From Chryseobacterium nakagawai (GTDB lineage Bacteria > Bacteroidota > Bacteroidia > Flavobacteriales > Weeksellaceae), in assembly GCF_900637665.1 (NCBI RefSeq), contig NZ_LR134386.1, positions 3,650,501 to 3,714,500 of the forward strand: 64,000 bases of DNA. The letters are read 5' to 3'. The notes under the pieces were generated by a model. That model searched no databases. It was not told the DNA's origin and saw only the letters and a program-made list of their open reading frames with translations. The position numbers and the translations under genes are program-made. Positions 1 to 64,000 of the stretch are shown one piece after another; position 1 is the stretch's first letter, and every line of letters starts with the position of its first letter.

Positions 1-57
1 AACTTTTAACCAAAATTACCAAGGTATCATGAAAATCTACTTGTCATAGGGCAAGAT

Positions 58-648
58 TTAATTTTTTTTGGGATGAGAGACCAATTCTTTACGAATTCTG
101 CTCAATGAAGTATCGGTTATACCCAGATAGGATGCAATCTGCTTCAAGGGAGCAAATTGTACCACTTTAGGTTTTTGTTCCATTAGATTAAGATACCTTT
201 TGGTAGCTGATAAGGTAAACATTTCTACAGATCGCTGCTTGTAATCAAAAAGTTCTTTAGACATCCAGGCTCTTCCCCATTCTCTAAGGTTGGGGATCTT
301 ATGAAATAATTCCTCAAAAGTATCATATCCCATTTTCCAGCATTCGCAGTCTGTGATACAGACAATATTTTCCTGAGTCGGAATTCTTTGAAACATAGAT
401 AATACCTCAATAATCACTTCATTCTCTACAAAAAAATGGGTTGTTACCTCATTTCCATTAAAATCATTTACAAATGAACGTGCCAATCCGCTATCCAGAA
501 TATAGTATTCATTAGCCATCTTGCCTTCCTCAAGAATAAAATCACCTTTTTGAAAGAATTTCTTTTCATGAGCCTGAAATATTTCATCAAGTTCTTCCTG
601 AAGAAAAAAAGGAAAATCGTAACAGATTTCAAGTGATTGGTGAGTCAT
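58..648 (-). CDS. Crp/Fnr-family transcription regulator
   Basis: A 196-residue protein with the Crp/Fnr layout: an N-terminal cyclic-nucleotide-binding-like beta barrel (about residues 25-115, with the GDFILEEG and YYILDSGLARSF strands) and a C-terminal winged helix whose recognition region reads IASYLGITDTSLSRIRKEL. No cysteine cluster for an iron-sulfur sensor is visible, so the signal is unknown. It starts at an ATG and stands alone, with a 303-base gene-free stretch upstream. Two further members of this family lie in the window (6002-6577, 26857-27399). In Bacteroidota such proteins often control nearby stress or detoxification genes; here the target is not evident. Confidence 0.9.
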   Translation of the reverse strand: MTHQSLEICYDFPFFLQEELDEIFQAHEKKFFQKGDFILEEGKMANEYYILDSGLARSFVNDFNGNEVTTHFFVENEVIIEVLSMFQRIPTQENIVCITDCECWKMGYDTFEELFHKIPNLREWGRAWMSKELFDYKQRSVEMFTLSATKRYLNLMEQKPKVVQFAPLKQIASYLGITDTSLSRIRKELVSHPKKN

Positions 649-951
649 CTGGTCATTTTTTTAAGACTTTAAAATTAATTTTTTTAATTGAATTAAATGT
701 AATAATTATTAAACAAAATCATCTAAAAGCAATTTATCACCTCATAGTTCGTTGAATTCATGATAATTTCATAAATCAAAACAATTAAACAATTGTTTCA
801 TTCACCTAAAAACACCAGCCCATCAAATCTATAATCTGATACCCTTCAGTAGAAAGGGCTAGGTTATACAAACATTGGTTATTACTTGGAAAAGGAAATT
901 AAAACTTCAGGAAAAGGCTTTAAAAATTACAACTTAATATATGTGTTCCTC
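649..951. other. Gene-free stretch upstream of the Crp/Fnr gene
   Basis: AT-rich spacer with no credible coding frame on either strand. A 12-base perfect palindrome, AAACAATTGTTT at 787-798, is the only marked structure and could be an operator. The stretch should hold the promoter of the regulator that begins at 648. Confidence 0.4.
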
Positions 952-2163
952 CTAAAATAAAGAAAGCTGAATTGGCTTTGGGGGGCTTGGCTTTTGAGCA
1001 TCTCCCATCACTGTCTTACCACCAAACCGCCATGAATTCTGACGTTCGTCTTCAATGACTTTCTGAATATCAAAATCTGGGGTGAAATCTTTTTCAGCCT
1101 TGGTTACTATTTGATGAAGTTTATTTAAAGTATTCAGTTTATCTGAATTTCCAAGCTTTGATTTTTCAATTCCTTTTCTGAGAATACTGATACTTTCATC
1201 ATATACATTGATTGGAACCGGGAACGGATGTCCGTCTTTCCCGCCATGAGCAAAAGAAAATCTTGCAGGATCAGCAAATCTTGATGGCGCTCCATGAATG
1301 ACCTCACTCACTAAAGCTAAAGACTGCATGGTTCTTGGTCCTACTCCTTCCAGCATCAATAAATCTTCAAAATTCTGAGGTTGCTGCTCACGGGTAACAT
1401 ATAAAAGCGCCCCTAAACGCTTAAGATCAACATCGGAAGCCTGAACATCATGATGAGCAGGAAGAATCAATCTTGAAAAATCTTTCATGACGTCTATAGA
1501 ATCCGTGTGAGAAATATCCAGAATTCCTTTCCGGTTTTCCGCCGCCTCGGAATCTGTAAGGTTGAGAATGCGCCCTCTTGAAACCCCGTTAATTCCGGTA
1601 TGAGGTTCCTGTATAAAAGAGGTCATATTTCCTGAATGCCAATGATAGCGTCTTGCCGTCCCATCTGATTCGTGCATTCCCTGTTGAACAACGCTCCAGC
1701 TTCCATTATCTGAAAGAATAAAATTATGCAGATACAGCTGGTAGCCATCCTGAATTGCTGTATTATCAACTTTTGCCGAAAGTTTGCTTGCTTTTACAAG
1801 TTCATGCCCATTTAAGCCTGTTTTATCTGCAATTTGAATCAATTCAGACGGAGTTTCTCGTGAAAATTTCCCCTTTCCGCCACAAATATAAAGTCCGAGT
1901 GATTGGGAATTAGGATTAATGGAACGTTTCAAAGCTCCCATTACCGAAGTGGTTATTCCTGAAGAATGCCAATCCATGCCCATCACAGCACCAAAACTTT
2001 GAAACCAAAACGGATCTGCTAACCTGCGAAGCACCTCATCTTTACCATAATCCGTCAAAATAGCTTCAACAATGGAAAGTCCGAGAACAGACATCCGTTC
2101 ATACAGCCATGGCGGTACTTTGCCATAGTGAAGGGGTAAATCTGCAGTTCCTGAACGTTTCAT
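952..2163 (-). CDS. DUF763 domain-containing protein
   Basis: A 403-residue soluble protein matching the DUF763 family along nearly its whole length. Landmarks are the N-terminal RSGTADLPLHYGKVPPWL, the conserved DWHSSGITT block, the QPQNFEDLLMLEGVGPRTMQ segment, which resembles a helix-hairpin-helix (GVGPRTMQSLAL), and FADPARFSFAHGGKDGHP. The function of DUF763 is not established. The helix-hairpin-helix-like GVGP motif would suit nucleic acid binding, but that is inference. It starts at ATG, has no signal peptide or membrane segment, and is a single gene; its neighbours give no clear pathway. Confidence 0.88.
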   Translation of the reverse strand: MKRSGTADLPLHYGKVPPWLYERMSVLGLSIVEAILTDYGKDEVLRRLADPFWFQSFGAVMGMDWHSSGITTSVMGALKRSINPNSQSLGLYICGGKGKFSRETPSELIQIADKTGLNGHELVKASKLSAKVDNTAIQDGYQLYLHNFILSDNGSWSVVQQGMHESDGTARRYHWHSGNMTSFIQEPHTGINGVSRGRILNLTDSEAAENRKGILDISHTDSIDVMKDFSRLILPAHHDVQASDVDLKRLGALLYVTREQQPQNFEDLLMLEGVGPRTMQSLALVSEVIHGAPSRFADPARFSFAHGGKDGHPFPVPINVYDESISILRKGIEKSKLGNSDKLNTLNKLHQIVTKAEKDFTPDFDIQKVIEDERQNSWRFGGKTVMGDAQKPSPPKPIQLSLF

Positions 2164-2247
2164 TTCTATTTTGAAAACGTAAAGGTAGCATTATTAATCT
2201 TAAATTTTAATGATTTGACTCAGTAATGAAAACCTTAAAACGATCAA

Positions 2248-3420
<1,173 letters not shown>

Positions 3421-3427
3421 CTACTGG

Positions 3428-4261
3428 TTAGGCTTGTATAAATGCGACAAAATCACTGTTCATTATTTGCTTTCTTTTTCTTGCTTCTCTGGCAAATGCA
3501 GCGGGTGTTACTCCTGTATACCGTTTAAATTCTCTACTCAAATGAGACTGATCAGAATACCCCAATTCCTGAGCTAATCCTGCAATATTGGATTCAGGAT
3601 AAAGCCAAAGATGATTTCTCACCTGTTCAAAACGCATAAGACCTGACACGTCTTTAACCGTATGGCCGGAAGATTGTTTGAATTTTCTTTCTAATGTACG
3701 AACCGTTGTATGAGCGGCAGCGGCAATCTGGCTTACGGGAATACTCCCTTTTGTTCTTTTCAAAGCTACTCCTGCTTTAAATAACATACTGTCAACAGGT
3801 ACTTGTGACCGTATATCCATAAAACACTGTTTAACCTCCATTATTGCATCATCTATTCTACCAGCAAGAATTTTTTGCTTCAAAATAGTCTGAAGCTTTG
3901 CAACAGGATGTTCAAATAAGTAGATGCCATTTTTACTTTTACGTGGCAGTAATCCCAATAAGTCGAAAACAGACCATGGGAAACATCTGACTCCAATAAT
4001 CTCCAAACGGTTTTGACTATAGAAAACAGCAGGTTGATTGAGTAATCCCATCAAGAATGGAGAGGGTAATTCTTCTACATTTCCATCGTGAGAAATACTA
4101 CATCCACCTCCAAAATGAAAAATAATTTCAACATAGCCATCAGGCATCACTTCAAAACTTGATAACCACTCTCCATAATCCCGACTGTTATACCAAAAAC
4201 ATTTGATACTGTCCCGAAGTTCTTCAGGTGCTTCAAATTCCTGATGTATTGCTGATAACAT
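3428..4261 (-). CDS. AraC-family transcription regulator
   Basis: A 277-residue protein. Its N-terminal sensor half (about 1-150) is of the type with a conserved EVMPDGYVEIIFHFG block, which in Bacteroidota AraC proteins precedes the DNA-binding part. The C-terminal half holds two helix-turn-helix units: IAAAAHTTVRTLERKFKQ and IAGLAQELGYSDQSHLSREF, followed by the signature RYTGVTPAAFARE. It lies directly upstream of the Tet(X)-like monooxygenase gene, same strand, so it probably controls that gene or its own operon. ATG start. The ligand is unknown. Confidence 0.9.
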   Translation of the reverse strand: MLSAIHQEFEAPEELRDSIKCFWYNSRDYGEWLSSFEVMPDGYVEIIFHFGGGCSISHDGNVEELPSPFLMGLLNQPAVFYSQNRLEIIGVRCFPWSVFDLLGLLPRKSKNGIYLFEHPVAKLQTILKQKILAGRIDDAIMEVKQCFMDIRSQVPVDSMLFKAGVALKRTKGSIPVSQIAAAAHTTVRTLERKFKQSSGHTVKDVSGLMRFEQVRNHLWLYPESNIAGLAQELGYSDQSHLSREFKRYTGVTPAAFAREARKRKQIMNSDFVAFIQA

Positions 4262-4295
4262 ACTATGAATACATTATAATATTAATCGGACAAGA

Positions 4296-4700
4296 TTATT
4301 CAATCACATCGAACGTTAAAGTGCCATGTTTTGCCTCATCAAATTTTTCATTGAAAATAATCTTATTTCCAAACGGATCATTTACAGTGAAAGAAACAGC
4401 ATCATAAAAAGTTTTTTCAAGACCAGGCCGATTGTATTTGTAGTTTTTATCAATAAGTTCTTTATGATAATCTGCAATACCTTCGCCCCAGATAAAAATA
4501 CTGCTTCCGGGACTTGCATCCCCATGATGCTCAGTAAGGTGAAGAATAATATTATCTTTTTTCACTTCTATATAAGCCGGCATATTTTCTTCAAAGCGAT
4601 GCTCCCAGACAATTTCAAAGCCTAGCCAATCCATGTAGAATTCAAGGGTTTTCTGATAATCAAAAATTCTGAGTATAGGGATAATTTGATCTGCTTTCAT
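4296..4700 (-). CDS. VOC-superfamily protein (glyoxalase / bleomycin-resistance-like)
   Basis: A small protein of about 134 residues, starting at the ATG at 4700 in preference to an in-frame TTG nine bases earlier. It shows the vicinal oxygen chelate fold pattern: QIIPILRIFDYQKTLEFYMDWLGFEI at the start, an internal LHLTEHHGDASPGSS strand, and SFTVNDPFGNKIIFNEKF at the end, the usual DPfGN turn before the last strand. This subgroup resembles the bleomycin-resistance-like glyoxalase proteins, many of which are dimeric and of unknown substrate. A second VOC gene follows the spacer repeat upstream (4812-5159). Function beyond the fold is not known. Confidence 0.85.
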   Translation of the reverse strand: MKADQIIPILRIFDYQKTLEFYMDWLGFEIVWEHRFEENMPAYIEVKKDNIILHLTEHHGDASPGSSIFIWGEGIADYHKELIDKNYKYNRPGLEKTFYDAVSFTVNDPFGNKIIFNEKFDEAKHGTLTFDVIE

Positions 4701-4732
4701 AATAATCAAGATTGAATAAAATATTTTTAAGC

Positions 4733-4799
4733 TTTGGCTAAAGCCAGAGGATTGTTTTTCTTCTCATTAAAACGGACTAAAGTGCGCTCCTATTTAATG
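4733..4799. repeat. Bipartite palindromic repeat with CTAAAG cores (copy 1, degenerate)
   Basis: The spacer holds the perfect palindrome TGGCTAAAGCCA (4735-4746), then a T-rich linker, then a degraded palindrome around AACGGACTAAAGTGCG (4771-4786), ending in CTATTTAATGATAT. The same order and end sequence recur at 51242-51307 in a better-preserved copy. This marks a dispersed intergenic repeat family. Confidence 0.65.
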
Positions 4800-4811
4800 A
4801 TATTCTTTATT

Positions 4812-5159
4812 TTACTGATGGGAGAGAATATTGACTACTTTTCCAAAAGGATCTTTTACAAAGAATCTGCGAACTCCCCAATCTTCATGGGTAATATCAT
4901 AAACAATCTTAAAGCCTGCCTTTTTCATTTTATCATAAACTTCATCTACATTATCCACTTCTATAGACAAATCCGGAACTTCAGTTTCATTACCTCCCTG
5001 TTCTGCAAAACTGATCTGCACTTTTGCTTCTTCTTCAGTTCCTAAGGTCTTAATCCAGCCATGATCCATCAAAACATCAAGTTCTAAAATATCCTGATAA
5101 AAGTGATCCCCTTTTATAAGATCATCCGTTTTTATATTGGCTACGATTCTTTTTACCAT
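4812..5159 (-). CDS. VOC-superfamily protein
   Basis: A 115-residue protein with the single-domain VOC pattern: KRIVANIKTDDLIKGDHFYQDILELDVLMDHGW, a central VQISFAEQGG strand, LSIEVDNVDEVYDKMKKAGF and the closing RRFFVKDPFGKVVNIL. The DPFGK turn is typical for glyoxalase and fosfomycin/bleomycin-resistance relatives. The substrate cannot be read from the sequence. It starts at ATG and belongs to the minus-strand run of small detoxification-type genes; a hairpin terminator (5179-5218) separates it from the broken hydrolase upstream. It is not close in sequence to its VOC neighbour at 4296-4700. Confidence 0.85.
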   Translation of the reverse strand: MVKRIVANIKTDDLIKGDHFYQDILELDVLMDHGWIKTLGTEEEAKVQISFAEQGGNETEVPDLSIEVDNVDEVYDKMKKAGFKIVYDITHEDWGVRRFFVKDPFGKVVNILSHQ

Positions 5160-5178
5160 ATTGATCTTTATTTAATAA

Positions 5179-5218
5179 AAAAGCTCTGTGAAAATACTTA
5201 AAATTTTCCAGAGCTTTG
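5179..5218 (-). terminator. Hairpin terminator after the hydrolase gene
   Basis: AAAGCTCTG (5180-5188) pairs with CAGAGCTTT (5209-5217); the stem extends inward through the AAAAT/ATTTT arms. On the minus strand it ends in a T run, fitting Rho-independent termination of the gene at 5244-5933. Confidence 0.75.
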
Positions 5219-5243
5219 TCTATCTTGATTGTTATTTTGTATT

Positions 5244-5933
5244 TTAAAGTGATGCCGCTGCTTCTAAAATCAATTGGGTAACTTCATTAGGGTGTGAAGC
5301 TAACGAAGCATGTCCTGCATCCAATGTAATTATTTTTTTAGGCTGAAGACTCTCTGCCATTTCTTTTTCCGTTTCTGCAGGAATCATATGGTCATTGGAT
5401 GAAATCTGATACCAGCTTGGTTTTGTTTTCCATGCCGGCTCTCCTGCTTCGTCTCCAAAACATTGCCCATGAATAGGCTTTTGAGACAATGCCATTACAA
5501 GCGCTTTTTCATCATCCAGATCCTGGCAGAAAGCTGATTTAAATTCATCATATTTGATCCATAAAAAACCTTTACTATCCGGATAAATACTTGCTCCACC
5601 CGGAGATTCTCTTCTTCCCAGAAGTGCCCCTAAACTATCACCAGCATCCGGTGCAAAGGCAGCAATATACACTAACCCAACTACTTTATCATGGTTTCCA
5701 GCTCCTGAAATAACTGCGCCACCGTAAGAATGTCCTACTAAAAGAACTTTCCCTTCCTGAGCATCAATAAGATCTTTTGTTTTATCAATATCGTTCTGTA
5801 ATGAGGTAAGAGGGTTCTGAACACTTCTCACTTTATATCCTGCTTTTACCAGAGAAGGAATAATGTATTGCCAATGAGATCCGTCTCCTCAAGCTCCGTG
5901 TACCAAAATAATGGTTAAATCTTTTTGTTCCAT
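5244..5933 (-). pseudogene. Alpha/beta hydrolase interrupted by an in-frame TGA
   Basis: Read from the ATG at 5933 the frame gives MEQKDLTIILVHGA, then TGA at codon 15 (5889-5891), then GDGSHWQYIIPSLVKAGYKV and the rest of a normal hydrolase. The family motif is HGAWGDGSHW, so a single G-to-A change turned the Trp codon TGG into TGA. Downstream the fold is intact: the nucleophile elbow GHSYGG, an IAAFAPDAGDS segment and the catalytic-His region DAGHASLASHPNEV. A 195-residue remnant could start from a GTG at 5831 but would lack the first strand and oxyanion loop. It is probably a recent pseudogene or a base-call error. Confidence 0.85.
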
Positions 5934-6001
5934 AATAATAAGTATTAAAATTTGATAATGATAAAGCTACCAACTAAAATATTATCAGGCGTTAACTTAA
6001 G

Positions 6002-6577
6002 TTAATTAACGATCCTGCTCCGGATTCTACTCAAAGATTGTTCTGTAACGCCAAGGTAACTGGCAATATGTTTTTGTGCAATTTTCTGAAAAAGAAGGGG
6101 CTGTTTTTTTAAAAGATTTAAATACCTGTTTTCCGGAGAACGGCATAGTAAATCATCAATTCTTTTTTTGGCATCCAGATAAATCTTCTCACTCATCATT
6201 CGTCCGAACTTCTGCCAATACGCTTCTTTCTGATATAATGCCTGCAAATCCTCTTTACTCAACAATAAGATCTCGCAATTTTCTAATGCCTGGATATTCA
6301 TATTAGATACGGTATCACAAAGTATACTTTCGTAATCGGTAAAAAATTCATTTTCAAAATAAAATCCGAAATTAATTTCTCTACCCTGATCGTTGATATA
6401 AAAACTTCTGACCGTCCCTTTTTTGATAAACCCTAAATATTTACATTTTTCACCTTGTTTCAGGAAAAAATCTGATTTTAAAAGCAAGGTATCCTTAAGA
6501 AGTGTATAAAACTCATCAAAATGCTCTTGGTCTACCTGAAAAAGTTCACCATATTGTTCGTAAAGTTTTGTCATCAT
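6002..6577 (-). CDS. Crp/Fnr-family transcription regulator
   Basis: A 191-residue protein with the cyclic-nucleotide-binding-like domain (FFLKQGEKCKYLGFIKKGTVRSFYIN, about residues 35-65) and a C-terminal winged helix ending in IASYLGVTEQSLSRIRSRIV. Two ATG codons begin the frame; either may be used. It sits directly upstream of the interrupted alpha/beta hydrolase on the same strand, a common pairing of such regulators with small stress enzymes, so it may once have controlled that gene. It is related to, but clearly different from, the copies at 58-648 and 26857-27399. Confidence 0.9.
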   Translation of the reverse strand: MMTKLYEQYGELFQVDQEHFDEFYTLLKDTLLLKSDFFLKQGEKCKYLGFIKKGTVRSFYINDQGREINFGFYFENEFFTDYESILCDTVSNMNIQALENCEILLLSKEDLQALYQKEAYWQKFGRMMSEKIYLDAKKRIDDLLCRSPENRYLNLLKKQPLLFQKIAQKHIASYLGVTEQSLSRIRSRIVN

Positions 6578-6598
6578 CTATTGTGTGTTTTGGATTCA

Positions 6599-6636
6599 AA
6601 AAAAGCCTTGCAAATCAACTTCACAAGGCTTTTTAC
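6599..6636 (-). terminator. Hairpin terminator after tpx
   Basis: AAAAGCCTTG (6601-6610) pairs with CAAGGCTTTT (6624-6633), with a T run on the minus strand just past the tpx stop codon. Confidence 0.8.
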
Positions 6637-6650
6637 AAAAATTATTTCTA

Positions 6651-7154
6651 CTAATTATTTAATGCTGCAAGGGCTGCATCATAATTAGGTTCATCAGCAA
6701 TTTCTGAAACCTGCTCAGTATACACTACTTTATTGTTTTCATCTGTAACAATTACAGCACGGCTTAAAAGTCCTTTCAATGGAGAATCTGTGATCGTTAC
6801 TTCATAATCATCCCCAAAGCTGCTTCTGAAATCTGAAAGAGTTTCTACTTTATCTAATCCTTCTGCTGCACAGAATCTTCCTAATGCAAAAGGTAAGTCT
6901 TTAGATACATTGATAACCACCGTGTTTTCAAGTTTTGAAGCTTCTTCATTGAATTTTCTGCTGGAAGCTGCACAAGTAGGTGTATCAATACTTGGGAAAA
7001 TATTGAATACTTTCTTTTTTCCTTCAAAAGTTTCAAGAGTCTTCACATTTAATCCTGAATCAACCAATGCAAAATCTTTAACGCTGGTTCCTACAGCTGG
7101 TAATGTTCCTATTGTGTGTACTTCGTTTCCTTTTAAAGTGATTGTCGTTGACAT
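6651..7154 (-). CDS. tpx: Thiol peroxidase Tpx, cytosolic form
   Basis: A 167-residue atypical two-cysteine peroxiredoxin that reduces hydrogen and alkyl peroxides with thioredoxin as electron donor. The peroxidatic cysteine is C61 in IDTPTCAASSRKFNEE and the resolving cysteine is C95 in LGRFCAAEGL, the normal Tpx spacing. The C-terminal block SPLKGLLSRAVIV and the ADEPNYDAALAAL end are also typical. There is no signal peptide, so it acts in the cytosol. It is a single gene with its own terminator (6599-6636). A second, exported Tpx is encoded at 21069-21641, so this organism has Tpx on both sides of the inner membrane. Confidence 0.95.
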   Translation of the reverse strand: MSTTITLKGNEVHTIGTLPAVGTSVKDFALVDSGLNVKTLETFEGKKKVFNIFPSIDTPTCAASSRKFNEEASKLENTVVINVSKDLPFALGRFCAAEGLDKVETLSDFRSSFGDDYEVTITDSPLKGLLSRAVIVTDENNKVVYTEQVSEIADEPNYDAALAALNN

Positions 7155-7378
7155 AATATTTATTTTTTTAGTTTTTCAAATTTAATCAAAATAGAAAATT
7201 TTTCTATCTAATATAAGGTTAAATTAATCTTAAAGTAGAAATAAAAACACTTTAGTCTGTCCATCAGTTTTTTAAACAATTCCCAATCTGAATTCAAGTC
7301 TTAAAAACTTCAAAGTTGAATTTAATATCAATTTTAATGCATCCGGAGAATATACAATTGTTCAGATATAAAAAGCAA

Positions 7379-7402
7379 AAGAAGCTTTTGGCTTCTTTTT
7401 TT
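7379..7402 (+). terminator. Orphan terminator-like hairpin upstream of icd
   Basis: AAGAAGC and GCTTCTT form a 7-bp stem with loop TTTTG, followed by a T run on the plus strand. It is not downstream of any plus-strand gene, so it may end a short transcript, act as a leader structure, or be insulation between divergent genes. Confidence 0.5.
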
Positions 7403-7437
7403 ATTTAAAAATTCCCTAAAAAAACAATCATATTTAG

Positions 7438-7445
7438 TAAATTTG
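7438..7445 (+). promoter_or_regulatory. Promoter -7 element for icd
   Basis: TAAATTTG matches the Bacteroidota consensus TAnnTTTG and lies 35 bases before the icd start codon. A clear TTTG at the -33 position was not found. Confidence 0.5.
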
Positions 7446-7456
7446 TGGGACTTTAA

Positions 7457-9697
<2,241 letters not shown>

Positions 9698-9722
9698 TTT
9701 TAGAGACTTCAATTCATGATAT

Positions 9723-9753
9723 AAAAAACCTCGCAAATTGCGAGGTTTTTTAT
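9723..9753 (+). terminator. Terminator of icd
   Basis: AAAACCTCGCAA and TTGCGAGGTTTT form a near-perfect stem with a very short loop, followed by a T run, 25 bases after the icd stop. Confidence 0.9.
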
Positions 9754-9829
9754 TTTAGTAATGCCTCCATAAAACAACATTATCCTTTTTATTATTTTTT
9801 TATATATTCACAAAACCAAACTTATTATC

Positions 9830-10324
9830 ATGAAAAATTCATTACTTATTTTATTTGCTGCAACATTAGTTTTATCCTGTAACCAAAACACAAAAACTAA
9901 TCAAAGTGGAAAATCAGAAACGAACTCAGAAGCTGAACCTATTGCAAATTTTGATTGGTTAACCGGAAAATGGAAAAGATCAAATGAAAAAGCAGGAAAA
10001 GAAACTTTTGAAAATTGGAACAAAATAAGTCCGACAGAATATGCTGGAATTGGATTTACCCTACAAAAAGGAGATACCATCAACAAAGAAACCATGAAGC
10101 TTGTTAGTTCCAATGGGAAATGGAGTCTATTGGTTAAAACTCCGAAAGAAAAACAATTCATTGAATTTAAAATGACAGAATCTAAAAACAATGAATTTAT
10201 ATGTATAAATGATTCTTTAAACTTCCCGAAACGAATTCAATATTCGTCAGAAGGCAACCAATTAAAAGCTATTATTTCTAATGATGAAATGAAAGTTCCA
10301 TTTGAATTTGAAAAAGAGAAATAA
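9830..10324 (+). CDS. Lipoprotein with a DUF6265-like domain
   Basis: A 164-residue protein. The N terminus is a lipoprotein signal: Lys2, a hydrophobic run and the lipobox VLSC with the acylated cysteine at residue 17, followed by an Asn/Lys/Ser-rich linker. The mature part begins with FDWLTGKWKRSNEKAGKETFENW and contains GIGFTLQKGDTI and KMTESKNNEF, the pattern of DUF6265, a lipocalin-like beta-barrel family of unknown function. It is probably anchored in the outer or inner membrane facing the periplasm. It is convergent with the metallo-hydrolase gene at 10435-11427, and a palindrome lies between them. Confidence 0.8.
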   Translation: MKNSLLILFAATLVLSCNQNTKTNQSGKSETNSEAEPIANFDWLTGKWKRSNEKAGKETFENWNKISPTEYAGIGFTLQKGDTINKETMKLVSSNGKWSLLVKTPKEKQFIEFKMTESKNNEFICINDSLNFPKRIQYSSEGNQLKAIISNDEMKVPFEFEKEK

Positions 10325-10385
10325 TACCTTTTTAGCTTTTTTATTGGGTATGGGGATATAAGACTAAAACTAAATGATTTTTTAT

Positions 10386-10415
10386 AATAATAGCGGACTT
10401 TAGCCCGCTATTATT
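10386..10415. repeat. Palindrome with CTTTAG core between convergent genes
   Basis: AATAATAGCGG (10386-10396) is perfectly complementary to CCGCTATTATT (10405-10415), around a loop with ACTTTAGC. The GGACTTTAGCCC centre is the same motif, in reverse, as in the repeats at 4733 and 51242. Between convergent genes it may serve as a two-way terminator. Confidence 0.7.
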
Positions 10416-10434
10416 TAGTATTTTAAAAACTTTC

Positions 10435-11427
10435 TTAATTCATAAAACTCTCAGCAATCCACTCAAATCCCGGAGCTTTTATTTTTGTGAAACCCAGTCC
10501 TGGCCATGGCAAATGAGAAGCAAATGCCCTGATCTTTGTATCCGCCAACTGCTTAAGAAATTTCTTTCTGGAATTGGCAGCAATATCCAGATCTGTATCC
10601 CCTGAAAATCCCCAATCAGGATGAGGGAAAAGAATAATATCTGAGTGAATAAGATCAGCAATATATATCAGCTTTTCGTTCCCTGATGATATTGTCGTAA
10701 CGGTTAATCCGGGAGTATGTCCGGGAGCTAATTGAAAATTGAAATGATTATACAGCGTCCTGTTTAAATCATAAAATTTCAACGTTGGCTGAATAGCTTT
10801 CAATATATTCTGAAGTGCCGGAATAATCTGGGTTAGCATTTCGGGATGAGCCTTCAAAGCACTGTGATTAAAATCATTGATGGAAGCATTCATCCAAAAA
10901 TCATATTCTATTTTCGAAATAAAAATAGCAGCATTGGGAAAAACAAGCTTATTCTGTTTGTCTACCACTCCACCCATATGATCGGGATGGGCATGAGAGA
11001 GGAAAATGTCAGTGATATCGCTTGCTGAGAATCCTGCTTTCTGAAGGCTTTTTAATAAAAACCCAGTTCTTTCATCCGCAAATATTCCCATCCCTGTATC
11101 CATCAGGATCAGTTTTTCCTTTGTTTTAACAAGCAGAATATTGATCGCCATATCAATATAATCTTCTGATCGGAAATTGTCTTTAAGTATTTTTTTTAGT
11201 TCAGTCACATTTCCTCTTGGCGCAAATGAGCTCAGATTTTTTTCATGAATATATCCATCTGTCAGAATAAACAGTTCTAATTCTCCCAATGTAATCTTTT
11301 TAAAACCGGCAAGATCATCTCCTGTTTTTTCGGAAATGACCTTTGTTTCTGCCAATACATTCGAAAAAGGGATAAGACTTAATGTCCCTGCCAACAACCC
11401 ATTTTTCAATAGTTCTCTTCTATTCAT
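10435..11427 (-). CDS. Exported MBL-fold metallo-hydrolase
   Basis: A 330-residue protein with an N-terminal MNRRELLKNG stretch, then a hydrophobic run ending near FSNVLA. This looks like a Tat-type signal (twin Arg at residues 3-4), so export in folded state is likely. The metal site is the classic HxHxDH motif, SHAHPDHMGG (His145, His147, Asp149, His150). Later ligands are plausible in LAPGHTPG and YIADLIHSD. Relatives include quorum-quenching lactonases and other MBL-fold hydrolases; the substrate cannot be fixed from sequence. ATG start; single gene, convergent with the DUF6265-like lipoprotein gene. Confidence 0.88.
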   Translation of the reverse strand: MNRRELLKNGLLAGTLSLIPFSNVLAETKVISEKTGDDLAGFKKITLGELELFILTDGYIHEKNLSSFAPRGNVTELKKILKDNFRSEDYIDMAINILLVKTKEKLILMDTGMGIFADERTGFLLKSLQKAGFSASDITDIFLSHAHPDHMGGVVDKQNKLVFPNAAIFISKIEYDFWMNASINDFNHSALKAHPEMLTQIIPALQNILKAIQPTLKFYDLNRTLYNHFNFQLAPGHTPGLTVTTISSGNEKLIYIADLIHSDIILFPHPDWGFSGDTDLDIAANSRKKFLKQLADTKIRAFASHLPWPGLGFTKIKAPGFEWIAESFMN

Positions 11428-11527
11428 AATGTAAAATAGTGTTTTTTGAATTCATCATAACCTAAATAACATCTCCGAAAGGAAATGTTCTATGGCAATG
11501 AATGTGATAATATTTTTTAATGTAAAA

Positions 11528-11560
11528 AAACTGAGCTTCTGCCATTCAGAAACTCAGTTT
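11528..11560 (-). terminator. Terminator of the aldo/keto reductase gene
   Basis: AAACTGAG (11528-11535) pairs with CTCAGTTT (11553-11560), with an inner TTCTG/CAGAA pairing and a T run on the minus strand. Confidence 0.8.
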
Positions 11561-11575
11561 AGGTATAATTAGTGT

Positions 11576-12577
11576 TTAGTTATTAACCAATTTCATTGAT
11601 CCTTCACTATATCGTTCTCCTACATTCGGATATTTTTTCAGAATGGCATCAATGGTATCCAAATCTGACTGAGACAACTCAATATTGGCAGCTGCAACAT
11701 TTTCTTCTAAATATTTGATACGTTTGGTTCCTGGAATGGGGATGATATCGTCTCCCTGATTCAACACCCATGCTAAGGCTAACTGAGTTCCTTTTACTCC
11801 TTTAGAAGCAGCAAATTCATTGATTTCATTCGCGAGTTTTGTATTGTTTTCAAGATATTCCTGCTGATAACGTGGCAATGATTTTCTAAAATCATCATCT
11901 CCCAGGTTTTGTACTTCATTAATATTCGCAAAAAGACCTCTTGCCAATGGGGAGTAAGGCACCAATGAAATCCCTAATTCTCTGATCGTTGGCAGAATTT
12001 CATTCTCAACATCTTTAGTAAGGATAGAATACTCTGACTGTAAAGCAGCTAAAGGATGAATTTTATTAGCTTTTCTAATAGATTCTGCGGAGGCTTCAGA
12101 CAATCCGATATATTTTACTTTACCTGCTTTAACCAACTCTGCCATAGCACCCACAGTTTCTTCAACCGGAACGTTGGGATCTACCCGGTGGGCGTAATAC
12201 AGATCTATCGTATCAATTTTTAACCTTTGAAGACTTAAATCCACAGCCTTTCTGATCCATTCCGGAGAACCGTCAAAATAAGTTCCCGGAGCACCACTAT
12301 GACTGGCTTTTCCATCTTTAAATCTGAATCCGAATTTAGTAGCAATAAAAATTTTATCCCTGTTGGGTACTAGAACTTTAGAAATTAATTTTTCATTTTC
12401 TCCATTCGCATACATATCTGCTGTATCCCAGAAGTTAACTCCTAAATCTAATGCCTTGTGTAAAGTGCTGATACTTTCTTGCTCATCTGATGGACCATAA
12501 GCAAAGCTCATCCCCATACAGCCTAATCCAATTGCAGAAAGTTGTTCGCCGGTGTTTCCTAATTTTTTAAATTTCAT
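11576..12577 (-). CDS. Aldo/keto reductase
   Basis: About 333 residues from the ATG at 12577; ten further residues would come from an upstream start, but the ATG gives the normal MKFKKLGNTG beginning. It is an NADPH-dependent TIM-barrel oxidoreductase of the aldo/keto reductase superfamily. Seen: the GLGCMGMSFAYGP strand, the catalytic Asp and Tyr in NFWDTADMYANGENE, a catalytic Lys in FIATKFGF, the catalytic His in DLYYAHRVDPNVP, and the coenzyme region IPIPGTKRIKYLEEN. The AraC gene directly upstream on the same strand probably controls it. The physiological substrate is unknown. Confidence 0.93.
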   Translation of the reverse strand: MKFKKLGNTGEQLSAIGLGCMGMSFAYGPSDEQESISTLHKALDLGVNFWDTADMYANGENEKLISKVLVPNRDKIFIATKFGFRFKDGKASHSGAPGTYFDGSPEWIRKAVDLSLQRLKIDTIDLYYAHRVDPNVPVEETVGAMAELVKAGKVKYIGLSEASAESIRKANKIHPLAALQSEYSILTKDVENEILPTIRELGISLVPYSPLARGLFANINEVQNLGDDDFRKSLPRYQQEYLENNTKLANEINEFAASKGVKGTQLALAWVLNQGDDIIPIPGTKRIKYLEENVAAANIELSQSDLDTIDAILKKYPNVGERYSEGSMKLVNN

Positions 12578-12604
12578 GATGGTATTTATTTTAATTCTAT
12601 GAGA

Positions 12605-12612
12605 CAAAATTA
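12605..12612 (-). promoter_or_regulatory. Promoter -7 element for the aldo/keto reductase
   Basis: The minus strand reads TAATTTTG, a match to TAnnTTTG, 27 bases before the ATG at 12577. It suggests that the reductase has its own promoter apart from the AraC gene. Confidence 0.5.
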
Positions 12613-12664
12613 GAACATGAACCCACCATCTTTGATATAGAATTCAAACTAAGAATTATAAAAT

Positions 12665-13570
12665 TCAAACAAGGTTCAATCTTAAGGCATTAGGAGTTAT
12701 TCCAGTTTGTTTTTTAAAATAGTTGGTAAAATAAGCAGGTTCTTCAAAACCTAATCCATAAGCAATTTCAGAAACATTCCAATCTGTATGGGTCAGCAAA
12801 GCATTCGCTTCCTGTATCACCCTTGCTGTGATTTGCTGGCTTGTGGTTTTCCCCGTAATCTCTTTTACGGAACGGTTTAAAGAATTGACATGAATAGAAA
12901 GACTCTGAGCATAGTCATTGGGCGTTTTTAACTTTAAAAAAGCTTCCGGACTGTCAATTGGAAACTGTCTTTCCAACAGCTCCATAAATAAAGAGGCTAC
13001 TCTTTGAGAGGCATTCTGGTAAGGTTCAAAGGTTTCCGCCGGATGCATTCTCATGGTTTCATGAATCATCAGGTGAAGATACGCTCTTAGCATATCATAC
13101 TTGTGAACATAATCCGATTCAATTTCCGTCATCATTTTAGTATACAGATCAGAAAGTACCTTTTGTTGCTCTTCTTCCACAAAGAAAACCGGAGTTCCTC
13201 CAATTTTGAATAGAGGCGAGTCCTGGAGATTCCCCAAACGGCTTCCATTTTGTAAAAACGATTCTGTAAAAAGACAAAACCAACCTTTCTGATCTTCATC
13301 ATCTGCTTCCCATGAATACGGAACAATAGGATTGGAAAATAACAAGGCAGGACGATCCACGCGAATCCATTTATCAGCATAGTGAAGTTTACCCTTTCCT
13401 ATAATCAGAGAAATTTTATAATAATCTCTCCTGCTGTAAGGGGTTAGTGGGGAACAATATTCCCTTGAAAACACATTGAAATGCCCCAAATTTTGAGGTC
13501 CCAGACATTGAGGTCCCAAATTGGGAGCATTTCGTTCATAAAAGCCTTGTAATGATTCTTTAGAGTCCAT
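12665..13570 (-). CDS. AraC-family transcription regulator
   Basis: A 301-residue protein: a sensor half of the cupin-like AraC type (KISLIIGKGKLHYADKWIRV and the PALLFSNPIVPYSWE strand) and a C-terminal AraC DNA-binding half with TSQQITARVIQEANALLTHT and WNVSEIAYGLGFEEPAYFTNYFKKQTGITPNALR. The last segment is the classical AraC signature. It lies 87 bases upstream of the aldo/keto reductase gene on the same strand, so regulation of that gene is likely. Near the N terminus LGPQ occurs twice in quick succession (LGPQCLGPQNLG), a small tandem duplication without known meaning. Confidence 0.92.
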   Translation of the reverse strand: MDSKESLQGFYERNAPNLGPQCLGPQNLGHFNVFSREYCSPLTPYSRRDYYKISLIIGKGKLHYADKWIRVDRPALLFSNPIVPYSWEADDEDQKGWFCLFTESFLQNGSRLGNLQDSPLFKIGGTPVFFVEEEQQKVLSDLYTKMMTEIESDYVHKYDMLRAYLHLMIHETMRMHPAETFEPYQNASQRVASLFMELLERQFPIDSPEAFLKLKTPNDYAQSLSIHVNSLNRSVKEITGKTTSQQITARVIQEANALLTHTDWNVSEIAYGLGFEEPAYFTNYFKKQTGITPNALRLNLV

Positions 13571-13899
13571 AGATCAAAGTTATAAAATTCAAACAAATTA
13601 ATGCATATAATTATTTATTTGGCCAAGAGAATAACAAGATGGAAGTTAGGGACTAGAAAATAGAAGTTTTTTTTAGTTCATTAATTCTATTGACATTTTA
13701 TAAGAATTAATTCACTGAATAAGCTTTTTGAGATCTTAAATGAACCATAGAATCTTTAATTTTTATATTAATTGAGTTGAATCAAACTAAGAACCATTTA
13801 TAGACACCTAAAAACAATATTATTCATTACTTATCATAAAAATAGCCAGCACGAATGCCAGCCATTTTAATAGTGAATATATATAATAATTGATAATGG
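13571..13899. other. Gene-free stretch
   Basis: AT-rich spacer between two minus-strand genes. Its right end holds the terminator of the next gene (13839-13868); the remainder shows no frame or clear repeat. Confidence 0.4.
13839..13868 (-). terminator. Terminator of the Tyr/Lys-rich secreted protein gene
   Basis: On the minus strand AAAATGGCTGGC (13857-13868) pairs with GCTGGCTATTTT (13839-13850). The mismatches on the plus strand become G-U pairs in the minus-strand RNA, so the hairpin is directional. Confidence 0.7.
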
Positions 13900-14352
13900 T
13901 TAATCCCAATCCCCATGGCGTCCATGGTTGTGTTTATTTTGTTTTTTGTAATATTTTGCTCTTTCTTTATAGTATTTATCCCTGTTTTTACGGTATTTTT
14001 TATAATCGTTTTTTCTTTCGTATACAATAACAGGGTTTTGCCCTCTGTAATATCTTTTTTTAAAGACAAGATATTTTTCTCTTCCAATAATTCTTTCCAG
14101 CTCTGAATATCGGTCTCCTCTCCATCTTCCAGGCTCTACTACATATACTCTATTCCATGAATCATAATTACGGTATCTATCATTGAGAGCATACACCTGA
14201 TTGGCTTGTGTAGTGGAAAGCAACAGATCAGCCACTACTGTCTGCCAATTAATATCTGAAATACTTCTTCTATAATCATTATAATAATCTGATTGGGCAT
14301 AGCTCAGACTAAACGTCCCCATCAAAAATATTGTTAGCAATAACTTTTTCAT
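13900..14352 (-). CDS. Secreted Tyr/Lys/Arg-rich protein of unknown function
   Basis: A 150-residue protein with a good Sec signal peptide (MKKLLLTIFLMGTFSLSYAQ, cleavage after SYA). The mature part contains a helical segment SDINWQTVVADLLLSTTQANQVYALNDRYRNYDSWN, which resembles the calcium-free sensor or Spy-like stress repeats only loosely, and a strongly basic, aromatic tail rich in KKY, RDKYYKER and HNHGRHGDW. The His-rich end could bind metals, but that is inference. It is a stand-alone gene with its own terminator. No family was recognised with confidence. Confidence 0.75.
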   Translation of the reverse strand: MKKLLLTIFLMGTFSLSYAQSDYYNDYRRSISDINWQTVVADLLLSTTQANQVYALNDRYRNYDSWNRVYVVEPGRWRGDRYSELERIIGREKYLVFKKRYYRGQNPVIVYERKNDYKKYRKNRDKYYKERAKYYKKQNKHNHGRHGDWD

Positions 14353-14836
14353 TTCATTCCTCTTTTAAATTAAACATGGTGAAGTAGTCAATTAAAGTGC
14401 CAACTATTAACTCTAATTCCTAATATTTGTTAATAAAAAATATAAACAACTGATTATCTTTCAAATAATTTATAAATTATAACAAGTTTTGAAATTTTTA
14501 TTTGTCAGAAAACGATATTTTTAACGGGGTACATATGATTAAACAGAGATATGATATACTGATTTTCAGTTTAAAGTTTATGGTTTTTAAGGTTACATTT
14601 CAATTGCAAATTATCTGTGGGCTGACTAAAGGCAATAAAGCTGATGTTGATATCTATATGGATAATAGTTGCTTAATGACAAAACCTTTTACCTTTTAAT
14701 CATCTAATACTTTTATAAAATTCGTTAAGATTCTCAAAAACTATTATTTCATGTTAAATAATTTTGTAATTTTAAAGGAAGAGAATGCTTTCGGGAGTTC
14801 TCAGAATTATTTTTTATCAACCAAATCTCAATAATT
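14353..14836. other. Long gene-free stretch upstream of the GNAT gene
   Basis: About 480 bases with no protein that looks real; one 65-codon open frame at 14502-14699 has no family features. The right part contains a promoter element for the GNAT gene (14759-14766). The left end should hold the promoter of the secreted protein gene at 13900-14352. Confidence 0.4.
14759..14766 (+). promoter_or_regulatory. Promoter -7 element for the GNAT gene
   Basis: TAATTTTG matches TAnnTTTG and lies 70 bases before the start codon at 14837, implying an untranslated leader of roughly 60 bases. Confidence 0.45.
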
Positions 14837-15124
14837 ATGGAAAATATAAAATTTATGGTATCTCCATATCAGGATGAACTGCAGTTGTTTATTGATGAGA
14901 AAAAAGCGGGTTATATGTCCATAGAGGTTGACGGAAGACTTCTTATTGTATATTATACCAAGCTGGATGAAGAGCGTGAAGGTAAAGGCTATGCCAAATT
15001 ATTGCTGGATGAACTGGTTCGTTATGCAGAAGAAAAAGATTTGCTTGTAGACCCGGAATGTGATTTTGTACGTCAACAATTTGAAAATCATCCCAGAAGG
15101 TATAAAGATATCTGGCATGCTTAA
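14837..15124 (+). CDS. Small GNAT-like N-acetyltransferase
   Basis: A 95-residue protein of the short GNAT family (the type annotated as N-acetyltransferase with a Gcn5-like core only). The central part reads MSIEVDGRLLIVYYTKLDEEREGKGYAKLLLDELVRYAEEK, in which EGKGYA is the acetyl-CoA pyrophosphate loop. The end, DPECDFVRQQFENHPRRYKDI, is characteristic of this small family, where a conserved Cys and aromatic residues lie near the active site. Its substrate is unknown. It is convergent with the next gene, which ends immediately after it (one stop codon beside the other). Confidence 0.9.
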   Translation: MENIKFMVSPYQDELQLFIDEKKAGYMSIEVDGRLLIVYYTKLDEEREGKGYAKLLLDELVRYAEEKDLLVDPECDFVRQQFENHPRRYKDIWHA

Positions 15125-16222
15125 TCAGGCCTCCCACCAGACTGAAAATTGCTGATCTTTAAGATTGAGATCTACTACCTCTCCAATCATCGGAGTAAGG
15201 ATATCTAACCCTTTTTCTTTACCGAGACTTGTTATTTTCTGTAAAGGCTCATTCCAGGGATGAAGTGCCAATGCAAACTTAGCAGCGTGTACCGGAATGA
15301 TATGTCTGGCATCAATATCTATGGCTGCCTGAATGACATCTTCCGGTAAAGTATGAATATACCTCCATGCTTCACCATATTGTCCGTTTTCAAGAATAGC
15401 ATAATCAAAAGGTCCATATTTCTCTCCTATCATTTTAAAATGGGAATCATAACCACTGTCACCTCCAAGGAATAATTTTTTAGTAGGAGTTTCCAGTACA
15501 TAGGAAGTCCAAAGGGTATCATTCTGCTTTAATCTTCTTCCTGAAAAATGTCTTGCCGGAGTAAAGATCAGTTTTATGTTATTTTTTAGCTCAACTTCCG
15601 TTCCCCATTCTTCTTCGATAAGTTGTTGTTCCGTATATCCCCATCTTTCCAGGTGTGCCCCAACTCCTAATGGAACAATAGCCATTCCGGTACGATCTTT
15701 AATGGATTTAACAGTCGGGTAATCCAGATGATCAAAATGATCGTGGGTAATCACAAGATAATCCAGATCCGGAATGTGCTCAGGTTTAAAAATGTCAGAT
15801 CCTTTAAACGCTTTATTAAAGTATTTGAAAGGTGAGCCATACAGGCTTAATACAGGATCAATTAAAAATGAAATGCCATCGGTCTGTATATAATAAGATG
15901 AATGCCCCAACCAGATGAAAACATCTGTATTTTTATCCAGACTTTTCAAATCTGAAGGAAGGGAAGGAATTTCTTTTAAAGGCTTCAGTAAAGGATGCTT
16001 TTTTCCTAAAAAGAAATCATAGGTTACTTTGGTCATTTTATAGCCTTCCGCAAGGGAGGGTGTATGACTGATATTCTGAAATTGTTTATTCCGGTAAAGC
16101 TTCGACTGTCTGATACGTTCCAATCGTTTTCCTTTTGGTACTGCACCGAATGCCGGTCTGTTAATTACTATACAATAGGTTGCTGCCAACAGAATCACAA
16201 CCACAAGAATCCAATACATCAT
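15125..16222 (-). CDS. Membrane-anchored MBL-fold hydrolase (NAPE-PLD/UlaG-like)
   Basis: A 365-residue protein starting with one transmembrane anchor (MMYWILVVVILLAATYCIVI) and continuing as an MBL-fold hydrolase. The zinc motif is ITHDHFDHLD (His160, His162, Asp164, His165), preceded by WLGHSSYYIQTDGISFLIDPV, the pattern of the NAPE-PLD/UlaG group. FGGDSGY-type residues occur as LGGDSGYDSHF, and the late His as IIPVHAAKFALALHPW. NAPE-PLD relatives cleave phospholipids, UlaG a sugar lactone; the bacterial substrate here is unknown. ATG start; a promoter element lies 18 bases upstream. Confidence 0.88.
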   Translation of the reverse strand: MMYWILVVVILLAATYCIVINRPAFGAVPKGKRLERIRQSKLYRNKQFQNISHTPSLAEGYKMTKVTYDFFLGKKHPLLKPLKEIPSLPSDLKSLDKNTDVFIWLGHSSYYIQTDGISFLIDPVLSLYGSPFKYFNKAFKGSDIFKPEHIPDLDYLVITHDHFDHLDYPTVKSIKDRTGMAIVPLGVGAHLERWGYTEQQLIEEEWGTEVELKNNIKLIFTPARHFSGRRLKQNDTLWTSYVLETPTKKLFLGGDSGYDSHFKMIGEKYGPFDYAILENGQYGEAWRYIHTLPEDVIQAAIDIDARHIIPVHAAKFALALHPWNEPLQKITSLGKEKGLDILTPMIGEVVDLNLKDQQFSVWWEA

Positions 16223-16239
16223 TTGTAAAAAATAAACAT

Positions 16240-16247
16240 CAAAGGTA
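16240..16247 (-). promoter_or_regulatory. Promoter -7 element for the NAPE-PLD-like hydrolase
   Basis: The minus strand reads TACCTTTG (TAnnTTTG), 17 bases before the ATG at 16222. Confidence 0.45.
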
Positions 16248-16397
16248 CCTACTTTTTGTGATTACATGAAAATAAGATGCATTTGAGTCTATTTTTTAAC
16301 TAAATTTATCATGTGTTTCAGAAAATTTATTATTCATTTAAGTGATGATTAATTTTAAACTTTCTATTTTAGCGGCTTAAAAAAACTCAAAGATATA

Positions 16398-17933
16398 TTG
16401 AAAAATTACTCGGTAATATTTATTCTGGCCATGCTTTCCTCATGTGCGTCTATCAGAAGGCACAACGAACAGCGGGCCTCATGTATCCCACCGGAGCAGC
16501 TTAAGGAAGATGTAGATTTTGCCTACTCAAAACTCCAGCAGATGCATCCACAACTGTATTGGTATATCCCCAAACAGGAATTAGATCATAAGTTTGACAG
16601 TCTTAAGCAAACCCTTAACGAACCTCTTACCCCACTTCAGTTCTATTTTAAACTTCAACCTGTAGTTGCCGGAATCCGGGAAGGACATCTTTCATTAAGA
16701 GTTCCGAGAAAAAAATTCACAAAAAGAGAAATTAAAGAATTAGAACAGAAAAAAGGACTGTTCAGCAGATTTGGTTATTATATTTCCGGAGATCAAATGT
16801 ATATTACGGAAAACAGAGATTCTATTGAAAAGATTCAACCGGGAACTGAGGTTCTGTCTATCAACAATATTCCGGTATCGGACTATATCAAAAAATACAG
16901 AAACGTTATCAGCAGTGACGGGTATAATACTACTTTTCAGCCCTATTTTTTAAAGGATCTCTTTTTCAATTATTATACTGCAGAAAACGGATTAGCAGAC
17001 AAGGCCATCATCGAAACGCTTTATAAAGGTGAAAAACGTACTTACACTTTAACGCGGGAATCAAAATTAGATACCGATATTCAAAAGGATAAGGAGATGA
17101 ATAAGCGTACTCCGGAGAAAAAACTCAATGATTATGTTGCGGCCAGCAACTCTTATAACCGAAGTTTTAGGTTTCTGGATAAAGACAGTACGATTGCTTA
17201 TATAAAAGTGAAAAGTTTCTCCCGTGAATATTCGGGCGAGTTTTATAAAAAAACTTTTTCAAAGATTAAAAATGCAAAATCAGATTACCTCATCATAGAT
17301 GTCCGTAATAATTATGGAGGTTCTCTTTATGAGATCAATAATCTGTATTCCTATCTTACAGATAAACCTTTTACCCTGATAAAACCTTCACAGGTTACCT
17401 CAAGAGATATCCCGTTAAGGACCAATTATTTTAGAAAAAGTACTCCGTTAGACTATGCCATTAAAAGTATCTCTTATCCAAGTTACTTTTTTGCCCAAGC
17501 TTTTAGTACTTATAAAAAGGACGGAAAGGTTTTCTACAAAATGAAGGCTGATAAACCTACAAAGCCCAATAAGGAAGCTTTTCACGGTAAAGTTTTTGTT
17601 CTTATTAATGGCGGAAGCTTTTCTGCCTCTTCTATTATTACGGCAAAGCTTAAGAATGATAAAAGAGCAACTCTTGTAGGAGAAGAAACAGGAGGTGCCA
17701 ATGACGGAACAGTAGCAGGTTTTTATTCTTATCAAAAACTGCCTAATTCCGAGATTACATTTCCAATCGGACTGCTTCTGGTACAACCGAATATTGATTT
17801 TTCAGACACTAAAAAAGGAGTGATTCCAGATATAGAGATCAAAGAAAATATGCAGGATATTATTGATAAAAAAGACCCGCAACTGGATTGGATAAGAAAT
17901 GAAATTGGTAAGGAGAAGGCAGAGAAAAATTAA
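16398..17933 (+). CDS. S41-family (tail-specific) peptidase lipoprotein
   Basis: A 511-residue protein beginning with TTG. This start is chosen because it gives a proper lipoprotein signal, MKNYSVIFILAMLSSCAS, with lipobox LSSC; the next ATG would lose the positive start. The N-terminal helical region (VDFAYSKLQQMHPQLYWYI) and PDZ-like segment (GDQMYITENRDSIEKIQPGTEVLSINN) precede the C-terminal S41 domain. Seen in that domain: IAYIKVKSF, IDVRNNYGG and the nucleophile region NGGSFSASS with its Ser, then GEETGGAN. It is likely a membrane-anchored periplasmic protease. It converges with the sigma/anti-sigma pair, separated by a perfect 18-bp inverted repeat. Confidence 0.88.
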   Translation: MKNYSVIFILAMLSSCASIRRHNEQRASCIPPEQLKEDVDFAYSKLQQMHPQLYWYIPKQELDHKFDSLKQTLNEPLTPLQFYFKLQPVVAGIREGHLSLRVPRKKFTKREIKELEQKKGLFSRFGYYISGDQMYITENRDSIEKIQPGTEVLSINNIPVSDYIKKYRNVISSDGYNTTFQPYFLKDLFFNYYTAENGLADKAIIETLYKGEKRTYTLTRESKLDTDIQKDKEMNKRTPEKKLNDYVAASNSYNRSFRFLDKDSTIAYIKVKSFSREYSGEFYKKTFSKIKNAKSDYLIIDVRNNYGGSLYEINNLYSYLTDKPFTLIKPSQVTSRDIPLRTNYFRKSTPLDYAIKSISYPSYFFAQAFSTYKKDGKVFYKMKADKPTKPNKEAFHGKVFVLINGGSFSASSIITAKLKNDKRATLVGEETGGANDGTVAGFYSYQKLPNSEITFPIGLLLVQPNIDFSDTKKGVIPDIEIKENMQDIIDKKDPQLDWIRNEIGKEKAEKN

Positions 17934-17982
17934 CTGAAAAAGAAAGATTTTGAAGTGAAAAAATTCAACATTTCTTAATGTA

Positions 17983-18025
17983 TAAATAGGTTTCGGCGGG
18001 CTTTAAGCCCGCCGAAACCTATTTA
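17983..18025. repeat. Perfect 18-bp inverted repeat between convergent genes
   Basis: TAAATAGGTTTCGGCGGG (17983-18000) is exactly complementary to the sequence at 18008-18025, around the loop CTTTAAG. It is far more GC-rich at its centre than the surroundings. Lying between convergent genes, it likely works as a two-way terminator and resembles the CTTTAG-core palindromes elsewhere in the window. Confidence 0.85.
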
Positions 18026-18027
18026 GT

Positions 18028-18618
18028 TTACCTCTTCAGTTCTTTTAAAAGGGATTCTATATGATTGATATATCTTCCATAATAACGATGAAACCAGAAT
18101 TTTCCAGAGAAAAACAGTAAAAATAATCCTCCGATGACACTTCCAATCAGAATAAGTGCAATCTTCGTCTCGCTTAAAGGCTGTGGCCGGGGAATAAACT
18201 CCAGCACAATAAGGATCTCACATACTATAAACGGTGCAAAACTGATATAGTAGGATAAATAATATTGTTTATTGAGATTCAGCTGAGTGATGAGGTCCTT
18301 GAGAGAATCATTGGTTTTAAGTTCTGTATTGCTGATATTATTATACAGTTTAAAAAACTTGCTGTAAAAGAAAACCGTAACAATAAGCATTGAAGCAATC
18401 AAAACCGTAATATACAATTGAAGTTTAAAAGGTCTGCAAACGGAGCAAACCATAAAGGCAAAAATGAAGATTCCTACCACCCACCAGAATTCCATTCGCA
18501 TATTTTTACGTACTTTTTCTAGGGGAAGATTGATTTTATGGCGTTGCTCTGTATTAATTTCAGGCGTTTCGTTTCCAATATCTTCATTCCAGGTATTTTT
18601 TAATTCATCTATATTCAT
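18028..18618 (-). CDS. Four-helix membrane protein, probable anti-sigma partner
   Basis: A 196-residue protein: a soluble N-terminal segment (MNIDELKNTWNEDIGNETPEI), then membrane spans near WWVVGIFIFAFMVCSVC, LYITVLIASMLIVTVFFYS, YYISFAPFIVCEILIVL and IALILIGSVIGGLFLLFFSG. The MNIDELKxxW start is typical for Bacteroidota membrane proteins encoded after ECF sigma factors. It follows the sigma gene by 12 bases on the same strand, so the two form an operon. It probably holds or senses for that sigma factor, but no zinc-containing anti-sigma motif is visible, so the role is inferred from position. Confidence 0.75.
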   Translation of the reverse strand: MNIDELKNTWNEDIGNETPEINTEQRHKINLPLEKVRKNMRMEFWWVVGIFIFAFMVCSVCRPFKLQLYITVLIASMLIVTVFFYSKFFKLYNNISNTELKTNDSLKDLITQLNLNKQYYLSYYISFAPFIVCEILIVLEFIPRPQPLSETKIALILIGSVIGGLFLLFFSGKFWFHRYYGRYINHIESLLKELKR

Positions 18619-18630
18619 TGGATTACTGAT

Positions 18631-19140
18631 TTAAGGTTGGTTAGGGGTATATTGGTTTAAGATATCTTTCAATTTATTTTTGGCTCTGTTCATTTTCACC
18701 CTTACATTTCCTTCGGAGATCCCCATCTGTTCGGAAATTTGTTTTCCTGAAAAGTCTTCCAGGTAATAGAAAATAAAGGCCTTGTCAATAGGATTAAGGA
18801 GATGAATCGCTTTATACATTTCAGTCATCCGCTCTTCTTTATCATTGTCATACTCTTCGTGGGCAATTATATGATTAGAGAAGTCTTCATTTCCGATAAA
18901 ACCTCTTCTTTTTTGATTTTTGAGAAAAATAATCGCTGTATTTAAAGCAATTCTGTATAGCCAGGTTGAAAATTCACTTTCCCCCCTGAAATTTGGATAT
19001 GCCTTCCATAGTTGAAAGGTAATTTCCTGAAAAAGATCATCGCGGTCCTCTTTTTCGGACATATACATTTTGGAAATCTTAAAAATGATTCCTTTATGCT
19101 TTTCAATCTTATGGATAAACTCTTGCTCTAGTGAGGTCAT
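18631..19140 (-). CDS. ECF-family RNA polymerase sigma factor
   Basis: A 169-residue sigma-70 factor of the extracytoplasmic function type. Region 2 is visible as MYMSEKEDRDDLFQEITFQLWKAYPNFRGESEFSTWLYRIALNTA, with the typical DLFQE and FSTWLYRIA blocks. Region 4 reads LNPIDKAFIFYYLEDFSGKQISEQMGISEGNVRVKMNRAKNKLK, the DNA-binding helix-turn-helix. No region 3 is present, as expected for ECF factors. The downstream membrane protein gene is its probable partner. It should direct a stress or envelope regulon; the signal is unknown. Confidence 0.95.
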   Translation of the reverse strand: MTSLEQEFIHKIEKHKGIIFKISKMYMSEKEDRDDLFQEITFQLWKAYPNFRGESEFSTWLYRIALNTAIIFLKNQKRRGFIGNEDFSNHIIAHEEYDNDKEERMTEMYKAIHLLNPIDKAFIFYYLEDFSGKQISEQMGISEGNVRVKMNRAKNKLKDILNQYTPNQP

Positions 19141-19202
19141 AGCTCGTTACTCTATAGAGTTAGTTTTGATTTAAAAAAATTGTTACAGAAATCATTGAAA
19201 AA

Positions 19203-19240
19203 AAAATCCTTAAAAAACAAAGAAGCTTTTCAAGGATTTT
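19203..19240 (-). terminator. Terminator of the gapN-like gene
   Basis: AAAATCCTT (19203-19211) pairs with AAGGATTTT (19232-19240), followed by A/T runs; it lies just after the stop codon of the minus-strand dehydrogenase gene. Confidence 0.7.
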
Positions 19241-19272
19241 TATTGTATGTTCAATATCGCAAGGGATTATTG

Positions 19273-20901
19273 CTAAAAAATATAATCTGTGCTTAAAAAA
19301 TTGGAGTCATGCTCCCTTACAATGGTATTCAGTAACTTTTTATTAGAATCTGTAAGTTTTGCGGCTACCAGAGATCTTATTGAAAAGGAACGCAAGGCAT
19401 CAAAAACAGAAAGTGTTCCTTCTGCGCTGTCTTTTCTTCCGGTAAACGGAAATACGTCCGGACCACGCTGTGCCTGGCAATTGATATTCACACGGCTTAC
19501 CAAATTTACAAAAGGGTCAATCAGTTTTGCAACTTCCTTTGGATCTTCACTGAAAATACTTACCTGCATTCCATGGGAAGCATTGACCTGATAATCTATA
19601 GGTTCTTCAATATCTTCAAAAGGAACCACCGGAATGACAGGACCAAATTGTTCTTCATGATATAACTTCATATCGCTATTTACAGGATAGACTACAGCGG
19701 GGAAAACAAAAGATTCTTCTGTGTAACCGCCCTCTTTATTTAAAACAACAGCTCCTTTCTGTATGGCATCTTCAATACATTCTTTCAGATAAGAAGGTTT
19801 ATTGACTTCCGGAAGCGGTGTTACTTTCACGTCTTTTTCCCATGGTAAACCTGCTTTCAAAGCGGAAACAGCTTCACTTAACCTTGTGGTAAATTCTGCT
19901 GCAATTTCTTTCTGTACAAAAATCAGTTTTAAAGCTGTACAACGCTGACCATTGAAAGAAAGTGCCCCAAGAATACATTCACTAACCGCTACATCAAGAT
20001 TGGCATTTTTGGTAACAATAGCTGCATTTTTAGCATCCAGACTCAGGATTGCTCTTAAACGGTTCACTTTAGGGTGCAATTTTTTCAATCCATTCGCTAC
20101 TTTACTGGAACCGATAAAGGCCAATACATTGACTTTTCCGCTTTCCATAATCGGAGTAATAATCTCAGAACCTTTTCCATATAAAGTATTTACTGTTCCT
20201 TTCGGGAAAGCTTCTTTAAAGGCATTCAATAAAGGATAATGGGCTAAAACTCCGTGTTTAGGTAACTTAAACAAAATGGTATTTCCCATAATCAATGCCG
20301 GGATCAGTGTGGTAAAGATCTCATTCAAAGGATAATTGAAAGGCCCCATACTTAAAACCACCCCCAAGGGTGCTCTTCTGATTTGTGCAATGGTTCCTTC
20401 TGCCTCCTGGAAACGGGAAGATTCTCTGTCCAGATCTTTTAAAGCATCAATCGTCTGGTTGATGTAATCTACGGTACGGTCAAATTCTTTAGTAGAATCG
20501 GCTAGTGTTTTTCCTATTTCCCACATCAGCAGTTTGATAATCAGATCGCGCTGTTGGATCATCAAATAGACGAATTTCTGCATGCACTTGATTCTGCCTT
20601 CCACGGACATTGTTGGCCATTCTCCAAGGCCGTTATCGTAGGCTTTTACACAAGCTTCCAGCACTTCCATGGCTTCTTCAGGGCCGATATTTGGAATACT
20701 TCCCAACAATTTTCTCTCCAAACCGTTTTCTGTAGGGATACAAACCGGGGAATAAATATTCTGGGTTTCTCCTTTCCATTCCACCAGCTCACCATTGAGA
20801 AGATAGACTTTCTGATGAATTTCGGGGACTTTATATTCTTCGGGGATTTCGTTTTCGCTTTTAAAAATATCTTGAAATGCTGGATTGTTTCCTGAACTCA
20901 T
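19273..20901 (-). CDS. gapN: NADP-dependent glyceraldehyde-3-phosphate dehydrogenase-like ALDH
   Basis: A 542-residue aldehyde dehydrogenase-fold protein of the GapN-like branch, which oxidises glyceraldehyde 3-phosphate directly to 3-phosphoglycerate with NADP+. Seen: the cofactor block APLGVVLSMGPFNYPLNE, the IGSSKVANGL turn, the catalytic Cys321 in SFNGQRCTALK and the late EEQFGPVIPVVPF motif. The ELGGK motif that normally carries the general-base Glu reads LSLDAK here (Ser287 where Glu is expected), so catalysis may differ. It is longer than the roughly 475-residue streptococcal GapN. ATG start, own terminator. The GapN name is a family-level call; another phosphosugar-aldehyde substrate is possible. 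Confidence 0.82.
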   Translation of the reverse strand: MSSGNNPAFQDIFKSENEIPEEYKVPEIHQKVYLLNGELVEWKGETQNIYSPVCIPTENGLERKLLGSIPNIGPEEAMEVLEACVKAYDNGLGEWPTMSVEGRIKCMQKFVYLMIQQRDLIIKLLMWEIGKTLADSTKEFDRTVDYINQTIDALKDLDRESSRFQEAEGTIAQIRRAPLGVVLSMGPFNYPLNEIFTTLIPALIMGNTILFKLPKHGVLAHYPLLNAFKEAFPKGTVNTLYGKGSEIITPIMESGKVNVLAFIGSSKVANGLKKLHPKVNRLRAILSLDAKNAAIVTKNANLDVAVSECILGALSFNGQRCTALKLIFVQKEIAAEFTTRLSEAVSALKAGLPWEKDVKVTPLPEVNKPSYLKECIEDAIQKGAVVLNKEGGYTEESFVFPAVVYPVNSDMKLYHEEQFGPVIPVVPFEDIEEPIDYQVNASHGMQVSIFSEDPKEVAKLIDPFVNLVSRVNINCQAQRGPDVFPFTGRKDSAEGTLSVFDALRSFSIRSLVAAKLTDSNKKLLNTIVREHDSNFLSTDYIF

Positions 20902-21043
20902 ATTTTTAGTATTTAATAATTTGAATGAATTGTGAAGAATAAAGGTAGATGTAAAAATTGATTTTAAGAATAGTGATTCAATAGATTTGCTCTATTTAAG
21001 AGCTATTTGAACGAAAATTAACTCAGCCAACTGAAAAAAACGA

Positions 21044-21051
21044 TACTTTTG
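21044..21051 (+). promoter_or_regulatory. Promoter -7 element for the exported Tpx gene
   Basis: TACTTTTG matches TAnnTTTG and lies 17 bases before the ATG at 21069, so the leader would be very short. Confidence 0.5.
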
Positions 21052-21068
21052 TTTAAAAATAAATTTCA

Positions 21069-21641
21069 ATGTTTTCAAAAATAGTTTTCAGTACATTATT
21101 TCTTTTCTCAGCGTTTAGTTTCGCTCAAAAATCTAAAGCGATCAATACTGTTTTATTAAAAGGAACACCTGTACGTACTTACTCCAAATTACCGGATGTC
21201 AACAAACCCGCTCCTAAATTCACCCTTACGGATGTTAATATGAATGACCAGAGCTTAGATGCTTACAAAGGGAGATATGTTATTTTAAATATCTTTCCGA
21301 GTGTAGATACGGGAGTTTGCTCAGCATCTGTGCATCATTTCAATGAGGAGGCAGGAAATCTTCCCAATACAGTGGTTCTTTGTATTTCCAAGGACTTACC
21401 TTTCGCTCAAAAAAGATTTTGTGGTGCTGAAGGGATCAATAATGTGGTGATGCTTTCAGATTTCCGTTCTGATTTCGGATGGAATTACGGGGTAGAAATG
21501 GTAGAATCTTCCATGAAAGGACTTCTCAGCAGGGCTGTTGTCGTAATAGATCCTTCGGGAACCATTATCTATGAAGAGCAGGTACCGGATATTTCTCAGG
21601 AACCTAATTATGCAGCGGCAATTCAGGCTGTAAAACAATAA
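21069..21641 (+). CDS. tpx: Thiol peroxidase Tpx, exported form
   Basis: A 190-residue Tpx with an added N-terminal signal peptide (MFSKIVFSTLFLFSAFSFAQ, cleavage after FAQ or FA). The mature part is an atypical two-cysteine peroxiredoxin: peroxidatic Cys84 in SVDTGVCSASVHHFNEEA and resolving Cys118 in QKRFCGAEG. It is closer to the Proteobacterial pattern (DTGVC) than the cytosolic copy (DTPTC). It should remove peroxides in the periplasm, which would need a periplasmic reductant. It has its own promoter element and terminator. Together with the gene at 6651-7154 it suggests division of labour by compartment. Confidence 0.93.
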   Translation: MFSKIVFSTLFLFSAFSFAQKSKAINTVLLKGTPVRTYSKLPDVNKPAPKFTLTDVNMNDQSLDAYKGRYVILNIFPSVDTGVCSASVHHFNEEAGNLPNTVVLCISKDLPFAQKRFCGAEGINNVVMLSDFRSDFGWNYGVEMVESSMKGLLSRAVVVIDPSGTIIYEEQVPDISQEPNYAAAIQAVKQ

Positions 21642-21643
21642 AC

Positions 21644-21683
21644 AAAAAATCTCCGGTAATTATCTGTTACCGGAGATTTTTTT
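21644..21683 (+). terminator. Terminator of the exported Tpx gene
   Basis: AATCTCCGGTAA pairs with TTACCGGAGATT (loop TTATCTG), and a run of Ts follows on the plus strand. The A-rich left flank would also allow termination leftward, for the gene at 21707-22258. Confidence 0.9.
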
Positions 21684-21706
21684 ATTACTCTTGCTCCCTT
21701 TTTCTT

Positions 21707-22258
21707 TTATTTTTTTGTAGTGAGTACTATGGCGCCATGTTTTGCCTTTTGTCTATATCGTTTTATAGCTTCTGCTGGTAGAAAACTATTTATACTTTCA
21801 ATAGTCTCTGGTTTTAATGTTTGTAATTCTTCTATAGAAATCTTTTTATTATTAAGCAAAACCAGAGGTTTCTCTGCGGGTCTTGAAATGGGTGCTCCCA
21901 TTCTTAAAGATGGATTTCTGTTAAAATTGTCAGTAGGTATGACACTCATATTCACCCCTTGTACTTTCTCTGTTGGCTTTATTTCCTGTGCATTTACAAC
22001 AGTAGTAAAACCACCTACTATCCATAGTCCAAAGGCTAATTTACTCGCCAATGAAAAGTTTAGGTTTATACCCAACTGATCCTCCCGAAACCTTCCACAA
22101 ATATTTTCATTTGAATCAAAACTATTGATCAGTTCTTCATCTGAAAAACGAGTAAAATCCTGAACGGTTTTAGAGCAGACAGAACAAAATTTTCCTTTTT
22201 CATCAGGTGTCATGTTATCCCAGTTTTCATGACAGGGTGTTGGGATGGTAATTTTCAT
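21707..22258 (-). CDS. Membrane protein with Cys-rich N terminus and TonB-plug-like tail
   Basis: A 183-residue protein in three parts. Residues 1-60 form a Cys/Trp block common in Bacteroidota, CHENWDNMTPDEKGKFCSVC then SKTVQDF, with four Cys in all that could bind a metal. A single hydrophobic stretch follows (LASKLAFGLWIVGGFTTVVNA). The C-terminal part, LVLLNNKKISIEELQTLKPETIESINSFLPAEAIKRY, then AIVLTTKK, has the pattern of the plug segment of TonB-dependent receptors. The order (cytosolic metal-like block, membrane span, periplasmic plug-like tail) suggests a role in signal transfer or outer-membrane contact, but the function is unknown. Confidence 0.75.
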   Translation of the reverse strand: MKITIPTPCHENWDNMTPDEKGKFCSVCSKTVQDFTRFSDEELINSFDSNENICGRFREDQLGINLNFSLASKLAFGLWIVGGFTTVVNAQEIKPTEKVQGVNMSVIPTDNFNRNPSLRMGAPISRPAEKPLVLLNNKKISIEELQTLKPETIESINSFLPAEAIKRYRQKAKHGAIVLTTKK

Positions 22259-22426
22259 AGTATTTCTTTTATTTATAAAGATGCTGTGATGATGAAAAAG
22301 GTTGGAAACAATATCCTAATTATGGAAAACCATATTAATTAATCAATAGATCTATATACATTTGAAATACTCAAAATCAAATGTTTTTATTCTTTTGAGA
22401 TAAAAAACTATCATCTAAAATAAAAT

Positions 22427-22966
22427 ATGAATTTAAAAATCAATGGTTTTCTCAATATTCCATTTGGCGAAAATCAACAAAAAGTCAGTGAAATGATGAG
22501 AGAGAAAGGCGGAATTCTTAGTTTGGAAGACAGTAGTCATAACACTTTAATCTTCGACAATATACAATTTGCTGGATATCCAACAACATTGATTGCTATA
22601 AATTTCTTAAAAGATGAATTCTGTAGAGCGATGATTTTTATAAAAGCGAGCTTAGAAAGTAGAACTATTGATTTGTACAAACAGATTAAAGAAGAAATAA
22701 ATGAAAAATATTATCAAACAAAAGTTGATTTTGAAAATTATGAATATCCTTTTAAAAAACACGATGGACATACTGAAACGGCAATTACTTTAGGTAAAGC
22801 TATTTTTTCGGCATATTGGAGTTTCAAAAATGATGAAAGTAAAGAAGATGATTATATATCAGTTAAAATTGATGAGAATTTTCACATAATAATTACTTAT
22901 GAGAATGGACAATTAATGAAAGCACTTGTAGATATTCAAAAGCAAGAAAACCATACAGATTATTAA
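22427..22966 (+). CDS. Hypothetical protein at the start of an AT-rich island
   Basis: A 179-residue soluble protein rich in Lys, Glu, Asn and Ile, without signal peptide or membrane span. Parts such as FGENQQKVSEMMREKGG and TTLIAINFLKDEFCRAMIFIKA suggest an alternating strand and helix fold. No family was recognised. It opens a run of plus-strand, very AT-rich genes (22427-25148) unlike the flanking genes in composition. A hairpin, GAAGCCATAA with TTATGGCTTC (23098-23137), separates it from the DUF4062 gene. Function unknown; immunity-type or accessory protein are both possible. Confidence 0.65.
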   Translation: MNLKINGFLNIPFGENQQKVSEMMREKGGILSLEDSSHNTLIFDNIQFAGYPTTLIAINFLKDEFCRAMIFIKASLESRTIDLYKQIKEEINEKYYQTKVDFENYEYPFKKHDGHTETAITLGKAIFSAYWSFKNDESKEDDYISVKIDENFHIIITYENGQLMKALVDIQKQENHTDY

Positions 22967-23097
22967 AGCTTATATAATAATTTAGATGAAGATAAAATTT
23001 ATGTATATATGTGGTTTGGAAATCACAAAAACACAAAAAAATATATTAATATTTTTCTAACCAACCTTCATCACCTAGAGTTGGGCGGCAGATTATA

Positions 23098-23137
23098 GAA
23101 GCCATAATTATAATAAAATTCATTTCTTTATGGCTTC
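23098..23137. repeat. Inverted repeat in front of the DUF4062 gene
   Basis: GAAGCCATAA (23098-23107) and TTATGGCTTC (23128-23137) are perfectly complementary with a 20-base loop. No T run follows closely, so it may be an operator or a processing site rather than a simple terminator. Confidence 0.5.
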
Positions 23138-23164
23138 CCGTAATGTTTTGATTTTTAAGTCTTA

Positions 23165-23172
23165 TAAATTTG
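23165..23172 (+). promoter_or_regulatory. Promoter -7 element for the DUF4062 gene
   Basis: TAAATTTG matches TAnnTTTG and lies 27 bases before the ATG at 23199; a TTTG occurs at 23147-23150. The gene therefore has its own promoter in this host's style. Confidence 0.55.
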
Positions 23173-23198
23173 GATTACAATAATTAACAAGCTTAAAC

Positions 23199-24404
23199 AT
23201 GGCAAAAACCATTACCCAATTTTCACTATTCTTAGGTTCACCAAGTGATTTAGATCCTGAAAGAGTAGAGATTAATAACATTATTAATGAGCTTAATATA
23301 AGCTATGCAAGTAGAAATTATATAAACTTAAATTTGATAAAATGGGAAACTCATTCCGCTCCAGGAATTTCTCATAATTATACTCAAGATCTAATAAATA
23401 AAGATATTGGAAATGAATATGATATATTTATTGGAATGATTTGGCAAAAATTTGGAACAAAAACTGAGATAGCTAATTCAGGAACTGAAGAAGAGTTTCT
23501 AAGAGCAGTTAAGAGGTTTAAAAATGGTGAAAACCTACAAATATTATTCTATTTTAAGACAGTTCCTCCTTTATCCTTAGATCAAATTAATACAGAGGAG
23601 CTAAATAGAATTAATAACTTTAAAGAAACCCTTAAAGAAAATAACATTTTATATTGGAGTTTTAACACTATAGAAGAACTCAAGGCTCACTTAAGAATGC
23701 ATATACCTATAAGGATTGATGATTTGAATTCTAAAGCTGAATATAACATTTCACGAGAAGTAGCAAAAATAGAAAATCATTTAATCGAAAAAAATGAATC
23801 ATTCGAAAATAAAGATGATTTTGGTTTATTGGATTATATCTTTCAACTTGAAGACTATTTAGCAGATTCAAATATAGCTTTGACAAATATCTCTGAGAGC
23901 ACCGTAAAAATTGGTGAAGACTTACAAAAGAAAGCTGAAGAAATTAAAAGAATTACAAAATTACCAAATACAAATAAAAATACTGTTCTTGAATATTTTA
24001 AACGAACTTCTAAAGTTATCAATGATTACTCCGATAGGATAAAACTAGAAACCCCAAATTTTTATGATAATTTTGAAGAAGCTATTAATGTTGGGTTAAA
24101 ATATCTCAACTTAATTGATGAGGATAATATAGATGATAATTATGAGAGTTTAAATGGAACATATAATTCTGTTTCTTCACTAAAAGAGAATATTCCCGCC
24201 GCAATAAATGGAATGCTAGGCTTCTATAATGAAAGTGCTAAACTTCCAAATATTCAATCAGACCTTAATAAATCAAAAAGAAATCTAATGAAACAATTAG
24301 ATGAATTAATATTTAAATTAAAGAAAACATTTGAACTTACTAATGAGTTCCAAGGTCAGATAGAGTATAAGCTAACATTATATAATAAAAATAAAATTGA
24401 TTAA
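23199..24404 (+). CDS. DUF4062 domain protein with helical C-terminal region
   Basis: A 401-residue protein. The N terminus, SLFLGSPSDLDPERVEINNIINELN, then a WETHSAPGI block and EYDIFIGMIWQKFGT, matches DUF4062, a domain with a TIR- or nucleoside-deoxyribosyltransferase-like layout that often precedes STAND or NACHT NTPases in defence-type proteins. Here no NTPase is present; residues about 180-400 are predicted helical and rich in Glu, Lys and Asn (ISREVAKIENHLIEKNESFENK, LQKKAEEIKRITKLP), as in a sensing or oligomerising domain. Gene composition is very AT-rich. It could be a stand-alone NAD- or nucleotide-processing effector; this is inference. Confidence 0.8.
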   Translation: MAKTITQFSLFLGSPSDLDPERVEINNIINELNISYASRNYINLNLIKWETHSAPGISHNYTQDLINKDIGNEYDIFIGMIWQKFGTKTEIANSGTEEEFLRAVKRFKNGENLQILFYFKTVPPLSLDQINTEELNRINNFKETLKENNILYWSFNTIEELKAHLRMHIPIRIDDLNSKAEYNISREVAKIENHLIEKNESFENKDDFGLLDYIFQLEDYLADSNIALTNISESTVKIGEDLQKKAEEIKRITKLPNTNKNTVLEYFKRTSKVINDYSDRIKLETPNFYDNFEEAINVGLKYLNLIDEDNIDDNYESLNGTYNSVSSLKENIPAAINGMLGFYNESAKLPNIQSDLNKSKRNLMKQLDELIFKLKKTFELTNEFQGQIEYKLTLYNKNKID

Positions 24405-24495
24405 ATCTAAAGTTGCTGGTGTAAGCTTTCAAATTCTGCTATAAGCAATTGTCATTACTTTATAGCAACGAAAAAATAAAGTTTTAAAATTTTCA

Positions 24496-24873
24496 ATGAA
24501 AAACTATATCATTATGGAATATATTGATTTAAATATTAATGGAAAGGATTTTGTCATTATAAATTTTCCTAAAGATTCGGAAGTTGAGCAATTTGAAGGA
24601 AGTATAACTTATAAAGAAAAAGGTGAAATCTATTCCAAAGCACTTCCTAATCATAAGGATGGATACATTAAACTAATTTCTAAAATTAGTGAGCTTAATA
24701 TTGAAAAAATATTTGATGAAATTTCTCCATATAATGTAAATGAAATTTCTGGTAAAAGATTTCTTGATTCTTTTCTCAATATAAAGGGAGTAACAATTGA
24801 TGAAAATTTAAAAGAATTAAAAAAATATAAGTTCTTAAATAATCCTTATATATTCAAGCTAATCAAAAAATAA
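24496..24873 (+). CDS. Hypothetical protein beside the DUF4062 gene
   Basis: A 125-residue soluble protein with no recognised family. It begins with short strands (YIDLNINGKDFVIINFPKD) and a central helical part (DGYIKLISKISELNIEKIFDEI). There is no signal peptide. An internal ATG (residue 7) is an alternative start. It lies 91 bases after the DUF4062 gene on the same strand, with similarly extreme AT content, so the two may be co-inherited and co-transcribed. It could be a partner or antitoxin for the DUF4062 protein, but nothing in the sequence proves it. Confidence 0.6.
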   Translation: MKNYIIMEYIDLNINGKDFVIINFPKDSEVEQFEGSITYKEKGEIYSKALPNHKDGYIKLISKISELNIEKIFDEISPYNVNEISGKRFLDSFLNIKGVTIDENLKELKKYKFLNNPYIFKLIKK

Positions 24874-24911
24874 TATTATTATGAATATTTTACAAATTAG
24901 AAACTCAGGAC

Positions 24912-25148
24912 TTGTTAGAAAGCTCTGATCTTTTCGAGAAAAAATATGAATATGCCCATCAGGTGTTTCGGGATTTCAGACATGCAGAAAACACTGGAGA
25001 AATGCCTAATATCAGTATTATTTTTGAGGAAGATGGTATCTATATTTGTCAGTATGGCTCTTCTTATGTGTGGAAAGATCTTGATGAACTTAAAAACTAT
25101 ATAGAGAAAGAACAAATTGCATATAAAATCATTGACTATCAGGATTAA
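24912..25148 (+). CDS. Short hypothetical protein, 5' end possibly frameshifted
   Basis: A 78-residue frame opening at TTG. The reading frame continues upstream as IFYKLETQD to a TGA at 24882-24884, and that TGA overlaps an ATG in another frame (24881). One added base between them would give MNIFYKLETQDLLESSDLFEKK, so the native start may have been lost to a single-base deletion. The product is acidic and soluble (NISIIFEEDGIYICQYGSSYVW, KDLDELKNYIEKEQIAYKII) and of unknown function. It is the last gene of the AT-rich island and is followed by a two-way terminator. Confidence 0.55.
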   Translation: MLESSDLFEKKYEYAHQVFRDFRHAENTGEMPNISIIFEEDGIYICQYGSSYVWKDLDELKNYIEKEQIAYKIIDYQD

Positions 25149-25178
25149 AAATATAATTACAGAAACCTAGAAATCTAA

Positions 25179-25207
25179 AAAAACCTGCTTAACAGCAGGT
25201 TTCTATT
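25179..25207. terminator. Two-way terminator between convergent genes
   Basis: AAACCTGCT (25181-25189) pairs with AGCAGGTTT (25194-25202) around a 4-base loop, with A and T runs on the two sides. Confidence 0.85.
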
Positions 25208-25224
25208 TTTTAAGACATCATTCC

Positions 25225-25998
25225 TTAAGAACCATTCGTAAGATGAAAATATCGTGGATCAGGATATTGAAATTCATAATCCAGTTCTGAAATTAATTTT
25301 GAGGGTGAAATTGTTCTGCCTTGGGTGGTACGTTCACCTGAATACGGCAGATCTTTCTGTGCATTGATGATCTCTTCTTTATTAGGATGCACAGGCGCCA
25401 CCACATTATAGACTTTGGACTGAGACTTATTCTCCAGCATTTTTTCAACGACTGAACAAATATCCGCATAATGAATATGGTTAACCAGCAGATCCAGATT
25501 GGATATATTATAATTCTTTAGAAGCCTCTGGTCTCCCATTAACCCTGCCAATCTCAAAATATTAACTTCAGGAAATCTGCTTTTTATAATACCCTCGCTT
25601 GGCACATCATCTGCAAGACGGTCATCTTCCGTAAACTCTTTTTCAGTATCAGGATATACTCCTGTAGAGCTCATCAAATAGACCTGACCTTTATAATCTC
25701 CAAGAAATGCAAGTAAATTCTTAGCTCTATCATACAAAGGAATTTCAGCTCCTCTCACTCCCGAAAACGGAACTGTGATAATCACCGCATCCAACTGTGG
25801 CGCTATTTCCCACTCCTGCATTGTTTCCGATATATCATCATCTGGAAAGCTAACTTGAGTGATGTGGTATCCTTTAGCGGATAAATCTTTTATCTTAGAC
25901 GCTGAAGTGGTGGTTGCAAAAATCTCATATTGACCCGATAACTTCTCTGCTATATGAGTGCCTAACCAACCACAACCTATAATTCCAATTTTTTTCAT
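25225..25998 (-). CDS. NAD(P)-binding SDR/YeeZ-like oxidoreductase
   Basis: A 257-residue Rossmann-fold protein of the extended SDR/YeeZ type. The nucleotide motif is GIIGCGWLGTHIAEKL at the N terminus, and later blocks are AVIITVPFSG, VYLMSSTGVYPD and NILRLAGLMGD, followed by NHIHYADICSVV. The TGVYPD motif with its Tyr is where SDR relatives carry the active site, but a complete YxxxK pair is not evident, so the enzyme may bind NAD(P) without classical SDR chemistry. ATG start, soluble. It follows the MBL-fold gene at 26041-26802 by 42 bases on the same strand, suggesting an operon. Confidence 0.85.
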   Translation of the reverse strand: MKKIGIIGCGWLGTHIAEKLSGQYEIFATTTSASKIKDLSAKGYHITQVSFPDDDISETMQEWEIAPQLDAVIITVPFSGVRGAEIPLYDRAKNLLAFLGDYKGQVYLMSSTGVYPDTEKEFTEDDRLADDVPSEGIIKSRFPEVNILRLAGLMGDQRLLKNYNISNLDLLVNHIHYADICSVVEKMLENKSQSKVYNVVAPVHPNKEEIINAQKDLPYSGERTTQGRTISPSKLISELDYEFQYPDPRYFHLTNGS

Positions 25999-26040
25999 TT
26001 TTTAATTTATGAATCTATTTGTTAAAAAACAAATGTTTGT

Positions 26041-26802
26041 CTATGAATCCATCAACACTTCTCCATCCTTCAAAACCATATACTCCTGTCCTACCTCATC
26101 AGAAATTCTTTTTAGATCATTCTCATCAAACAGCTGTGGAATATAACATTTCTCATGCGAAAATAATCCATAATGTATCGGAACCAGTTTTTTAGCATGT
26201 AAAAGATGAGCCGCAGAAAAAGCTTCCTTCAAATTAAGTGAAGCTGGAACCGGGCTGTATTCCAATCCTATTATTTCAAAGTTCACAACAACACCATTAG
26301 CAGGCAAAAATGCATACTCTATATTTTCATTCTCTTTTCCCAATTTCCAGAACTGGTTATGCCAAATGGTATCTCCACCATGAAAAATTTTAGTGGTTGC
26401 ATCTTCCACGATCCATGAAGACTGAATTTCTCCTACTCCGTCCATTGCAAATACAGGTTTAAAGGTAATATTGTTTTCTGTAAAAACTTCATTAAGGTTC
26501 AATACAACCATTTCAATATCACCCATAATCTTTCTGACAACTGATTCTAACCCTGAGTATACAATTAGTTTCCCATTCTTTTTCAGGCATTTTTCCACAA
26601 CACTTTTATCAAAATGATCCAGATGCATATGGGTAAATAAGATATAATCTGCTTCTATCTCATCTGTAAAAGAGATTACTTCATCTACAGCCTCTCCTAA
26701 TACAGGTTTGTAATAAGAAAAATCCTCTACTGCATCCATCAAAACTGTTTTCCCCTGAGAAATCAGTTTTATTCCTGCCCAGTTTAATTTTTGTATTTCC
26801 AT
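26041..26802 (-). CDS. MBL-fold metal-dependent hydrolase
   Basis: A 253-residue cytosolic MBL-fold hydrolase of the UlaG-like or lactamase_B_2 type. The zinc motif is LFTHMHLDHFDKS (His58, His60, Asp62, His63). Further blocks are IFHGGDTIWHNQFW, which supplies an Asp, and KKLVPIHYGLFSHE, with the late His. No signal peptide is present. The gene sits between a Crp/Fnr regulator upstream and an SDR-like gene downstream, all minus strand, a cluster typical for regulated detoxification genes. Its substrate is unknown; it is not a beta-lactamase in the clinical sense. Confidence 0.87.
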   Translation of the reverse strand: MEIQKLNWAGIKLISQGKTVLMDAVEDFSYYKPVLGEAVDEVISFTDEIEADYILFTHMHLDHFDKSVVEKCLKKNGKLIVYSGLESVVRKIMGDIEMVVLNLNEVFTENNITFKPVFAMDGVGEIQSSWIVEDATTKIFHGGDTIWHNQFWKLGKENENIEYAFLPANGVVVNFEIIGLEYSPVPASLNLKEAFSAAHLLHAKKLVPIHYGLFSHEKCYIPQLFDENDLKRISDEVGQEYMVLKDGEVLMDS

Positions 26803-26856
26803 ATTCTTTTTTCAACAAAGGAAAAGACTTATAGAAGGTCAAACAATAAACAAAAG

Positions 26857-27399
26857 TTAATTAATTCTCTTTCTGATTCGGCTCAGAGAAATTGGAGTGA
26901 TCCCGATATATGACGCCAGATATTTTAAAGGAATATTCTGAATATAATGGGGCTTGTTGGCTAATAGATATTCATAAAGATCCTGAGGAGTATTTTTAAG
27001 CAGAAGCATTTCGCGTTTCATTGCGGCATTCAGTTTCCTGGTCAGATAATAATTTTGCACAAAACGACACTCAGGGTTTACAGCGAACATATCTTTTACC
27101 TCATCTAAAGTAATTTCCCAGGCAAGACCACTGCTGATGGATTCATAAATACCTTCAGAACCTTTATCTCCAACGGTAAAAATATCACCGGGAAAGTAGA
27201 ATTCTGCACAAACTTCGGTATCGATGTCTGAAGTACTGTTAATGTAGTATTTACGGACAAGCCCATCTTCAAGAAGATAGGCTTTATGGTCCGGGAATAT
27301 GTTTTTCTTTAAAAACTCAACCTCAGCAAATTTCTCCCAAACAGGATCACTATCCTCTACATTGAGGTGTGAAAACAGTTGTTTGTTAATACTAGCCAA
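26857..27399 (-). CDS. Crp/Fnr-family transcription regulator (TTG start)
   Basis: A 180-residue regulator with the beta-barrel effector domain (AYLLEDGLVRKYYIN, AEFYFPGDIFTVGD) and a C-terminal winged helix with LKYLASYIGITPISLSRIRKRI. No ATG lies in frame near the start; TTG at 27397-27399 gives a normal-length family member. It lies 54 bases upstream of the MBL-fold gene and probably controls that gene and the SDR-like gene after it. The protein belongs to the group that responds to no known cyclic nucleotide. It also ends only 18 bases from the hutU stop codon, which lies upstream of it on the same strand. Confidence 0.88.
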   Translation of the reverse strand: MASINKQLFSHLNVEDSDPVWEKFAEVEFLKKNIFPDHKAYLLEDGLVRKYYINSTSDIDTEVCAEFYFPGDIFTVGDKGSEGIYESISSGLAWEITLDEVKDMFAVNPECRFVQNYYLTRKLNAAMKREMLLLKNTPQDLYEYLLANKPHYIQNIPLKYLASYIGITPISLSRIRKRIN

Positions 27400-27417
27400 T
27401 GCTGAATTATTTATAAT

Positions 27418-29403
27418 TTACAGTAAGTTTTCGTCTACAAGGTTCGGAAGGGTTACCTTTAGGTTAGGTTCAGCTTCCATCGCTCTTTTAATTGCGAAAA
27501 TAGCCCCTTCATTTCTTGCCCAGCTTCTTCTTGAGATTCCGTTATTCACGTCCCAGAAAAGCATAGACTTTAGTCTTCTGTCGGCATCATCACTGCCATC
27601 CAGCAGCATTCCGAAACCTCCATTGATTACTTCTCCCCAGCCTACTCCACCACCATTATGGATAGAAACCCAGGTTGCCCCACGGAAACTGTCACCAATA
27701 ACGTTGTGAATGGCCATATCTGCCGTAAATCTGGAACCATCGTAGATATTGGAAGTCTCTCTGTAAGGAGAATCTGTTCCGGAAACATCATGATGGTCTC
27801 TTCCTAATACAACCGGTCCTATCTCACCATTTTTAATCGCTTTATTGAAGGCTTCAGCAATCTTCATTCTTCCTTCTGCATCGGCATACAGGATTCTTGC
27901 CTGTGATCCTACTACCAATTTATTTTCCTGTGCTCCTTTGATCCACTGAATATTATCCTTCATCTGCTGCTGGATCTCTTCAGGAGAGTTTTTAATCATT
28001 TCTTCTAATACAGCACATGCAATTTCATCAGTTTTCTGTAGATCTTCCGGTTTTCCGCTTGCACATACCCAACGGAATGGTCCAAAACCGTAGTCAAAGC
28101 ACATTGGTCCCATAATATCCTGAACATAACTTGGATATTTAAATTCTCTTCCTAATGTTGGATTATCTGCCATTACATCTGCTCCGGCTCTGGAAGCTTC
28201 CAACAAGAAGGCATTCCCGTAATCGAAGAAGTAAGTTCCTTTTTCTGTATGTTTATTGATCGCTGCAGCGTGTCTTCTTAAAGTTTCCTGAACTTTTTCT
28301 TTAAATAATTCAGGGTCTTCAGCCATCATTGCATTGGATTCTTCAAAACTTTGTCCTACCGGATAATATCCACCCGCCCAAGGATTGTGAAGTGATGTCT
28401 GGTCTGAACCAATGTCAATTCTTAAATCTTCTTTGTCAAATTTTTCCCAAACGTCCACAATGTTTCCAAGGTACGCTAAAGAAACCGTTTCTTTATTTTG
28501 TTGCGCTTCTCTTACTCTTTTTACCAATGCATCAAGGTCTTCATAAATTTCATTCACCCATTTCTGATCATGACGGATTTTGGTGATTTTTGGATTTACT
28601 TCTGCACATACGGTAACACAACCGGCAATATTTCCTGCTTTTGGCTGAGCTCCACTCATTCCTCCTAATCCTGAAGTTACGAAAAGTCCTCCTTTTGGCT
28701 CTTTATTGATCTTTCTGAAAGCGTTTAAAGCGGTAATCGTTGTTCCGTGAACAATTCCCTGTGGGCCGATGTACATATAACTTCCTGCAGTCATTTGCCC
28801 GTACTGCGTTACGCCAAGAGCATTGAATTTCTCCCAATCATCCGGTTTTGAATAGTTCGGGATCATCATCCCGTTCGTTACGACTACTCTTGGTGCATCT
28901 TTATGAGACGGAAACAATCCCATCGGATGTCCTGAATACATGACCAAAGTCTGCTCATTGGTCATTTCAGAGAGATACTTCATCGTCAACAGATATTGTG
29001 CCCAGTTAGAGAAAACAGCACCATTTCCCCCGTAAGTAATCAATTCATGAGGGTGCTGAGCCACTGCATAATCCAGATTGTTCTGAATCATCAGCATAAT
29101 GGCTTTCGCCTGCTCAGATTTTCCCGGATAATCTTCAATGGATCTCGCTTTCATCTCGTAATCCGGACGGAAACGATACATATAAATTCTTCCGTAATCC
29201 TCCAACTCCTGCTTAAATTCAGGAATTAATTCTGCATGAAACTTGGGATCGAAATAACGTAAAGCATTCTTTAATGCCAGTTTTTTCTCTTCTTCCCCTA
29301 AAATTTCTTTACGCTTTGGAGCATGGTTGATATTGGTCTCGTATGGTTGTGGTTGTGGCAGTTGATTAGGAATCCCCTGCTGTATCTGTTCTTGGAATGT
29401 CAT
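27418..29403 (-). CDS. hutU: Urocanate hydratase
   Basis: A 661-residue enzyme from the ATG at 29403 (a longer frame with an upstream start adds an atypical ten-residue leader). It converts urocanate to 4-imidazolone-5-propanoate with a tightly bound NAD+, the second step of histidine breakdown. Seen: the N-terminal block QYLLTMKYLSEMTNEQTLVMYSGHPMG, the NAD-binding region GGLFVTSGLGGMSGAQPKA, the active-site zone around GPMCFDYGFGPFRWVC, with the catalytic Cys motif of the family, and GDSFRGATWVSIHNGGGVGWG near the end. It is longer than the E. coli-type enzyme (about 555), as in the Bacteroidota and animal branch. hutH, hutI and hutG are not in the window. Confidence 0.95.
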   Translation of the reverse strand: MTFQEQIQQGIPNQLPQPQPYETNINHAPKRKEILGEEEKKLALKNALRYFDPKFHAELIPEFKQELEDYGRIYMYRFRPDYEMKARSIEDYPGKSEQAKAIMLMIQNNLDYAVAQHPHELITYGGNGAVFSNWAQYLLTMKYLSEMTNEQTLVMYSGHPMGLFPSHKDAPRVVVTNGMMIPNYSKPDDWEKFNALGVTQYGQMTAGSYMYIGPQGIVHGTTITALNAFRKINKEPKGGLFVTSGLGGMSGAQPKAGNIAGCVTVCAEVNPKITKIRHDQKWVNEIYEDLDALVKRVREAQQNKETVSLAYLGNIVDVWEKFDKEDLRIDIGSDQTSLHNPWAGGYYPVGQSFEESNAMMAEDPELFKEKVQETLRRHAAAINKHTEKGTYFFDYGNAFLLEASRAGADVMADNPTLGREFKYPSYVQDIMGPMCFDYGFGPFRWVCASGKPEDLQKTDEIACAVLEEMIKNSPEEIQQQMKDNIQWIKGAQENKLVVGSQARILYADAEGRMKIAEAFNKAIKNGEIGPVVLGRDHHDVSGTDSPYRETSNIYDGSRFTADMAIHNVIGDSFRGATWVSIHNGGGVGWGEVINGGFGMLLDGSDDADRRLKSMLFWDVNNGISRRSWARNEGAIFAIKRAMEAEPNLKVTLPNLVDENLL

Positions 29404-29594
29404 ATTGCTATTTAAAGTTCTATGTTTAAACAATGTTTGAAGTTTTAAAGATATTCAAATTATGAAATATAGGCAACAAAAGAGGGGAAAAGCAAAGTGG
29501 GAAAGAACGAATAAGCAAAAAAATTAATTATCAACCCTGTGAAAAGATAATCAACAGTATATTTTTAATACTATATTTGAAAAGATGCACTCAC

Positions 29595-29656
29595 ATTCCC
29601 CTCCTCTGGAGGGGGTGGATTTCAAAATTCAAAGAATTTTGGAAGACGGGGTGGTT
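29595..29656 (+). repeat. Left inverted repeat flanking the DUF559 gene
   Basis: This roughly 60-base element contains the mini-hairpin CCCCTCC-TCT-GGAGGGG, an inner AAAATTC/GAATTTT hairpin, and ends GACGGGGTGGTT, twelve bases before the DUF559 start codon. It aligns, as an inverted copy, with 30078-30137. Confidence 0.9.
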
Positions 29657-29667
29657 AAAACACACAA

Positions 29668-30102
29668 ATGAAAGAAATACTAACCTCCATCAATGGAATT
29701 CCCATTCATAAAAATTTTGTAGAAAACCTTCCCTATAATCCCTATTTAAAAGTATTATTAAAAGAAAAACGTAAAGCCAGAATACTAGGTGAAGTTATCT
29801 TCTGGAAAAAAGTTAGGGCAAGAACTTTTCATCATATTGATTTCGACAGACAAAGAATTATTGGAAACTATATTGTCGATTTTTATGTGAAATCTTTAGG
29901 ATTAATTATAGAAATTGATGGTTCAAGCCATGAAGGGAAAGAAGTTTATGATGACATTAGGCAAAAATATCTGGAATCTTTAGGTCTATTGGTTTTTAGG
30001 ATTGCTGATTTTGACGTAAGGAATAATCTTGTGTTGACTATGAAAGATTTAGAGGATTTTATTATTACGCATTATGGAACCACCCCGTCTTCAAAAATTT
30101 GA
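29668..30102 (+). CDS. DUF559 (Vsr/PD-(D/E)XK-like) nuclease boxed by inverted repeats
   Basis: A 144-residue protein of the DUF559 family, a PD-(D/E)XK-fold group related to very short patch repair endonucleases. Seen: FWKKVRARTFHHIDFDRQRIIGNYIVDFYV with its Asp, the strand LIIEIDGSSHEG and GLLVFRIADFDVRNNLVLTM. The gene fits tightly between two inverted copies of a roughly 60-base repeat: the left copy ends 12 bases before the ATG, and the last codons (GTTPSSKI) and stop lie inside the right copy. This looks like a mobile or self-maintaining unit. The biological role of DUF559 proteins is not known; nuclease activity is inferred from the fold. Confidence 0.85.
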   Translation: MKEILTSINGIPIHKNFVENLPYNPYLKVLLKEKRKARILGEVIFWKKVRARTFHHIDFDRQRIIGNYIVDFYVKSLGLIIEIDGSSHEGKEVYDDIRQKYLESLGLLVFRIADFDVRNNLVLTMKDLEDFIITHYGTTPSSKI

Positions 30103-30137
30103 TAATTTTTGAATCCACCCCTCCAGAGGAGGGGAAT
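30078..30137 (-). repeat. Right inverted repeat flanking the DUF559 gene
   Basis: AACCACCCCGTCTTC begins the element and CCCCTCCAGAGGAGGGG ends it. Its reverse complement aligns with 29595-29656 over about 60 bases with few differences. It supplies the last eight codons and stop of the DUF559 gene. Confidence 0.9.
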
Positions 30138-30177
30138 TTCTTCTTACAAAATAAGATTATCATTCAGATGAAAAATA

Positions 30178-30207
30178 AAAAACCTCACTGAAATTTAGTA
30201 AGGTTTA
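30178..30207 (-). terminator. Terminator of the T9SS protein gene
   Basis: AAACCTCACT pairs with AGTAAGGTTT with one mismatch pair, flanked by A and T runs. The same arms recur at 32897-32924 and 34300-34330. Confidence 0.75.
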
Positions 30208-30245
30208 TATTTTATATATAGTATTTCTTAGCGTATCCTTCGTTT

Positions 30246-32810
30246 TTATTTTTTAATAAATTTCTCAACAGATTTCTCTTTACTTCCATTCAGATGAATA
30301 TAATAAACACCTTTAGGCAGATTAGAAACATCAATCGTGGAGGTTAACTCTTTTGAATTGATAACCACCCTTCCTAAGCTATCCATAATTTGATACTGAT
30401 TAAACCCTTCTGTTCTTACATTAATAATACCCGTTGTTGGATTAGGATAAATCAAATTTTTCTTTGCTGTTTTTGTCTCTTTAGTCCCTAATAAGCTTTG
30501 AGGAATAAGTCTCGCAATTCCTTTTGTATATTGACCGTCAAAATAATCAAATTCTCCTGCGACAACAAATCCATTCCCGTGTTTTTTGATCTCAGATACA
30601 ATTTCGCCATAGTATTTTGTATGTGAAATGGTAAATCCTGTTCCAATATCAAATGTAGTATCATAAGTTCCGTTAGCATTGTGTCTTACAAGGCTTCTTG
30701 AATCAAAACCATTAGGTACAGATGTCAGGAATTTTCCATTATTTTCAAATTCTAAAGGCTGATACATCAGTTCTGTTCCTACCATTGGATAAGTAGGAGG
30801 AACAAAAGAAACATCTACGGTACCATCATTATTATATCTGGAAATTTTATGGACAGATGAATTTCTTTCCAATGCTAAAATCTTACCATCAGAAGTTGGG
30901 AAAAAGTCACGATTGTTATTAAATGAAGGAGCCATAACGAAAGTAGGATCTATCTGCCCATTTGGCAAAAGTCTTCCCAATCCTCTTTGAATTGCACCTC
31001 CTGAATTATTTCCGGAAAGCAGAATTTTATTATCAGGTAAAAGTTTAAGCCATAATATTGATGAATAAGGTTTTTGGTAAACGATAGAATTATCTAAGTT
31101 ACCATCAGTATCCAACGCTACAATTCCTTGATTCGGCAAAAGTATAGTATTATGCTTGTACATATTGGGTACAATAATTTTGCCATCGTCCTTCACAATA
31201 AATTGTCTAGCCTGGCCATCTAATCCTATATCATTTCCTACAAGACTAAAAAATGAGGTATCCAAAGAGCCATTCTGATTTAATCTGATCACTGCTCCAC
31301 CAAATGCTCCAAAATAAGAAGTTTGTATAACATTTCCTGTTAACAATACTATTTTACCATCCGTTTGAAGGTGTATGTCAAAAGGATATATTCCTGATGA
31401 CAGATATAAATACGCATCTGCACTAAAACTCTCATCAACAGACCCATCCGGATTTAAACGAATGATTTTATCTCGCGTAATTCCATTGTATGAGGAGAAC
31501 TCTCCCGATACCAGCATTTTACCGTCAGGTTGTACTACTACTTTATTAGGTGCTCTATCAAAACCTTTACAAATATTACGGAAAGACATATTAACCTCTC
31601 CATCAGTAGCAGAAAACTTAACGATATTATTGGCTGAAATTTCATTGTATAGCTTAATTCTTCCACCCGCAATAATATCGCCATCATTATCAACCCTTAA
31701 ATGCTGTATAACTTCTCCGGAACTTTCATACCGTATAGATGATATCCTTCCCAAAAATGAGGAATCCATATTTCCATCATTATTGAGTCTTATGATTCCT
31801 CCTACCCAATTATCTCCATATTTCCTGAAATTACCCGCAACAATAACTTTTCCACCCGTCTGAGGCAGTAACGCAAAAACTCCGTTATGATCGGCGTTTT
31901 CATAAGCCATCGTATAGAATCTTTTCGGTAAAAAGCTCCCATCCATTGTTCCATCTGCATTCAATCTGGTAATATATTGTCGGCTTTCTGAAAGCTTAAA
32001 TTTTCCTCCTAAATATATTTTATCATCATCTGCCAGAGCAATGGTTTTAATATCTCCACTAAAAGTATTGTCATCATGAGTATAAAAAGAGGTATCATGG
32101 GATCCGTCACTATTATACCTCCAAACTCTGTTTTTATTGATGGCTACGATCTTACCATTCTGCTGAAGGCCAAAATCTATAACATCATTAGGAAATGTTG
32201 GCAGAAAGTTAAACGCCGTATCAAGAGATCCGTCACTATTCAGTTTTACTACATACTTTGTGCTAATACCATTGTATGATAAAAAATTACCGGAGACTAA
32301 AATCTTTCCTCCATTCAGAACCATTACTTTTCTTACAGACCTGTTTGTATCATACATTTCATATCCAAATCCGGTTCCTATATTAAATGTATTGTCTTTG
32401 GTGCCATCTCCATTAAGCCTGATCATATTTTTCTCTGTTACATTGTTGTATTTTGTAAAACTTCCTACAGCAACAATTTTACCGTCATTCTGCAATGAAA
32501 TACTATTAACAGTCCCATCAAAATTCCCTCCAATATAAGAAGTATCTAAGGTAAAGTCTGGGTTTATTCTTACAATTTTAGTAATGTCTCCTACGTTAAG
32601 AGTATATTCATAATTTTTATAAACCACTAAAATTTTTCCATCTGGTTGTGTTAAAGTTGTAATAACTTCTTTTCCATCAATAAAATGTTTATTGGTTTGA
32701 AATGCCGCATTAAAATTAGGGTCTTTAATGTATTTATCTTGTGAATAAAGGTTTGCAACAATCATATTACAAAATACAATCAGCAGTAATCTCATGTAAA
32801 TGTTTATCAT
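30246..32810 (-). CDS. Delta-60 repeat protein with type IX sorting tail
   Basis: An 854-residue secreted protein. It opens with a signal peptide (RLLLIVFCNMIVANLYSQ; ATG at 32810, or 32795 five codons later). The body is a long array of delta-60-type beta-propeller repeats of about 50-60 residues, each with a core like DGKIVAVGSFTKYN, then IRLNGDGTKDNTF. The last 80 residues are a type IX secretion sorting domain: NLIYPNPTTGIINV, SLGRVVINSKEL, IDVSNLPKGVYYIHL. It is thus probably exported through the outer membrane by the T9SS and anchored or released. A role in adhesion or matrix is plausible but unproven. Confidence 0.93.
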   Translation of the reverse strand: MINIYMRLLLIVFCNMIVANLYSQDKYIKDPNFNAAFQTNKHFIDGKEVITTLTQPDGKILVVYKNYEYTLNVGDITKIVRINPDFTLDTSYIGGNFDGTVNSISLQNDGKIVAVGSFTKYNNVTEKNMIRLNGDGTKDNTFNIGTGFGYEMYDTNRSVRKVMVLNGGKILVSGNFLSYNGISTKYVVKLNSDGSLDTAFNFLPTFPNDVIDFGLQQNGKIVAINKNRVWRYNSDGSHDTSFYTHDDNTFSGDIKTIALADDDKIYLGGKFKLSESRQYITRLNADGTMDGSFLPKRFYTMAYENADHNGVFALLPQTGGKVIVAGNFRKYGDNWVGGIIRLNNDGNMDSSFLGRISSIRYESSGEVIQHLRVDNDGDIIAGGRIKLYNEISANNIVKFSATDGEVNMSFRNICKGFDRAPNKVVVQPDGKMLVSGEFSSYNGITRDKIIRLNPDGSVDESFSADAYLYLSSGIYPFDIHLQTDGKIVLLTGNVIQTSYFGAFGGAVIRLNQNGSLDTSFFSLVGNDIGLDGQARQFIVKDDGKIIVPNMYKHNTILLPNQGIVALDTDGNLDNSIVYQKPYSSILWLKLLPDNKILLSGNNSGGAIQRGLGRLLPNGQIDPTFVMAPSFNNNRDFFPTSDGKILALERNSSVHKISRYNNDGTVDVSFVPPTYPMVGTELMYQPLEFENNGKFLTSVPNGFDSRSLVRHNANGTYDTTFDIGTGFTISHTKYYGEIVSEIKKHGNGFVVAGEFDYFDGQYTKGIARLIPQSLLGTKETKTAKKNLIYPNPTTGIINVRTEGFNQYQIMDSLGRVVINSKELTSTIDVSNLPKGVYYIHLNGSKEKSVEKFIKK

Positions 32811-32896
32811 AGTGATACGTCTAAATTAGTTTTTGCTAAAATAATCATAATAAATAAAAACAACTTTCCCTTATAGACAAACTTTATAGACAGCAA

Positions 32897-32924
32897 AAAA
32901 CCTCACTGAAATTCAGCAAGGTTA
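32897..32924 (-). terminator. Terminator of the acidic small protein gene
   Basis: AACCT and CTG arms pair with CAG and AGGTT arms around AAATT; T-rich on the minus strand. It is nearly identical to the terminators at 30178 and 34300. Confidence 0.7.
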
Positions 32925-32946
32925 TTATTTATTATACGTATAAATT

Positions 32947-33240
32947 TTAAGTTAGAACATCATCATTTTCCTCTTCATGATCGTCCTCATTATCACTAAG
33001 GCTCCAATAGTTGTTTTCTTCATCTTCCTCTCCTATTTCTTCCATTTCATCATCATCTTCGGCCCCTGGGATATCAAGGCCTTTATCTATTTTGTCGTCA
33101 TCGATATCTTCATCAAATATAGGATTCCCATCTCCATCCAGCGAAATATGTTTTTCTCTTTTGAATATATCTTCGTTAGGATCATAATCCATGCGTTCCA
33201 GCCTTTCATTCTGCTCATTTATATTGTTTTCTGGTGCCAT
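32947..33240 (-). CDS. Very acidic small protein
   Basis: A 97-residue protein that is more than one third Asp and Glu, with runs such as DEDIDDDKIDKG and EEIGEEDEENN. It has no signal peptide, no Cys, and a DGDGNPIFDEDID motif resembling a calcium-binding loop by composition only. It is probably disordered. It lies 51 bases downstream of the hydroxyacid dehydrogenase gene start-to-start order on the same strand, and has its own terminator. Such conserved acidic proteins occur in Flavobacteriia without known function. Another short acidic protein is encoded at 43260-43499. Confidence 0.75.
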   Translation of the reverse strand: MAPENNINEQNERLERMDYDPNEDIFKREKHISLDGDGNPIFDEDIDDDKIDKGLDIPGAEDDDEMEEIGEEDEENNYWSLSDNEDDHEEENDDVLT

Positions 33241-33291
33241 AATATTTAGGTTTTTAAGGGTTACTATAGTAAGAACAAAAATAATTCCAAG

Positions 33292-34278
33292 TTATGATGA
33301 GTGATGGGAATAAACGTCTGGATTCACACAATTAGGCATCACTTCTCCTTTTGAAAAAGCAATAAGATTTCCGGCAGCTAGTCTTGCCATTCCGTTTCTG
33401 GCTTCAACGGTTGCTGAACCAATATGGGGCAATACACAAACATTAGATAATTCTAAAATAGGATTGTCTGCAGACATAGGTTCCGGATTGGTTACATCAA
33501 GACCTGCCCCCCAGATCTTTCCTTCAGTTAATGCATGGTATAAGTCCTGTTCCTGATGGAAGCCACCCCTTGCTGTATTGATAAAAATAGCATCAGAATT
33601 CATCTTTTCAAATACAGACTGATTGAAAAGATCTTTATGCTCAGGAGTATAATTGGCATGAACACTCAGTATGTCTGAATTTCTAATCAATTCATCAAAG
33701 GTAACATAAGTTGCATCAAGTTCTCTTTCTGCTTCTTCATTACGGTGACGATTGTTGTAAATAATTTCCATATCAAAAGCTTTTTTACATTTCTCAGCCA
33801 TTTGAAAACCAATTCTTCCTAATCCGAAAACACCCAGTGTTTTACCATAAAGTTCCTGTCCCAAAGCATGCAAAGGATCAAAAGCACCCCAGTTTCCTTC
33901 TTTTACTTTTTGAAAATTATAACTTGCCCGTCTTGCTACCGATTGCATTAGTAAAAAAGCAACATCAGAAGTCGCTCGGCTCAACACATCCGGTGTATTT
34001 CCAATCGGAATATTCCTTACATTAGCTTCTTTTACATCCACATGGTCAAATCCCACAGAATACAACGCGATCGCTTTTATAGTAGGGCAGGAATCAAAAA
34101 ATACTTTGTCATATTTAAAATCACCGCCAACATTTAAAATAACATCTGTATTCTGACAATACTTCAACCATTCTTCATAAGTTAGATTTTCACTTTCAGG
34201 AAATACAATCTGTAATCCTGCTTCCTGCAACATATTGATTCCGACCTCAGGAATTCTTTTATTGATAAAGACTTTCAT
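33292..34278 (-). CDS. D-isomer-specific 2-hydroxyacid dehydrogenase
   Basis: A 328-residue NAD(P)-dependent dehydrogenase of the D-2-hydroxyacid family (glyoxylate/hydroxypyruvate reductase type). Seen: AIALYSVGFDHVDVKEA and VAFLLMQSVARR, which shape the substrate site; the Rossmann motif TLGVFGLGRIGFQMAEKC; the catalytic Arg region FINTARGGF; a Glu in GLDVTNPEPM; and the catalytic His in VCVLPHIGSATVEARNGMA. It lacks the regulatory ACT domain of phosphoglycerate dehydrogenases, so glyoxylate or hydroxypyruvate reduction is the better guess. ATG start; soluble; it follows a small hypothetical gene on the same strand. Confidence 0.92.
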   Translation of the reverse strand: MKVFINKRIPEVGINMLQEAGLQIVFPESENLTYEEWLKYCQNTDVILNVGGDFKYDKVFFDSCPTIKAIALYSVGFDHVDVKEANVRNIPIGNTPDVLSRATSDVAFLLMQSVARRASYNFQKVKEGNWGAFDPLHALGQELYGKTLGVFGLGRIGFQMAEKCKKAFDMEIIYNNRHRNEEAERELDATYVTFDELIRNSDILSVHANYTPEHKDLFNQSVFEKMNSDAIFINTARGGFHQEQDLYHALTEGKIWGAGLDVTNPEPMSADNPILELSNVCVLPHIGSATVEARNGMARLAAGNLIAFSKGEVMPNCVNPDVYSHHSS

Positions 34279-34299
34279 TATTACTTTTTTGGATTTAAA

Positions 34300-34330
34300 T
34301 AAAAAACCTCACTTGCAAAAAGTAAGGTTA
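34300..34330 (-). terminator. Terminator of the small 91-residue protein gene
   Basis: AACCTCACTT pairs with AAGTAAGGTT around GCAAA, with flanking A runs. It is one of three terminators here sharing AACCTCACT / AGT-AGGTT arms. Confidence 0.75.
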
Positions 34331-34343
34331 TTCAACTTTAATA

Positions 34344-34619
34344 TTAAATATTATTTTTTTCATCAGAATGCTTCTTATTCTTTTCCCAAGCCTCAGAAGC
34401 TATCTCCTGAATTTCTTCCCAAACTTCTTTTACTGATTTCTGTGCATGAGTCATAAATCCCTGTTTTGTAGCCTCCTGATTCTTGCTTTTCATATCATGA
34501 ATATAATCTTTTACCTGCTGGGAATAGCTTTCTACACTATATCCGGGATTATTGTTCAGGTTCTTTTGAAGATTACTAAAATCATGGGACGCTTTAAATC
34601 TGTTTGTGTCCATAATCAT
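34344..34619 (-). CDS. Small charged helical protein, unknown function
   Basis: A 91-residue soluble protein, nearly all helix-forming, with TNRFKASHDFSNLQKNLNNNPGYSVESY, then KSVKEVWEEIQEIASEAWEKN. No Cys, no signal peptide and no known motif. Two ATG codons (residues 1 and 3) are available. It is separated from the hydroxyacid dehydrogenase gene by a terminator, so it is its own unit. The helix pattern with Lys and Glu might mean a small structural or regulatory protein. No family was recognised with confidence. Confidence 0.6.
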   Translation of the reverse strand: MIMDTNRFKASHDFSNLQKNLNNNPGYSVESYSQQVKDYIHDMKSKNQEATKQGFMTHAQKSVKEVWEEIQEIASEAWEKNKKHSDEKNNI

Positions 34620-34921
34620 AAGATTTTAAGTGGGTTTGTTTGTAAAGAAGTCCAATTTCTATTCCGAACTGAACCAAAAATTTATTAAAAAAAACACAAA
34701 AAACTTTAAATTATATCAACTACAACTTTTTTCTTTTTCAATACGATATCTTCCAGATTACTCCTCAAAATTCACAATTTTTTTTGACCTCGATTGCACG
34801 AATTTTATAATTAAAACTTATATGCATTCTATTTCATTAAGAACTGGTGTTTGAGACCCATTCCTCTACCAGCTTTATGACTCAACAATTATTTTTTTAA
34901 TTCAGAATTTAATCTTAGTTT
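34620..34921. other. Gene-free stretch with a tRNA-like block
   Basis: AT-rich spacer without credible protein frames. Near its right end lies a GC-richer block (34841-34887) that, on the minus strand, resembles part of a tRNA. Confidence 0.4.
34841..34887 (-). other. Partial tRNA-like sequence
   Basis: The minus strand reads GAGTCATAAAGCTGGTAGAG, then GAATGGGTCTCAAACACCAG. GCTGGTAGAG resembles a tRNA D arm, and CTCAAAC flanked by GGGT and ACC could be an anticodon loop with CAA. The T arm and acceptor stem are missing, so it is not a functional tRNA as it stands. It may be a relic or a chance match. Confidence 0.25.
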
Positions 34922-35572
34922 TTATTGATTGGTATTCCCCAGCATCGGAACAAACTTATACGCCCCAAATTCTTCTTTTTCAAACTCTGTTGGTCCTACT
35001 TTTGTGAATCTGTATAGCACCTGTTCATCTGTTGGTCCCAATGGGATTACCATTATACCGCCTACTCTTAATTGTTTTAATAATTCCGTAGGTAAAGTTC
35101 CGGCTCCACAGGTTACAATAATTTTATCGAAAGGAGCAAAAGTGGGAAGCCCGGCGAATCCGTCTCCAAAGCTCTGGAATTTAGGATACAAATGAAGTTC
35201 TCTCAATTTATTTTTTGAGAAATCGAAAAGATCCTTCTGTCTTTCCACTGTATATACATGAGCTTTCATTGCGATTAAAACAGCGGTCTGATACCCACAT
35301 CCGGTCCCTATTTCCAGTACTTTTTCACCTGCTTTCACCTGTAACAGCTCAGACTGTTCTGCTACCGTTGATGGATGAGAAATGGTTTGATGCGCCAAGA
35401 TGGGGAAAGCCCTATCTTCATAGGCAAAGTCTTCAAAAATACTTTCAATGAAAAGGTGTCTCGGAATTTCATTCATTGCCGAAAGTACATTTTCATCCGA
35501 AATCCCAATTCTATATCTGAGATATTCTACTAAATTCTTTCTTTTTCCTTTATGTACAAACGAATCCTGCAT
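34922..35572 (-). CDS. pcm: Protein-L-isoaspartate O-methyltransferase
   Basis: A 216-residue SAM-dependent methyltransferase that methylates isoaspartyl residues in damaged proteins so that they can be repaired. Seen: RHLFIESIFEDFAYEDRAFPILAHQTISHPSTVAEQSELL (substrate loop), motif I EKVLEIGTGCGYQTAVLI, and the later ITCG-like block DKIIVTCGAGTLPTELLKQL followed by GGIMVIPLG. Length is normal for the family. A promoter element ends only five bases before the ATG, so the mRNA may be leaderless. It stands alone. Confidence 0.95.
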   Translation of the reverse strand: MQDSFVHKGKRKNLVEYLRYRIGISDENVLSAMNEIPRHLFIESIFEDFAYEDRAFPILAHQTISHPSTVAEQSELLQVKAGEKVLEIGTGCGYQTAVLIAMKAHVYTVERQKDLFDFSKNKLRELHLYPKFQSFGDGFAGLPTFAPFDKIIVTCGAGTLPTELLKQLRVGGIMVIPLGPTDEQVLYRFTKVGPTEFEKEEFGAYKFVPMLGNTNQ

Positions 35573-35576
35573 GTGA

Positions 35577-35584
35577 CAAAAGTA
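35577..35584 (-). promoter_or_regulatory. Promoter -7 element almost abutting pcm
   Basis: The minus strand reads TACTTTTG (TAnnTTTG), only four bases before the pcm start codon. If used, transcription would begin at or next to the ATG. Confidence 0.45.
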
Positions 35585-35632
35585 AGAAATTAGATTTTAG
35601 ATTTTAGAAATCGGGCAAAAGAATTATCCACA

Positions 35633-35666
35633 AAAAAAGCTGTCAAATAATTTGACAGCTTTTTTA
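35633..35666 (-). terminator. Terminator of the Ig-like lipoprotein gene
   Basis: AAAGCTGTCAAA pairs with TTTGACAGCTTT around a tiny loop, with A and T runs on either side; it works in both directions. Confidence 0.88.
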
Positions 35667-35673
35667 TTATATA

Positions 35674-36345
35674 TCAATTCCATTTCACCACCTGTGAGGT
35701 GACATCGGTATAGGTATTATCCGCACATCTTTTTCTGACATAGAACATATAAGAAATTGTCTTATTTAAGTTAACAAAAGCTGCATTGTGTCCAGGAAGA
35801 ACCGGGTCGCCATTTCCAGGAGCCGGTGGAGTACCACTCGTACCTAGATACACTTCATACACGGAAAGTCCATCACTTTCCCAGGAAACAGTCGCTGAAA
35901 AAGTGGGATCATAGACGGAAGAAGTAGATGTTGTATAATTTACATACCCTGGTTTTACACACGCAGTAGTATTCTCGGAAAGAATGGTAATTGGTCCTGC
36001 CCAATTGCTCTTTCCATTAGCCGTTCCACAGTTCCTTCTTACATACAAATCATATTTTTTCCCCTTAAATAATGGAAGACTGTAAGAGGTATTGCTCACT
36101 TCAGCTACCGTACCACTTCCCAAAGCAAAGCCCTGTTCCCCATACTGCACTTCAAAAAATCCTGTTCCCTCAGTGCTATTACTACTCCATGAAAAAATAT
36201 TATATAACGGTTTAAAACTTAAACTTGTTGGAGTTTCGCATGTAGCCTTTGGTGGTTGTACTTCAGTGGCAATACTGTCTCCTGATCCTGAACATCCTGT
36301 GGCCAATACTCCAATAATAGATAAGACGAAATATATTTTTTTCAT
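35674..36345 (-). CDS. Lipoprotein with fibronectin type III-like domains
   Basis: A 223-residue protein with a lipoprotein signal (MKKIYFVLSIIGVLATGC, acylated Cys at 18) followed by SGSGDS. Two beta-sandwich units of about 90 residues follow, each beginning with CETPTSLSFKP or CVKPGYVNYT and showing fibronectin type III-like strands (FFEVQYGEQGF, YSLPLFKGKKYDLYVRRNC; VSWESDGLSVYEVYLG, ISYMFYVRKRC). The paired Cys in each unit (CETP with RRNC, CVKP with RKRC) likely form disulfides. It is likely displayed at the cell surface. Function unknown; this domain type often helps binding. Confidence 0.8.
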   Translation of the reverse strand: MKKIYFVLSIIGVLATGCSGSGDSIATEVQPPKATCETPTSLSFKPLYNIFSWSSNSTEGTGFFEVQYGEQGFALGSGTVAEVSNTSYSLPLFKGKKYDLYVRRNCGTANGKSNWAGPITILSENTTACVKPGYVNYTTSTSSVYDPTFSATVSWESDGLSVYEVYLGTSGTPPAPGNGDPVLPGHNAAFVNLNKTISYMFYVRKRCADNTYTDVTSQVVKWN

Positions 36346-36494
36346 AGTTGATAATTTTTATAGTGCGCGAATTTAGTATAATTCTTTTAAATAATAATAT
36401 TTGTACTTATTACCATCTACTTGGAGGATATCTAAGTGAAAAGTCATGTATTTTATAATGTACATTCACTATCTTTACAGAAATTTATACAGCT

Positions 36495-37463
36495 ATGTTA
36501 AAAGCAGGTTTGGTAGGTGCCGGACACTTGGGAAAGATCCATTTAAAACTTCTTAATCAGTCAGATCGATATGAGTTTGTAGGCTTCCACGATAAAGATA
36601 TTGAAAACGGGAAAAAATTAGAAGCTGAATTCGGATATAAATATTTTGAAAATTTTGATGAATTGCTTGAGCAGATTGATATGCTGGACATTGTTACTCC
36701 TACAGTCTATCATTATGATTATGCATTAAAAGCAATTGCAAAAGGACTTCATTTCTTTATTGAAAAACCTGTTACCCAAACCCTGGAACAGGCAGAAGAA
36801 ATCCTGCGTTTATGCCAGGAGAATGGCATTAAAGCACAGGTAGGACATGTGGAAAGATATAACCCGGCTTTCATAGCAACCAAGGAATATATCAACAATC
36901 CGATGTTTATTGAAATTCACCGTTTGGCCGAATTTAATCCTCGGGGTACCGATGTTTCCGTGGTATTGGATCTTATGATTCATGACCTTGATATCTTGCT
37001 AAGCATCGCAAAATCTAAGGTAAAAAACATCCATGCCAGCGGTGTGTGTGTAGTAAGCAAAACTCCTGATATAGCGAATGCCAGAATAGAATTTGAAAAC
37101 GGATGCGTTGCCAACCTTACCACCTCAAGAATATCAATGAAAGCTATGAGAAAAAGCAGATTCTTCCAGAAAGACGCTTATATCTCAGTAGATTTTCTTG
37201 AGAAAAAGGCAGAAGTAATCAGAATGAAAGACGCTCCGGAAAGTCCTACTCCATTTGACATGATTATTGAAAATGCTGAAGGAGAGAAAAACCAGATCTT
37301 GTTTGAATATCCAAATATTCAGCCTAACAATGCTATTCTTGATGAATTAAATTCTTTTGCTGATGCCATTACGGGTGATAAAAATGTAGAAGTTTCTCTT
37401 GAAGACGGAACCGAAGCCTTAAAGGTTGCTTTAGAAATTATGAAGCTTATCAGTCAGAAATAA
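36495..37463 (+). CDS. Gfo/Idh/MocA-family oxidoreductase
   Basis: A 322-residue NAD(P)-dependent sugar-type dehydrogenase. The N-terminal Rossmann domain begins LKAGLVGAGHLGKIHLKLL, and the EKPVTQTLEQAEEIL block with the catalytic Lys (EKP) and the HVERYNPAF segment follow. The C-terminal domain (about 130-322) includes VLDLMIHDLDILL, with the His of the active site. It is cytosolic and begins at ATG, with a TAnnTTTA-like sequence about 18 bases upstream. A terminator follows (37497-37541). Members act on sugars, inositols and related compounds; the true substrate here is unknown. Confidence 0.92.
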   Translation: MLKAGLVGAGHLGKIHLKLLNQSDRYEFVGFHDKDIENGKKLEAEFGYKYFENFDELLEQIDMLDIVTPTVYHYDYALKAIAKGLHFFIEKPVTQTLEQAEEILRLCQENGIKAQVGHVERYNPAFIATKEYINNPMFIEIHRLAEFNPRGTDVSVVLDLMIHDLDILLSIAKSKVKNIHASGVCVVSKTPDIANARIEFENGCVANLTTSRISMKAMRKSRFFQKDAYISVDFLEKKAEVIRMKDAPESPTPFDMIIENAEGEKNQILFEYPNIQPNNAILDELNSFADAITGDKNVEVSLEDGTEALKVALEIMKLISQK

Positions 37464-37780
37464 AAATATACTGTTTTCATTAACAGTAATACTTACAATG
37501 CTATCTTAATAATCAAAAAAAGGTTATGAGATAGCATTTTTTATTGATTACAGATGTCATTTAAAAAATAAAATCACTGATTTATTATCAGAAAGCCAGT
37601 TTCAAAACAAAAAAAATAATATATTTGAAAAACAATTCAGAAAATATTTGAAAGATTTTGTTTTACATATCCAATGGATTCCGGCCAGAATAAGTGGTCT
37701 TCATATAGACTCTTATTATGATGCTACCATTTTCTTATAATTAAAATCTAATCCCCTCATTATTTAAAATCAAAACAACT
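37464..37780. other. Gene-free stretch between the Gfo/Idh and GH5 genes
   Basis: It holds the terminator of the upstream gene (37497-37541) and otherwise only AT-rich sequence; no reading frame or repeat is apparent. The promoter of the GH5 gene should be in the right part. Confidence 0.4.
37497..37541 (+). terminator. Terminator of the Gfo/Idh gene
   Basis: AATGCTATCT (37497-37506) pairs with AGATAGCATT (37529-37538), followed by TTTTTATT. Confidence 0.85.
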
Positions 37781-39511
37781 ATGAAAAGATCCATCCTATT
37801 ATCCGCCTTATTATTGTCTCAATTTGGGACATCTCAATTATTAAAGACTTCAGGACAGAAAATCGTTAATGATAAAGGTGAAAACATCCAGTTGAGAGGC
37901 CTCGGTTTAGGAGGTTGGATGCTACAGGAAGGCTATATGCTGAAAACAGCTGATTTTGCTGGCCCTCAGTATAAAATTAAGGAAAAAATAGCTGAACTGA
38001 TTGGTGAAGATGGTATGCAGGAGTTTTATAAGGCTTATTTAAAGAATGGAATTACGAAGCAGGATATTGATTTTTTAGCAAAAGCCGGTTTCAATTCCAT
38101 CAGGCTTCCAATGCATTATAATCTCTATACCCTTCCTATAGAAAAAGAAGCAATAAAAGGCAAGGATACTTGGCTGGAAGAGGGTTTTAAAATGACCGAT
38201 GATCTTCTTCAATGGTGTAAAGACAACAAAATTTACCTGATTCTTGATCTTCATGCTGCCCCTGGCGGACAAGGAAATGATGCCAATATCTCTGATAATG
38301 ATAAGGCTAAACCATCTCTTTGGGATAGTGAAGAAAATCAAAGAAAAACAGTTGCACTATGGAAAAAACTGGCAGAGCGATACAAAAACGAACCTTGGAT
38401 TGGCGGATATGATATTATCAATGAGCCTAACATCAATTTCACAGGAAAAAATCCAAACGGAACAGACGAAATGTCAAATGCTCCTCTTTGGAAATTACAG
38501 AAAGACATTACCGATGCTATTCGTGAAGTTGACCAAAAACATATTATCTTTATTGAAGGAAATGGCTGGGGCAATAACTACAACGGATTAATCCCGATTT
38601 GGGACAACAACATGGCTTTTAGCTTTCATAAATACTGGAATTACAATGATGACAAAACCATTCAGTTTGCACTGGATTTAAGAGAAAAACATAATATGCC
38701 AATCTGGCTTGGAGAAACCGGTGAAAATTCGAATGTATGGTTCACGGAACTAATTCAATTGCTGGATAAACACAATATTGGATACGCTTTCTGGCCTATG
38801 AAAAAGATTGATAATATCGCCGGAATTACGAATGTAAAAACAACTCCTGAATATGAAAAGCTCTTGAACTATTGGAAGAATGGAGGTGAAAAACCATCAA
38901 AAGAATATGCTCAAAAAACGTTGATGCAAATCGCTGAAAACTACGAATTCAGCAATGTAGAAGTTAAAAATGACGTTATAGATGCGATGTTCAGACAAGT
39001 TTCGGATGATTCTACAAAACCGTTTAAGAACCACCAGGTTCCCGGAAGAATATTTGCATCAGACTATGACCTGGGAAGAATAGGTTCGGCTTACCTGGAT
39101 AAGGATTTTATTAATCTCTGGGTAAGTGATCCTGCAAAAAGATCAGAATGGAACTATGGTCAGCAAATGAGAAATGATGGTGTTGACCTCTATTCATGTC
39201 AGGATAAAATAACCAATCAGTATTATGTAGGAAAAACAGAAACCGGAGAATGGTTACAGTATACAGTCAATTCCAAGGTGAATAAAAATTATACCTTCGA
39301 GATCAGATACTCTAGTATTAATCCTTCCAAAGTAAGGGTTGAGGATGCTTCAGGAAAAATATTGACAAGCGTCGCACTGCCTTCTACAGGCAAAAATGAA
39401 AACTGGACTACCGTTTCTACAAAGAGTATCCCATTTCAGAAAGGAGAAAATAAATTCAGAATCGTATTTGAAAATGAGGGCGTAAATCTGAATTATTTTG
39501 AAGTAAAATAG
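37781..39511 (+). CDS. Glycoside hydrolase family 5 enzyme with CBM6-like module
   Basis: A 576-residue secreted enzyme. A signal peptide (MKRSILLSALLLSQFGTSQ) is followed by a GH5 TIM barrel, about residues 30-370. Active-site residues are visible: acid/base Glu215 in YDIINEPNIN, and nucleophile Glu312 in IWLGETGENSN; ILDLHAAPGGQGND and the RLPMHYN motif also belong to this family. Residues about 420-576 form a beta-sandwich of the CBM6 type (YYVGKTETGEWLQYTVN, NYTFEIRYSS, NKFRIVFENEGVNLNYFEVK). It hydrolyses a beta-glucan or related polymer. No type IX sorting tail is present, so it is probably periplasmic or released by another route. Confidence 0.92.
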   Translation: MKRSILLSALLLSQFGTSQLLKTSGQKIVNDKGENIQLRGLGLGGWMLQEGYMLKTADFAGPQYKIKEKIAELIGEDGMQEFYKAYLKNGITKQDIDFLAKAGFNSIRLPMHYNLYTLPIEKEAIKGKDTWLEEGFKMTDDLLQWCKDNKIYLILDLHAAPGGQGNDANISDNDKAKPSLWDSEENQRKTVALWKKLAERYKNEPWIGGYDIINEPNINFTGKNPNGTDEMSNAPLWKLQKDITDAIREVDQKHIIFIEGNGWGNNYNGLIPIWDNNMAFSFHKYWNYNDDKTIQFALDLREKHNMPIWLGETGENSNVWFTELIQLLDKHNIGYAFWPMKKIDNIAGITNVKTTPEYEKLLNYWKNGGEKPSKEYAQKTLMQIAENYEFSNVEVKNDVIDAMFRQVSDDSTKPFKNHQVPGRIFASDYDLGRIGSAYLDKDFINLWVSDPAKRSEWNYGQQMRNDGVDLYSCQDKITNQYYVGKTETGEWLQYTVNSKVNKNYTFEIRYSSINPSKVRVEDASGKILTSVALPSTGKNENWTTVSTKSIPFQKGENKFRIVFENEGVNLNYFEVK

Positions 39512-39531
39512 CAATAATTACCTTAAATTGC

Positions 39532-39566
39532 AGATCCCTTTTAGATGCTAAAAGGGATTTCTTTTT
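39532..39566 (+). terminator. Terminator of the GH5 gene
   Basis: AGATCCCTTTT (39532-39542) pairs with AAAAGGGATTT (39550-39560), then CTTTTT; placed just after the stop. Confidence 0.85.
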
Positions 39567-39577
39567 AATCTGTTATT

Positions 39578-40456
39578 ATGAAAAAAATAGCCGCAATTTT
39601 CCTTTTAATATCTGCGTTTGCGTCAGCACAAAAATCATCTTTGGAACAAAGAATAAGTGCAATTACAAAGAGTAAGCAAGCTACGGTAGGCGTTTCTGTT
39701 TTAGGATTTGAAAATCAATTTAAATACAGCCAAAACGGTGAGAAAAAGCTTGCTATGATGAGTGTTTTTAAGTTTCATGTGGCCTGTGCTGCCCTTGATC
39801 TTGTGGATAAAGGAAAACTTTCACTGGATCAAAAGATTTTCATTAAAAAATCTGAACTGTATAATACTTGGTCTCCTTACAAGGAGAAGCATCCTGAAGG
39901 AAATACAGAAGCTACTTTAAGTGAGATTATCTACTATACGGTAGCATTAAGTGATAACAATCTTTGTGATATCCTGATAGAACTTGTAGGTGGTACTCAG
40001 GCTGTGCAGAAGTTTATGAATTCTAAAGGCGTAAAAGACTTCCAGATCAAATATACTGAACGTGGGATGGCTATCAACGGTTGGGACTCTTTATTTGAAA
40101 ATTATACTACAGCCAATTCTACCGTACAGCTTTTGAAAAAGTTCTACGACGGAAAGTTGCTTTCGAAAAAATCTACTGACTATTTGATGAAAATCATGCT
40201 GGGAACCAAAACCGGGACCAATAAAATTATTGAACAACTACCTAAAGGAACTCCCATAGCCCATAAAACAGGATCTTCAGGCAAAAAAGATAACTTTCTC
40301 ACCATTGCAGAAAATGATATGGGTATCATCACTCTTCCCAACGGAAAGCATTATGCCATTGCAGTATATGTAAGCAATTCTAAGGAGTCAGAAGCTGAAA
40401 ACTGTAAGATCATCTCGGATATTTCCAAAGCAGTGTGGGATAATTTTAATAAATAA
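39578..40456 (+). CDS. Class A beta-lactamase (CGA/CIA-like)
   Basis: A 292-residue serine beta-lactamase with a signal peptide (MKKIAAIFLLISAFASA). All class A active-site motifs are present: S62-V-F-K65 (SxxK), S125-D-N127 (SDN), a Glu at 161 in the omega-loop region (ERGMAINGW) and K230-T-G232 (KTG), followed by SSG. It therefore should hydrolyse penicillins and probably cephalosporins in the periplasm. Length and pattern recall the extended-spectrum enzymes CGA-1 and CIA of Chryseobacterium, a judgement from memory. It has its own signal and lies in a plus-strand block with no lactam-sensing regulator beside it, so expression is likely constitutive. Confidence 0.9.
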   Translation: MKKIAAIFLLISAFASAQKSSLEQRISAITKSKQATVGVSVLGFENQFKYSQNGEKKLAMMSVFKFHVACAALDLVDKGKLSLDQKIFIKKSELYNTWSPYKEKHPEGNTEATLSEIIYYTVALSDNNLCDILIELVGGTQAVQKFMNSKGVKDFQIKYTERGMAINGWDSLFENYTTANSTVQLLKKFYDGKLLSKKSTDYLMKIMLGTKTGTNKIIEQLPKGTPIAHKTGSSGKKDNFLTIAENDMGIITLPNGKHYAIAVYVSNSKESEAENCKIISDISKAVWDNFNK

Positions 40457-40512
40457 AATATTAAGCTTAATTTTAGCGCAGAGAATCAGATTGATTCTTT
40501 GACTTCATCATT

Positions 40513-40923
40513 ATGAAAAAAGGACTATTAGCAGCGGCTTTATTTTGCTCCACATTCTTCTTCTCACAGAAGAATCAAAACTATTTAAAGATCGGCTATA
40601 CAAGTGTATGCTGTGGTACGGCTTCTGAAAAACCGGTCATCAGTTACCTGAAAGAATTTAAAAGGAAGAATCAGATTAGAAGTCTGGAGATCCTGATACA
40701 AAAAGGATTGGGCAGAGAAGGTGAATTTGAACTGTATGTAGGCACTGATTTTCTAACCCTCAACCAGAAAAAACGACTCATACGTGGACTTACGGCTTCT
40801 GTTTCTAATCAGAATAATAACAAAAAGTCGGAAAACATCGGAAATATAAATTTTGATTCCACAGATATCGCTCATCAGGAGGATCTCATGAATGCAAAAA
40901 ACTTAACTATCTATAAAAAATAA
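40513..40923 (+). CDS. Secreted protein of unknown function
   Basis: A 136-residue protein with a signal peptide (MKKGLLAAALFCSTFFFSQ). The mature part starts KNQNYLKIGYTSVCCGTASEKPVISYLKEFKRKNQIRSL and includes a CC pair, then EILIQKGLGREGEFELYVGTDFLTLNQKKRLIRGL, with alternate strands and helices. No family is recognised. It ends nine bases before the hydroxyacyl-CoA dehydrogenase gene, so the two may be transcribed together, though their products belong to different compartments. A weak hairpin lies in front (40482-40498). Confidence 0.75.
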   Translation: MKKGLLAAALFCSTFFFSQKNQNYLKIGYTSVCCGTASEKPVISYLKEFKRKNQIRSLEILIQKGLGREGEFELYVGTDFLTLNQKKRLIRGLTASVSNQNNNKKSENIGNINFDSTDIAHQEDLMNAKNLTIYKK

Positions 40924-40931
40924 AGGAAAAA

Positions 40932-41825
40932 ATGATCAAAAACATTGTAGTTATCGGAGCAGGAACCATGGGAAATGGTATTGCACATACTTTCGCACAA
41001 AGCGGTTTTAAAGTAAATCTTGTAGATGTATCTCAGGAAGCTTTAGACAGAGGACTGAAAACCATTACTACGAATCTTGACAGAATCATTGCAAAGGGAA
41101 ACCTTACTGAAGAGCAAAAAGCTGAAACGTTGGGAAACATCACTACTTTCACCGCTCTTAATGATGCTGTGGGAGCTGCTGACCTTATTGTAGAAGCTGC
41201 TACTGAAAACCTTGATCTTAAATTAAAGATCTTCGGTCAGATGGATGAATCGGCTCCTGCAGGTTGTATCCTTGCGACTAATACATCTTCTATTTCTATC
41301 ACGAAAATTGCTGCTGCTACAAAAAGAGCAGATAAAGTAATCGGAATGCACTTTATGAACCCGGTTCCTATCATGAAGCTGGTTGAAATCATCAAAGGAT
41401 ATTCTACTTCTAAAGAGACTTTTGATGCTATTTATGAAATGAGCAAATCATTAGGAAAGGTTCCTGTAGAAGTGAATGACTATCCAGGTTTCGTAGCCAA
41501 TAGAATCTTAATGCCAATGATTAATGAATCTATTGAAACACTTTATAACGGTGTAGCTGGTGTAGAGGAAATTGACACGGTAATGAAATTAGGGATGGCT
41601 CACCCAATGGGACCACTTCAATTGGCAGATTTCATTGGTCTTGATGTATGTCTTGCGATTCTAAACGTAATGTATGACGGATTCAAAAATCCTAAATACG
41701 CCCCGAACCCATTATTGGTAAACATGGTAACAGCAGGAAAACTAGGAGTAAAATCAGGAGAAGGCTTCTACGATTACTCTGAAAGTAAAAAAGCTGAAAA
41801 AGTTTCAAAAATGTTTTTAAAATAA
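40932..41825 (+). CDS. 3-hydroxybutyryl-CoA dehydrogenase
   Basis: A 297-residue enzyme that interconverts acetoacetyl-CoA and 3-hydroxybutyryl-CoA with NAD(P)H. The N-terminal Rossmann motif is VVIGAGTMGNGIAHTFAQSG, followed by ILATNTSSISITKIA and IGMHFMNPVPIMKLVEII, in which the His and Asn-Pro belong to the catalytic site, and the C-terminal helical domain LADFIGLDVCLAILNVMY and GVKSGEGFYDYSE. The length matches the single-function enzyme rather than the fused fatty acid oxidation protein. It is cytosolic and acts in fatty acid or butyrate-type metabolism. The next gene is unrelated. Confidence 0.95.
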   Translation: MIKNIVVIGAGTMGNGIAHTFAQSGFKVNLVDVSQEALDRGLKTITTNLDRIIAKGNLTEEQKAETLGNITTFTALNDAVGAADLIVEAATENLDLKLKIFGQMDESAPAGCILATNTSSISITKIAAATKRADKVIGMHFMNPVPIMKLVEIIKGYSTSKETFDAIYEMSKSLGKVPVEVNDYPGFVANRILMPMINESIETLYNGVAGVEEIDTVMKLGMAHPMGPLQLADFIGLDVCLAILNVMYDGFKNPKYAPNPLLVNMVTAGKLGVKSGEGFYDYSESKKAEKVSKMFLK

Positions 41826-41906
41826 TTATTCAAATTATGAGTTGTGCGTTATAAGTTATAAATTTGGGTTCTCAACCTCTACTTATACTAAATAACTACA
41901 GCTTTG

Positions 41907-43223
41907 ATGAAAATTAAAGAGAAAAATATTCAAATATTATTGGTCATCATTACTATAGTGATGACCATTTTTCGTTTTTTACTCAATGAAAAAGGAAGAG
42001 TAAATCCGGATTCTATCCGCTATATGAGATTTGCTCATGGACTGCCTGTCATTGATAATACTACAACTCCTCTGGGCTATCCTTCAGCCATAAAATTCTT
42101 TACCTACTTTGGATTGGATGAGTTTTGGAGCAGTAAACTAATCGGTATTCTTGGCTGTCTGTTTATTATTTTATTCGCTTGGCAAAAGAAATTTTATTTC
42201 AGGGAGTCAATTGTGGTATGCAGCTTATTCAGCATTCTTTCCATTTTTGCTTTTACGATGAGTGAAGCACTTATTTTACCTTTCGTATTCCTTTTTCTGT
42301 ACACTTCAGCCCTTATTATTGATAGAAAAATAGAAGGCTGGAAAGCGATTTTTTACCTTTCCCTCTCTTTGATTATACTGTATAATATAAGATATAGTGC
42401 ACTCTTTATCATTGGTGGAACAGGCTTGTATGGACTTATCTTCTGGAAAAGAAAGTATGGGCTTTCTTTCATCATTTCGGCAGCTATAGGAATGATTTTC
42501 ATTGTATTGTATAAGTTTTTATTCATTGATTATTTTAATAAAGACTATGTACAGGATTTTTTGGAAATAGGCCTTCACACGACTCCTGAATTATTGGTAG
42601 AATTATTCCAGGGATTGAGTACTACTTTTAATCCGTTTATTCATATGGCCAATCCTGCCGGTGGTATTATCAATTATGGAATTTACGGAATTGGTGTATT
42701 AAATATTCTTTTCATGGCATTCCTTTTTATTAAGCAAAAGCTTTCAGATCCTGAGTTCTTTTGTATTTTCATAGGAATTTTAGGAATTGTCTGTTCTTAT
42801 TTTATACAGTATTTCTATTCTATAAACCCTATGGATTATAGATTACTAGCTCCCTTTAGCTTTCCTCTCTGGTTGGTTTATTTTAAAAAACTGTTTGAAG
42901 TCTTCCATACTAAAGTGTATGTTATTGGTATTTTAAGTTTAATGTCCGGAATGCTCTTCACATGGCTTTCAAAAGGGAATTATCTTGAAAACAGAAAAGC
43001 GATTACTAAATTTTTAAAATCTGAAAATTTAGATAAAGTTCCGCTGAAGTTTTTTATTATTGAAGAAAAAGATTTGGAGAAAGTACAATTAGCAGAACTC
43101 ATCAGCACTGTAAACCCCCAATTAACCGTTACATTTAAGCCTCTGGATACTCTAAAAAAAACAACATTAACACGTTATAAAGTTTTACAAAAAGTTAAGA
43201 TCGACAAGAATAAATATCAATAA
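41907..43223 (+). CDS. Polytopic membrane protein, GT-C glycosyltransferase-like
   Basis: A protein of about 438 residues (ATG at 41907; the in-frame TTG just before is less likely). It has around ten transmembrane helices, first at IQILLVIITIVMTIFRFLL, then a short loop with GRVNPDSIRYM, whose Asp resembles the first-loop acidic residue of GT-C glycosyltransferases that use lipid-linked sugars. Long hydrophobic spans continue to residue 370, with a soluble C-terminal tail. There is no HXXEHH-like or clear dolichol-binding motif, so the glycosyltransferase call is a structural guess. A lipid or envelope sugar role is plausible. Confidence 0.6.
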   Translation: MKIKEKNIQILLVIITIVMTIFRFLLNEKGRVNPDSIRYMRFAHGLPVIDNTTTPLGYPSAIKFFTYFGLDEFWSSKLIGILGCLFIILFAWQKKFYFRESIVVCSLFSILSIFAFTMSEALILPFVFLFLYTSALIIDRKIEGWKAIFYLSLSLIILYNIRYSALFIIGGTGLYGLIFWKRKYGLSFIISAAIGMIFIVLYKFLFIDYFNKDYVQDFLEIGLHTTPELLVELFQGLSTTFNPFIHMANPAGGIINYGIYGIGVLNILFMAFLFIKQKLSDPEFFCIFIGILGIVCSYFIQYFYSINPMDYRLLAPFSFPLWLVYFKKLFEVFHTKVYVIGILSLMSGMLFTWLSKGNYLENRKAITKFLKSENLDKVPLKFFIIEEKDLEKVQLAELISTVNPQLTVTFKPLDTLKKTTLTRYKVLQKVKIDKNKYQ

Positions 43224-43229
43224 TTTTAT

Positions 43230-43237
43230 TATCTTTG
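43230..43237 (+). promoter_or_regulatory. Promoter -7 element for the acidic protein gene
   Basis: TATCTTTG matches TAnnTTTG and lies 22 bases before the start codon at 43260. Confidence 0.6.
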
Positions 43238-43259
43238 AGAAAGTTAAAACATTAAAAAA

Positions 43260-43499
43260 ATGAAATTACCAAAGTTTTTATTAGCAGATAATTCGGAATT
43301 TCCAGAAGATCTATTCGTAGTCCACACAGAATATCCAAGATTTATCCTAAATGTTGAGGAAGAGGAAGTTGAGTGGTTAGATGATCTTGAAGGAGACGAT
43401 GAAGAAACTATGGCAGACGAAGCTACGAAAGTGGTAGAATCAGCATTCAAATGGTGCGATGAAGAGTTGGCTAAGTACGACGAAGAAGAGGAAGATTAA
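43260..43499 (+). CDS. Acidic small protein conserved in Flavobacteriia
   Basis: A 79-residue acidic cytosolic protein: KLPKFLLADNSEFPEDLFVVHTEYPRFIL forms a likely strand-rich start, followed by a highly acidic middle (EEEEVEWLDDLEGDDEE) and ATKVVESAFKWCDEELAKYDEEEED. I recall similar short proteins in this clade but no function. It has its own clear promoter element and a strong two-way terminator, so it is a well-kept, independent unit, which suggests it is important. The pattern of an ordered half plus an acidic half resembles DNA mimic or chaperone-type proteins only in a general sense. Confidence 0.8.
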   Translation: MKLPKFLLADNSEFPEDLFVVHTEYPRFILNVEEEEVEWLDDLEGDDEETMADEATKVVESAFKWCDEELAKYDEEEED

Positions 43500-43515
43500 T
43501 AACATCTAAATCATA

Positions 43516-43546
43516 AAAAAGGAACTCAAATTGAGTTCCTTTTATT
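43516..43546. terminator. Two-way terminator between convergent genes
   Basis: AAAGGAACTCAA (43518-43529) pairs with TTGAGTTCCTTT (43531-43542) over one loop base, with A and T runs on the two sides. Confidence 0.88.
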
Positions 43547-43548
43547 TT

Positions 43549-43959
43549 TTATTCTGATTTATTGAATTTCAATAATAAAAGATTGTCTTTATAAAGCTCC
43601 AGTACATTTCCTGAGATTACATATTTGTTAGCTTTCCCCATCATATCCATAAAGTTTTGCTCTACTCCGATATTGTTACACATCATTTTGGTAGACCCCA
43701 TCTGGCCTGCTGAAAAACCTCCTGTAGAAGGATCTATCGTAGCTGTTCCAAAATAGTTATTACAACCAGCATTTCCGTTGATCTTTTCTCCTTCAATATT
43801 TAATGTTGGAATTTTACCTTTTACGTTATCGGCCAGTGTCCATTTTGTATTGGCAAGAGCCGGCTGAGCTTTTCCTACTTTAGAAGCAGATGGACTTGTC
43901 ATGCTTCCACATGATGCCAATACTGCTGCTGTACATATACTTAAAAAAAGATTTTTCAT
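43549..43959 (-). CDS. META-domain lipoprotein (HslJ-like)
   Basis: A 136-residue lipoprotein: signal MKNLFLSICTAAVLASCGS with lipobox LASC, then a META domain (about 38-136). That domain is shown by ANTKWTLADNVKGK, the INGNAGCNNYFGTATID block typical of the family, and GSTKMMCNNIGVEQNFMDMM, with a Cys pair that may form a disulfide. HslJ-like META proteins in enterobacteria are linked to heat and antibiotic stress at the outer membrane. A promoter element lies 22 bases upstream (43981-43988). It is a single gene, converging with the acidic protein gene. Confidence 0.9.
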   Translation of the reverse strand: MKNLFLSICTAAVLASCGSMTSPSASKVGKAQPALANTKWTLADNVKGKIPTLNIEGEKINGNAGCNNYFGTATIDPSTGGFSAGQMGSTKMMCNNIGVEQNFMDMMGKANKYVISGNVLELYKDNLLLLKFNKSE

Positions 43960-43980
43960 TTTTTACTTTTTGAATTAACC

Positions 43981-43988
43981 CAAATTTA
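43981..43988 (-). promoter_or_regulatory. Promoter -7 element for the META lipoprotein
   Basis: The minus strand reads TAAATTTG (TAnnTTTG), 21 bases before the ATG. Confidence 0.55.
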
Positions 43989-44323
43989 CGGATTTTATCT
44001 TATTTAAACGGGCCACTATCAATTTTATTATTCTTTAACAGTTGAAATTTTTTACTTCATCATAGAGCAAAACGAAGCCATCTCAACGTTGGAATGTTTA
44101 TTTGATAGATTGGAAAATACTAAGGCGCAAGGTGATGTGTAGTCTGAATGTTCTTTAAAGCACCAGGATTTTATCTACTGCTAATATATGCTTTTATAAT
44201 GGCCACGAATGCACAACTAAAATAATATATACCTCTACTGCATGGTTATTTTTTTTAAACTACATAGACACTTAGAATATTATTTCATAGTCTATTTAAT
44301 CCCTAGAATAATTTAAAAACAAA

Positions 44324-44351
44324 AAAAACGGACTTTAAAAAGTCCGTTTCT
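44324..44351 (-). terminator. Terminator of pheT
   Basis: AAACGGACTT (44326-44335) pairs with AAGTCCGTTT (44340-44349) around TAAA, with a T run on the minus strand. Confidence 0.85.
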
Positions 44352-44375
44352 ATATATTTCTGTAATCTTTTAAAA

Positions 44376-46778
44376 TTAAGATCTCAATTCTGCATTGAAT
44401 TCTTTCTGGAAAGATTTAATTAGAGAATCCATTACTTCAGTGATTTCCTTTTCTTCCAGTGTTTTTTCTTCATTTAACAACTCAAAGCTCATAGCGTAAG
44501 ACTTCTTACCTTCAGGAAGATTTTTCCCTTCATATACGTCAAATAAGTTAATCCCTTTAATGAATGGGGATTTGTTTTTCTTCGCTGTCTGGTATAGCTC
44601 CTGATAATTAACAGTCTTATCAATCAATAACGCTAAGTCTCTTCTGATCTTATTGAATTTCGGAATATCTTTAAATTTCAATTCATTTTTAGAACGTAAT
44701 TCCTGAGCCCATTCAAGTTCAATTTCAGCATAGAAGCAATCCTGATCAATATCAAAATCCTTCAACAATGCCGGAGCTACTTTTCCGATTCTTACCAAGA
44801 CTTTACCTTCTGCTTCATAAGCTAATGCATCAGAAAATCTATCATCAGATAAAGCAACTTCTTTATAGTTTACTCCTAATCTTTCCAATAAAACGTTTAC
44901 ATATGCTTTAAGATTGTAGAAGCTTACTGCAGATTTAGGCTGTAACCAGTTTTCAGCTACATCTCTTCCCGAAACAATAATGGCTAATTGTTTTCTTTCT
45001 TCGTATTTCTCTCTTTTGTGGTAGATTTTTCCTAATTCAAAGAATTTGATGTCTGCATTCTTTCGGTTGATATTATAAACCGTATTCTGAAGAAGCCCTT
45101 CTAATAAAGATTTTCTCATGAATGCAAGATCACCACTTAGAGGGTTTAATAGTTTTACAGCATCTGTTTCGTCTTTTACTGAAGTTAATGAGTTGTTCAT
45201 TACCTCATTGAAACCAAGACTTTGTAAAGATCTTGCCCAGCTGTTTTCCAATTCATCCTGATCGTTTGCACTTAGCTTAACCGGTGTAAATGAAATCTTC
45301 TGAGGAGCATCAATTTTATTATATCCATAGATTCTTAAAATCTCTTCAATAACGTCGATTTCTCTTGTTACGTCTGCTCTGTAAGCAGGAACAGAGATTT
45401 CAAAGCCGTTAGGAATTTCATTTAAAACCTGGATTTCCAATGCCTTCAGGATCTCTTTTACTTTCTCTCTGTGAATTTTTGTTCCTAAAATCTGTTCAAT
45501 CTTAGAGAACCTTATGATCACATAGTTATCTTCTATTTTCTTAGGATATTCTTCTAAAAGCTCCCCTACCAATTTACCTTCAGCAATTTCCTGAATCATT
45601 TTGATAGCGTGCGTAATAGCTGTTCTTGTAAGATTTGGATCTACCCCTCTTTCAAATCTGAAAGAAGCATCCGTATTTAAACTGTGAAGTTTTGCTCCTT
45701 TTCTTACCGCAATTGGATTGAAGTAAGCACTTTCAAGGAAAACTGTTTTTGTCGTTTCAGATACACCTGAATTTTCACCACCAAAAACCCCGGCAATACA
45801 CATTGGAGTATCCTGACCATCTTTAATCATGATCTCAGTACCGTTCAGTGTTCTTTCTACTCCATCAAGGGTAGTGAATTTTGTTCCCGGTTTTACCACT
45901 CCTACTTTCACTTTTTTATCTGCAATTTTATCTGCATCAAATGCGTGAAGCGGCTGTCCGTACCCGTGAAGAATATAGTTGGTAATATCTACAATATTAT
46001 TGATCGGGCTTAGTCCGATGGCCTTTAATCTGTCTTTTAACCAGTTGGGAGATTCTGCAACTTTTACATCTTCAATTACCGCACCGATATATCTTGGAGA
46101 AAGTTCTGCATCTTCGATTTCTAGCTTGAAATCGTGAGATCCTTCGTTATTTAAGACTTCTGAAGCTACTTTATTAAATTGAGACTTCTGCTGGTTTGTA
46201 GAAAGAAACGCATGAAGATCTCTTGCAACACCATAATGCGACATAGCATCTGTTCTGTTGGGTGTTAACCCAATTTCAAGAACTTCATCATTCGTTAATT
46301 CAAAATAGTCTGCAAAGTTTTTACCTACTTCATATTTGGTTTCATCCAAAACCATGATTCCTCCGTGATCTTCGCTTAAGCCAAGTTCATCTTCTGCACA
46401 GATCATCCCTTGGGAAACCTCACCTCTAATTTTCGCTTCTTTAATTTCAAAAAAGTTTCCGGTCTTATCATAGATCTTCGTTCCAACAACGGCTACAGGA
46501 ACTGTTTGCCCTGCTTCTACGTTAGGAGCTCCGCAAACAATATTCAATATTTTTCCGTTTCCAACGTCTACTGTTGTCTTCTTCAGTTTATCAGCATTCG
46601 GATGTTTTTCGCAGGTTAACACTTTACCTACAACAATGCCTTCCAGACTGCCTTTTACACTTTCGAATTTATCTATCCCTTCAACCTCAAGACCTATGTC
46701 TGTAAGGAATTCACCGATTCTTTCAGTTTTCAATTCCGTTTTTACAAAGTCTTTCAGCCAGTTGTTTGATATTTTCAT
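44376..46778 (-). CDS. pheT: Phenylalanine-tRNA ligase beta subunit
   Basis: An 800-residue subunit of the alpha2beta2 enzyme that charges tRNA-Phe. Domains in order: N-terminal MKISNNWLKDFV, the tRNA-binding OB fold (about 40-150, VGKVLTCEKHPNADKLKKTTVDVG), the B3/B4 editing region (about 200-390, NIVDITNYILHGYGQPLHAFDADKI and RFERGVDP), the B5 domain (about 400-480), the synthetase-like core, and the C-terminal FDX-ACB anticodon-binding domain (KFKDIPKFNKIRRDLALLID). Full normal length. The alpha-subunit gene pheS is not adjacent, as expected in many Bacteroidota. It has its own terminator. Confidence 0.97.
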   Translation of the reverse strand: MKISNNWLKDFVKTELKTERIGEFLTDIGLEVEGIDKFESVKGSLEGIVVGKVLTCEKHPNADKLKKTTVDVGNGKILNIVCGAPNVEAGQTVPVAVVGTKIYDKTGNFFEIKEAKIRGEVSQGMICAEDELGLSEDHGGIMVLDETKYEVGKNFADYFELTNDEVLEIGLTPNRTDAMSHYGVARDLHAFLSTNQQKSQFNKVASEVLNNEGSHDFKLEIEDAELSPRYIGAVIEDVKVAESPNWLKDRLKAIGLSPINNIVDITNYILHGYGQPLHAFDADKIADKKVKVGVVKPGTKFTTLDGVERTLNGTEIMIKDGQDTPMCIAGVFGGENSGVSETTKTVFLESAYFNPIAVRKGAKLHSLNTDASFRFERGVDPNLTRTAITHAIKMIQEIAEGKLVGELLEEYPKKIEDNYVIIRFSKIEQILGTKIHREKVKEILKALEIQVLNEIPNGFEISVPAYRADVTREIDVIEEILRIYGYNKIDAPQKISFTPVKLSANDQDELENSWARSLQSLGFNEVMNNSLTSVKDETDAVKLLNPLSGDLAFMRKSLLEGLLQNTVYNINRKNADIKFFELGKIYHKREKYEERKQLAIIVSGRDVAENWLQPKSAVSFYNLKAYVNVLLERLGVNYKEVALSDDRFSDALAYEAEGKVLVRIGKVAPALLKDFDIDQDCFYAEIELEWAQELRSKNELKFKDIPKFNKIRRDLALLIDKTVNYQELYQTAKKNKSPFIKGINLFDVYEGKNLPEGKKSYAMSFELLNEEKTLEEKEITEVMDSLIKSFQKEFNAELRS

Positions 46779-47035
46779 TTGCTTATCTATCTACTTGTTT
46801 AATTCGTCAAACGAAACATGAGGTTCCATCTGTACTATTTTTGAAACTTTTATTTGAAATTCCGTCCCGTTATTGAGTCGGTTTTTCGCGGTACAAATGT
46901 CGTGTTTTTTTGAGAAATACAGAAATTTAAGAGTGATTTTAAGAGAATTAATTTTCATTTATTTTTCATCGGAAGACTGAATAAATCAATCTATACTCTG
47001 CATTTCCTACAATTTTAGTAAGCAATTTAAAATCC

Positions 47036-47650
47036 TTACGCTAACGGCTTTAAAACTTTCTTTAAACTATCGGAAAACAAAACCAATCCGCCAGCCATCA
47101 TAATGATGTCTTTTATAACGAGGCGCCCCGCTCCCGAGAGGTAAGGAAATCCGTATTGAGGGGTCGGGTAATCACCTCCAAGATTAGGAACATATACTTC
47201 AAGAGTAGTCACCAGAAAAGATAAAGTAACCAGTGACATCAAAAACGTCAAAGCTCCTCCTACTGCTCCGATTTTAGGAAACCAAATTCCCAGTAAAACC
47301 CCAATTCCTATGATGACAATCATCGTACCCAATCCGTAAGAAAAAGTATAGGTACCGTTTTGTGTATGCCAGTCAATATTTTTCTTTACCACTTTTCCTT
47401 CCGGATTTTTATATAAAGTATATTCCGAAACAAGCTTTTTATCTTCATTTAGTACTTTGTTTCCTGCACTTTTGTAGAAGAAGCTCATGAAAGGGCTATT
47501 AGCAACAAAAGGTACTATTCCGTCAGCTTCATATTGAAAGGCTTTAAGCCCACCAATCCAGGCCATGACAATAAATATTGATATTCTCAGAAAGTTGAAG
47601 AAATACGCATCCAACTTTAATAAACGGTTGTATAAACTACTGTTTTGCAT
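47036..47650 (-). CDS. DUF417-family membrane protein
   Basis: A 204-residue polytopic protein of the DUF417 family, which includes RclC/YkgB of E. coli, induced by reactive chlorine. Seen: ISIFIVMAWIGGLKAFQYEADGIVPFVANSPFMSFFY, TFSYGLGTMIVIIGIGVLLGIWFPKIGAVGGALTFLMSL, and SFLVTTLEVYVP, then a conserved YPTPQYGFPYLSGAGRLVIKDIIMM near the end. About four transmembrane helices. An AraC regulator gene lies 64 bases upstream on the same strand, paralleling the RclR/RclC arrangement. Role in oxidative or chlorine stress is inferred from that parallel. Confidence 0.88.
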   Translation of the reverse strand: MQNSSLYNRLLKLDAYFFNFLRISIFIVMAWIGGLKAFQYEADGIVPFVANSPFMSFFYKSAGNKVLNEDKKLVSEYTLYKNPEGKVVKKNIDWHTQNGTYTFSYGLGTMIVIIGIGVLLGIWFPKIGAVGGALTFLMSLVTLSFLVTTLEVYVPNLGGDYPTPQYGFPYLSGAGRLVIKDIIMMAGGLVLFSDSLKKVLKPLA

Positions 47651-47714
47651 ATGATTTACTTTTTAAACAAAGGTATTCACATGCTTACAGCCTAACCATA
47701 GATATTTCAGGACA

Positions 47715-48545
47715 TTACATGGACATTTTTGCCACTATAGAAATGCCCACTTTTTCCCGGTATTGTTTTGGAGAACAGCCCACTGTTTTTTTGAAATACC
47801 TACTGAAATAGAATTCATCATCAAATCCTAATTCTGAGGCAATCTCTTTTATGGAGCGATACGTTAAATGAAGCAGTTTTTTAGATTCAAGAATAATTCT
47901 CTCATTCATCAGCTGACTAGGGGTCTTGCCAAATTCTTTTTTGACAACCTTACTTAAGGTATTGTTCGTAATGTTGAGTTTATCACTATAAAATGAAAGC
48001 TCTTTTTCATTTTTAAAGTTACCTTCGAGCAATTTCTGAAATTCCGCAGCATACTTATTGGGTAACTTTTCGTTGACTACTGAGCTATTTTCAATCCCGC
48101 TTTTTTGCTTACTGCCAATAGCAAGAATCAACTGGATATAAGTTTTAATAATAGATTGTGAAAATTGGTGTTTCTCAGATTCTTCTTTTTTAATATGATT
48201 AAAAAGCTCTAAGATATATTCATAATTATCTTTTGAAAGTTCTATACTGGGATTCAAATAGATATTATTGAAAAGAAGTCCATTACATGCTACTTCTTCT
48301 TTATGGTATTCTATACAGTAAAAATCACCATGAAAAAACAGCATTTGAATGTTTTCATCGGTATTCGAAATCAGTTTCAACTTTTGATAAGGAGAAAGAA
48401 ACAGAATATGATAACCATTATAAGGGTAATTGATTTCATCCACAGAAAATATCCCTTCTCCGTTCCATATCATCACAGTATAATTTTCAGTAGTAAATTC
48501 TGAAAGAAAATCCGAAGAAGAGTAAGATTGTATTTTCACATCCAT
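47715..48545 (-). CDS. AraC-family transcription regulator
   Basis: A 276-residue regulator beginning at the ATG at 48545 (a TTG eight codons upstream is less likely). The N-terminal sensor half includes NYTVMIWNGEGIFSVDEINYPYNGYHILFLSPYQKL, a cupin-like pattern. The C-terminal DNA-binding half reads ELSFYSDKLNITNNTLSKVVKKEFGKTPSQLMNERIILESKKLL and IKEIASELGFDDEFYFSRYFKKTVGCSPKQYREKVG, with the full AraC signature. It is followed on the same strand by the DUF417 gene, so it likely controls it. No Cys pair typical of RclR was seen, so the inducer is uncertain. Confidence 0.92.
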   Translation of the reverse strand: MDVKIQSYSSSDFLSEFTTENYTVMIWNGEGIFSVDEINYPYNGYHILFLSPYQKLKLISNTDENIQMLFFHGDFYCIEYHKEEVACNGLLFNNIYLNPSIELSKDNYEYILELFNHIKKEESEKHQFSQSIIKTYIQLILAIGSKQKSGIENSSVVNEKLPNKYAAEFQKLLEGNFKNEKELSFYSDKLNITNNTLSKVVKKEFGKTPSQLMNERIILESKKLLHLTYRSIKEIASELGFDDEFYFSRYFKKTVGCSPKQYREKVGISIVAKMSM

Positions 48546-48738
48546 AATGAGAGTTGTAATCCTACACAAATAACGTTATTTTTTCTGAAAATGTAATAAT
48601 ATGTGTGGTTGTGAGGTGGTTTTTAACGCAAAGTTTTTTACCATAGTTCTGTAGATTTCAGAGAACCAAGATGGAATCAACAAGTTGATCCTAATTAAGC
48701 TTGGGGGTAAGGTTTGAAAATATTTCCTGAAAACAAAA

Positions 48739-48760
48739 AAAGCCGGATCACTCCAGCTTT
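48739..48760 (-). terminator. Terminator of dnaN
   Basis: On the minus strand AAAGCTGGA pairs with TCCGGCTTT around GTGA, then T run. One pair is U-G, so the hairpin is better formed in the minus-strand RNA than on the plus strand. Confidence 0.75.
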
Positions 48761-48780
48761 TACTATTTGTTATTTTAATC

Positions 48781-49911
48781 TTATAACCCGATTACCGGCA
48801 TTGATAACATTAAGATATTTTCGTTTTCTTCAAGACCATCAAGGGGCTCAATAATTCCTGGTCTGTTAGGCTGAGACATTTTCATTGTAATATCATCAGA
48901 TCCGAGGATTGTCAACATTTCAGTTAAAAATTTAGAGCTGAATCCGATGTTGATATCTTCTCCGTTGTAATCACAAGGAATCTGCATATCTGCTTTGTTT
49001 GCATATTCAGTATCTTCTGCATGAAGGTGAAGAATATTTCCTGAAAGCTTGAATCTTACCTGATTGGTAGATTTATTAGACATGATAGATGCTCTCTTGA
49101 TAGCTCCTAATAAAAGGTTTCTGTTTATGGTCAATACATTCGGGTTTTCTTTAGGAATTACCGCTGTATAGTTTGGATATTTACCATCAATCAGTCTACA
49201 GATCCATATGTGCTTACCAAAAGTAAATTTAGCCATATTCTCATTGAAGTCGATTTTCACGTCTTCATTGGAACTTGCCAGAATATTTTTGAAAATATTC
49301 AAAGGTTTTTTAGGCATGATAAACTCCATTGGTTCAGCATTCATCAGGTCTGCTCTTTTATAAACAACAAGCCTGTGAGAGTCTGTAGAAACGAAATTGG
49401 TTTCGTTTTCTGTAAACTGGAATAATACTCCTGTCATTACTGGGCGAAGTGAATCGTTACTGGTGGCAAATAATGTATTGGTTAAGGCTTCAGACAATAC
49501 TCCTGCCGGCATTACCACGCTTTGAGAAGCGTCGAATTCTGGCAATTCGGGATAGTCATCAGCGTTATCTAATGCTACTGCGAAATTATCTTTTTCATCT
49601 AAAATCTCAAGCTGGCTTCCAGTTCCTTCCGCATTGTCCTTTACAACAAATGTTAAAGGCTGTTCTCCATATGTCTTGATAAAATCCTGAAAAATTTTAG
49701 CAGGAACAGCAAATTTACCTGAGTCATCAGACTTTACTTCCAGAGAAGTTACAAGAGTTGTCTCGCCGTCAGATGCTGTAATGGTAACATTATTTCCGTC
49801 TAATTCAAAAAGATAGTTTTCTAAAATCGGTCTCGATTGAGAGCTTGATATTACACCACTTACAGTTTGCAACGCCTTCTGCAGTTCACCACTTGAAATA
49901 ATAAATTTCAT
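48781..49911 (-). CDS. dnaN: DNA polymerase III beta subunit (sliding clamp)
   Basis: A 376-residue protein with three repeated clamp domains of about 120 residues. Recognised: the N-terminal MKFIISSGELQKALQTVSGVISSSQSRPILENYLFELDG, the second domain TLFATSNDSLRPVMTGVLFQF, the SSNEDVKIDFNENMAKFTFG strand, and the C-terminal MLSMPVIGL, typical for bacterial beta clamps. It rings DNA and tethers the polymerase and other proteins. It is not beside dnaA here, as is common in this phylum. A promoter element lies 22 bases upstream, and the gene has its own terminator. Confidence 0.97.
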   Translation of the reverse strand: MKFIISSGELQKALQTVSGVISSSQSRPILENYLFELDGNNVTITASDGETTLVTSLEVKSDDSGKFAVPAKIFQDFIKTYGEQPLTFVVKDNAEGTGSQLEILDEKDNFAVALDNADDYPELPEFDASQSVVMPAGVLSEALTNTLFATSNDSLRPVMTGVLFQFTENETNFVSTDSHRLVVYKRADLMNAEPMEFIMPKKPLNIFKNILASSNEDVKIDFNENMAKFTFGKHIWICRLIDGKYPNYTAVIPKENPNVLTINRNLLLGAIKRASIMSNKSTNQVRFKLSGNILHLHAEDTEYANKADMQIPCDYNGEDINIGFSSKFLTEMLTILGSDDITMKMSQPNRPGIIEPLDGLEENENILMLSMPVIGL

Positions 49912-49933
49912 AGATTTATAAAATAAGTTTCTA

Positions 49934-49941
49934 CAAATATA
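49934..49941 (-). promoter_or_regulatory. Promoter -7 element for dnaN
   Basis: The minus strand reads TATATTTG (TAnnTTTG), 22 bases before the dnaN start codon; TTTG also occurs at 49956-49959, but the spacing is shorter than the usual consensus. Confidence 0.55.
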
Positions 49942-50164
49942 ATAAATACATACAACAAAGAAAAGAATATTCCCGACGAGTTTTTAACAAAGATCGTCAA
50001 TGGGGTTTCAGACCCGATATTACGTTCTGGTTTCCATAGCGGTATATTTTTATATCAAAATATTGACCACTGAATATATTTTAATCTTAATAATCCAAAT
50101 ATAACAGATTAGTGGCAACAATCAAAATACAAAAGCTATCTTTGTTGAAATAAAGTAAAAAAAC

Positions 50165-50542
50165 ATGCAGAAGCCTCCTCTCTATAAAAGTTTTCTGAAT
50201 GCTTTCCGGGGTGTTTTTATCATGATTAAAACAGAAAGAAATTTTCAGATTGAGCTTCTTGCCTTCTTTGTTAATCTCTTCCTTATTTTTTATTTAAAGC
50301 TTACTTACATTGACGCAGCTTTAATTATTATGGCATCTGTAGCTGTTTTAAGCGCTGAAATTTTCAACACAGCCATCGAAAAGATATGTGATATCATTCA
50401 ACCTGATTTTGACAAAAGAATCGGATTTATCAAGGACATAGCAGCCGGTGCAGTTGTACTCATAGCTATCGCTTCTGTGATTATTGGGGTTCTGGTATAT
50501 TGGAAGTATTTTTTTAACTACCCCGTCAAATCTTTGATTTAA
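50165..50542 (+). CDS. dgkA: Diacylglycerol kinase, prokaryotic type
   Basis: A 125-residue integral membrane kinase of the DgkA/UndK type, with three transmembrane helices. Seen: SFLNAFRGVFIMIKTERNFQIELLAFFVNLF with the conserved Arg and Glu, then the core VAVLSAEIFNTAIEKICDIIQPDFD, whose ExxNTAIE motif is the family signature, and KDIAAGAVVLIAIASVIIGV. It phosphorylates diacylglycerol or undecaprenol for lipid recycling. The last residues (NYPVKSLI) and stop codon lie in a copy of the palindromic repeat that also forms the end of the DUF559 gene, so the native C terminus may have been replaced. Confidence 0.93.
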   Translation: MQKPPLYKSFLNAFRGVFIMIKTERNFQIELLAFFVNLFLIFYLKLTYIDAALIIMASVAVLSAEIFNTAIEKICDIIQPDFDKRIGFIKDIAAGAVVLIAIASVIIGVLVYWKYFFNYPVKSLI

Positions 50543-50565
50543 CATCCTTCCGAAGGAGGGGTGTG
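50516..50565. repeat. Solo copy of the DUF559-associated palindromic repeat
   Basis: AACTACCCCGTCAAATC (50516-50532), an AAATC/GATTT hairpin and CCTTCCGAAGGAGGGG (50545-50560) follow the same order as the right repeat at 30078-30137 (AACCACCCCGTC, hairpin, CCCCTCCAGAGGAGGGG). The copy stands alone, with no nuclease gene, and overlaps the end of dgkA. Confidence 0.75.
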
Positions 50566-50618
50566 TCATGTCTTCCATTTAAATGTTTATAAAGGCAGGT
50601 ATCTTAGTCTTTTGAGTT

Positions 50619-51077
50619 TTATTCCACAGCAATCAAAATATCTATTTCTGCATCAGCTGGATTCTGCGCTTTTTCTCCATATATTTCAAAATCAGCGGTA
50701 AACATTCTATCCAGATCCATATTCCATATTTTAAACCATTCATTGATGACTAAACCTTCTGCAAGATTGCCCTTTGCCGTAAACTTCACATAATTGCCAC
50801 CCTCAAAAGATTTTCCAATCATACCTTCGGGAATATGATCAAGGTTTTCAACTTTGCATCCTAACAGTGTAGTATACGGTTTTGTATGATCTTTTTCGTA
50901 CTCTGTATAGATTGAATAAATGGTATTGTCTATTTTATTAGGAATCTTTTCCAATATATTTTCCTGCATCAATTTTTCCCATAATACCGGAATATCCTTT
51001 GCCGCCTGTTCATTCTCGTTGGTTGTTCTTACTGCGATTCCTATCACCTTGAAAGGTTCCATTTTTACGTTATTCAT
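50619..51077 (-). CDS. GyrI-like / AraC effector-binding-domain protein
   Basis: A 152-residue stand-alone GyrI-like small-molecule-binding domain (Bacterial transcription activator effector-binding family). Seen: VKMEPFKVIGIAVRTTNENEQAAKDIPVLWEKLM at the start, IYSIYTEYEKDHTKPYTTLLGCKVENLDHIPEGM in the middle with the YT.Y strand pattern, and RMFTADFEIYGE near the end. Such proteins can bind and buffer toxic lipophilic compounds or act as effector sensors; no DNA-binding part is present. ATG start; isolated gene. Its job here is unknown. Confidence 0.85.
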   Translation of the reverse strand: MNNVKMEPFKVIGIAVRTTNENEQAAKDIPVLWEKLMQENILEKIPNKIDNTIYSIYTEYEKDHTKPYTTLLGCKVENLDHIPEGMIGKSFEGGNYVKFTAKGNLAEGLVINEWFKIWNMDLDRMFTADFEIYGEKAQNPADAEIDILIAVE

Positions 51078-51241
51078 TTTTTATTTTTTTGTTGTATGAC
51101 AAAGATAAAAAGGCGTCGTGACAACTGTTTGTCAGCAGGGATTTTTAAAATTAATGATAATTTACTGCTGAGGGTAACAAATAAATTGATTTTTATTTTT
51201 AAAATGCTCGCAGATTTGTAGATCAGGCAATTTTTTTATGT

Positions 51242-51307
51242 TTTGGCTAAAGCCAATGGATTTGTTTTTAAATACAAAACAGGCTAAAGCCTGTTTCTAT
51301 TGATATG
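51242..51307. repeat. Bipartite palindromic repeat with CTAAAG cores (copy 2)
   Basis: TTGGCTAAAGCCAA (51243-51256) and AACAGGCTAAAGCCTGTT (51278-51295) are perfect palindromes with a T-rich linker; the unit ends CTATTGATATG. The order, spacing and ends match the degenerate copy at 4733-4799. It lies in a gene-free stretch of about 280 bases upstream of the minus-strand gene at 50619 and downstream of 51361. Confidence 0.85.
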
Positions 51308-51360
51308 TATTATGCTTATAGTTCATATTTTTGAAGTCATCTATAAAAAGAAGCTGTATT

Positions 51361-51705
51361 TTATTCTTCAGAAGATGCTGCAAGGTAGATAAATCCTTTG
51401 TTTCCGAATTTAAAAACGGCTTCAATTCTCTTGTAGTCGTCTACTTCATATTCATCTGCTTGAAGAATTTCTGTGTCTGTCACTTCAAACAGCATTCCTT
51501 CTATTTTATCATCAGTATTTCCTGAGAATTCCAAAACAGGATGAAATTTCTCCCCGCTCTTTCTTAGAACTTCCGGGTCTGTAATTTCGAGCATATTCAG
51601 TTTGTATCCGGATAAAACATCTTTTTCACCCTGTAAAATCCGTCCGAATGTTTCGAGCTGAACCTGTTCTTTCTGTAAGGTTCCGTAAGAAAATAAATAA
51701 GGCAT
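51361..51705 (-). CDS. Gamma-glutamylcyclotransferase-like (AIG2-type) protein
   Basis: A 114-residue protein of the gamma-glutamylcyclotransferase/AIG2-like fold. The hallmark start is PYLFSYGTLQKEQVQLETFG, in which the YGTL loop binds substrate; the fold continues with VLSGYKLNMLEI and GMLFEVTDTEILQADEYEVDDYKRIEA, with the conserved catalytic Glu near DEYE. It may release 5-oxoproline from gamma-glutamyl amino acids, but many members have other or unknown roles. The start codon overlaps the stop of the preceding SGNH hydrolase gene by one base, so the two are translationally coupled. Confidence 0.88.
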   Translation of the reverse strand: MPYLFSYGTLQKEQVQLETFGRILQGEKDVLSGYKLNMLEITDPEVLRKSGEKFHPVLEFSGNTDDKIEGMLFEVTDTEILQADEYEVDDYKRIEAVFKFGNKGFIYLAASSEE

Positions 51706-52334
51706 TATAAATACTTTTCAATGATTGGAATGGCAATTTCGGCCATTATTCCATAGCCTTTCTCATTAGGATGAACTCCATCTGCGGAGAAAAGAACTTC
51801 TTTATCGTCCAATACTCCGTTATAAAAATCAATATATCTTAAAGAGTGATCTGCTGCAATATCTTTAAGAATCTGGTTATAAACGATCACTTCTTTATTT
51901 GATCTTAGTTTTCCTGAACTCACCACTACTCCATCTATATTTTTAGATATAGGAAGAATGCTTACCAGATAAATGTCATTAGAAAACTGTTGGGCATGCT
52001 GAACAGCTGTGATGATATTATTTTTAAATTTTTCAGGATTCACGACCTGTATTCCTTCTTTTACAGCAAGGTCATTCGCTCCATAGCTTATGAAAATTAA
52101 GTTTCCATCGGCTGAATTTCTTGCTTCCAGCTCTACCGGCATTCGTTTCAACAAGCCTTCTGTTGTTTCGCCACCAATCCCTAAATTGAACAAAATTAGC
52201 TCATCACCATTTCCCTCATGGAAACGTTGTAGTGCATACCTCTTTAAAATATCTACCCAACCTCCAAAAACGCCGTCATATTCTCCATAGGTTATGCTAT
52301 CCCCAAAGAACAGACCGTAAACAATTTTCTTCAT
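51705..52334 (-). CDS. SGNH/GDSL-family hydrolase
   Basis: A 209-residue SGNH hydrolase (lipase/esterase fold). Block I with the nucleophile Ser is YGLFFGDSITYGEYDG, Gly block II is LFNLGIGGETTEG, block III is ISYGANDLAV with the Asn, and block V is FSADGVHPNEKGYGIMAE, with the catalytic Asp and His. No signal peptide, so it is cytosolic. It acts on esters or acetylated sugars; the substrate cannot be read. It shares a one-base overlap (TAATG) with the downstream gamma-glutamylcyclotransferase-like gene, forming a two-gene operon. Confidence 0.92.
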   Translation of the reverse strand: MKKIVYGLFFGDSITYGEYDGVFGGWVDILKRYALQRFHEGNGDELILFNLGIGGETTEGLLKRMPVELEARNSADGNLIFISYGANDLAVKEGIQVVNPEKFKNNIITAVQHAQQFSNDIYLVSILPISKNIDGVVVSSGKLRSNKEVIVYNQILKDIAADHSLRYIDFYNGVLDDKEVLFSADGVHPNEKGYGIMAEIAIPIIEKYL

Positions 52335-52615
52335 TCAATTAATTCTTTTGTTTATTGATTGTAATCCATCACATGTTATATGGATTAGAGTTTTAAAATA
52401 TTTTTCAAAGTAAAATAAAATCTACTGAATCAACCTTATCTGTGAGAGATTTTTTAATACAGAATTGGATTAAAAAGATTTTGAACCATTAAGATTTTTT
52501 AAGCGATTAAGAAAAGTTAAAGAAGATAGCTCAAGCTATTTTTATAAGCTATATCCTCAACTCATCTTTGATGAAGCTTACCTTTAATATTTTCCCACCT
52601 ATTACCCATTACTCA

Positions 52616-53032
52616 TCAATCCAAAGTTAACCTAATATTGGAGTGTGATTCAATGATCTCTACCAGGATTTCAAACAATGTTTTTTCTTTTCCTTCATTC
52701 AGATCATCTAATCTTTGCTGAATCAGTTCTATGTTAAAAGGTTTTCCCTGCCTGATTTTGTTTTCGTAAAACTCCTGAGTAGCTTTTAAACCTAAATCGT
52801 CTCTTGATTTTTGTGATTCCTTCCAGAGGATTTCAACCTCATCCTTGTTTCCAAAGATCCCGAAACCGCCATAAAGAATGTCATCAAAGCCATCTAATGT
52901 TCCTACTTTCCAATCTGTATCTTTCATTAAAACATTGGAAGCTTCTTCGTAAAAACCGTCTAAAGATGAAAAATGATCACCATGAATGATGATCATTTTT
53001 CTTGTATTGTTATTTGAGGTATTCAAATTCAT
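52616..53032 (-). CDS. Barstar-family ribonuclease inhibitor-like protein
   Basis: A protein of about 138 residues from the ATG at 53032; a GTG start at 53092 would overlap the upstream gene's stop. The core, MIIIHGDHFSSLDGFYEEASNVLMKDTDWKVGTLDGFDDIL, and the end EIIESHSNIRLTLD match the barstar family, in which HFSSLDGFYEE and the acidic helix face the RNase. Barstar binds and blocks barnase-type RNases. No barnase-like gene is nearby, so it is an orphan immunity-type gene or has another partner. The preceding DUF3667 gene ends close to it on the same strand. Confidence 0.85.
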   Translation of the reverse strand: MNLNTSNNNTRKMIIIHGDHFSSLDGFYEEASNVLMKDTDWKVGTLDGFDDILYGGFGIFGNKDEVEILWKESQKSRDDLGLKATQEFYENKIRQGKPFNIELIQQRLDDLNEGKEKTLFEILVEIIESHSNIRLTLD

Positions 53033-53088
53033 TTTTAATGATATATTATGATTCCTAAAATGTTGTAGCTTTCCTATGAAAATATATT

Positions 53089-53790
53089 TCACTTAAAAAG
53101 ATGTATCAAATAAGCCAATAAAATCAAAGTGTATTTGTAGGTAACAACTCCTAAAAATAAACAAATTAAACTTTTAACGTAATTTAAAAAGACCTTTTCT
53201 CCAAAAAACTGACCTATTGCACATACAAAGTAAATCTGAAGCAAAAACACACCAATTTGGGTGATAATCAACACTCCTGTAAGCTTTGACAACAATAAAA
53301 AGAATAAAAGTGAAATAAAAAATACTCCAAAAAGATAAGCTAGTAATACAAATATTTCAAATAAATTATACCCTTTTCTGTAAAAGAAAATTTTTGTCCA
53401 TAAAGCCATAAAAAATCCAATGATTAAGGCAGAATATCCAAGATGAGAATCTATCCAGTTATTGATAACTTCGGTATTTATATTATGTTCCCATTGCTTG
53501 GTTTCCTCAAATCCTTTTATATTAAATATGAGCACTTCAATATGCAATAAATGAATAATAAAAGTATAAAGAACTGCCGCGAAAACCAAAAATACGATTG
53601 GTTTCACATATTTTTCACGGTTTTCTTTAAGATATTCTCTTACAGCTTTTCCCGGACGTATTAAAACTTCTTTAAAAGTAAAAGGAAAGCCTTTATCAAA
53701 ATGTAAGAGGTGTTGTATCTCGTGCGAAATGTAATTTGCGTCTATTCTTTTGATTTCTTTTTGGGGGCCAGAAGAATGGTCTTCGTTCAT
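53089..53790 (-). CDS. DUF3667-family membrane protein
   Basis: A 233-residue protein of the DUF3667 family. It begins with a soluble part containing RIDANYISHEIQHLLHFDKGFPFTFKEVLIRPGKAVREYL, the family hallmark, followed by five or so transmembrane helices (IVFLVFAAVLYTFIIHLLHI, YSALIIGFFMALWTKIFFY, NLFEIFVLLAYLFGVFFISLLFFLLLSKL, QIGVFLLQIYFVCAIGQFFG, LICLFLGVVTYKYTLILLAYLI). Function is unknown. The upstream neighbour is purL; the downstream neighbour is the barstar-like gene, whose GTG alternative start overlaps this stop. Confidence 0.88.
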   Translation of the reverse strand: MNEDHSSGPQKEIKRIDANYISHEIQHLLHFDKGFPFTFKEVLIRPGKAVREYLKENREKYVKPIVFLVFAAVLYTFIIHLLHIEVLIFNIKGFEETKQWEHNINTEVINNWIDSHLGYSALIIGFFMALWTKIFFYRKGYNLFEIFVLLAYLFGVFFISLLFFLLLSKLTGVLIITQIGVFLLQIYFVCAIGQFFGEKVFLNYVKSLICLFLGVVTYKYTLILLAYLIHLFK

Positions 53791-53855
53791 TGGTTATCGT
53801 TTTGTTTTTTCTAATTGTAATGATACAAAAATATAAACTTATTGATTAAATAGTT

Positions 53856-53893
53856 AAAAAAAACCTCATAGATATTGAATTTCTATGAGGTTG
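53856..53893 (-). terminator. Terminator of purL
   Basis: AACCTCATAG (53862-53871) pairs with CTATGAGGTT (53883-53892), extended by an inner A/T pairing, with a T run on the minus strand. Confidence 0.88.
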
Positions 53894-53898
53894 ATTTT

Positions 53899-56800
53899 TT
53901 ATTTGAAGTATTCTACACCGTTTTTGAATATATTGTGATAATTCGCGGTTGGTATATTTCTCATGAGGCCTTCCGTAAATCTTTCCGGGTGTCCCATTCT
54001 TCCGTAGATCTTTCCACATGGGCTGGTAACACCTTCAATACCAAATAATGAATTGTTAGGGTTAAATGGCATTCCATGAGCTATGTTTCCATCAAAATCA
54101 ATGTACTGCGTTGCAATTTGTCCGTTTTCATATAGTTTCTTAATTTCTTCTTCTGAAGCCATGAAACGTCCTTCCCCGTGTGAAATCGGAATGGTGAAGG
54201 TTTGTCCTTTCATTCCTTTTAACCATGGACTTTCATCGTTTACTACTTTTACGGTTACCATCTGAGAGATATGTCTTCTGATCGCATTGTGAGCCAATGT
54301 CGGAGAGTTTTCATCTAAATCTTTAATTCTTCCGTAAGGTAATAATCCTGATTTAACCAACGCCTGGAAACCATTACAGATCCCGATAATCATCCCGTCT
54401 CTGTCTAATAATTCGTGAACTGCATTTCTCATCTTTTCGTTCTTTAAAACGTTTACAATGAATTTTGCAGAACCATCCGGCTCGTCACCTGCGGAGAAAC
54501 CTCCTGAAAAAGCCAGGATCTGAGAAGTTCTGATCTCTTCTACCCAAGCATCAATACTTTCATCCAACAATTGGTGGCTAATATTGATTAAAGGTAAGCT
54601 GCTTACTACAGCACCCTCTTTCTGGAATGCGTTTAAGGTATCATACTCACAGTTGGTTCCTGGGAATACCGGAGCAAATACTTTAGGTTGTGCAATTCCA
54701 TGTTTTTTGATGATGATATTTCTTGGATTGATTGAGTTTGATTTTTCATCAATTTCAACCGTAATCTTTTCTTTTTCTGTTGTTGGGAAAAGGTTTTCGA
54801 AGGTACCAGTGTAAGCAGACACAAGATTTAAAATACTGGATTCAAGACCATTGATCTTTAAGACCCCAGAATCTTTTACTTCTCCAATTAGCTGAAGAGA
54901 TATGTTGCTTAGTTCTTCTTTAGCTTCGATGATCAAGCTTCCGATATTTTTAGCTAATAAAGTGTTTTCATCAGCATTGATTTCCGCTCCCAATCTGTTT
55001 CCGAAACTCATTTTTGCCAAAGCTACAGCTACACCTCCGTCTTTTATTGTTTTTACGGAAACGATTTTTCCTGATTTGATGTTTTCGAAGATGAATTCAT
55101 AAACATTTTTCAACGCATCATAATTTGGAAGACCGTTTTCCTGAGCAGTATGATTGAATAAATATACTTTGTTTCCTGCTGTTTTAAATTCAGGAGAAAT
55201 GATGTTTTGCTTTTCTCCGTTTGCACATGCGAAAGAAATCAATGTTGGAGGTACATTCAGGTCCTGATAGGTTCCACTCATGGAATCTTTACCACCAATT
55301 GCTGCCAATCCAAGGTTGATCTGTGCATCATAAGCTCCTAGAAGTGAAGCTAAAGGTTTACCCCATTTTTCAGGAGACTGTCCTAACTTTTCGAAATATT
55401 CCTGGAAGCTTAACCGGATGTTTTTATAATCACCTCCCATCGCAACAATCTTAGCAACACTTTCTATTACGGCATAAGATGCTCCTAATAATGAATTTTG
55501 CTTAGAAATTTCAGCATCGAATCCCCAGCTCGCTAAGGAAACGGTTTTGATATCTTTTGCTCCTAAAATAGGGAGTGTCTGAACACTTCCTTCCATTAGG
55601 GTTTGTTGGTATTTTCCACCTAAAGGCATGGCAACTGTTGTTCCTCCTACTGAAGAGTCGAACATTTCCAATAATCCTTTTTGGGACGCTACATTTTTAT
55701 CTTTTAAAGTATTCACAAAGTTTTCTTCGTTGAACGCCTTAGTTTCTGTTTTTACTTCTTCAAGGTGGTTGATTTTTACCTCCTGAGATTTTGAACATCC
55801 ATTGGTATCAAGGAATTCTCTTGAAAGGTCAACAATTTTGTCTCCTTTCCAGAACATCTGCATTCTTCCTGAATCTGTTACTTTTGCCACTTCTACCGCT
55901 ACAATATTTTCAGCTTCACAGAATTTGATGAACTTTTCTTTGTCTTTCGGATCTACCACAACGGCCATTCTTTCCTGAGATTCGGAAATAGCCAATTCTG
56001 TTCCGTTTAACCCTTCGTATTTCAATGGTAATACATCAAGATTTACTTCTAAAGAATCTGCGATTTCACCGATGGCTACAGAAACACCTCCCGCACCAAA
56101 ATCGTTTGATTTTTTGATCAATCTTGTCAGTTCAGGGTTTCTGAATAGTCTTTGGATCTTACGTTCTTCTACTGCATTTCCTTTCTGAACCTCAGAACTC
56201 ATGGTATGAATAGAGGTTTCATCTTGTTCTTTTGAACTTCCACTTGCTCCTCCTACTCCGTCACGACCTGTTGCTCCTCCTAAAATAATGATAGAATCAC
56301 CGTTGGCAGGTTTTTCACGTCTTACCCAATCTACAGGGACAGCGCCGGTAACGAAACCTACTTCCATTCTTTTGGCTTTGTAACCTTCATCATAGATTTC
56401 AGAAACCATAGTGGTTGCAAGACCAATCTGATTACCGTAAGATGAATATCCGTTCGCAGCCTGTTTTGTAATGGTTTTTTGTGGTAATTTACCAGGCAAT
56501 GTTTTGTCTACAGATTCTAAAACGTCTGCAGCTCCCGTTAATCTCATTGCTTGAAATACGAAAGATCTTCCTGACAAAGGGTCTCTGATCGCTCCACCTA
56601 AGCAAGTGGATGCTCCTCCGAAAGGTTCAATTTCCGTGGGGTGGTTGTGTGTTTCGTTTTTGAATAATAAATACCAAGGTTCTTTTTTACCATCGTATTC
56701 TGCTTCAATCTCGATGGTACAAGCATTGATCTCATCAGAAATCACAAGATTATCAAGGTTCCCTGTTTTATGGAAATATTTACCACAAACTGTTGCTAAG

Positions 56801-57594
56801 TCCATTAAGGAGATAGGCTTCAGCTCACGGCCTAAGAATTTTCTTTTTTCGATATAGTCATTGAAAATAGTATCCAATGTTTGTTTGAACGCTCCTTCAA
56901 ATTGGATGTCTGACAATTCTGTTTCGAAAGTCGTGTGACGACAGTGATCGCTCCAGTACGTGTCTAATACTTTCAGTTCTGTTTCTGTAGGATTTCTTGC
57001 TTCAGTCTTAAAGTACTCCTGAATGAATTTCAGGTCATCTAAGCCTAATGCAAAACCGTGATTGTTATAGAAATTCTCCAGTTCAGCGTCATTGAAATTG
57101 ATAAAGTTTTCATGGATCAAAACTTTTGATGGTGTTTCATCAGCAGGAATATCCAATACAGAAAGGTCTTTTTCCTGAGATTCTACTTTATTAATCAAAA
57201 GTTCCTTGATTTTAACCAGATCAGCTTCTGAAACTCCTACAAATTCGATCAGCTTTCCACTTCTTACTTTTGACTTTTCATTTTCTGTCAATAAAGCAAT
57301 ACATTGTTGTGCAGAGTCTGCTCTCTGATCGTACTGACCAGGCAGAAACTCCATTCCGAAATGAATACTTTTAGCAGGGTTTTCTGTATGTAAAATATCA
57401 GTAACAGGGTCTACAAAAGTATTGTTCAATACTTTTTCAAACTCACCGTCATTCAAATTGAAAATATCATACACATTGTAGACTTTCACACTTTGAATTG
57501 CCGGAACAACTGCTTTTACTTCATCAAAAATTTTTGGACTTTCAACATCGAAAATTCCTCTTTTTTCTACGAAAATTCTTTTGTTATTAGACAT
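53899..57594 (-). CDS. purL: Phosphoribosylformylglycinamidine synthase, large single-chain form
   Basis: A 1231-residue enzyme that turns FGAR into FGAM with glutamine in purine synthesis. It is the fused form: a PurS-like N-terminal part (KAVVPAIQSVKVYNVYDIF), a linker, two AIR-synthase-like halves (THNHPTEIEPFGGASTCLGGAIRDPLSGRSF; EISKQNSLLGASYAVIESVAKIVAMGG), and a C-terminal class I glutamine amidotransferase with the catalytic Cys in MIIGICNGFQALVKSG and the late GRMGHPERF. Length matches the E. coli-type enzyme (about 1300). Single gene with its own terminator; the purB gene lies 2.6 kb away on the same strand. Confidence 0.97.
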   Translation of the reverse strand: MSNNKRIFVEKRGIFDVESPKIFDEVKAVVPAIQSVKVYNVYDIFNLNDGEFEKVLNNTFVDPVTDILHTENPAKSIHFGMEFLPGQYDQRADSAQQCIALLTENEKSKVRSGKLIEFVGVSEADLVKIKELLINKVESQEKDLSVLDIPADETPSKVLIHENFINFNDAELENFYNNHGFALGLDDLKFIQEYFKTEARNPTETELKVLDTYWSDHCRHTTFETELSDIQFEGAFKQTLDTIFNDYIEKRKFLGRELKPISLMDLATVCGKYFHKTGNLDNLVISDEINACTIEIEAEYDGKKEPWYLLFKNETHNHPTEIEPFGGASTCLGGAIRDPLSGRSFVFQAMRLTGAADVLESVDKTLPGKLPQKTITKQAANGYSSYGNQIGLATTMVSEIYDEGYKAKRMEVGFVTGAVPVDWVRREKPANGDSIIILGGATGRDGVGGASGSSKEQDETSIHTMSSEVQKGNAVEERKIQRLFRNPELTRLIKKSNDFGAGGVSVAIGEIADSLEVNLDVLPLKYEGLNGTELAISESQERMAVVVDPKDKEKFIKFCEAENIVAVEVAKVTDSGRMQMFWKGDKIVDLSREFLDTNGCSKSQEVKINHLEEVKTETKAFNEENFVNTLKDKNVASQKGLLEMFDSSVGGTTVAMPLGGKYQQTLMEGSVQTLPILGAKDIKTVSLASWGFDAEISKQNSLLGASYAVIESVAKIVAMGGDYKNIRLSFQEYFEKLGQSPEKWGKPLASLLGAYDAQINLGLAAIGGKDSMSGTYQDLNVPPTLISFACANGEKQNIISPEFKTAGNKVYLFNHTAQENGLPNYDALKNVYEFIFENIKSGKIVSVKTIKDGGVAVALAKMSFGNRLGAEINADENTLLAKNIGSLIIEAKEELSNISLQLIGEVKDSGVLKINGLESSILNLVSAYTGTFENLFPTTEKEKITVEIDEKSNSINPRNIIIKKHGIAQPKVFAPVFPGTNCEYDTLNAFQKEGAVVSSLPLINISHQLLDESIDAWVEEIRTSQILAFSGGFSAGDEPDGSAKFIVNVLKNEKMRNAVHELLDRDGMIIGICNGFQALVKSGLLPYGRIKDLDENSPTLAHNAIRRHISQMVTVKVVNDESPWLKGMKGQTFTIPISHGEGRFMASEEEIKKLYENGQIATQYIDFDGNIAHGMPFNPNNSLFGIEGVTSPCGKIYGRMGHPERFTEGLMRNIPTANYHNIFKNGVEYFK

Positions 57595-57775
57595 TAGATG
57601 TCAGATTTTTAATATTAGATTTATTTTTCTTTTACTTTTCTGGGTTTCAGAGAATCAATATCAGATTGTGGCTTACTATCCTTTCTGTATTAATCCTACT
57701 TTAAGCGTTATCATCCGCTCTATATTATTGAGTACAAATTTACTCTTTTTACTTTCTTTTTCCTCAATCTTTTTC

Positions 57776-59203
57776 TTATAATACCAATGTCAGATTATGA
57801 TCTTTGGTACCATCGTTGTTGGATGCATTTTTAGAGGCTCCTATCCATTCTTCTTTATTCAATACCAATTTAAAAGAATAGGTTTTTCCTTTTTCAAAAT
57901 GGGATACAGGAACCTCCAATTCATAAAGGTTTTTATCCTTTTTTATCATCTGATATCCTTTATTTTCAGGATCCCAATTATTGAAACTTCCTGCTACAGT
58001 AACAGTATTGATAAGGTTTCCGTTCAGGTTTTTCGGGTGGGTATAAGAAAAAACGATTTTATCTCCCTTTACGGAATATCCATATACTTGTTTTTTATCT
58101 GAGGTTGAAATAAGATCAGCTACCAAACTATCCGTTCCATTATAAAGTGCGGTAAATGTTTCAGGTCCATTGATGTTCACTATTATACAGATTCCAATAT
58201 TCAGCTCAGGAAATACAGTAAACAAGGTATTTATTCCATAGGATCCACCATGTTTAAATCCTCTTTTACCATGTTCTGTAATCCAATATTTATCCCAAAA
58301 ATATCCATACCATCCTTCTTTGCTGTTGTTAATGTTCCTTTGCGACTCCTGTACTATTCTATCTTGCGGATTGAGTTCTTCTTTTAAAAATTTCACCATA
58401 TCTCCCATTGTAGATTCGGTTTTCAAACCAGCTGAGCCCCATAAAAGACTTTGTGAAACGGGCATCAGACGATAATTTTCATGATATCCATTGGCCTGAG
58501 CTTCATTTTTACCAAGTTCCAGTTTGGTATGGTTCATTCCAGCTTTTGAGAAGATATTTTCTTTCAAAAGAGTTTCATAGCTTTTCCCGTAAATATTTTC
58601 CAGCATGAGACCGGCCAACTCAAGGCTTAAATTGCTGTATTTATATTCTTTACCTGGTTCCGTATTTAATGTAACAGTGGCCAAATCTTTTTTAAAGTCA
58701 TCTTTCGTATATCCTTTGTTGAGCTTCTCGTAAAGAAAAGCGGTCTCATCGTTCATGTTTATCCTTAATTCATCATCAATAGGAAGATTTTTTGGAAGTG
58801 CTGTTTCGTAAGAAATTAAGTTACGAACTTTTATAGGAACTCCATTATATTCTAAGTTAGGGTAAGACCCTTTGAGATATTTACGTACATCATCATCAAG
58901 GCTTATTTTTCCTTCCAGAACTGCCTGAGCCAATAATTGCCCTGTAAAAAGCTTAGTGACAGAGGCTATGGCGAAATAAGTGTCATTATTTGCTTTATTT
59001 CCTTTTTCTTTGTCTATTTCACCAAAGTGCTTGGTGTAGACTTTTCCGTCTTTAACAACTCCAACGGAAACGGAATATGCTTTAGATTCTGCTGCAACTT
59101 TTTGAGCCGCTGCATCTATGATTGAGTAAACTGTTTTATCACTTTGTGCATGGTTTTTCACAAATGTTAATGCAAAAATGAGTACCAATATATTTTTTCT
59201 CAT
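57776..59203 (-). CDS. Serine hydrolase (class C-like) fused to an AMPK/CBM48-like domain
   Basis: A 475-residue exported protein (signal MRKNILVLIFALTFVKNHAQ). The main part is a penicillin-binding-protein/class C beta-lactamase-type serine hydrolase: SxxK at Ser81 (IASVTKLF), YSN at residues 189-191 (EYKYSNLSLELAG), and KHGGSYG as the third motif. The last 95 residues, NTVTVAGSFNNWDPENKGYQMIKKDKNLYELEVPV and SFKLVLNKEEWIGASKN, match the AMPK glycogen-binding/CBM48 fold, an uncommon addition. It may act as an esterase or peptidase tethered to a carbohydrate; beta-lactamase activity is doubtful. ATG start; it follows a WG-repeat gene on the same strand. Confidence 0.87.
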   Translation of the reverse strand: MRKNILVLIFALTFVKNHAQSDKTVYSIIDAAAQKVAAESKAYSVSVGVVKDGKVYTKHFGEIDKEKGNKANNDTYFAIASVTKLFTGQLLAQAVLEGKISLDDDVRKYLKGSYPNLEYNGVPIKVRNLISYETALPKNLPIDDELRINMNDETAFLYEKLNKGYTKDDFKKDLATVTLNTEPGKEYKYSNLSLELAGLMLENIYGKSYETLLKENIFSKAGMNHTKLELGKNEAQANGYHENYRLMPVSQSLLWGSAGLKTESTMGDMVKFLKEELNPQDRIVQESQRNINNSKEGWYGYFWDKYWITEHGKRGFKHGGSYGINTLFTVFPELNIGICIIVNINGPETFTALYNGTDSLVADLISTSDKKQVYGYSVKGDKIVFSYTHPKNLNGNLINTVTVAGSFNNWDPENKGYQMIKKDKNLYELEVPVSHFEKGKTYSFKLVLNKEEWIGASKNASNNDGTKDHNLTLVL

Positions 59204-59218
59204 TAAGTTTAATTTTGG

Positions 59219-60196
59219 CTATCTTTTGAGTTTGTTTGGGTTATTAGGGTGCTCTTTCTGATATTGTTCTGCTTGTTGTATTTCATTTTTCAACCATTTC
59301 TCGAAAGAAATCATTTTATCTTCATAATTTAAGATATAAACACTTTTTCCATCTTCAGATACGAAAAATTTCAAGTCATCGAATGATCCTAAATTTATTT
59401 TTTGATAATCATAGGTATTCACTTGATAATAGGGAAAGTTTTTTTGGGGTCTTTCTACAATTTCAAAAAGAAGCTTTTTTTCTTTTTCAGATAACTCATT
59501 ATATACATTAACATAATGAACGTCTGATATTATTTTATTGTATTTTTCAAAAAAATGAATAATTTTCTCTTCCTTCTTATTGTATTGAAATGAATATGGA
59601 TAGTATTTTCCATCAATATTAACATCTTTTTCAGAATATTTAGTAACCGACTGAACTGTTTCTCCTTTAACGTTCATTACTCCCCAAGTTCCACCCACAA
59701 TACTTCGATGTTCGTCTTCTGTTTTTTCCCAATCACAGCCATCACAAAAGGATGCATATCCATAATTGAAAGAGGAGACAAAATCATGTTCAGGTTGAAT
59801 GGCTATTTTTCCGTTTCTATCTGCAAAACCTATTTTCCCATTTTTCACAAATCTTCTGACACCTTCTGAAAAATAGTCTGCTCCGTTATCATATAAATAA
59901 GGCTTATATAAAAAATTACCTTTTCTATCATAAACATATCCGAAGGCATTTTTTTCATATTTTTCATCTCTTTTCCCACCAGCAAAGAGAATCGTTTCAT
60001 TCTCTATCCCGTCTTTTACCAATTCGCCTTCTTTAATTCCGGTATAATCTTTAAATTCTGCTGGTATAATAATCTTTCCAGCCTGGTTTTTGACTCCAAT
60101 CAAAGAATCTTTGGATTTAAAATACCTCAAAACGTCTTTCTTCTGAGAGAAAGCCAGTACAGGAATTAAGGTAATAAATAAAAGGACTTTGTTCAT
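59219..60196 (-). CDS. WG repeat-containing secreted protein
   Basis: A 325-residue protein with a signal peptide (MNKVLLFITLIPVLAFSQ). The mature N-terminal half has beta-rich WG-type repeats: LIGVKNQAGKIIIPAEFKDYTGI, FGYVYDRKGNFLYKPYLYDNGADYFSEGVRRFV, KIGFADRNGKIAIQPEHDFVSSFNYGYASF and TWGVMNVKGETV, each around 35 residues. The C-terminal part is charged and ends in a short Lys-rich tail. WG-repeat proteins are thought to mediate protein binding in the periplasm or envelope. It sits between the purB gene and the hydrolase fusion, all on the same strand. Confidence 0.88.
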   Translation of the reverse strand: MNKVLLFITLIPVLAFSQKKDVLRYFKSKDSLIGVKNQAGKIIIPAEFKDYTGIKEGELVKDGIENETILFAGGKRDEKYEKNAFGYVYDRKGNFLYKPYLYDNGADYFSEGVRRFVKNGKIGFADRNGKIAIQPEHDFVSSFNYGYASFCDGCDWEKTEDEHRSIVGGTWGVMNVKGETVQSVTKYSEKDVNIDGKYYPYSFQYNKKEEKIIHFFEKYNKIISDVHYVNVYNELSEKEKKLLFEIVERPQKNFPYYQVNTYDYQKINLGSFDDLKFFVSEDGKSVYILNYEDKMISFEKWLKNEIQQAEQYQKEHPNNPNKLKR

Positions 60197-60211
60197 GGTT
60201 GGGTTTAAAAT

Positions 60212-60240
60212 AAAAAATGCAGCCCAAAAGGCTGCATATT
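60212..60240 (-). terminator. Terminator of purB
   Basis: ATGCAGCC (60217-60224) pairs with GGCTGCAT (60230-60237) around CAAAA, with a T run on the minus strand, just past the purB stop. Confidence 0.88.
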
Positions 60241-60243
60241 GTT

Positions 60244-61671
60244 TTATACTTTAAGATCAGCTTCTAATCCTATTAAGTCTTTATTTTGATCTATAATCGG
60301 CTGCACTTCATTCTTGACGAATTCTTCTGTCTGAATTGGTGCGAACCCGATAAAGTTCTTAGGATCTAAAACTTCTTTTAATTTCGATTTATCTAACTTT
60401 AAAGAATCATCGTTTAAGATTCTTTCGATCAAATCATTTTCTTTTCCTTCTTCCTTCACTTTCTTGGAAGCTTCCATAGAGTGTACTCTGATTACTTCGT
60501 GAATTTCCTGACGGTCACCCCCAGCTTTCACTTCTTCCATGATGATATATTCTGTTGCCATGAAAGGAAGTTCTTCTTCGATGTGTTTATTGATTCTGTT
60601 TGGATATACTACGATTCCGTTCATGATGTTATTCCAGATCAATAAGATGGCATCAACAGCAAGGAATGCCTGAGGAATGGTTAATCTCTTGTTTGCAGAG
60701 TCATCCAATGTTCTTTCAAACCATTGTGTAGAAGCTACCATTGCAGAACTTGTCGTTAAAGACATTACATATTTTGCCAATGCTCCGATTCTTTCACTTC
60801 TCATTGGATTACGCTTGTACGCCATTGCCGATGAACCGATCTGGTTTTTCTCGAATGGTTCTTCAATTTCCTTAAGGTTCTGAAGTAAACGTAAATCGTT
60901 TGTGAATTTATGAGCTGACTGAGCGATGTTTCCTAATAAAGCTACTACTTTCGCATCAATCTTTCTATCGTAAGTCTGTCCGGAAACTCCAAAAACCTTT
61001 TCGAATCCGAATCTTTTTGAAAGCTCTTTATCTAAGTGTTTTACTTTTGAATAATCTCCGTTGAACAGTTCAAGGAAACTTGCAGCAGTTCCTGTAGTTC
61101 CTTTTACTCCTCTGAAACGAAGGGTTTCTAAGAAGAAGTCTAATTCTTCGATATCAAGAACCAAACTTTGTAACCAAAGGGTTGCTCTTTTTCCTACTGT
61201 TGTTAACTGAGCCGGTTGAAAGTGTGTAAATCCTAAAGTTGGAAGGTCTTTGTACTGAATCGCAAAGTCTGCTAAATTCTTCATTACGTTCACCAACTTT
61301 TTCTTTAAGATTAAAAGTCCGTCACGGATTTGAATTAAATCTGTATTGTCTCCTACAAAAGCTGAAGTAGCTCCCAAGTGAATAATTCCCTTTGCTGAAG
61401 GCGCCACATCTCCATAAGTGTGAACGTGAGCCATTACATCATGACGGAATTTCTTTTCGTATTCTGCTGCTTTATCGAAATCGATATTTTCAGCATTAGC
61501 TTTTAATTCAGCGATCTGCTCATCTGTAATTTCAAGCCCTAAATCTTTTTCGATCTCTGCTAAAGCGATCCAAAGCTTTCTCCAGGTACGGAATTTGTTA
61601 TTGTGTGAGAAATTAAACAACATTTCTTCACTGGAATAGCGCTCTTCCAATGGATTTTTGTAGGAATTCAT
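60244..61671 (-). CDS. purB: Adenylosuccinate lyase
   Basis: A 475-residue enzyme that cleaves adenylosuccinate to AMP and fumarate, and SAICAR to AICAR, in purine synthesis. It belongs to the fumarase/aspartase superfamily: SEEMLFNFSHNNKFRTWRKLWIALAEIE at the N terminus, the HLGATSAFVGDNTDLIQIRDGL block, TLGFTHFQPAQLTTVGKRATLW with the active-site His, and the signature IGSSAMAYKRNPMRSERIG. A promoter element lies 24 bases upstream of the ATG and a terminator follows, so it stands alone. The gene ends the housekeeping part of the window. Confidence 0.97.
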   Translation of the reverse strand: MNSYKNPLEERYSSEEMLFNFSHNNKFRTWRKLWIALAEIEKDLGLEITDEQIAELKANAENIDFDKAAEYEKKFRHDVMAHVHTYGDVAPSAKGIIHLGATSAFVGDNTDLIQIRDGLLILKKKLVNVMKNLADFAIQYKDLPTLGFTHFQPAQLTTVGKRATLWLQSLVLDIEELDFFLETLRFRGVKGTTGTAASFLELFNGDYSKVKHLDKELSKRFGFEKVFGVSGQTYDRKIDAKVVALLGNIAQSAHKFTNDLRLLQNLKEIEEPFEKNQIGSSAMAYKRNPMRSERIGALAKYVMSLTTSSAMVASTQWFERTLDDSANKRLTIPQAFLAVDAILLIWNNIMNGIVVYPNRINKHIEEELPFMATEYIIMEEVKAGGDRQEIHEVIRVHSMEASKKVKEEGKENDLIERILNDDSLKLDKSKLKEVLDPKNFIGFAPIQTEEFVKNEVQPIIDQNKDLIGLEADLKV

Positions 61672-61695
61672 TCGTTCTTTTACTTTTTAGATGCA

Positions 61696-61703
61696 CAAAA
61701 ATA
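61696..61703 (-). promoter_or_regulatory. Promoter -7 element for purB
   Basis: The minus strand reads TATTTTTG (TAnnTTTG), 24 bases before the ATG at 61671. Confidence 0.55.
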
Positions 61704-61800
61704 CGATTTTTCAGTGAGAGATGAAAATGTTGGTTTTATGATTTTTTGTGGTGATGATATAAGAGAAATTTTGAAAAGTTCTTATTCGTTTTAGATTATA

Positions 61801-61845
61801 ATGGCTATTATTATTTTACCACACAAAAAGTTTGTGCAACATGCG
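61801..61845 (+). repeat. Rhs-flanking repeat, copy A
   Basis: ATGGCTATTATTATTTTACC followed by a CACAAA/TTTGTG hairpin and ATGCG. It aligns directly with copy B at 63316-63364, so the two enclose the Rhs tip and its small neighbour. Confidence 0.6.
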
Positions 61846-61949
61846 AAAGGATTTGGTAGCATGAAGAAAGTATTCGGAGACTTGAAGCCATTTTTGTAAT
61901 ACAAAACCCACCGCAAAAAAAACGATGGGTTTGTTTTTATCTATCGACA

Positions 61950-61964
61950 CGAGCGAGACGCTCG
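61950..61964. repeat. GC-rich palindrome
   Basis: CGAGCG (61950-61955) and CGCTCG (61959-61964) pair around AGA, inside the locally GC-rich ACACGAGCGAGACGCTCGCG. It stands out sharply from the AT-rich surroundings and may belong to a dispersed repeat; I cannot confirm copies in this window. Confidence 0.5.
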
Positions 61965-62131
61965 CGCCAGCGGGGGGCTTTAGAATAGAGGTAAGAAAAA
62001 TAAAAAATACGGCAGGACGAAATGAACAAACTGATGGGTGTTGATAATGCTGTATTGGTGAAATTTACTCTATTGGTTAAGTGATCTTTAATATTGGAAA
62101 ATATAAAAAAATCAAAATTCTTATTAAAGAC

Positions 62132-62157
62132 AAAAACCACTGCAAAAATAGCAGTGG
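62132..62157 (-). terminator. Terminator of the Rhs tip operon
   Basis: CCACTGC (62137-62143) pairs with GCAGTGG (62151-62157) around AAAAATA, with TTTTTG on the minus strand after it. It lies 66 bases after the small membrane protein gene. Confidence 0.8.
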
Positions 62158-62222
62158 CATCTTTTATTTGTTCAAAGTAAAAAGACTTTGAACAACAGCG
62201 ATTTTTATATATTTGATACTGC

Positions 62223-62471
62223 TCATTCCATAAAATGCCAATCTTGTCTTAGTATTGCTCCAAAAGAGAAACAAATTATTAGAAAAATAATTAATAAACT
62301 ATTTAAAATATAATTCAGTAATATACTATCGTATGTGTAAATCAAATAAAAATTAATTGCCAGTAAAAATATTACTAAAGGAACTAACTCTAAAAAATCG
62401 AAATCAAGGTATAAAAATATTACAGTAAAAACTGACGAAATAATCAAAATTATTTGTGGTAATTTTTTCAT
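62223..62471 (-). CDS. Small membrane protein, possible immunity partner
   Basis: An 82-residue hydrophobic protein with two or three membrane spans (LPQIILIISSVFTVIFLYLDF, LVPLVIFLLAINFYLIYTY, ILLNYILNSLLIIFLIICFSFG). Its ATG overlaps the stop of the Rhs tip by one base (TAATG), a tight coupling typical of toxin and immunity gene pairs. The toxin-like domain before it resembles a lipase, and an integral-membrane immunity protein would suit a membrane-directed toxin. No family is recognised; the immunity role rests only on position and coupling. Confidence 0.6.
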   Translation of the reverse strand: MKKLPQIILIISSVFTVIFLYLDFDFLELVPLVIFLLAINFYLIYTYDSILLNYILNSLLIIFLIICFSFGAILRQDWHFME

Positions 62472-63181
62472 TATTGATTGGGTATTAATTCTCTTTTTAC
62501 TACTTCCGTAACTTTCTTACTTAAATCATTATCTATGCTTCTATGATCTGATTTAGGAGCTAGAACATTGATTACTTTAGTTGTTTTATTATCTTCTGAA
62601 GTTGTCACTTTCTCACCACCATACAAGTTTTTTGTTTGACGATAATTAACGACTTTTGATACATTTTCAGATTTTATTTCTGTATCGGAAATAAAATCCA
62701 TTATATCTAAAGTAACCATTAAATCCACTTTCAAATTCTTATTCTCATTTACTTTCTCTACAAGATTATCTCCACCTAAACTATGTCCTACAGCCGCTAC
62801 CACACCATCAGGATGATTTTCATTGAAACTTGAAATTGTTGAGTTTATATCATTTTTTGTATTCTCATTTCGAGACGAGTCAAAAACTACAACTTTAGTG
62901 TTGGAATTAGATAGACTCTGTAAAGCGCCTAACCCTTGTTTATCAACTGTTCCATCACCTCTATTTTGAGCTTGTGTATAACCTGCTCTTGTATTACCTG
63001 ACCAGCCTTGAACTACAACTACAAGATTTTGATACTTATCATTTTTTCTAAAATCTACAGCTTCAAGACCTTCTAATTCTCTTGCATCAACAACCCTATT
63101 TTCAGAAAAGTTATAATGGGATTGATAAGCATATTTTTCAGAAAGTGGATCTATATTAAAGAAACGACCTACATCCGGCAT
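62471..63181 (-). CDS. Orphan Rhs C-terminal tip with lipase-like domain
   Basis: From the ATG at 63181, 236 residues. The start is the conserved Rhs core end, MPDVGRFFNIDPLSEKYAYQSHYNFSENRVVDARELEGLE. The same frame extends upstream to 63274 as TYNYKYQGQELQETGFYSFKWRNY, then meets a TAA (63275-63277), so the large N-terminal Rhs part is missing. The variable tip is an alpha/beta hydrolase: VVVVQGWSGN, the nucleophile elbow AAVGHSLGGDN, and a late His in SDHRSIDNDL. This is probably a displaced polymorphic-toxin tip, a spare for recombination, that may still be translated with the coupled downstream gene. Confidence 0.8.
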   Translation of the reverse strand: MPDVGRFFNIDPLSEKYAYQSHYNFSENRVVDARELEGLEAVDFRKNDKYQNLVVVVQGWSGNTRAGYTQAQNRGDGTVDKQGLGALQSLSNSNTKVVVFDSSRNENTKNDINSTISSFNENHPDGVVAAVGHSLGGDNLVEKVNENKNLKVDLMVTLDIMDFISDTEIKSENVSKVVNYRQTKNLYGGEKVTTSEDNKTTKVINVLAPKSDHRSIDNDLSKKVTEVVKRELIPNQ

Positions 63182-63315
63182 ATAATTTCTCCACTTAAAT
63201 GAGTAAAAACCTGTCTCTTGTAACTCTTGTCCTTGATACTTATAATTATAAGTAACCTGGCATTTTACGAGGTTTTATTTAATATCCGCTAAAAGTTTTA
63301 GAATACGTAGCAAGG

Positions 63316-63364
63316 ATGGTTGTTATTATTACTTCACAACACGAAAAGATTCGTGTAGCAGCGT
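63316..63364 (+). repeat. Rhs-flanking repeat, copy B
   Basis: ATGGTTGTTATTATTACTTC, then ACACGAA/TTCGTGT as a small hairpin, then AGCAGCG. Same orientation and order as copy A (61801-61845). It lies between the lipoprotein gene and the Rhs tip. Confidence 0.6.
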
Positions 63365-63368
63365 AGGG

Positions 63369-63779
63369 TTATTTTATATAATATAATCCTTTAAGATTTA
63401 CTGTAGTGTATAAATCATAAATTCCATTTTTTGCGTCTGTACATATTTGCGTATTTTCTTCATAATTATAACACATACTGTCTATCAAATTAACTGGAGA
63501 CATTTTTACTCCATTTATGATAGGGGTTTGAGAACTTCTGGAATCTAAATTTAAATCATAATTATTTCCTATTTTTATTTTTTTATAGTGTTTTGTTATA
63601 TGCTCTTTTTTAGATACTATTTTAAAAATAGAATTATTTCGTTCTGCATAAATCAAATAATAATTATTAATAGAATCTATCTTATAAATAGTATATGTGG
63701 GTAAAACATTTTTAAAATGTTTGTAATTATTACATGATATCAATGTAAAAAAAATAATTAGTATTATAGCTTTTTTCAT
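63369..63779 (-). CDS. Small lipoprotein in the Rhs region
   Basis: A 136-residue lipoprotein (signal MKKAIILIIFFTLISC, lipobox LISC, acylated Cys16). The mature part is rich in Asn, Tyr, Lys and Ile: YTIYKIDSINNYYLIYAERNNSIFKIVSKKEHITKHYKK and IKIGNNYDLNLDSRSS, with two further Cys. It follows the broken toxin-like segment at 63792-64000 on the same strand by 12 bases, so it may be the immunity protein of that module, which would fit a periplasm- or membrane-acting toxin. No family was recognised. Confidence 0.65.
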   Translation of the reverse strand: MKKAIILIIFFTLISCNNYKHFKNVLPTYTIYKIDSINNYYLIYAERNNSIFKIVSKKEHITKHYKKIKIGNNYDLNLDSRSSQTPIINGVKMSPVNLIDSMCYNYEENTQICTDAKNGIYDLYTTVNLKGLYYIK

Positions 63780-63791
63780 TATAAGTTTTAT

Positions 63792-64000
63792 TTATGGGTA
63801 TGTCATTATTACTGTTCCACTTGGCAATGTATAATCAACTCTGGCAGCTCCTGTATATGTACTTATTTTATTACCCATAGCATCATAAACATTTCGTTAA
63901 TTTTTAGATTTTGAGGAGTCGCAGACATATGCGCATCCCAATATTGGCTATTTTTTTTGAGATCAGGCAAAGGACCATTGAAATCAGGCCTTCCAGATGG
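63792..64000 (-). pseudogene. Frameshifted end of an Rhs-type toxin, cut by the window edge
   Basis: Two overlapping frames join into one likely protein end. From the edge, one frame reads PSGRPDFNGPLPDLKKNSQY, then WDAHMSATPQNLKINE; the other continues VYDAMGNKISTYTGAARVDY, then TLPSGTVIMTYP and a stop at 63792. The switch lies near 63893-63905 and needs a one-base change; the second frame has a TAA at 63897-63899 just before. The pattern suits a polymorphic-toxin C terminus broken by an indel. The domain family is not known to me. The rest of the gene lies beyond the window. Confidence 0.6.

Follow-up and report, generated by a model that had tools for sequence, protein, structure and literature searches.

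A DUF559 nuclease gene within inverted palindromic repeats in Chryseobacterium and the association of this gene family with such repeats in other bacteria

A nuclease gene between inverted repeats

The window analyzed here is a stretch of 64,000 nucleotides from Chryseobacterium nakagawai (contig NZ_LR134386.1, positions 3,650,501 to 3,714,500). It contains a gene for a 144-amino-acid protein with a predicted Vsr-like PD-(D/E)XK fold (29668..30102, plus strand), which is enclosed by a left repeat of 62 bp (29595..29656, plus strand) and by an inverted copy of that repeat on the right (30078..30137, minus strand). Each repeat consists of two stems and a foot. On the left, stem A lies at 29598-29614, stem B at 29620-29644, and the foot, GACGGGGTGGT, at 29645-29655; on the right, the foot lies at 30079-30089, stem B at 30090-30113, and stem A at 30118-30134, and the foot is oriented toward the gene in both repeats. 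Stem A follows the pattern CCCCTCC-NNN-GGAGGGG, with the version CCCCTCC-TCT-GGAGGGG in the window, and stem B is an A/T-rich hairpin of 10 to 11 bp with T-A pairs at its start and a loop of 3 to 4 nt.

The two arms are complementary over 20 nt at 100% and a further 36 nt at 83% (87% by BLAST), and the inverted match of the two flanks scored 39, compared to no more than 18.5 in 1,000 dinucleotide shuffles of both flanks. The open reading frame matched PF04480 (DUF559) at 81.1 bits, against a curated cutoff of 20.6, and the only other Pfam match at an E value of 0.001 was a weak one to MTES_1575. Together, these scores bear out the initial annotation, in which a DUF559 gene was placed between inverted repeats of about 60 bp. 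The ATG is 11 nt past the left arm. At the other end of the gene, the final 7 residues and the stop codon are encoded within the right arm, in agreement with the earlier reading that the repeat supplies the last eight codons; the two small hairpins described for each repeat, stem A and the A/T stem B, both fold as claimed. A solo copy without the gene had also been reported, and a score-based match does exist at 50512..50561 on the minus strand, but it is degenerate (25.5, compared to 19.0 at the next-best place in the window) and is absent from the 23 genome matches of the repeat found by BLAST. Across the C. nakagawai genome (5.60 Mb, one contig), there is a single gene of the window's DUF559 family, and five extra repeat copies were found at an E value below 1e-3, beyond the two at the gene.

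Among the best 50 matches listed, the predicted fold was closest to NGO0050, the homing endonuclease I-Bth0305I, and Vsr, and a profile match to I-Bth0305I had an E value of 1.3e-5. In an alignment of 14 sequences, E42, E82, and D84 were invariant and D71 and H88 were present in at least 90%. Orthologues had a median dN/dS of 0.085 over 492 pairs, with the last codons excluded, and by this measure the protein is under strong purifying selection. NCBIfam returned PRK09767 (DUF559) alone for the window protein, at 52.5 bits and below its cutoff of 218, and no Rfam family matched within 29400-30400 up to an E value of 1. Two other identities were considered and set aside: a defense system, for which the PADLOC match was marginal (E value of 0.0033), and a phage origin, for which there were 2 matches at an E value of 1e-5 or lower among 50,697 phage records. 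Directly adjoining the repeat unit, a close genome (G154) lacks about 2.7 kb of the window (30213-32894). This segment carries an 854-amino-acid gene (30246-32810) whose product is apparently secreted, with a C terminus that we take to be of the T9SS type.

Gene and repeats across Chryseobacterium

Related loci were collected from two sources, 38 named and 29 from the second, which may have genomes in common; all of the named loci are from Chryseobacterium except one from Epilithonimonas. Both repeats were present at 45 of these 67 loci and neither at 5; the left repeat was found at 57 loci, in 40 distinct versions, and the right repeat at 50, in 36 distinct versions. The repeat-gene association is stable within the genus. 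The foot, GACGGGGTGGT, was kept in 75 of the 76 distinct repeats. Versions of stem B change wholesale yet pair with their own arm, so pairing rather than sequence is conserved: among 9 dissimilar versions, own arms paired at 6.8 of 10 positions versus 4.4 for mixed arms (P = 3e-5, with cross scores that are not independent). The loops of the two arms were equal in 4 of 26 cases (2.6 expected), which is not beyond chance, and reverse complementary in 0 of 26 (0.3 expected), and concerted evolution of loops between the arms was rejected for want of a signal in these counts.

The perfect stem A pattern occurred 995 times in 118 Chryseobacterium genomes, and a reversed control pattern occurred once. 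The gene family was present at an E value below 1e-30 in 68 of these genomes, 9 had weaker matches alone, and 41 had none. Stem-free genomes made up 1 of the 68, 3 of the 9, and 13 of the 41 (Fisher P = 7.7e-6 for 68 versus 41, phylogeny ignored), and the median number of stems beyond two per gene was 8 with the gene versus 3 without it (P = 0.001, phylogeny again ignored). Gene presence and repeat number therefore go together, with exceptions. Gene-less genomes had up to 16 stems, and in 17 gene-less genomes chosen for their stems there was no DUF559 match better than an E value of 4e-5; repeats persist without the gene, which counts against a strict gene-repeat link. When one dispersed stem was sampled from each of 30 genomes, 25 were single, 1 was part of a dimer, and 4 had no foot, and 29 of the 30 were outside open reading frames of at least 80 amino acids.

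Gene loss and repeat turnover near hutU

The site of the gene was compared in 30 chosen genomes, 14 with the gene and 16 without, the ratios of which are not frequencies. As in the window, every one of the 14 gene copies lies 5' of hutU and no more than 1.4 kb from it; 2 have the orientation of the window and 12 are inverted. One genome (G192) has an array of dimer, dimer, and dimer with gene at this site, with a period of about 251 bp and a foot-to-foot distance of 54 bp in the empty dimers and 444 bp with the gene. Three genomes have a gene-less dimer (G159, G239, and G202), one has a degenerate dimer (G165), and two (G178 and G183) have a lone bare palindrome joined to flanks found in gene-bearing relatives; in G178 this palindrome is ATTCCCCTCC-AGA-GGAGGGGAAT. 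No palindrome is present in G161, and degenerate repeat remains were recognized by reading in G199, G189, and G187. The near-precise empty sites in G178 and G183 are best read as deletions between two direct stem A copies. No clear target-site duplication was found at G178 and G161, both of which read as deletions. On the basis of these alignments, the DUF559 gene in Chryseobacterium appears to be old at one site and often lost later, not newly gained.

One solo copy (G000:C1:4740349) was traced in 15 genomes, again a chosen set whose ratios are not frequencies, and was recognizable in 10 of them (partly in G197). In four genomes (G166, G259, G189, and G176), the repeat aligns and the immediate flanks do not; the copy is missing in G178 and G187, and the segment in G161 could not be anchored. 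In G238 (L253) and G183 (L254), the same place holds another palindromic repeat, GTCATTCTGACGAAGGAAGAATCT ... AGAATGAC. Because this other palindrome replaces the DUF559-type repeat there, different repeat families use the same spot. Inverted loops were found at orthologous hairpins, AAA/TTT between G000 and G154, which are 99% identical there, and AGT/ACT between G199 and G152. These two inversions suggest that hairpins may turn or undergo conversion.

DUF559 genes and hairpins in other bacteria

PF04480 was present in 78 of 148 Bacteroidota genomes sampled. More places were listed than were fetched, and the 57 standalone loci used here are a subset made up of 17 of 30 returned places and 40 further ones, taken mostly by score order. 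The first 100 bp next to these genes held 0.57 GC hairpins per locus on the 5' side and 0.55 on the 3' side, and farther out, past 400 bp 5' and 200 bp 3', no 100-bp bin exceeded 0.08. After removal of 3 loci with short flanks, 39 of 54 had a hairpin within 150 bp on the 5' side and 30 of 54 on the 3' side, while control ends of neighboring genes at the same loci had 2 of 32 and 3 of 30, respectively. At 8 of the 57 loci, no strict hairpin was found within 200 bp on either side.

Flanks of the same gene resemble each other. Where a genome has multiple DUF559 genes, the two flanks of one gene matched each other better than in any cross pairing within that genome in 21 of 36 cases (self versus cross scores, P = 1.4e-6). 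The inverted-repeat score exceeded the 99th percentile of cross-locus pairs at only 13 of 54 loci, in part because similar repeats occur at unrelated loci. At 33 of 54 loci, direct repeats with a score of at least 16 lie on the two sides of the gene (cross-locus control, 99th percentile of 16.6 and maximum of 33); the gene therefore often lies within a repeat array. For example, counting overlapping matches on both strands, one such dimer had 94 matches in a genome with 4 DUF559 matches (G011), 54 in a genome with 2 (G016), 11 in a congener without DUF559 (G006), and none in G001, G072, and G122, the last two of which have DUF559 genes with other repeats. Among the matches listed, the 4 that span nearly the whole dimer all adjoin the gene. 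A CGTC tag was considered as a general mark of DUF559 repeats and rejected as weak, at 8 of 57 loci versus 2 of 57 controls.

Loci beyond Bacteroidota came from a plasmid collection in which some records are really chromosomes, and were selected manually, to avoid near-duplicates, from lists of 26 and 35 records; one of 22 (L280) was dropped because its domain is within a long protein. Of the remaining 21, 16 carried a hairpin no more than 150 bp away; 12 carried one 5' of the gene and 12 carried one 3' of it, where 0.14 would be expected per side. One of the hairpins counted (L147) spans the start codon. By phylum, these were 11 of 14 loci in Pseudomonadota, 4 of 4 in Deinococcota, and 1 of 3 in Cyanobacteriota, and the 5 without a hairpin in this range include those of E. 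coli and Neisseria and two of the three cyanobacterial loci. Several of these genes are located between members of a single operon. In Sphingomonas, DUF559 genes are found between sufB and sufC and between the pnt genes; in Deinococcus psychrotolerans the gene is between paaD and paaZ; and in three Deinococcus species it lies on the other strand at differing points among the hpa genes.

The standalone DUF559 genes on cyanobacterial plasmids (L149, L281, and L286) adjoin DUF1156, BREX PglX-like, PIN, or VapC genes, a defense-island setting with fewer hairpins (1 of 3). In the one E. coli region without ycjD that was opened (L241, strain SF-468), there was no clean empty ycjD site. That region has RND efflux genes and a TetR regulator upstream of fabI, the position of ycjD in other strains.

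DUF559 in frame within other proteins

At all 13 loci with a long reading frame, a single open frame covers both DUF559 and an unrelated protein. The hosts are LeuRS (L076 and L078, and L100 at another site), MetH (L089 and L094, both at one site), HsdR (L079 and L081, at two sites), HsdM (L086), type ISP, N6/N4 methylase, and MmeI-type proteins (L074, L075, and L077), an N-formylglutamate amidohydrolase (L099), and an M23 peptidase (L103); RecG (L329) is a fourteenth case. Host Pfam domains were found on both sides of DUF559 at 8 of the 13. A GC hairpin was present within 250 bp of the domain at 12 of 13 and on both sides at 8, the exception being one of the LeuRS insertions (L076), which had none. 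The repeats at these loci are translated, for example, as PSPLPLGEDLGEGK. Residues 300 and 461 of L076 match residues 236 and 240 of a solved LeuRS (1h3n), and residues 475 and 628 of L094 match residues 752 and 772 in the structure of a methionine synthase (9ssp).

Filled and empty versions of the same gene could be compared for LeuRS in 15 chosen genomes, the ratios of which are not frequencies. Three are filled (G053, G103, and G029). In the other 12, which include C. nakagawai and a genome of the same genus as the filled G029 (G088), LeuRS is uninterrupted, with the two halves 9 to 33 bp apart. The spacing from the motif WIGKSxGA to FTTRPDTIFG was 164 to 177 amino acids in the 3 filled proteins and 15 to 19 in 4 empty ones that were read, and no repeat was found at the site in the uninterrupted orthologues read. 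Since both filled and empty LeuRS genes exist, past insertion of the DUF559 unit is well supported, and the long-frame loci as a group are the strongest sign that the unit has moved.

What the unit may be

The association between DUF559 and palindromic repeats is real and broad, and it is well supported. The initial annotation had linked a nuclease family to palindromic repeats in Bacteroidota and had named three observations as contrary evidence: repeats absent elsewhere in the genome, no empty sites in close relatives, and other DUF559 genes without such flanks. The link came through all three. There are five further copies in the C. nakagawai genome and the 995 stems in the genus, gene-free sites occur both at hutU (G178, G183, and the gene-less dimers) and in LeuRS, and most DUF559 loci examined carry such hairpins (39 of 54 and 30 of 54 on the two sides in Bacteroidota, 16 of 21 elsewhere, and 12 of 13 in long frames). 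The link extends beyond Bacteroidota, given those 16 of 21 loci in other phyla.

Our preferred reading, which we hold to be fairly probable, is a REPtron-like mobile unit of two parts, a small nuclease resembling homing endonucleases within an inverted dimer of its cognate repeat. Such a unit would be comparable to the RAYT/REPIN pair with an unrelated enzyme. The likeliest working, we infer, would be homing-like, by cleavage and repair from a repeat copy, with the nuclease cutting the repeats and driving their spread. The DUF559 nuclease may recognize the hairpin and foot, probably in single-stranded or extruded form, and may nick or cut at the hairpin and foot or at the target. The break would then be repaired by copying from, or annealing with, a copy of the repeat, which would carry the repeat or the whole unit to new places and create tandem dimers beside the gene, and a deletion between two direct stem A copies would leave one palindrome. 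The weak points of this reading are the losses and vertical inheritance of the gene at hutU, the repeats in gene-less genomes, the loci at which no strict hairpin was found, and the predominance of single copies among dispersed stems.

Three other accounts were weighed against this one. DUF559 could be a host repair enzyme, active in Vsr-like mismatch repair or in the processing of hairpins and cruciforms, near which repeats gather for other reasons, for example, as terminators or substrate. The Vsr-like predicted fold and the strong purifying selection are in keeping with such a role, as is the Caulobacter DUF559-domain protein that works with a cytosine methyltransferase and is SOS induced (PMC12907096). 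However, neighboring genes are mostly without such repeats, the repeats differ from gene to gene within a genome yet match across each gene, and a repair gene with terminators cannot explain an in-frame domain in LeuRS, MetH, HsdR, and RecG, and we consider a repair role unlikely. The LeuRS cases also weigh on the idea of a passive cassette, in which ordinary recombination between common repeats gains, inverts, and loses a gene whose product is inert on them. Such recombination would produce both the orientation opposite to that of the window, seen at hutU in 12 of the 14 genomes with the gene, and the deletions between direct stem A copies, but it offers no account of why one protein family occupies the repeats or of insertion together with repeats into LeuRS, whose uninterrupted orthologues, where read, have no repeat. 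This makes the passive cassette a distinctly improbable explanation.

The repeats could instead be REPs moved in trans by a RAYT or another transposase, with the DUF559 gene as a trapped passenger. REPs and RAYTs are known in Bacteroidetes, and the C. nakagawai genome has 6 Y1-transposase matches, but none of these 6 loci carries the foot or stem A within about 1.5 kb, and a RAYT in trans as the sole mover was rejected on that count. At three of the 6 loci (L069 and the neighboring pair L070 and L071), the RAYT-type genes have clear inverted repeats of their own, which differ in sequence from the DUF559 repeats and are of a GGGCTAAAGCCC type at L070 and L071. Within repeats such as those of the window, it is one and the same family, DUF559, that is found in phylum after phylum. 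Movement in trans is very improbable.

Returning to the two-part unit, a wider proposal is that palindromic repeats across the bacteria, at least some of the CGTC REPs among them, form a superfamily whose enzyme is the DUF559 nuclease. They would be a second, independent class of REP-like mobile elements that would work by homing-type breaks instead of HUH chemistry and could enter essential genes in frame, to be translated unspliced. This proposal is tentative, and we place it slightly on the doubtful side of even. Palindromic repeats are scattered through bacterial genomes, many of their families have no known enzyme, and DUF559 nucleases, which are conserved, widely distributed, and little characterized, lie inside such repeats. 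If the proposal is true, REP-like elements evolved on two occasions around unrelated enzymes, many proteins annotated as "endonuclease domain-containing" gain a function, and an element that is in frame and unspliced in LeuRS, MetH, and RecG represents a new mode of persistence.

Comparison with known systems

The window protein resembles Vsr and the EDxHD homing endonuclease I-Bth0305I in predicted fold and profile match, and differs from them in having no extra DNA-binding domain. One paper classes a DUF559 gene among EDxHD homing endonucleases (PMC9403480), and the Caulobacter protein is treated as a Vsr-like repair enzyme (PMC12907096). Unlike homing endonucleases, DUF559 showed no intron or intein domain in Pfam scans, even at the in-frame sites. 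YcjD of E. coli and NGO0050 of Neisseria (3HRL) are related to the window protein, but the repeat sequences at their loci are unlike those of the window, and both loci fail the strict hairpin test; by reading, the end of ycjD is inside a palindromic repeat, and its 5' palindrome is of another type. A search of an open-license library for a link of DUF559 or YcjD to palindromic repeats found no paper.

REPs with a CGTC tag, which include the Rickettsia palindromic elements RPE-4 and RPE-6, are reported in Bacteroidetes, some of them inside genes, apparently without a dedicated transposase (Di Nocera 2013, PMC3733652). The Chryseobacterium repeat resembles them in that CGTC stands at the foot of its stem B and that its tail is of the CCA type. 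The order in the window is ACCACCC-CGTC-stem B-TCCA, and most of the related repeats printed, though not all, have a TCCA or GCCA tail. CGTC REPs are mostly head-to-head dimers, whereas the sampled Chryseobacterium stems included 1 dimer and 25 single copies (n = 30). The stem of CGTC REPs has 8 to 9 bp, starts from A/T pairs, and carries a loop of 4 to 5 nt; stem B of the window has 10 to 11 bp, starts with T-A pairs, and carries a loop of 3 to 4 nt. The Chryseobacterium unit also has a second stem (A), and no nuclease is described for the CGTC class in the sections available. Because the tag is not general (8 of 57 loci versus 2 of 57), the connection between DUF559 and CGTC REPs is a lead, not a result.

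The closest parallel is with RAYT genes and REPINs, the plan of which comprises a single-copy gene, flanking REPs, tandem REPIN clusters at the gene, and nonautonomous copies elsewhere (PMC3116915). The enzymes differ, with an HUH/Y1 transposase in RAYTs and a DUF559 PD-(D/E)XK-type nuclease in the window, and a Pfam scan at an E value of 0.001 found no Y1_Tnp domain, with its HUH motif and catalytic Tyr, in the window protein. REPs of RAYTs have a GTAG tag at the foot, where the Chryseobacterium repeat has GACGGGGTGGT, and dispersed Chryseobacterium copies are mostly single (25 of 30), unlike REPIN dimers. The DUF559 unit is not a member of the RAYT/TnpA_REP family, because it has no HUH domain and its tag is not GTAG. 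It nevertheless has the feature by which RAYT genes are recognized, inverted palindromic flanks that recur elsewhere in the genome, and the two systems are alike in a single-copy gene under selection beside inverted palindromic repeats, in gene-less dimers and singlets elsewhere, and in tandem clusters of dimers, together with their flanks, beside the gene.
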